IMG/VR virus record: IMGVR_UViG_3300028831_000218
Location: 1-21,336 of that record
DNA from: a virus
Length of the DNA: 21,336 bases
Strand: one strand, 5' to 3'
This document shows, one piece after another, positions 1-21,336 of this stretch. The position numbers and the translations under genes are program-made. Position 1 is the stretch's first letter. Each line of letters starts with the position of its first letter. The notes beneath the pieces were generated by a model, which saw only the letters and a list, made by a program, of their open reading frames with translations, made no database searches and was not told the origin of the DNA.

Positions 1-1620
1 GCGGTGGCAGCGGTCGTTAGCCTGCAGCTCGTTCTCCAGAGAGAAGTCTCTACTATACCAAATCACCTCGCTGGCACAGGTTAGATTGAGCCCGGTGCCC
101 CCGCTGCGGGGGCTGCTGATGAAGACCTTACAGTCCGGATCCTCGCGGAAGCGCTGAATGTTGGCCGCGCGCTGGTTCTGCGGAGTAGGACCTACGTAGT
201 CCACCCACCCAATCTTAGCGGCGTCCAGGGCGCGGGTGAGCAGCCTGTGGTCCCCGGCAAACTTAACCCAGACTATGACCTTGCCCTGAGCCTCCCTGAT
301 GATGTCCACGGCGGCGTCAGCGCGCCCGTTGGGCAGCTCCTGGAACATGGCCGGCTCGATAACAACGCCGTCCTCGTTCTTCTTGGCCGCCCGGCTGATA
401 AACCCGCTGACTATTTGCTGCAGCCTGATGATCCGCGTCAGGGCCATGCGGGCCGTGAGCACCCCGTCCTCCAGCTCCAGGAAGAAGTCTTTGCGCATCT
501 TGTCGTAGGTAGCGCGCTGCTCGGGGGTGAACAGAACCTCGCGCCTGATGAAGTTCTTGGGCGGCAGATCAAGGCAGTCGTCCTTGAGAACCCGGTAGGT
601 GTAGCTGTCTATCTTAGCCTTCAGCTCGTCCTCGTTCTGGTAGCCCACGATCTTCTTGGACTGGTAGCCGCCCATGCGGCAGAAGTGGTTGCGGAAGCTG
701 AAGAAGCTGTCGTAGCCTAGGATGTTCTTGTCCAGAAAGTAAAACTGGCTGTACAAGTCCTCAGCCCCCTGAGTAATAGGGGTGCCGGTGGCAATCAGGC
801 GGTAGGGAGCCAGCCGGGCCACCTTGACTATATACTTGGTCCGCTTGCTGTTCAGGTCCTTTATCCGGCTGCTCTCGTCCACGGCCAGCAGGCACCGGCT
901 GCCGGTGAGCACCTCCCGCAGGAACTCCTGACCCTTCTTGTGGCTCAGGCTGTCCACGTGCACCGCGATTATCCGCAGGCCCTCCTTGTAGGGCAGGGCC
1001 TGCCGCATAGCCTGCCGCTCCTCGGCGGTGGGGCTGGCTACCGTGTAGGCACCGCGCCACGGCACCACGTCCGGCAGATGCACGGGCACCTGCTCGTTAA
1101 TCCACTGAGCGTGGACCCCGTTGGGAGCTACTATGACCAGGGTGTCTATCTTGCCCCGGCTGCCGCCGTTTAGGAACAGGTCGGCGGCTAGATCTAAGAT
1201 AACCTTCGTTTTTCCAGTTCCCTGCTCAAGGAATAATCCATAAGCGGGGATGGGGGAGTTTAGTGCTGCTCTGGCAAGCCCGAAACACTTCATCTGGTGG
1301 TCGTAAGGCTTTGTCTTAAACGGGAACTCCCCGTCCGCAAACTGCACGGCCTCCTGAGCGCGGGCCTGCCGGTTATCCTTCTCCTGCTCCCGCATGGCCC
1401 GGAACTGCTCCAGCAGGCGCAGCGCGGGGCCGCGCCACGTGACTTGTTGCAGCTGGTTGTCCAGATACTCTATGTTGCTGCGGGTGGGCTCAAAGTACGG
1501 GGTGCCGCTGACGTAGCGCTTACGCCCCGGCAAGCCGCTTAGAGCAGCGTGCACGTGGACAGGCACCCTGCCTACAATCCACGCCTTCTTCTCGTCAGAG
1601 TCTATGGTAACGGGAATCAT
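1..1620 (-). CDS. SNF2/DEAD-type helicase, C-terminus cut by window edge
   Basis: Superfamily 2 helicase/ATPase that probably acts on phage DNA in replication, recombination or repair; the exact substrate cannot be told. I translated 540 codons without a stop from an ATG at 1620, and the frame is still open at base 1. Motifs appear in the expected order: Walker A GTGKT about residue 135, a DESS box in VDESSRIK about residue 239 (in place of DEAH), ATGTP about residue 268, GGTGLNL about residue 510, and QANDRCHR (motif VI, Q..DR.HR) at the cut end. Little beyond motif VI should be missing. The DESSRIK form is typical of small phage SNF2-like helicases. The ATG lies 2 nt after the stop of the preceding gene, so translation is probably coupled; only a weak GAGAG precedes it. 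Family call is sure; the biological role is inferred. Confidence 0.9.
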   Translation of the reverse strand, partial: MIPVTIDSDEKKAWIVGRVPVHVHAALSGLPGRKRYVSGTPYFEPTRSNIEYLDNQLQQVTWRGPALRLLEQFRAMREQEKDNRQARAQEAVQFADGEFPFKTKPYDHQMKCFGLARAALNSPIPAYGLFLEQGTGKTKVILDLAADLFLNGGSRGKIDTLVIVAPNGVHAQWINEQVPVHLPDVVPWRGAYTVASPTAEERQAMRQALPYKEGLRIIAVHVDSLSHKKGQEFLREVLTGSRCLLAVDESSRIKDLNSKRTKYIVKVARLAPYRLIATGTPITQGAEDLYSQFYFLDKNILGYDSFFSFRNHFCRMGGYQSKKIVGYQNEDELKAKIDSYTYRVLKDDCLDLPPKNFIRREVLFTPEQRATYDKMRKDFFLELEDGVLTARMALTRIIRLQQIVSGFISRAAKKNEDGVVIEPAMFQELPNGRADAAVDIIREAQGKVIVWVKFAGDHRLLTRALDAAKIGWVDYVGPTPQNQRAANIQRFREDPDCKVFISSPRSGGTGLNLTCASEVIWYSRDFSLENELQANDRCHR

Positions 1621-1622
1621 TC

Positions 1623-2459
1623 TTAAGCTAGGCTCTCTAGGTTCCACGTCTGGCTGTAGGCGTTAAACGCGTCGCTGCTGATTGACCTACCCTCGGACAA
1701 CACGCAGTACAGTATGTTCTTGTGGAGCTTTGTGGTGTCGGTGGTGTCCAGGCAGACCAGCATCTCCCGGCAGCTGCCTCGCCAGTAGTTAAACTCGTAG
1801 ACGTAGTCGTACATCTCCGTGGCCGTGAGGAACTCGGTCTTCACGGCTACGCTGACTATGGTGTTGCTGGTAGCGTCCATAATCACGGCACCGCGGTCAG
1901 TGCGGTCGCGCTTGCCGCTGTCGGCAAAGCTGAAGCTAGTGCCGTACTGCATCCCGGTGGTAGGGCTGAAGCTGCGCCCCACGAACAACCGCCCGAACGT
2001 AATGTTGGTCACGTTAGGGTCGCTGACGGTGATGCGGATGTACTGCCACGTCTGTATCGTAGAGCTGTAGTACCAGCTGTGATTGCGCAGCAAGGCCCCC
2101 CGGCGGGGGTCGTTAGCCTCTCCACTCCAACTGCCCGGCACGCTGGTCCGATGCGCCCAGAAGGGTCTGCTAGCCTGTAGATTGGTCCAGCTGGTGCCGT
2201 TATTGCTGGCGTCTATGACTATGGTGGCGGCGTAGCTGGTGTTCGTGTAGATAAGGCTGACTACGTCAAACTCCCGCTGCAGCCCGAAATTCCACGTGAT
2301 CACGGTGCTGCCGCTGGTAGTCCGCGCCACCGCTGTAGGGTCGTACGTAACCAGCTTGGACGCGGGGTAGCTGGAGTCCACGTTGGTCATGGTTGGCGTA
2401 GTGCTGAACGCCAAGTGCTGCGGATATTCCTCTATGGGTTGAGCGAAGAGGACGGCCAT
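1623..2459 (-). CDS. Discoidin-like (F5/8 type C) virion/tail protein
   Basis: A 278-residue protein, probably a virion structural protein in the tail tip. Residues about 25-165 read as a beta-rich galactose-binding/discoidin-type domain: a stretch on values at defined positions, then WNFG, FDVVSLIYTNTS, IVIDASNNGTSW and WQYIRITVSD, which is the strand pattern of F5/8 type C domains. The C-terminal about 110 residues are another beta-rich region that I do not recognise. There is no signal peptide or membrane segment. The ATG at 2459 is preceded by GGGGA about 6 nt upstream, and the stop lies 2 nt before the helicase start. The regulator gene lies upstream. Carbohydrate or glycan binding at the host surface is an inference from the fold. 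It could equally be a structural adaptor. Confidence 0.65.
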   Translation of the reverse strand: MAVLFAQPIEEYPQHLAFSTTPTMTNVDSSYPASKLVTYDPTAVARTTSGSTVITWNFGLQREFDVVSLIYTNTSYAATIVIDASNNGTSWTNLQASRPFWAHRTSVPGSWSGEANDPRRGALLRNHSWYYSSTIQTWQYIRITVSDPNVTNITFGRLFVGRSFSPTTGMQYGTSFSFADSGKRDRTDRGAVIMDATSNTIVSVAVKTEFLTATEMYDYVYEFNYWRGSCREMLVCLDTTDTTKLHKNILYCVLSEGRSISSDAFNAYSQTWNLESLA

Positions 2460-2509
2460 TCATATTCCCCGGGATTGCGGTTAGAGCAATAGCTTAATCT
2501 GGGCCGCAG

Positions 2510-2530
2510 TAAAACTCCGGGGAGGCCCGG
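2510..2530 (-). terminator. Possible weak intrinsic terminator after the regulator gene
   Basis: On the minus strand, 6 nt after the regulator stop codon, CCGGG-CCTC-CCCGG can form a 5-bp all-GC hairpin and is followed by AGTTTTA. The T-run is only four long and the stem short, so at best a leaky terminator. An alternative pairing of 2501-2505 (gggcc) with 2524-2528 (ggccc) competes with it. Confidence 0.3.
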
Positions 2531-2535
2531 CTGGT

Positions 2536-3048
2536 CTAAGTCACCTTGGTGAAAGTTCTTCTCGTAACAGCCGTGTACACCCGGTGGTAGGTCACGCCGA
2601 GAGCAAAGGCTATCTCATCATAACTCAGGCCAGCGGCGTAGGACGCCCGCATCAGTCGCACGGTGCCCTCGCTGAGTTTTTCACGCACGCGCCAGTCCCC
2701 GGCGTCCTCCGGAAGGCTCGGGTCGTGCCAGCAGTACCCGCCCGGCGCGCCGCCGCGGGCGTAGAAAGGCGTCAGGCTGCCTAGCTTCTCGCGTATTCTG
2801 CGCGCGGCCATTCCCACCCGCACGCGCGGGTCACACTCCCCTCTGCTGATCCGGTTGGCTATAACCTCGCTGGTAAGCTCCAACGGAGCCGCCTTGGCCA
2901 AGGCGTACAGCATGCCGGCCTCCTGCTGGCTGAGGGCCAGCACCTTCTCCTTGTAGATGGCCACGGTGGGATACAGCACCCACCCGTCCCTATAGATGGG
3001 AGAGTCCTGCGTCAGGTTGTAACCGCAGTGGGGACAGATTCCGGTCAC
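2536..3048 (-). CDS. Zinc-knuckle, winged-helix transcription regulator
   Basis: A 170-residue probable DNA-binding regulator with three parts. Residues 5-8 are a CPHC knuckle followed by GYN, as in short zinc-ribbon N-termini; a second cysteine pair is not obvious (further Cys occur singly). Residues about 35-110 follow the OmpR/PhoB-type winged-helix pattern: LSQQEAGMLYAL, then IANRI, then VRVGMAARRIREKLG, then a GAPGGYCW wing that corresponds to the usual RG.GY. Residues about 130-165 (YAAGLSYDEIAFALGVTYHRVYTAV) make a second helix-turn-helix. No receiver domain is present. The GTG start at 3048 is 5 nt after the preceding stop, with no good Shine-Dalgarno sequence, so coupling is likely. 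It sits between late tail genes and a helicase. A role in phage gene control is inferred and the target is unknown. Confidence 0.7.
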   Translation of the reverse strand: MTGICPHCGYNLTQDSPIYRDGWVLYPTVAIYKEKVLALSQQEAGMLYALAKAAPLELTSEVIANRISRGECDPRVRVGMAARRIREKLGSLTPFYARGGAPGGYCWHDPSLPEDAGDWRVREKLSEGTVRLMRASYAAGLSYDEIAFALGVTYHRVYTAVTRRTFTKVT

Positions 3049-3053
3049 GACCG

Positions 3054-3413
3054 TTACTGAGGACCAAACAGAGTCAGCTCTTCGTAGAGAACATTGGAGT
3101 CTCGCTTTAGGCGCTTGACGATGAAATTCTTGCCGGTGTCCAGTCCAAAGCGCGGGTACACTATGGTCACGGTGTCCCCCAGCTCAATGGCGTAGTTCTG
3201 TCTGTTGATTGCCACCGCCCACGTGTCGCGGTCCAGCTTGCGGAGCCCCAGAATCTGGCTGGCAAAGGTGGTGGCGTCAGTGCTGCTGGAGATAAGAGTG
3301 TTGAACTCCATCTCTCCAGACAAGGGGTGCTTCGTCTGCACCGTCAGGTCCTCCTGGACCACGGTACGGTACTCGCGCAGAGCAAAAGCTACTCGGGCTA
3401 CGTCAACCGGCAC
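3054..3413 (-). CDS. Tail hub-like protein, C-terminal segment as a separate gene
   Basis: A 119-residue protein that resembles the last about 110 residues of a tail-tip/hub family of proteobacterial phages and prophages. The family pattern as I know it is an LREYR-like segment, HP..GE, a threonine-leucine step, an alanine-rich helix ending in a basic residue, then lGD.V.i.yPRFGL..G..F.V and a final L.LfG. Here the gene shows ALREYR about residues 11-16, HPLSGE about 29-34, LGDTVTIVYPRFGLDTGKNF about 78-97 and LTLFGPQ at the end. The matching N-terminal part is in the 2210-residue protein at 5538-12170. The start is GTG at 3413 with AGGAGG 9 nt upstream, a strong site showing that it is translated on its own. 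It is not a fragment left by a local frameshift, because five small genes and the end of the large one lie between. Confidence 0.6.
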   Translation of the reverse strand: MPVDVARVAFALREYRTVVQEDLTVQTKHPLSGEMEFNTLISSSTDATTFASQILGLRKLDRDTWAVAINRQNYAIELGDTVTIVYPRFGLDTGKNFIVKRLKRDSNVLYEELTLFGPQ

Positions 3414-3431
3414 AGTCTGGTGCCTCCTTAC

Positions 3432-3695
3432 CTAGTCGTCTAGAGTGGTGCGGCCCGGCGCTGGAGTTGGCTGCGGAGCAGGCTGAGCCGGGGCGCACTT
3501 CTCCAGCCACACGGCGTTATTCTTGTCCACCTGCCGCTTGGTCTCCTCCGTGTCCCGCGCGCTGGTGTACACGGGCACGTAGATGCTGCAGAAGGTGTCC
3601 CGCACCGGCGGGATGGAGTTAATCGGGGCGGGTGAATCGGTCGCGCACCCGCTGACGGTAAGCAGGGTCAGCGTCAAGGCGATCGTGGATCTCAT
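3432..3695 (-). CDS. Rz1: Rz1-like outer-membrane spanin lipoprotein
   Basis: The 87-residue outer-membrane half of a two-component spanin, which fuses inner and outer membranes in the last step of lysis. Residues 1-17 form a lipoprotein signal (MRS, hydrophobic LTLTLLT, lipobox VSGC), giving Cys17 as the lipidated residue. The mature part has PPVRDTFCS and a second Cys near residue 60. The DT..T....N...W...C pattern is shared with small proteins found beside Rz in proteobacterial phages. The tail is Pro/Ala/Gln-rich, as usual for Rz1. The ATG at 3695 has GGAGGA 6 nt upstream and lies inside the preceding Rz gene in another frame (77-nt overlap), the classic embedded Rz/Rz1 arrangement. Confidence 0.8.
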   Translation of the reverse strand: MRSTIALTLTLLTVSGCATDSPAPINSIPPVRDTFCSIYVPVYTSARDTEETKRQVDKNNAVWLEKCAPAQPAPQPTPAPGRTTLDD

Positions 3696-3915
3696 GGACT
3701 TCCTCCACCTGAGCCAGAACCTCCTCGTTACGCTGCTGAGTGGCAGCGTTTTCCTTGTTGGTCTGCTCTACGATTACCTTCTGGCCCTCCAGGCGACCCT
3801 CCGCCCGGCCCTGACTGGTGGCGCTGCGCCTCATGAAGAACACAGCAGCCAGCAGGGCCAGCAGCAGACCGCCGGCCGCCAGTAAGCTACCTCCGCCGGA
3901 CAGGCCGGGTATCAC
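3619..3915 (-). CDS. Rz: Rz-like inner-membrane spanin
   Basis: The 98-residue inner-membrane half of the spanin pair. Residues about 8-27 are one hydrophobic segment (LLAAGGLLLALLAAVFF) followed by the stop-transfer residues MRRS. The rest is a charged periplasmic helix rich in Glu, Gln and Lys (about residues 35-80) that should form a coiled coil, as in Rz proteins. The start is GTG at 3915, which overlaps the holin stop codon as GTGA (shared bases 3912-3915), so translation is almost certainly coupled to the holin. Its 3' end overlaps the Rz1 gene. No enzymatic motif is present. The call rests on topology plus the embedded lipoprotein partner. Confidence 0.8.
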   Translation of the reverse strand: MIPGLSGGGSLLAAGGLLLALLAAVFFMRRSATSQGRAEGRLEGQKVIVEQTNKENAATQQRNEEVLAQVEEVHEIHDRLDADPAYRQRVRDRFTRPD

Positions 3916-4169
3916 GGGACGGTCGTGGTGGTAGTCGGAGTGACCACCGTGGTGGTGGTGGCATCCGGCGTCTGGTTCTTGGGCGAAATGGGCGGGTGCG
4001 GCGCGAAGATGGCGATGAGAGCACCCACGGCCGTGACCACCGCTGGCGCGTTGGCCGTGATGCGGGTGATCATGTCACTGTCGATGCCGAACATGCCGAA
4101 GAACACGGCGATGCCCGCCCACGTGCTGGGCTCCCGCAGCCGAGCTACAATGTAGTCCAAGGCGTTCAT
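3912..4169 (-). CDS. Holin-like membrane protein
   Basis: A small 85-residue membrane protein that probably times lysis by making holes in the inner membrane. The N-terminus contains REPSTWAGIAVFFGMFG; an S/PSTWAG segment at the start of the first membrane helix is common in phage holins. Hydrophobic segments are at about residues 15-31 and 40-60 (APAVVTAVGALIAIFAP), separated by a short polar turn. The C-terminal tail is unusual: almost only Thr, Val and Pro from about residue 69. The ATG at 4169 has AGGAG 8 nt upstream, and the stop overlaps the Rz start. Position directly before the spanin pair supports the holin call. It could instead be an antiholin or another small lysis-associated membrane protein. 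No endolysin gene is adjacent. Confidence 0.72.
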   Translation of the reverse strand: MNALDYIVARLREPSTWAGIAVFFGMFGIDSDMITRITANAPAVVTAVGALIAIFAPHPPISPKNQTPDATTTTVVTPTTTTTVP

Positions 4170-4205
4170 AGTCTGTACTCCTAGGTGGCGGGCAGAGCCG
4201 CCGGG

Positions 4206-4391
4206 TTAGTTCTTCTCATGCATCTCGTCCGTGACCTCCTCCTCGGACTGGACGCAGTGGGACTCCACCACGCTGTCGTTCTGCTCCTTCTCGCAGACCA
4301 CGGCGGCGGGCGCGGGGCCTTCCTCGGCCGGAGCCTGCCCGCAGGCGGCCACGACAAAGCAGAAGGCAACGGCAGCAAACAGCTTCTTCAC
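4206..4391 (-). CDS. Small lipoprotein of unknown role
   Basis: A 61-residue predicted lipoprotein. The signal peptide is MKK followed by a hydrophobic run and the lipobox VAAC, with Cys17 as the lipidated residue. The mature peptide is only about 45 residues, acidic (many Glu), with two more Cys near residues 33 and 46 that could pair. There is no Asp at mature position 2 (it is Gly-Gln), so sorting to the outer membrane is expected if the host follows the +2 rule. The start is GTG at 4391 with AGGAG 7 nt upstream. It lies just before the holin. A second o-spanin is unlikely because an Rz1 is already present. A superinfection-exclusion or receptor-masking lipoprotein is possible but is only an inference from size, sorting and position. 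Confidence 0.7.
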   Translation of the reverse strand: MKKLFAAVAFCFVVAACGQAPAEEGPAPAAVVCEKEQNDSVVESHCVQSEEEVTDEMHEKN

Positions 4392-4420
4392 GGGTAGTCT
4401 CCTATAAACACAGGGTTACA

Positions 4421-4915
4421 CTAACTCTTGTCCTCGGGCAAGGAGTCCTTGGCGGGCTCGGGCGGGGTGCCAGGAGGCGGCACCGGGGATGCCTCAACAG
4501 CAGCGGGCGGCACCCCATCCGGGTAGCGCCAGTCAAAGTTATCCCGGCGATTCTTCTGCGGCTCCGGCAACTTGTCGGGCTTGGGTCCCTTGGACTTCAG
4601 CTCGCCGATGTCGTGGCGCACCGCGTCGATAATCTGCTCAGCTCGGTTGTCAGTGCCCTTGTCGCCACCGGCAAAAGTGGTCCAGTGCTGCTCGTTACCG
4701 TAGGTCCACAGCTCGCCCAGGATGGTCTTACCCTCCTTGTTCAGCTTGTCGTAGAAGGCGTACAGGATCTCCGCAGCCTCAGTCAGCACGTCCGCGGTAA
4801 CACCGGGAATGGTCTGCAGCCGCTCCCTGAGCTTATCGTCATCAATGTCCCCGGCAAAGGCGTAGGCCCGCAGCTTGCGGACCAACTCGTTGGGGTCCTT
4901 AACGTAGTCCACCAT
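4421..4915 (-). CDS. Unrecognised protein with Pro-rich tail
   Basis: A 164-residue protein of a family I do not recognise. The first about 115 residues are helical and charged, with no signal or membrane segment: helices around residues 8-18, 24-35 and 40-60 (LTEAAEILYAFYDKL), then WTYGNEQHWTTF and a further helix before residue 110. The last about 50 residues are Pro/Ala/Glu-rich and likely disordered. The ATG at 4915 has GGGAG 7 nt upstream. Position between a DUF4376-type protein and lysis genes suggests a late product, either a small structural or accessory protein, or something acting with the lysis genes. No peptidoglycan-hydrolase catalytic motif is visible, so I do not call it an endolysin. 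Confidence 0.75.
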   Translation of the reverse strand: MVDYVKDPNELVRKLRAYAFAGDIDDDKLRERLQTIPGVTADVLTEAAEILYAFYDKLNKEGKTILGELWTYGNEQHWTTFAGGDKGTDNRAEQIIDAVRHDIGELKSKGPKPDKLPEPQKNRRDNFDWRYPDGVPPAAVEASPVPPPGTPPEPAKDSLPEDKS

Positions 4916-4939
4916 AATAGTTCTCCCTTTCCTACGGGG

Positions 4940-5530
4940 TTACTCGGGAGGCGGCGGGGGAGGAGGTGGCGGAGCAGGCGGCTCCGCCGGCGTCTCGCCG
5001 GGCCAGTCCTCATGGATAGGTATGCTTAGCAGCTGGTCCACCGTGGTGGCACTGTCTTTTTGCTCGCGCAACTCGCGGGCGCGGGCGTGCGCGGCGCTGA
5101 CGTGATTGCGGGCCGCCAGCGCAATGCCGATCATCTGGTTCTTACCCACCGTGACGGTGGTGTTGTCCGAGGCCGTGATAGTCTCGGTAAAGCTGTCGCC
5201 CTCCAGCACGGCGGCCACGGCCAGCCCGGCTAGATTCAGACGACTCTCCAGGTCCGTCTGAACCTTCTTACCGCCGCCTACGGGTGCGCCGTCGTCTATC
5301 ACCTTCTCACGCTTACGCTTCACGGCCTCCCACACGCCTGCGCGCACGGCCTCAACGTCGGTAACCGGGACACCGCTGGCCGCCGGAACCGCCTCGGAAG
5401 GCAAGGGTATGACAACGAGAGGCTCAATAACAGAAGAGACCGCATCCTCGTAGGCACCTGCGTAGTCACCGCCGCCTTTCTGTACCTGACGTCCGCTGAC
5501 CGGGTCATAAATTAACCAATTCTCGCGCAT
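4940..5530 (-). CDS. DUF4376-like tail-associated protein
   Basis: A 196-residue protein. Residues about 65-165 fit the DUF4376 pattern: a basic helix (AVKRKREKVID), a GA.V.GGKKVQTDLESRLNL segment matching the family's TD..S...L core, a T.T..DN..VTV step, then a terminal helix (HVSAAHARARELREQ). Such domains are usually found downstream of tail fibre or tail-tip genes in proteobacterial phages, often with fibre-assembly genes, which suits its place 7 nt after the 2210-residue tail-tip gene. The N-terminus (residues 1-20, IYDPVSGRQVQKG) resembles the short leaders seen on such proteins. The last about 20 residues are nearly pure proline. GAGGAG lies 3-5 nt before the ATG at 5530. The biochemical role of the domain is not established. 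Confidence 0.7.
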   Translation of the reverse strand: MRENWLIYDPVSGRQVQKGGGDYAGAYEDAVSSVIEPLVVIPLPSEAVPAASGVPVTDVEAVRAGVWEAVKRKREKVIDDGAPVGGGKKVQTDLESRLNLAGLAVAAVLEGDSFTETITASDNTTVTVGKNQMIGIALAARNHVSAAHARARELREQKDSATTVDQLLSIPIHEDWPGETPAEPPAPPPPPPPPPE

Positions 5531-5537
5531 AGTCTCC

Positions 5538-8500
5538 TCACTTCATCAGAGCTACAACCTGGATAATGCCAGCCGTCACGTTCATGTTAGATGGACTACC
5601 GGAAACAGTCGCCATCTGTAGGTAATAGGTTCCCGTGCCGTTGAGAGTACCTACTGCTTTAAGGGGCATTACAGTTTCCGAGTACACTGTGGAAGCGCCG
5701 CCATAGGTGTTCTCTTGAAGAACATTACTGGCCCCGTCAATAATTCGTATCCGGGGTATAAACTTCAAGCCCGCCCCAGTGACCTCTGCCTTACCAAAAA
5801 CATCAATGAGTATAGCCGCCGCCCCAGAGGTAGAGATGGTAGCCTGACATATAGTGGTGTAGGTGCTTCCTATATTGTTGACCGCCGAAACCAGCGCCGT
5901 GACACTATTGGAAGTTACCTGATTGTCCACAATAGAGGCAGTTATGACCTTGCCGGCCTGCACCTGCCCGCTGCTGTTCAGTCCCGCGCTGACCCGACCG
6001 TCGGTAAGCTCAGTCGGGCGGCCAACTATGCCGGCACTCCAATTAGGACCACGCGCGGCGAAAATGTCGTCTACAAAGGCCCCGTCTACGCCGTTGTCGT
6101 AATAAACCCGGCACGTCGCCCGCACGGTCCCCGCTGGCGCGGCTACCGTCATCACCCCGACACGCGTCCAGTTCTGGCCGGTATAGACCAAGGGGTAAGG
6201 ATTACCGTCGCTGGTGTAGTTACCCCACCAATACCCGCAGCTGATTACCTGGGCACCAGTGTAGTCCAGAAAATCTACAAAGGGGACAATCCGGGTGCTC
6301 GCGCCACTGTTGCCGCGACACATGACCGTGAAGAAGATCTGCTCCCCTTCCGACATGGGGACGTCAACAAAATACTGTGAGTACCCGCTGCCCCCGCCGT
6401 TCCAGAACCTAGACTTGTTTCCAGAGTAGCCAAAGCCTGTGTAGAGGTTGTTCAGTCCCACGCCTTGCGGGTTAGCCTCCTCGGAGGTAGGGTTGGGCGC
6501 AAGGTTAGTCCCGGCGGTGGCCGTGAGGGAACCCGCGTACCCCAAGCCGCCGATGGTAACTTGGCCGCCACCCGCGCCAGCCAGAGAGCCGTTAGATCCT
6601 ATGCTCACTCCGCTGTTCAACGAAGCACCTAGGTTGCCGATGCCGTTGTAGAGCTGAACCCCGCTGAAATAGATGGAGCCATTGTACACCATCGGAGCCG
6701 GGCTGGTGCCTATACCCGTCAGGTTGCCGTAGGGGTCCAGGGCGATGCGGCTGTTGCGCTGGGCGTCGGTGTCGCCGGAGAACCCGAGTCCGGTGAGCTG
6801 AACTTGCCCGCCCCCGGCACCACTCAGAGCTCCACCGGAGCTGATGCTGACGAGAGTGTTCTGGATGCCCTCGGTGCCGGTTAGGGCGCTCAGGTTGCTC
6901 GGCCGACTTGCGAGGTTAGCCCAGATGCGATCGCTAAACGGGCCGAAGTCAATACCGGAGACAGTATTCCCAGGTGCGTAGGCGGCCACGCCTACGTACA
7001 AGACCAAGTTGGCACCCGTGGAGGCCGTGTAAACCACAGAACCATTGGCGTAATACCGAACATTCGCTCCGTCGTAGGTGATAGTCCACCGGGTTTGGGC
7101 AGTGTAGCCCGTGCCTAGGTCCGAGACTACAGTTCCGCTGTGAAAGATGTAGTAATGTCCGTCGCTGGACCTATCTATGGAGTAGGTTAGATACTGGTAG
7201 TTACCGTCCGTGATGTTGCTGGTCAGTCCGATAAACGTGTCGGTGGTGTCGATTATCCCTGATACATAAGCCGTGCCCGTGTAACTCTCGCGAGAGTAGA
7301 CGTTGTAGTCCCATACAGACGCGGCCGTCACTCTCTTAGTGACGGTGTTACCCACGATATTGTACGTCCCGCCGTGTCTGTCATACAGACTCAGGCCACC
7401 CGTGGTATTCATCGGGTAGGGGCCGTAGAGAATATCGGTAATGGAATACCCGTAAGTGCCGGTGTTATAGACGTCCAACACCTTTGGATACAGCACCTGA
7501 CCCGCTGGCGCGGGCGTGGTGAGGTAGATCTGGCCGTCTATCCAGCAAGCCACCTGCTGCCCGTCGTAGGTGAGAGCCACTCTGGTGGCCGCCGTGACAC
7601 TATACGGACCTGCTCCCGCTATCACGCTGCCGCTTTGGTACAGAGTTATGCTGATCTGCCCCGCAGTCAGGGACTGTATCTCCATGAGGTACTTGTTACC
7701 AGCTAGAGTGTAACTGGTGGCGTCTCCAAGAGCTAGACGATGGAGCCATCCGCTTCCCGCGTTCTGCAGAGTTGAGCTGGTTATGAACGCGCTGCCATAC
7801 AGCGCCTGACCTCTTGCGCCGCCCTCCTCCGAGCCGTGTGTGCCGATCTTGCTGACGCTGTTACCTACAATAGTCTCGTAAGAACCTAGAGCAGTCAGCA
7901 CGCCGCTGGTGCCGGCGTTCAAGCTGCCGGTGTAACCCAAGCCCGTGATAGTGACCTGCCCGCCGCCCGCGCCAAGCAGATTACCCCCCGAGCCGATGCT
8001 GATGAGAGTGTTCTGAATACCCTCACTTCCCGCCAAAGAACTCAGGTTGGTGGGCCGCCCCGTAAGGTTGGTACTCCAGATGGCCCCTAGGGTGGAGTCC
8101 ACCTCCGTTGTAGCCACCCTCAACAACGCCAGCTTGCAGGTCGTCCCTCCGTTCATCTGGGACTGAACGTAGACGGAAATGTACGCGGCTTTAGCGGGCA
8201 CGGGACCCACCGCGTCTTTCTTGAACACCCAGGTGTTAGCCGAGCCGGGAGATAATACTGCCGTCAATCCACCGATATAGGTGGCATTACTATCATAAAA
8301 GTTAAATCCAACCTGCCAGTAGCCCACGTTTATGGAAGTGTTAACCCACCCCGAAACGTAGAAATTACCAGCCCCGGCCGGTAGAGGAATTAGTCCCGGG
8401 TAACTATTGTTCATGTAGGCGCTGCCGTTGACTCCCCCGCTGGCCAGCCAGTAGTTGCCGGGGTCGCCAGTGCTGGCCACCACTCTGGTCAGGTTATTTA

Positions 8501-11500
8501 TCGCGGTCCACGGACTGGTGCCGCCGGCAAGCGCCGTATTGGCTACGAGGTTATCCCCGCTAGTGGCTGAGAGATCTCCCAGATAGCCCAAGCCCGTTAT
8601 AGAAACCTGACCACCGCCGGCTCCGGTGAGGGCTCCGCCGCTGCTGATGCTGATTAAGCTATTCTGAATAGTCTCCGAGCCGGCGAGGCCGGAGAGATTG
8701 GTGGGGCGTCCCGTGAGATTGGTGCTCCACGCAGCTCCCAAGGTTGGGTTGTCCTCGGTGCCCGCCTTGGGAGTCCACTGAGTGGGGGCGTCCCCCATCT
8801 CCAGCATTATGTCGTCCCAGTAGAGCGTGCCGTTAATGCCGTAGCAGCGCACTTCCAGAAAGCTGGGGCTGGCGCTGGTGGTAATGGTGACAGTTATTCT
8901 CTTCCACTGCCCGGTTGGGAAGCTGGTGGTCAGGGTAACGTCCTGACCAACTACCGTGCCGTCGTAAAGAAGTAGAGATCTGTTAGAGGTAGCGGCTCCG
9001 GTGATGCTGGCGACCCACAACCACCCGGAGAGGGTGTACTTGGTGCTGGGCAGTATCCCCGTGGTTAAGCGCTGATAAATGTAGTAGTCGCCCCCCGTGG
9101 TGGCACCTACGATCTTAAAGGACTTGCCCCCGCTGTGGTAAAAGTCAGTGGAGGAGGTCACGGTGAGAACGCCAGAAGTGGTCCAGCTGCCGGTGCCCAA
9201 CTCTGCCGAGGAGTTGTCCAGCATGTTCTGGCCACCCACGGCACCCAGGAAAGCCAGAGCTCCGGCCCCTAACCCCGGAAGAGTAACCTGCCCTCCGCCT
9301 GCACCGCTCAGCGCGCCGTTGCTGCCCACAGTGACTAGGGTGTTCTGGATGCCCTCGCTGCCGCTCAGGGCCGCGAGGTTACTCGGGCGGCCGGTAATGT
9401 TAACCGACCACACACCGCCCAGCGTAGCGTTCAGGTCGCCGGTGTAGCCCAGCCCGCCGATGGTAACTTGCCCGCCCCCAGCTCCGCTGAGGGCACCGTT
9501 AGCTCCTATGGTCACGGCTCCGTTGACCACGCCGTAGGTACCGCTGGTAGTCAGCACGTTGCCGCTGGCGTCCAGCAAGTCCCCACCCAGCTTGGGTAGA
9601 TTGTAGCCGCTGAAGTCCCTTACCCAAGCAGCCCACGCGCTCTCGCTAGAGCTGACCCGCAGCCACATCTGGCCGGCGTTGGTGCTGTTGCCGCTGGTGA
9701 ACCGCTGCTTGATGCTGCCGCCGCTACTGTCCGTCCAGTCAACCCACGTCTCCAGCACGCCGTAGTTGCCCAGCCCGCTGAGCCCTATGTCGCTGGCGGC
9801 CTTGAACTCGCGCGCCACCTTCATGGGGAAGTTGGAGCGGTACCAGCTGGGCAGCTGATTGCTGCCGCGCGTGTCCGTAACACCGTCAAAGGTGGCGTTG
9901 AGCGCGCCGGTGTAGCCCAGCCCGCCTATGGTCACCTGTCCGCCGCCAGCGCCGCTGAGAGCGCCCGCGATGCTGATTGTGACGTAGCTGTTCTGAATGG
10001 AGCTGTCGGTCAGCAGAGTGCCGCCGCTGTTAGTCAGGTTGGTGCCGGCAACGGCACCGATGCTGCTGACGCCAGGCCACGTGCTCCCGTTCCAACGGGA
10101 CAGATACTGAGTGCTGGGTCTATACCACAGGTCGCCTATAGCAGTGGCGGTAGGCTGGGTCTCGGTGAAATACGTGGTCACCTTGCCGTCAGCAGTAGCC
10201 TGAGCCCCGGCCGCGTTGGTCAGCGCCAGCGCCACGCGAGTGTCCGTAACCTCCTGCCACACTGACCCGTTGTAGCGGTACAGCCTGTTGCCGTCGTCAG
10301 TGTCGAACCACAGATCGTTGGTGGCCGCCCCGGTGGGCGCGCTGGTCTGGTAGAACAGCGTGATGGCGGTGTTAGCCGCCGCCAAGGCGCTGAGAATGCC
10401 GGCACCGTAGGCGTCGTCTCCGTGCAGCACTATCAGCTTGATGGTGCTGGTGGTGCCGTCAGCCGTTGTCACCGTAACCAGCACCCAGCTGGTCAGCACG
10501 GAGTTAATCAAGTCGGTTAGGGCCAGCGTACGGGTGGTGCCGCTGCCCGTCAGGTTGACGGAGTTGCCCAGGTTGTCAACGGCTGTGAAGGTGTACGGCG
10601 TGGTGACGTTGGTGCCCGTGGCGGTAACGGTGGCGGTCTGGCCGCCGGGGCTGGCGTTGTTGTTATTGTCGTAATAGAAGTGAGTACGGTCCGTGGTCAG
10701 CACCAAGTTCTTGGGGCTGGCCCCCTTGCTCTTGGCGAGGGTAAAATTCTCCGAGACCGAGAACTCTCCCAGCGTGGCGCTGAGGGTCACCGTGGCCGTG
10801 TCGGCGCCGGGGTCGCTGACGGTGAACTTGCCGTCCGTCCCAATGGTCAGCCAGCTGCTGCCGGTGACGTTGCGGAACTGAACCTGCCCTATGTCGTTAA
10901 TCTGGGTCTGGTTTAGGAAGACCTTAAACTCGCCCTGATAGGTGTAGCTACCACCGCTGCCGTCGCTGGCGGTGGCTACAAAGATCTTGCTGTCCTTGAG
11001 GAAGCCGTTCAGGGTCTGGCGCGGCAGCGGGAAGCTGTCCACTGACTGCACCGTCATGTTCTTGGCGTAATTAGTCTTAACGCGGTACAGCTCGTTGGGG
11101 CTGGCCTGCTTCTGCAGAGCTGCCACGTCCTCCTGCCGCACGCTGACGCTGGGCGTGCGGAACTTGAACTGGCGGACCGCGAACTTACCAGCGCGGGTGA
11201 CAAACCAGAAGCCGTTGAAGCTGGCGCACAGGGTCTCCACCACCTCGTCAACCTGCAGGTCGGGCTCGCTGATGAACACGCCCTCAAAGGCGTAGGGCGC
11301 GTCCGTGGCAGCCTGCGCAAACAGGGTCAGGTCCAGGTCGCTGTCGGTTAGTCCGGCCTTGTCCTTTATCAGGTTCTTCACAAGATCCGGCACGTTGGTC
11401 AGGCTGCTGTAGGCCCCCGCAGCGTCCACGGTCAGGTCGCCCGCGGGCTTGGCCCCCAGCTTGAAGAACCCCTCGGCCAAGCACGTGCCGAAGAAGCCGA

Positions 11501-12170
11501 CCGGCACCGTGGCGCTCTGCAGAGCTGCGTAGTTGGCAAAGTCGCTGTAGGGGGTCAGAGCTACCCCGCGGTCGTACACCTTATTTATCCAAGCCAGCGC
11601 GCCGTCGTGCACCTGGAATATCAGGCGGCTGTTGTCAACCGGAACCGGGGTAATGTTGCGGGCCGTGCCGAGCAGCAGCGGCTTGCGGCGCTGCTGCAGG
11701 TCCAAGCCACCCTCCTTGCCGCCGCTGCCGGCGTACACGTTGGGCTGAATGGGCTTGGCCAGCTTGTAGCTGTTGTCCCGCAGCGCCAGGACCAAGTTGT
11801 CCCCGTCGGCGGTGATCTCGAGGCTGCTGCCCACAAACTCAGTGGTAAAGCTGCCGTAGCTAGCTCCCGGCACCCCGCGCTTGACGGTTACTGTTCTACC
11901 GTCCCAGTTGTAGCCCAGCAGGTAGTCCAGCAGGCCGTCCACGTTGTTGATGCTGGCGCTGCCGCTGCTGATCTGCGTGCCCCCCGGCACGTTCTGCTCG
12001 AACACGGAGGTCTCGTGGCTGAAGCCCTGCCGCAGCCGCAGAAAATACGGGGTTGTCTGCGCCAACGTAGCGTCGTCGGGCAGATTGTTGGCGAAAAAGA
12101 CGTTCTTGGTGGTGCCGGCCACGGGGTCGTAGGGCTGGCACTCCAGAAGATAGGCCCAACCAGTGCTCAT
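5538..12170 (-). CDS. Giant tail-tip/receptor-binding protein with hub-like N-terminus
   Basis: A 2210-residue protein encoded directly after the tape measure gene; probably the tail tip plus host-binding fibre. Residues about 1-375 resemble the N-terminal part of a phage hub family: PYFLRLRQG, a GxxSINNVDGLLDYL segment (family: G.I.L.N.DG.LD.L), GRTVTVKRG, YAGSGG, KPLLLGTARNITPV, VYDRGVAL, and NELYRVKTNYAKNMTVQ near residue 372, where the homology I recognise stops. Residues about 385-590 look Ig-like. About 610-690 carries two DLW....LYR/SRWNGS.W elements common in tail tips. About 735-850 is a fibre-type domain (RQR, SAWAAWVRDF). From about 870 to 2045 come a repeated linker and five carbohydrate-binding/LamG-like domains. 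The C-terminal 150 residues (from VSAGLNSSG) form a beta-rich cap. The ATG at 12170 has only a weak AAGAGA upstream. No protease or depolymerase active site was recognised. Confidence 0.8.
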   Translation of the reverse strand: MSTGWAYLLECQPYDPVAGTTKNVFFANNLPDDATLAQTTPYFLRLRQGFSHETSVFEQNVPGGTQISSGSASINNVDGLLDYLLGYNWDGRTVTVKRGVPGASYGSFTTEFVGSSLEITADGDNLVLALRDNSYKLAKPIQPNVYAGSGGKEGGLDLQQRRKPLLLGTARNITPVPVDNSRLIFQVHDGALAWINKVYDRGVALTPYSDFANYAALQSATVPVGFFGTCLAEGFFKLGAKPAGDLTVDAAGAYSSLTNVPDLVKNLIKDKAGLTDSDLDLTLFAQAATDAPYAFEGVFISEPDLQVDEVVETLCASFNGFWFVTRAGKFAVRQFKFRTPSVSVRQEDVAALQKQASPNELYRVKTNYAKNMTVQSVDSFPLPRQTLNGFLKDSKIFVATASDGSGGSYTYQGEFKVFLNQTQINDIGQVQFRNVTGSSWLTIGTDGKFTVSDPGADTATVTLSATLGEFSVSENFTLAKSKGASPKNLVLTTDRTHFYYDNNNNASPGGQTATVTATGTNVTTPYTFTAVDNLGNSVNLTGSGTTRTLALTDLINSVLTSWVLVTVTTADGTTSTIKLIVLHGDDAYGAGILSALAAANTAITLFYQTSAPTGAATNDLWFDTDDGNRLYRYNGSVWQEVTDTRVALALTNAAGAQATADGKVTTYFTETQPTATAIGDLWYRPSTQYLSRWNGSTWPGVSSIGAVAGTNLTNSGGTLLTDSSIQNSYVTISIAGALSGAGGGQVTIGGLGYTGALNATFDGVTDTRGSNQLPSWYRSNFPMKVAREFKAASDIGLSGLGNYGVLETWVDWTDSSGGSIKQRFTSGNSTNAGQMWLRVSSSESAWAAWVRDFSGYNLPKLGGDLLDASGNVLTTSGTYGVVNGAVTIGANGALSGAGGGQVTIGGLGYTGDLNATLGGVWSVNITGRPSNLAALSGSEGIQNTLVTVGSNGALSGAGGGQVTLPGLGAGALAFLGAVGGQNMLDNSSAELGTGSWTTSGVLTVTSSTDFYHSGGKSFKIVGATTGGDYYIYQRLTTGILPSTKYTLSGWLWVASITGAATSNRSLLLYDGTVVGQDVTLTTSFPTGQWKRITVTITTSASPSFLEVRCYGINGTLYWDDIMLEMGDAPTQWTPKAGTEDNPTLGAAWSTNLTGRPTNLSGLAGSETIQNSLISISSGGALTGAGGGQVSITGLGYLGDLSATSGDNLVANTALAGGTSPWTAINNLTRVVASTGDPGNYWLASGGVNGSAYMNNSYPGLIPLPAGAGNFYVSGWVNTSINVGYWQVGFNFYDSNATYIGGLTAVLSPGSANTWVFKKDAVGPVPAKAAYISVYVQSQMNGGTTCKLALLRVATTEVDSTLGAIWSTNLTGRPTNLSSLAGSEGIQNTLISIGSGGNLLGAGGGQVTITGLGYTGSLNAGTSGVLTALGSYETIVGNSVSKIGTHGSEEGGARGQALYGSAFITSSTLQNAGSGWLHRLALGDATSYTLAGNKYLMEIQSLTAGQISITLYQSGSVIAGAGPYSVTAATRVALTYDGQQVACWIDGQIYLTTPAPAGQVLYPKVLDVYNTGTYGYSITDILYGPYPMNTTGGLSLYDRHGGTYNIVGNTVTKRVTAASVWDYNVYSRESYTGTAYVSGIIDTTDTFIGLTSNITDGNYQYLTYSIDRSSDGHYYIFHSGTVVSDLGTGYTAQTRWTITYDGANVRYYANGSVVYTASTGANLVLYVGVAAYAPGNTVSGIDFGPFSDRIWANLASRPSNLSALTGTEGIQNTLVSISSGGALSGAGGGQVQLTGLGFSGDTDAQRNSRIALDPYGNLTGIGTSPAPMVYNGSIYFSGVQLYNGIGNLGASLNSGVSIGSNGSLAGAGGGQVTIGGLGYAGSLTATAGTNLAPNPTSEEANPQGVGLNNLYTGFGYSGNKSRFWNGGGSGYSQYFVDVPMSEGEQIFFTVMCRGNSGASTRIVPFVDFLDYTGAQVISCGYWWGNYTSDGNPYPLVYTGQNWTRVGVMTVAAPAGTVRATCRVYYDNGVDGAFVDDIFAARGPNWSAGIVGRPTELTDGRVSAGLNSSGQVQAGKVITASIVDNQVTSNSVTALVSAVNNIGSTYTTICQATISTSGAAAILIDVFGKAEVTGAGLKFIPRIRIIDGASNVLQENTYGGASTVYSETVMPLKAVGTLNGTGTYYLQMATVSGSPSNMNVTAGIIQVVALMK
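6505..9985 (-). repeat. Seven copies of a GAGGGQV...GLG linker inside the tail-tip gene
   Basis: The segment (A/S/N)L.GAGGGQV....GLG(Y/F/A) occurs seven times in the encoded protein, at about 9895-9980, 9425-9515, 9250-9335, 8570-8655, 7918-8010, 6781-6850 and 6520-6600. Most copies are preceded by a second conserved element, W(S/A)..(L/I)..RP(S/T)NL..L.G(S/T)E.IQN(T/S)L(V/I)(S/T)I, seen about 9340-9410, 8650-8735, 7995-8075 and 6840-6920; a diverged form (WSAGIVGRPTEL) lies near 6010-6050. The blocks are diverged at DNA level. Together they make a composite linker of about 50 residues that separates dissimilar domains. Confidence 0.85.
6935..7895 (-). repeat. Tandem pair of LamG-like domains in the tail-tip gene
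   Basis: Two adjacent beta-rich domains of about 150 residues each, encoded at about 7895-7410 and 7390-6935, share a register: ETIVGNSVSK against YNIVGNTVTK near the start, RVALTYDGQQVACWIDG against RWTITYDGANVRYYANG in the middle, and ILYGPYP against IDFGPFS at the end. They look like a diverged tandem duplication of a laminin G/concanavalin-type fold, suggesting ligand binding. The family assignment is by eye. Confidence 0.6.
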
Positions 12171-12182
12171 TTAGAAAGTCTC

Positions 12183-15100
12183 TTAGTAAATGCCCGTCCA
12201 GTCTATGGTACTGAGGTCAAACGGGTTAAAGCCACTGCCGCTCAGGTTTACCGTACTAGGGTCTATACCCTGCGCTGCCAAGCTGTCTAGCATCTGCTGG
12301 AGCAAGACGTTGGTCTCTGTTAGAGTTGCTCCCACGTCCTGAGTGGCGGTGGTGGTAGCGGCGGTAGCCGCCGCGGTGCTCGCGGTGTTGGCCACGACTG
12401 CCGAGTTGGCGTCCAGTATCTGCTGCTGGATCTCGGCGATGCTGGGCAGAGCCGGAAGATCCTCGGGATTGGTTGCGGTGGCCAGCCCACTGGCGTCGGC
12501 CGGGGCGTTGGCGCTGACGTACTTGAGGAAGTCCGTCACCTGGGTGAATACACTGAAAAAGTCGGTGCTGCTACTGTAAAGCGTCTGGGCCGCGCTCAGG
12601 TAGTCCTGGCTCAGCTGGCCCAGCTGATCCACGTGACTGTAGTCACCGCTGGCAATCTGGCTGGTCAGTCCGCCGTAGGCCGCCTGCGCGTTGCTGAATA
12701 TGGTCTGAGGAGCCAGCGGACTGCTGTCCGTGGCCGTCAGCTGACGCAGAAGATCGTCCGCGGCCGACTTGATGGAGTTGGTGGCCTGCTCGGCGTACTT
12801 TTTCACCAGCTCCGTGCGCTGCAGGCCGTAGTAACGCTCCACCTCCGCTAGATCGCCACCCACCGCGTTAGCGTCCCTCACGCTGTTCTGGTAGTCCTTG
12901 ATCAGCTGGTTGTACTCACCCATAATGGGGTCGGTGATCCCCAGAATGCCCTGGCTGATGCTGAAGTTAAAGTCGTCCTTCTGCTGCTTGAGCATCTTGT
13001 TGTAGGCATTGGTCAGATCGTTGGTGCTGATACCGAGCGCCTTGCTCTGGCGCAGCAGGGAGTTGTAACTCTTGGTGAGGTCCTGGTTCTGCTTCTCCAG
13101 CTGGGTAGTCACCTTGGCTAGATCAACAAAGTCCAGGTAGCTCTTACCAACGCCAAGGTCCTGACTCAGATCGTCGGCCGTCTTAGCCGTGCTGTTCTTA
13201 GCGATAGTCTGGTAGATGGGATTAAGGTCGGCAAACTTACCGGCGTTTATCTGGGTCTTCAGAGCGAACGCCGCCAGCTCGTCAGGCGTTCCAATCAAGT
13301 AGTCCACGCCCGCCGTGCCCTTGGGACGGCCCTTTTTGTCAACCGCGCCGGTGGTGCTGTAAAAGGTCTTTACGTCGCCCTTGATCTTCTTGGCCGTGCC
13401 AAAGGTGCCGTAGTCGCCGGCCCGCAAGTAGCTGCCGAGCTGGTCGGCTACACGAGTAAAGAAGCCGGAGGTCGCGTCCGCAGCATCCTGCACACCTTGC
13501 CTGTCGCCCTTGTCCTTGCTGGTGATTGTACCCAGCTTGAGGCGACCGTCCTCGCCAACAGTGATGCTGCCCTTGGCCTGTGGCTTCTTGCTGTGACCAA
13601 GCAAGCCCAGGCCCAGGCCCACAACAGCGCCCACCGCCGCTCCCACCGGACCAAACTGCGCTCCGGCGGCGGCTCCTCCCAGAACCTTGCTGCCCACCCG
13701 GCCGAGGCCCAGAGCCTTGCCTATCTGACTACCCACCTCAAAGGCAGCGAAAGCCTGACCCGCCACGCCGGCTACCTTGCCCAGACCCTTGCCCAGCGCG
13801 CCCAGCCGCGCGCCAAAGGTCTGCGCCGTGCCCTTAAAGGCGCTGCCTATATCCTTAAAGCCGTCCGTCAGAGTCTTGAAGTTGCTGACCATGCTTGTCA
13901 CGCCCGTCTTGGGGTCAGTGACGGCCCGCTTAGAGCTGAATAGGCGCTTCAGGGGCTCAAAATAGCTAGTAGCGCTGTTAAAAGTGGTCAGGGGGTTAAG
14001 AGGAGTTTCCGGCTTAGTAGCCGTGACTACGATGGGCTGTACGCCGAAGTTATCGTCCGGAATCTGCGAACCCGCAGCGGACATCAAGCCCGAGGTAATT
14101 CTAGAAAGGGACGGCGACCCGGTGGCATAGGTTACGGGATTGTTGTTGCGGTTGCCGCTGTCAAACAGACTGCTGAGTACCGGAATGCCCGCTGTAGCGG
14201 CAGCCAGAAAACCACCCGCGCCCATAACCCCTTGCACGGGATTATTCATGCTGAGTATCTGGCCCGTGTCGGAACTTACAGCAGTCTTACCCGCATTCAA
14301 GGCATTGTTCAGTGTGCCCGTAAACATCTGCCCCAGAAACTGCTTTAGCGGATTGTACAGGACAAAGTCCAGTATAGTCTTCTTCAGGTCCTTAAAAATC
14401 CCCCCGATGGTCTTCAGGAACGACTTCCCGCTCTCTGCCCCTTCCCGGAAGCCGTCCACAATCGCGTCGGCAAAATCCTGCCCTACCTGCTGGAGCTTGG
14501 TGAAGATTTCCTTAGACTTTTCGGCTTCCCTGCGAGTCTTAATCAGTTCGGTACGCGCGGCCACCTCAGCGTTGATGTTTACGTTATTCAGGCCCTTTTC
14601 CCTGAGTTCCCTCTGCAGCTTAATCAGCTCGAGAGTATCCTCTATATCCTGCTCGCGGGCTCCGTGCGCGTACAAGCTGGCCTCGGCCTGCAGATTCATT
14701 ATCTCTACCTCGGCCGAGCGGGCGTCTGTGGAAGCCTGAATGGCGTCAGCCACGTCTAGTACGGCCATCTTCTCGCGAGTTAGATCGTCCACCCTATTCT
14801 GGTAATTCTCCGGGTTTACCCCCTTTGCGGCTACCTGGGCCTCCTGGCGGGCCTGAGCCTCACGCAGTGCTCGGCCTCCCTCCAGAGCCGCGGTGACTAG
14901 GTCTACACCCTTAGCAGAAACGCCGCGCACAGCCGTACCCACCAGCGTGTCGCCGGTCTTGGTAGCCCTCTCAAACTCCGACTCAGCTATCTGCTTAACA
15001 ATCTCGGCTTCTTTCTTCTTCTCCGCGTTCAGACGCTGAGTAGCGGTGAGGTAGTCTAGAATGACTTTCTCGCCCTGCTCGTACGTGATATTTTGGGCGT

Positions 15101-18100
15101 CGCGCACCTCCTTGAGAGAAGCGATCTGGGCGTCGCTGCTAGCGCCCACTATGTTCTGGGCGTCCTGCAGCTGCTTGCGCTGGTCCTCGGACAAAGCGGC
15201 GGGGTCCAGCTGACTCAGCTGGTTCAGAGTGTCGTGAGCTTGCTGGATAGAAGCCAGCGTTACCCCAGCCTGCTCCTGCACGCTGTGGCTGAGAGCTTTG
15301 ACGCCTGCCTCAGCCTTTTCGGCGGTGTTGAAAGCGTCCTTAAAATTGTCAAACTGCGCTTGGGCGGCAGCCTGCGCCTCCTGGGCAACCACGTCCCCAC
15401 GGCTGCTGGTGAGGGCCTGTATGGCGGCCGAGGAGTTGAAGATCTCACGGTTAAGGTCCCGCACGGCCTCCATGGCACGGCGGATGTCCTCAATGTTGGA
15501 GTCCACCGCGCCGGCACCGCCGCCGGACTTGCCCTTGCCCTTGCCGCCGGTTCCACCCGTATCTGCGTCAGGAGGCTTGATTCCAGCTGCTTGATTGTAG
15601 CCCTTGATGAGCTTCTGCTGATACTCGTAAAACTTCGGCCCCTTCCAGTTAGGATCGAGACGACTAGCTGAGGCCAGCGAGTCCAGCACCGTCTCTGCAT
15701 TAGAGGCAGTTCTGAGCAACTCAGCTTTCTGACGATCAGAAGCCGCGCCTGACGTCATGGCGAAACTTCTTAGTCTAGCCGCGGACTCGTAGACATTCTT
15801 ATACTGAGCTTCAGTGCGTATGCTGCTAGGGTCCAGCTGTGTGGGAGTTCCTCCTTTCTTAGGGGCTACCGTCAGCTGACGGTAGATTTGATAAGGCTCC
15901 CCAGTGAGGCGCTGACCCCCCACCATGAGAGAACCTCCGCTACGGGCTGCTCTTAATCCTCCCTTACCCGCCCCTGTGGCAAGATCATAGATAGTACCTA
16001 AAGCTCCCAAAAGAGGATTAACTTGGGAAAGAGCTCCCCCAATCCTAGGAGTGTAGGTACCGGGAATCTTCTGGCCCGACTTTACCGGAGTGTACACAGC
16101 GTCATAGCTAACAGCTCCTGCCTTAGCTAGATTCAGCTCTATCTGAGCAGCGGCTGCTTTACGCAGAGCAATAGCATGCTGGTCCAACGTGGCATTTGAG
16201 GAATCAAGGTAGGCAGTGTAGGCAGCAGTCACCTGACTGCCCTGCGAAGAAGTACTATTTAGCCCATTAAGGGCTTCCTGAGCGAGATCACTCTCGGACT
16301 TAAGAGAACTCAGATACCCCACCACTGCGGATATGGCGATGCCAATAGCCACGAAGGGTATGGACATAAGAGCAGCCCGTAGAAGATTTACCGTACCAGT
16401 GGCGACACCCGCCGCCACTCCCATGGCGCGCGTACCTATGGAAGCGGTGTTTGCTCCAGCGGCAGCCACTATGGTGGCCTGACCTGCTTGCTGCGTAGCT
16501 GCGGTAAAACTGCCGAGGCCTCCAGTGACTATGGAAGTCGCACCTCCGAGGGAACCAAAAGCCCCACTTGCTGTCTTTACTCCCGAAGCAATGTTGCTGG
16601 TCTTAACCGCTGCTCCCTCAGCCGCGGAGCTAACGGCCCCGAGGTTACTGACCACTATGCCCGCATTTTGCCCAAAACCTCCCATGGCGGTGCCGGCGTT
16701 CATAGCCGCCTGGCCAGTCTTGGTAGCCGAGACTACCGCAGTGTCCATGGAACCAGCCAGTTTACCAACCGTGCCCGAGGCAGTATTACTTACTATTCCT
16801 AGAGAATTCAGCTCTCCCCTGGCTAGGGTCACACTGCGGGTGGTCCCGTAAAAGTTCTCGCGCAGCTTAGTGGCCTGCCCGCCTACGGAAATAAGGCCCG
16901 GCACCGCATTCTGGGCGGCGTTAGCCGTAGTCGTCACTGCTCCGGCCAAGTTCTGAGTCATACGTGCCGATTGCTGAGCACTAGCCTGGAAGGCCGTCAG
17001 GGCGCTAGAGCCTCCTGCCGTCACAGTGTTAAGGGCCGTCATCTGCCCGGCCGCGGCGGCGGCGGCAGTACCGGCCCCCGTGGTGGCTCCCGCAGCAGCA
17101 GTGGCGCTAGTGGCCTGAGAGGCGCTGGCAGCAGCAGCCCGATTAGTAGCATCGGCGTAAGCCTGCATTCCACCGGAAGCTTCTTTACCCGCGGAACCGG
17201 CCGCAGCTGTGGTTGCCGCGACCGCAGGACTGGGGCCGACTACTCCAGAGTAGCCTTGACGATAGCCAGTCTTAAATGTGTCGGTAGTAGCTACCTTGGC
17301 TGCTCCAGCCTTCTCACGAACGGCCGGCCCGACCTCTGACAGCTTACTAACGCCCGCGAGGTTAACTGCTGCCTGAGTAGCCCACTTGAGACCAGCCGCT
17401 CCCGCCAGACCTGACAAAGCAGCGACTAAAAAGTTGACGTTATCTCCCACGAATTTGAAGAGCTTGCCCAAGCCCTGCAGGACTACCGCTAAACCTTCAG
17501 ATTGCAGCAACTTAGTGATGCTGTCCGCTATGTCAATTAAACCCTTGTTGAGTCCACTCTCACCCAAACCGCTGGCCGCAAAGGTGAAAGCGTTACGGAG
17601 ACGATTAAAGGCTGCGTCAACTGTCGCGCTAGCCGTTTTGGCGCTCTCGGCAAACTCGTTCTGTAGAGAGTCTGCTAGATTGAGCAGACCCTCGTGCAGC
17701 TTCTCACCACTGATCAACCCCTTCTTCATTTGAGCGTCCAGCTCCTTGGTGCTGATACCCAGAGCAGCAGCCATACGGCTGAAAGCTCCCGGTAGACGAT
17801 CACCAAGCTGGCCCCGCAGCTCCTCCGCCTGCAGCTTGCCCTTGGACATGATCTGGCCCAAGGCCCGGAATATACCGTCCATATCACTCGTGCTGAGTTG
17901 CAAGGCTCGGCCAGCGGTAGCGAAACCGCTGAAGATACGCTGAGCATCCGCTATAGTAGTTCCGGTACCCTTTACTCCACCAAGGAAGCGGCCGTAGCTC
18001 TCAGCCAGAGAAGTAAACTCTAGGCCGAGCCTACTAGCTGTCTTCTGCAAATAATCAAATTGATTAGCCGCCTGAGTACTGCTGCCGGTGGCGGCCTGCA

Positions 18101-18956
18101 GCTGAGCGCGTATCTTAAGAACGTCGTTGGCCGCGTTGATAATAACCTTGGCACCCAGAATGCCGCCCAAGGTGCGGAAGGCCGTCTGCGTGTGGATGAG
18201 ACTGTTGCGCAGCAGGTCACTCTCCTGCCGGAACTGCCGGATGCCGCTGGTGTCCACCTTACCGCCCAGCTGACTGACGCCGCGGGTGCTGGGAGCCTGG
18301 ATCTGGGCTCCGCTGATCTGGCGCAGCCGCGTAAAGGACTGCGTCACCCGGTCCACCGCCGCGGCAAAGGCGATAAACTGCTCGCTGGTACCGGCCAAGC
18401 CGCGGGGCACGCCCTTGAACGTGGAGAGGGCGAGGAACAGCTTCTCCAGGTTGGCCCCGGCGTTGGCGCTGGGGCCGCGGAAGCCGCCCAAGGCGTTAAG
18501 GAAGCTCACCACGCGGGGGCCTACGCCTGCCACCCGGCCCATGCTGTTGAGGGCGGTGACGAGCTTCTGAAGGTTCACGCCGGCCTGCGGAGTGGGGCCG
18601 TTGTAGCGCGCGGTGGCGGCCAAAAAGTTAGCCAGTCCAGCGCCGCCCGGCGCGCGGATGGTGCCCGCGGCCTTGAGGCCGTTGAGCAGCAGCAGCGTGT
18701 TGTCCACGCTAATCTTGGTCGGCCCCTTGAAGCCGTTGAGCGCCTTGCTTAGCGAAGTGAGGCTGTTGACCGCCTCCTGAGGCACCGTGCGCAGCCCGGT
18801 CAGCTGGTTGAAGGCCGCCGTCATGCGCTTGGCGGCCTCCACCACGCCGCCCTCCATGCTGGTGGCGGCTGCCTTTATGCTCTCAAAAGACTTGACGATC
18901 CGCTCAGCGCCTGCTTCCGCGCTAGAGCCATCAATCCTCAGTTCATAGTCTGCCAT
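12183..18956 (-). CDS. Tail tape measure protein
   Basis: A 2257-residue tape measure protein, which sets tail length, fills the tube and is expelled during DNA delivery. Residues about 255-460 match the tape-measure N-terminal domain: VLKIRAQLQAATGSS, YLQKTASRLGLEF.SLAESYGRF, IFSGFATAGRAL.LS..DMDGIFRALGQIMSKGKLQAEELRGQLGDRLPGA, KKGLISGE. Three approximate 36-41 residue repeats precede it. Hydrophobic stretches lie at about residues 480-515, 862-890 (SIPFVAIGIAISAVVGYL) and 1760-1790 (Gly/Ala-rich). Between about 520 and 840 the chain is Ala/Thr/Gly-rich, and about 1150-1480 is long charged helix with coiled-coil character. With the usual about 0.15 nm per residue the tail would be about 340 nm. 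The ATG at 18956 has no close Shine-Dalgarno sequence; TAGGA is 13 nt upstream. No lysozyme or peptidase motif seen. Confidence 0.95.
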   Translation of the reverse strand: MADYELRIDGSSAEAGAERIVKSFESIKAAATSMEGGVVEAAKRMTAAFNQLTGLRTVPQEAVNSLTSLSKALNGFKGPTKISVDNTLLLLNGLKAAGTIRAPGGAGLANFLAATARYNGPTPQAGVNLQKLVTALNSMGRVAGVGPRVVSFLNALGGFRGPSANAGANLEKLFLALSTFKGVPRGLAGTSEQFIAFAAAVDRVTQSFTRLRQISGAQIQAPSTRGVSQLGGKVDTSGIRQFRQESDLLRNSLIHTQTAFRTLGGILGAKVIINAANDVLKIRAQLQAATGSSTQAANQFDYLQKTASRLGLEFTSLAESYGRFLGGVKGTGTTIADAQRIFSGFATAGRALQLSTSDMDGIFRALGQIMSKGKLQAEELRGQLGDRLPGAFSRMAAALGISTKELDAQMKKGLISGEKLHEGLLNLADSLQNEFAESAKTASATVDAAFNRLRNAFTFAASGLGESGLNKGLIDIADSITKLLQSEGLAVVLQGLGKLFKFVGDNVNFLVAALSGLAGAAGLKWATQAAVNLAGVSKLSEVGPAVREKAGAAKVATTDTFKTGYRQGYSGVVGPSPAVAATTAAAGSAGKEASGGMQAYADATNRAAAASASQATSATAAAGATTGAGTAAAAAAGQMTALNTVTAGGSSALTAFQASAQQSARMTQNLAGAVTTTANAAQNAVPGLISVGGQATKLRENFYGTTRSVTLARGELNSLGIVSNTASGTVGKLAGSMDTAVVSATKTGQAAMNAGTAMGGFGQNAGIVVSNLGAVSSAAEGAAVKTSNIASGVKTASGAFGSLGGATSIVTGGLGSFTAATQQAGQATIVAAAGANTASIGTRAMGVAAGVATGTVNLLRAALMSIPFVAIGIAISAVVGYLSSLKSESDLAQEALNGLNSTSSQGSQVTAAYTAYLDSSNATLDQHAIALRKAAAAQIELNLAKAGAVSYDAVYTPVKSGQKIPGTYTPRIGGALSQVNPLLGALGTIYDLATGAGKGGLRAARSGGSLMVGGQRLTGEPYQIYRQLTVAPKKGGTPTQLDPSSIRTEAQYKNVYESAARLRSFAMTSGAASDRQKAELLRTASNAETVLDSLASASRLDPNWKGPKFYEYQQKLIKGYNQAAGIKPPDADTGGTGGKGKGKSGGGAGAVDSNIEDIRRAMEAVRDLNREIFNSSAAIQALTSSRGDVVAQEAQAAAQAQFDNFKDAFNTAEKAEAGVKALSHSVQEQAGVTLASIQQAHDTLNQLSQLDPAALSEDQRKQLQDAQNIVGASSDAQIASLKEVRDAQNITYEQGEKVILDYLTATQRLNAEKKKEAEIVKQIAESEFERATKTGDTLVGTAVRGVSAKGVDLVTAALEGGRALREAQARQEAQVAAKGVNPENYQNRVDDLTREKMAVLDVADAIQASTDARSAEVEIMNLQAEASLYAHGAREQDIEDTLELIKLQRELREKGLNNVNINAEVAARTELIKTRREAEKSKEIFTKLQQVGQDFADAIVDGFREGAESGKSFLKTIGGIFKDLKKTILDFVLYNPLKQFLGQMFTGTLNNALNAGKTAVSSDTGQILSMNNPVQGVMGAGGFLAAATAGIPVLSSLFDSGNRNNNPVTYATGSPSLSRITSGLMSAAGSQIPDDNFGVQPIVVTATKPETPLNPLTTFNSATSYFEPLKRLFSSKRAVTDPKTGVTSMVSNFKTLTDGFKDIGSAFKGTAQTFGARLGALGKGLGKVAGVAGQAFAAFEVGSQIGKALGLGRVGSKVLGGAAAGAQFGPVGAAVGAVVGLGLGLLGHSKKPQAKGSITVGEDGRLKLGTITSKDKGDRQGVQDAADATSGFFTRVADQLGSYLRAGDYGTFGTAKKIKGDVKTFYSTTGAVDKKGRPKGTAGVDYLIGTPDELAAFALKTQINAGKFADLNPIYQTIAKNSTAKTADDLSQDLGVGKSYLDFVDLAKVTTQLEKQNQDLTKSYNSLLRQSKALGISTNDLTNAYNKMLKQQKDDFNFSISQGILGITDPIMGEYNQLIKDYQNSVRDANAVGGDLAEVERYYGLQRTELVKKYAEQATNSIKSAADDLLRQLTATDSSPLAPQTIFSNAQAAYGGLTSQIASGDYSHVDQLGQLSQDYLSAAQTLYSSSTDFFSVFTQVTDFLKYVSANAPADASGLATATNPEDLPALPSIAEIQQQILDANSAVVANTASTAAATAATTTATQDVGATLTETNVLLQQMLDSLAAQGIDPSTVNLSGSGFNPFDLSTIDWTGIY
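18408..18758 (-). repeat. Three internal repeats near the tape measure N-terminus
   Basis: Residues about 67-100, 107-142 and 148-183 share a pattern L..AL..(F/Y).GP...A..NL.KL..AL, for example LNALGGFRGPSANAGANLEKL against FLAATARYNGPTPQAGVNLQKL. They come before the tape-measure domain proper and are helical and amphipathic. The first copy is the most diverged. Confidence 0.7.
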
Positions 18957-18969
18957 GGGCCGCTCGGGG

Positions 18970-18983
18970 TCCTAGGTGGCGGG
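18970..18983 (-). other. 14-nt leader element before the tape measure gene, shared with the holin leader
   Basis: On the minus strand CCCGCCACCTAGGA precedes the tape measure ATG by 13 nt; the same 14 bases occur at 4179-4192, 9 nt before the holin ATG, where TAGGAG serves as the ribosome binding site. The rest of the 58-nt leader holds nothing else I can identify. Function unknown; chance identity is possible. Confidence 0.35.
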
Positions 18984-19014
18984 GCTGACTGCCGGTTACG
19001 GGGGAGCTTCTACC

Positions 19015-19389
19015 TCACTTCTTTGGGGTGTGCGGCGCGGCGCTTTTGCTCTTGGCCTTGGCCGCGTGGTCGGCCAAGTAGATCTGGTCCAGCCGCTGGA
19101 CGTGGTGCAGCAACTCGTCCCGCTCGTCCGCGTCTTCAATACCACGGAAGTCCGAGTAAGCCAACACCTCTGCCAGACTAATGGGCTGCGGCCCGGCAAA
19201 GCCCATCTGCCGGCTGCTGCTGAGGAACATATAGGCTTCCCACACCCACACCAAGTCAGGCCACAGCTCCGGCCTGCTCTTCAGAATGGGGAAGTCCTCG
19301 GGGTTCTGGCCGCGCTCTATAACGTCGCGGCGCATCTGCTCAAGGTCGGGCGGCTTGGGCTTTAGCTCCCAGCGGAGGAGCTCTGCAAG
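19015..19389 (-). CDS. Tail assembly chaperone, frameshift extension (GT-type product)
   Basis: The downstream frame of the tail assembly chaperone pair. In lambda-like systems the G and GT products bind the tape measure protein and recruit tube subunits, and GT is made by a -1 ribosomal frameshift. Here the frame is open back to the slippery site: after GGG-AAA the next codon is CTT, and 18 codons (starting LAELLRWELKPK) join in frame to the ATG at 19335 and run to TGA at 19015. The extension is 124 residues, so the fusion is about 260 residues. The chain is helical, with RRDVIERGQNP, WPDLVWVWEAY and a basic Lys/Ala tail. The ATG at 19335 lacks a good ribosome binding site, so independent translation is less likely. 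It sits directly before the tape measure gene, as expected. Confidence 0.85.
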   Translation of the reverse strand, partial: LAELLRWELKPKPPDLEQMRRDVIERGQNPEDFPILKSRPELWPDLVWVWEAYMFLSSSRQMGFAGPQPISLAEVLAYSDFRGIEDADERDELLHHVQRLDQIYLADHAAKAKSKSAAPHTPKK

Positions 19390-19417
19390 TTTCCCTCCTC
19401 CTCCTTCTGCTCCTCCT
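19362..19417 (-). promoter_or_regulatory. Programmed -1 ribosomal frameshift signal
   Basis: Reading the minus strand: a purine tract with repeated AGGAGG (about 19417-19396) can pair with 16S rRNA. Next is the heptamer GGGAAAC at 19395-19389, in the correct X XXY YYZ phase (codons GGA AAC). A 6-nt spacer TTGCAG follows. Then comes a stem-loop with arms AGCTCCT (19382-19376) and GGGAGCT (19370-19364) around the loop CCGCT. The zero-frame stop TAA (19364-19362) ends right at the base of the stem. All elements of a bacterial -1 frameshift site are present at typical spacing. Confidence 0.88.
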
Positions 19418-19796
19418 GTTGGTAGGTAGCCCGCTCCATGCTGGCCGTCAGGATCTCGTCGCGGAAGTCCGGGTAGCGCTGCATCATCATGAGGACGTTG
19501 TCCTCAGTGCAGGGCAGCTCAGTATCGCGGTTGTCCGGATTCGGAACACCCTCCCAACCCACGATGACGGCCTTGGCCAGCTGCGCGTTGAGCATGCGCT
19601 CCTGAATCTCATCGGGGATGTCCTGACCACGGAACTGCTTGGCGTAAGGCTTCTCCAGCCTGCGGCGGACGTCCCGGGACTTCTTGCAATTCAGACGCCG
19701 GAGCTGGACTTTGATTCCGTCGCCGAAATCGACCCACTGGCCTTCTTCCTCAGCGACTTTGTCCGTGCTGTAGCGGTCGAAAAACTTGCTGGGCAT
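19362..19796 (-). CDS. Tail assembly chaperone (G-type)
   Basis: A 144-residue acidic/basic mixed protein, the zero-frame product of the chaperone pair. It has an N-terminal beta-type segment (WVDFGDGIKVQLRRLN), a basic helix (KSRDVRRRLEKPYAKQF), AKAVIVGWEGV near residue 80 and a central helix with MMMQRYPDFRDEI. The motif A..VIVGWEG is familiar from phage tail assembly chaperones that act on the tube protein. The C-terminus is Glu/Gln-rich and encoded by a purine tract ahead of the slippery site; eight residues follow the slip before TAA at 19362. The ATG at 19796 has AAGGGAA about 9 nt upstream. It lies between the tube gene and the tape measure gene, the standard place. Confidence 0.85.
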   Translation of the reverse strand: MPSKFFDRYSTDKVAEEEGQWVDFGDGIKVQLRRLNCKKSRDVRRRLEKPYAKQFRGQDIPDEIQERMLNAQLAKAVIVGWEGVPNPDNRDTELPCTEDNVLMMMQRYPDFRDEILTASMERATYQQEEQKEEEGNLQSSSAGS

Positions 19797-19844
19797 GTCG
19801 GTATGTTCCCTTCTACAGAGAGTCTAGAGTATTCAGGAGGGCGG

Positions 19845-19889
19845 TACTCTACCTCAGCCGGGGGAGAGGAGCCGGCCGAGGTAGAGGTA
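19845..19889 (-). other. Large stem-loop between tube and chaperone genes
   Basis: In the 125-nt gap between the tube gene stop and the chaperone start, arms 19845-19861 and 19872-19889 pair as 5 bp (GCCGG/CCGGC), one A/C mismatch, 9 bp (CTCTACCTC/GAGGTAGAG), a one-base bulge and 2 bp, with a 10-nt purine loop. No T-run follows on the minus strand, so it is not a standard intrinsic terminator. It may attenuate transcription, protect the 3' end of the abundant tube mRNA or be a processing site. Confidence 0.6.
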
Positions 19890-19921
19890 ACGCGGCAGTC
19901 AGGCGGTTGGCAAGCGCGGCG

Positions 19922-21307
19922 TTACGCCACGTAGTCAAACCGACTGAGCAGCACGGTGTAGTCGCGGCCGTTGAGAGTGTCCCGCAGAGCCTGGAAGCCC
20001 AGATTTGCGAACAGATCCGTGTCGATGCCGGTCACCTCGGGCACGCCGCTGCTGTACTTCAGCCGCGGAACGTCCCAAATTTCTGCGCGAGAAGTGGAGG
20101 CGTCCCTAAAGGCAAAGGCGCAGCTGCTGGCCGTGTTATTGATCAGCTTGGCCAGCAGAGTCTCGTCGCCGAAGTAGGTGTTCAGGTTGCCCGTGAAGTT
20201 GCTGCGGCCCTGACCAATGCCGATGGCACCGGGGCTGCCCACGGCGTTCTGGGCGCGCAGATTATTCTCCAGGGAGAACCCGAAGCTGCTGACGTAGTTG
20301 GGCGTGGTCACGGTAGCGCCGCCCTCCAGCAACCACGGAATGCTGTTGCTGCTGTCCAGCACGTTGCCGGTGGGCGGGGTGATGGTGCTGGCACCGCTGT
20401 CACGGCTGCTGGTGAAGCCGGTGCTGTCGCTGCCAAGGAAAGTCAGGGTAGCGGTGATGACGGCGCGAGTGTCGCCGCTAACCGCCAGCGTGCCTACCTC
20501 CATCCCGCGGAAGTAGGTGTAGCGGGTGCCAGCGTCCAGCTGGAACTGCTCCTCAATGCGGTAGCTGAACGGAGTGGTGCCGTTGCGGACGGTGTCCCCG
20601 AAGTAGACGCGGATGGTCTTGGACGCGCCGGCGTCGGCAGCAAAGGTGCCCACCGTGGCGTCAAAGCTGAGGCGGTTGGCGGCGATGGCGCTCACCCGGC
20701 AGTAGGTGTTGGTGGCGGCGGTGGCGAAGCTGTAGGCACCACCCTCGCTGCTGATCTTGACCCACTGGCCGACCACGAGGCCGAGGGTGGTGAAGTTGAG
20801 AGTGGTGCTGGTCAGCGCGTTGCCGCCGCTGGTGGTAGCCACGATGTCGCCGCTGGCTCCCTGCAGACCCACTACCTTCACGCGGGTGGTGGCCGCGGGA
20901 GCAGCGTCCACCGCGCCGCCGGCGATGGTGATGCTGGTGGCACCGCTGCCGCTGACGGCAAACAGGCCGTTGACGCCGGCCACAGTGCTGCCGCTAACCC
21001 GGATCAGGTGGCCCACCACAAAAGCAGTGCCGGTGGCGTTGATGGCGCTGCCGCTCAGCACGCTGGTGGCCGCCAGAGTAATGGTGGTGGCGCTGGTGGC
21101 GGTGATGCGGGTGGCGCTTGCTCCATACTCCCAGCCGGCCCCGTTGTACACCTCCGGCTGACGCAGCCAGTAGTTGCAGAACGCGCCCTCTAGGAATATA
21201 TCCATGTTCTCAAGGCTGTACTCGGTGGCCACGTCGCCCCCGGCGTCATAGCCCGTGAGAATAAGGTCCTTGATCTGGCGGGTGGAGTCTATCTCGTTGC
21301 TAACCTC
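19922..21307 (-). CDS. Major tail tube protein, N-terminus missing
   Basis: The subunit that polymerises into the tail tube. The frame is open to the contig end, giving 462 residues from 21307 to TAA at 19922. The first residues seen (EVSNEIDSTRQIKDLILTGY, then DVATEYSLENMDIFLEGAF) are conserved tube-protein N-terminal sequence. The GTG at 21232 is therefore an internal codon, not the start. The C-terminal half has IEEQFQL, YTYFRGMEVGTLAVS, ITATLTFLGSDS and SFGFSLENNLRAQNAVG, a pattern of the Phage_tube_2 type. Residues about 65-238 of the visible chain hold two Ala/Thr/Gly-rich beta domains inserted into the tube fold. Only a few N-terminal residues should be missing. It is followed by a strong stem-loop and the chaperone pair. 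Confidence 0.88.
   Translation of the reverse strand, partial: EVSNEIDSTRQIKDLILTGYDAGGDVATEYSLENMDIFLEGAFCNYWLRQPEVYNGAGWEYGASATRITATSATTITLAATSVLSGSAINATGTAFVVGHLIRVSGSTVAGVNGLFAVSGSGATSITIAGGAVDAAPAATTRVKVVGLQGASGDIVATTSGGNALTSTTLNFTTLGLVVGQWVKISSEGGAYSFATAATNTYCRVSAIAANRLSFDATVGTFAADAGASKTIRVYFGDTVRNGTTPFSYRIEEQFQLDAGTRYTYFRGMEVGTLAVSGDTRAVITATLTFLGSDSTGFTSSRDSGASTITPPTGNVLDSSNSIPWLLEGGATVTTPNYVSSFGFSLENNLRAQNAVGSPGAIGIGQGRSNFTGNLNTYFGDETLLAKLINNTASSCAFAFRDASTSRAEIWDVPRLKYSSGVPEVTGIDTDLFANLGFQALRDTLNGRDYTVLLSRFDYVA
20594..21115 (-). repeat. Two related beta domains inserted in the tube protein
   Basis: Two segments of about 85 residues, encoded at about 21115-20858 and 20851-20594, share a layout. 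Each has a start rich in T/A/S (ITATSATTITLAA against NALTSTTLNFTTL), then (F/L)VVG(H/Q)(L/W)(I/V)(R/K)(V/I)S, a glycine-rich loop with a conserved Asn, a short strand (FAVSGSGATSITI against CRVSAIAANRLSF) and a closing strand (TTRVKVVG against SKTIRVYFG). They look like an internal duplication of an Ig-like or beta-sandwich decoration domain. Confidence 0.6.
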
Positions 21308-21336
21308 AGATCGGAAGAGCGTCGTGTAGGGAAAGA
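21308..21336. other. Illumina adapter sequence at contig end
   Basis: The last 29 bases begin AGATCGGAAGAGC and continue as the reverse complement of the standard TruSeq read 1 adapter with no mismatch over the whole 29 bases. This is untrimmed library sequence, not phage DNA. Confidence 0.97.

What the first reader, a model, noticed from the sequence alone, without database searches (positions are those of the whole stretch)
3054..12170. A tail hub protein appears split into two distant genes, with a lysis cassette between them
The first about 375 residues of the protein at 5538-12170 follow the N-terminal part of a hub/tail-tip family, and the recognisable similarity ends at KTNYAKNMTVQ. 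The 119-residue protein at 3054-3413 starts near the point where that family should continue (ALREYR, HPLSGE) and ends with the family's C-terminal LGD.V.I..PRFGL..G..F pattern. The two parts look complementary with almost no overlap. The N-part has been extended by about 1800 residues of adhesin-like modules. The C-part has its own GTG start and strong AGGAGG site. Between them lie the DUF4376-type gene, an unknown gene, a lipoprotein, a holin and spanins. Family patterns are from memory; splitting, and assembly of the hub from two chains, is inference.
Basis: partly seen in the sequence, partly recalled or inferred. Interest (0 to 1): 0.78.

Follow-up and report, generated by a model that had tools for sequence, protein, structure and literature searches.

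The report
Phage tail hub split in two
The protein that closes the end of this phage's tail is made from two separate genes lying about eight kilobases apart, the first carrying a giant host-binding fibre, and other phages have cut or opened the same hub at the same loop independently, so this loop looks like a natural place to hang new fibres on a phage tail.

Summary
One PHROG profile, phrog_8917 (613 positions), matches residues 6-380 of the 2210-aa protein at positions 88-481 (E 1.6e-63) and the 119-aa protein at 498-609 (E 2.8e-13). The two matches do not overlap. In 144 of the loci I collected (some repeat one genome) the same hub is a single ORF. The gene that often follows it (phrog_8610) sits downstream of the 119-aa gene here.

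The split is not a one-off. Related contigs and one distant contig have it, all breaking at the same loop. A tree plus an AU test (p 1.6e-5) supports two independent splits. A third lineage carries an in-frame, propeller-like insert in that loop, still in one chain.

AlphaFold of an intact relative (pLDDT 96) gives a T5 pb3-like baseplate hub. The window's N-part modelled alone loses the strands next to the break. hubC shows purifying selection between its two closest copies.

Best reading: hubN-fibre and hubC are separate chains that together form one tail-tip hub, with the fibre leaving at an internal loop rather than at the C-terminus. Fold, recurrence and conservation are computed; association in the virion is inferred. 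Lambda and RcGTA hubs are split too, but elsewhere. I found no isolate with this split.

The parts
11043..12170 (-). hubN: residues 1-376 of the 2210-aa protein, N-terminal three quarters of the tail hub
   Evidence: phrog_8917 positions 88-481, E 1.6e-63; own hub HMM 42-392; AF2 model of the window protein aligns to T5 pb3 16..651, Z 12.2
5538..11042 (-). fibre/adhesin extension fused to hubN (residues 377-2210)
   Evidence: same ORF; Ig-like fold at aa 485-585 (about 10416-10718); CBM_4_9 at aa 982-1107 (about 8850-9227), E 1.3e-6; aa 381-755 conserved at 47% with L105
3054..3413 (-). hubC: 119-aa separate gene for the C-terminal quarter of the hub
   Evidence: phrog_8917 positions 498-609, E 2.8e-13; C-only HMM E 1.5e-34; 58-60% identical to hubC of L105/L119; dN 0.0036, dS 0.145 between L118 and L119
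3423..3429 (-). ribosome-binding site AAGGAGG of hubC, nine bases before the GTG
   Evidence: sequence read
4940..5530 (-). DUF4376 tail-fibre-associated protein between the hub halves
   Evidence: Pfam PF14301 E 3.8e-18; phrog_2837 tail protein E 4.8e-12
4421..4915 (-). 164-aa protein of unknown function between the hub halves
   Evidence: no family at E 0.05 or better; no homologue outside the window's own record among the fetched loci
4206..4391 (-). 61-aa lipoprotein-like protein (AACG lipobox)
   Evidence: translation; lipobox read by eye
3912..4169 (-). holin-like membrane protein
   Evidence: weak phrog_297 holin E 0.1; homologue in the same position in L111, E 3e-6
3619..3915 (-). Rz-like inner spanin
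   Evidence: phrog_1026 Rz-like spanin E 2.3e-6; homologue in L111
3432..3695 (-). Rz1-like lipoprotein overlapping Rz; its stop lies 18 bases before hubC
   Evidence: translation (SGC lipobox read by eye); homologue in L111 E 3e-14
1623..2459 (-). phrog_8610-type protein that directly follows the intact hub gene in several relatives
   Evidence: phrog_8610 E 3.7e-22; alignment to the gene after the hub in L002, L004, L005, L006; directly follows hubC in L105 and L111
12183..18956 (-). tape measure protein, directly upstream of hubN as in intact relatives
   Evidence: ORF; homologues upstream of hubN in L007, L105, L111, L119

Best explanation
This is a genuine split baseplate hub of the T5 pb3 / gp27 fold. 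An ancestral single-chain hub gene was opened at one loop, between the strand ending ...NxTVQ and the following helix. The 5' part (hubN) was fused to a long adhesin fibre. The 3' part (hubC) became its own gene with its own start site, downstream of the lysis cassette. The two chains most likely fold together during tail assembly, hubC supplying the long helix and the last strands, so that three copies of each make one closed trimeric hub from whose internal loop three fibre arms emerge. Shown by computation: complementary halves of one family, the intact form in relatives, fold of the intact form, the same breakpoint in two lineages that the tree separates, an in-frame insertion at the same loop in a third, and purifying selection on hubC in one close pair. 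Inferred: physical association, trimer, which domains hubC completes, fibre exit point and role in host binding.
For: phrog_8917 matches 88-481 and 498-609. 144 loci have both parts in one ORF; nine loci (six contigs) have them in two ORFs. The break falls at hub positions 392-396 | 399-405 in window, L105, L119/L120, L111 and L056. The window group is one clade (SH-aLRT 100); L056 groups with intact L102/L081 (99); one split clade is rejected (lnL -86.8, p-AU 1.6e-5). Both halves of L056 are closest to the same intact hub, L102 (51% and 47%), and the two halves place L056 and the window group the same way. L164 has a roughly 285-aa propeller-like insert at the same loop in one chain. Intact L026 folds at pLDDT 95.9 and matches T5 pb3 over its whole length (Z 18.8, 456 residues). 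The window N-part alone reaches Z 12.2 over 333 residues and residues 350-380 drop to pLDDT 40-55. hubC dN/dS is about 0.025 between L118 and L119.
Against: No complex could be modelled and no coordinates were available, so contacts between the halves were not measured. The window model used a shallow alignment (43 rows), so the low confidence near the break may partly be technical. All split cases are metagenomic contigs; no isolate or virion proteome. On hubC alone (115 columns) a single origin of the split is not rejected (p 0.47). hubC of the second lineage rests on one contig. The selection test rests on one close pair of sequences.
Confidence: 0.87

Rival explanations
1. hubC is a decaying remnant: the large protein alone forms a working hub, and the 119-aa ORF is a leftover of the ancestral gene.
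For: hubC is short and the fibre fusion is very large.
Against: Strong purifying selection (dN 0.0036, dS 0.145 for L118 vs L119); a strong ribosome-binding site; conserved length and position in the related contigs and in L056; no replacement C-part in the large protein; hubN alone loses the strands beside the break in the model.
Confidence: 0.05
2. The two pieces are joined at the RNA or protein level (intron, intein, trans-splicing or ribosome bypass), giving a normal single-chain hub.
For: Phages use such tricks. L105's large protein ends in a sequence that looks to me like a Hint (intein-type) domain, although Pfam does not recognise it.
Against: The fibre reading frame runs on directly from hubN and is itself conserved (47% with L105 over 375 residues); hubC has its own start and ribosome-binding site; several complete genes lie between; I saw no intein-like ends in the window protein (no formal search).
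Confidence: 0.04
3. The arrangement is an assembly error or chimera.
For: The window is a virus record held without a named isolate, and all split relatives come from metagenomic virus contigs.
Against: The same order (hubN-fibre, small genes, hubC, phrog_8610, helicase) is found in contigs of 26-92 kb from several samples at 40-65% protein identity, and the same break appears in a distant lineage.
Confidence: 0.02
4. hubC is a complete stand-alone protein, for example a tail-tip completion or chaperone factor, that only resembles the hub's end.
For: It lies at the lysis end of the cluster and has a weak Phage-tail_3 match (E 0.0059, below cut-off).
Against: It matches the exact missing segment (498-609 of 613) and groups with the C-parts of intact hubs in alignments and trees. 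It would also leave the large protein without any C-part.
Confidence: 0.04

Closest known systems
Baseplate hub protein pb3 of phage T5 (gp27-like, four hub domains; PMC10038345)
   Same: Whole-length fold match for the intact relative (Z 18.8, 456 aligned).
   Different: pb3 is one chain and its FNIII/fibre part follows the last hub domain at the C-terminus. Here the fibre leaves from inside the fold and the last part of the hub is a second chain.
Lambda gpL + gpJ and RcGTA gp13 + gp15 (hub divided between two proteins; PMC10721106)
   Same: Precedent for one hub fold made of two proteins with other genes in between.
   Different: There the break lies between hub domain I and the rest, within the domain II insertion, and in lambda the fibre follows domain IV. 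Here domain I is in hubN and the break is near the C-terminal end, with hubC downstream of lysis genes.
phrog_8917 single-chain hubs (EBPR siphovirus 2 gp72, Azospirillum phage Cd 48, Caulobacter phage Sansa 38 and prophages)
   Same: Same protein family; in several the same downstream gene.
   Different: One continuous ORF.
L164 (IMGVR_UViG_3300025030_000420), single-chain hub with a propeller-like insert
   Same: Foreign domain at the same loop.
   Different: The chain continues into the C-part; no split.
Phage genes in pieces caused by homing endonucleases (for example split ribonucleotide reductase genes; from my own knowledge, papers only listed, not read)
   Same: A gene cut in two whose parts work, or are assumed to work, together.
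   Different: No homing endonuclease was recognised between the halves; a fibre and lysis genes are there instead.

Membership tests
phrog_8917 tail hub family | Sequence match along the whole profile | tested here: met
   Met jointly by two proteins: 88-481 and 498-609 of 613.
phrog_8917 tail hub family | Gene order tape measure - hub - phrog_8610 | tested here: met
   Tape measure precedes hubN and phrog_8610 follows hubC (one HTH gene between), with the fibre and lysis genes in the middle.
phrog_8917 tail hub family | Single continuous chain | tested here: not met
   Two ORFs in window, L105, L119/L120, L111, L056; one ORF in 144 other loci. The name is kept because the two pieces together meet the sequence test.
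T5 pb3 / gp27-type baseplate hub | Four-domain hub fold | tested here: met
   Intact relative L026: Z 18.8, 456 residues. Window N-part alone: Z 12.2, 333 residues. hubC was not folded by itself.
T5 pb3 / gp27-type baseplate hub | Trimer closing the tail tube | not testable with these tools
   No complex prediction or coordinates.
Lambda gpL/gpJ-type divided hub | Break between hub domain I and the rest, within the domain II insertion | tested here: not met
   Break at profile 481|498 of 613; hubN aligns to T5 pb3 from residue 16 to 651.
Pfam Phage-tail_3 (PF13550) | Score above the curated cut-off | tested here: inconclusive
   hubC 16.9 bits against a cut-off of 23.
Homing-endonuclease gene in pieces | Endonuclease gene between the parts | tested here: not met
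   No endonuclease family among the intervening proteins searched; the two lipoprotein-like ORFs were not searched.

The most novel reading that the evidence does not exclude
A tail-tip design in which the fibre is attached through an internal loop of the hub fold and the hub is closed in trans by a small second chain made from the lysis end of the operon. Because the hub cannot close without hubC, its supply could act as a late checkpoint for tail assembly. Nothing I ran tests the checkpoint part.
Probability: 0.15. Interest if true: 0.8.

Novelty: new variant of a known kind. Interest (0 to 1): 0.62.

Why it matters
The hub is the most conserved ring-closing part of phage tails, and divided hubs were known to me only at one boundary (lambda, RcGTA). 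A second division point, reached by the tree at least twice and also used for an in-frame insertion, points to a loop that tolerates both domain insertion and chain ends. That bears on how phages swap receptor-binding fibres while keeping the tail machine working. It also warns annotators that small unnamed genes after lysis cassettes can be tail parts.

Tried and rejected
Single-sequence pattern scans with hubC or hubN found nothing or one truncated contig; wide alignments were too diverse to scan with; closer alignments worked. A sequence profile of the hub against the PDB gave no real match, so the fold assignment rests on structure comparison only. An AU test on 103 sequences did not finish and was replaced by one on 35 chosen rows. 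No split hub was found among isolated phages. The Hint-like end of L105 and the ends of L111 and the window protein gave no significant Pfam match. Literature searches for a split hub found only the lambda/RcGTA case. Rejected: remnant gene, joined product, assembly error, stand-alone factor (see rivals).

Full report
What was checked. The finding states that a tail hub is split between a 2210-aa protein (5538-12170, minus) and a 119-aa protein (3054-3413, minus). Both ORFs exist at those coordinates. In PHROGs both hit the same family, phrog_8917 (613 positions): the large protein with residues 6-380 at profile 88-481 (E 1.6e-63), the small one with residues 14-117 at 498-609 (E 2.8e-13). A profile of my own from nine intact hubs gives the same picture (42-392 and 404-514 of 514), and a C-only profile finds no second copy anywhere in the window (next best E 0.7). 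hubC has AAGGAGG nine bases before its GTG.

The intact form. In EBPR siphovirus 2, Azospirillum phage Cd, Caulobacter phage Sansa, Microcystis phage yong1 and Synechococcus phage MinM1 the hub is one gene, as it is in plasmid records. A family search rang in 29 of 385 genomes of one bacterial class (a few of these matches are partial or weak). Of 167 loci with a hub match, 144 have both parts in one ORF, 9 (6 contigs including the window) have them in two, and the rest have only one part, most of them cut at a contig end. These are loci found by my queries and some repeat one genome, so this is not a frequency. In several intact relatives the gene after the hub is related to the window's 278-aa protein at 1623-2459 (phrog_8610). 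In the window that gene lies after hubC, with one HTH gene (2536-3048) between. So the block fibre - DUF4376 - lysis lies between the two halves of what is one gene elsewhere.

Recurrence. Contig IMGVR_UViG_3300037423_000960 (L105) and sisters L119/L120, and 3300042691_021079 (L111), have hubN fused to a long extension, then small genes, then hubC, then phrog_8610, then a helicase-like gene. A further contig, 3300017989_001641 (L056), has hubN fused to collagen repeats (PF01391, E 3.8e-40), then a glycosyltransferase/methyltransferase gene, then hubC, a small ORF and, by my reading of its sequence, a phrog_8610-like gene. In all, the break lies at hub positions 392-396 | 399-405, in the linker whose intact consensus is about NWTVQ-tDLAGSV-xxRRxFLA. 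In a 103-hub tree the window, L105, L119 and L111 form one clade (SH-aLRT 100) and L056 falls with intact L102 and L081 (99). Holding all split hubs together costs 86.8 log-likelihood units (p-AU 1.6e-5 on 35 rows). Both halves of L056 are closest to L102 (51% and 47%). On the 115 C columns alone a single origin cannot be rejected (p 0.47), so the claim of two origins rests mainly on the N-part.

The same loop, not split. Contig 3300025030_000420 (L164) has one 842-aa ORF in which hub positions 6-403 and 402-514 are separated by about 285 residues of YGNGxFV-type repeats, which I read as a beta-propeller (Pfam matches weak). Other hubs carry inserts at other loops: near position 225 (L102, L157, L158, L163), near 316 (L047, L075, L078, L104) and near 470 (L168, Kelch repeats, E 2.6e-32). 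So the family often carries extra domains in loops; the window's loop is the only one at which I saw a large extension with the rest of the hub in a distant gene.

Structure. AlphaFold2 of intact L026 (64 sequences) reached mean pLDDT 95.9 and pTM 0.92. It matches T5 pb3 over its whole length (Foldseek E 3.8e-20; VIA Z 18.8, 456 residues, chain 19..710), with Mu gp44, T4 gp27, VgrG and others also matching; lambda gpJ matches only from model residue 181. The break lies in the loop 371-387, between the strand at 363-370 and the helix at 388-395. The window's first 600 residues, folded without hubC, give a confident hub core matching T5 pb3 16..651 (Z 12.2), but residues 350-380, which correspond to strands at pLDDT above 90 in the intact model, fall to 40-55. 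This fits strands that need hubC to fold, though the alignment was shallow. The lambda papers describe hub domain III as replacing the beta3-beta4 loop of domain IV (PMC11101478) and domains I and IV as the last tube ring. From this I infer that hubC completes domains III and IV.

Selection. hubC of L118 and L119 differ with dN 0.0036 and dS 0.145. This is what a working protein shows, but it is one comparison. The fibre region after the break is conserved too (47% with L105 over 375 residues).

Mechanism, in order of certainty. Shown by computation: the halves are one family, the intact form is a T5 pb3-type hub, the break is at one loop and recurs. Likely: both chains are needed and meet during tail assembly; the fibre arms leave at the loop. 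Guess: the fibre is the central, host-binding one. The collagen fusion in L056 would need three chains to meet, which fits a trimer. I saw no in-frame version in the window's own clade, so the path insertion -> growth -> fission is only one possible history; a direct rearrangement is another.

Compared with the known. Lambda (gpL + gpJ) and RcGTA (gp13 + gp15) show that a hub may be made from two proteins with genes between (PMC10721106), but there domain I is cut off, and in lambda the fibre follows domain IV. Here domain I stays in hubN and the C-terminal end is the separate piece. I therefore call it a new variant of a known kind.

Limits. All split examples are metagenomic. No complex was modelled. 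The holin call is weak. No endolysin was recognised among the window proteins searched.

Noticed in passing
L105:7441-7890 (end of the 1587-aa hubN-fibre protein): The protein ends in a glycine-rich stretch followed by CVHEDSWVETQEGLKRAKDVVAGDYVLSL..., which looks to me like a Hint (intein-type) domain; Pfam does not recognise it.
   Followed up: partly
window 2536-3048 (-): A 170-aa protein with a zinc-ribbon-like start and HTH (Sigma70_r4_2, E 1.9e-4) sits between hubC and phrog_8610 in the window; in L105 and L111 hubC abuts phrog_8610.
   Followed up: partly
L056:12878-14602: A fused glycosyltransferase-methyltransferase gene lies between the two hub halves.
   Followed up: no
L168:8660-11269; L157:7598-10327; L158:7841-10342: Kelch (L168) or weakly propeller-like inserts lie in other loops of single-chain hubs (hub positions about 470 and 225).
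   Followed up: partly
L131, L134 (genome loci): The hub lies in an ORF of about 1500 aa, apparently fused to a long upstream protein.
   Followed up: no
window 1-1647 (-): A helicase-like gene (my reading of the sequence) follows phrog_8610 directly and is conserved in place in L105, L111, L118, L119 (53-65% identity).
   Followed up: no
window 3432-5530: No endolysin was recognised in the lysis cassette; it holds two lipoprotein-like genes (4206-4391 and Rz1-like 3432-3695).
   Followed up: no
L024, L025 (Pannonibacter sp. SL95): Hub matches spread over overlapping frames, suggesting frameshifted prophage hubs.
   Followed up: no
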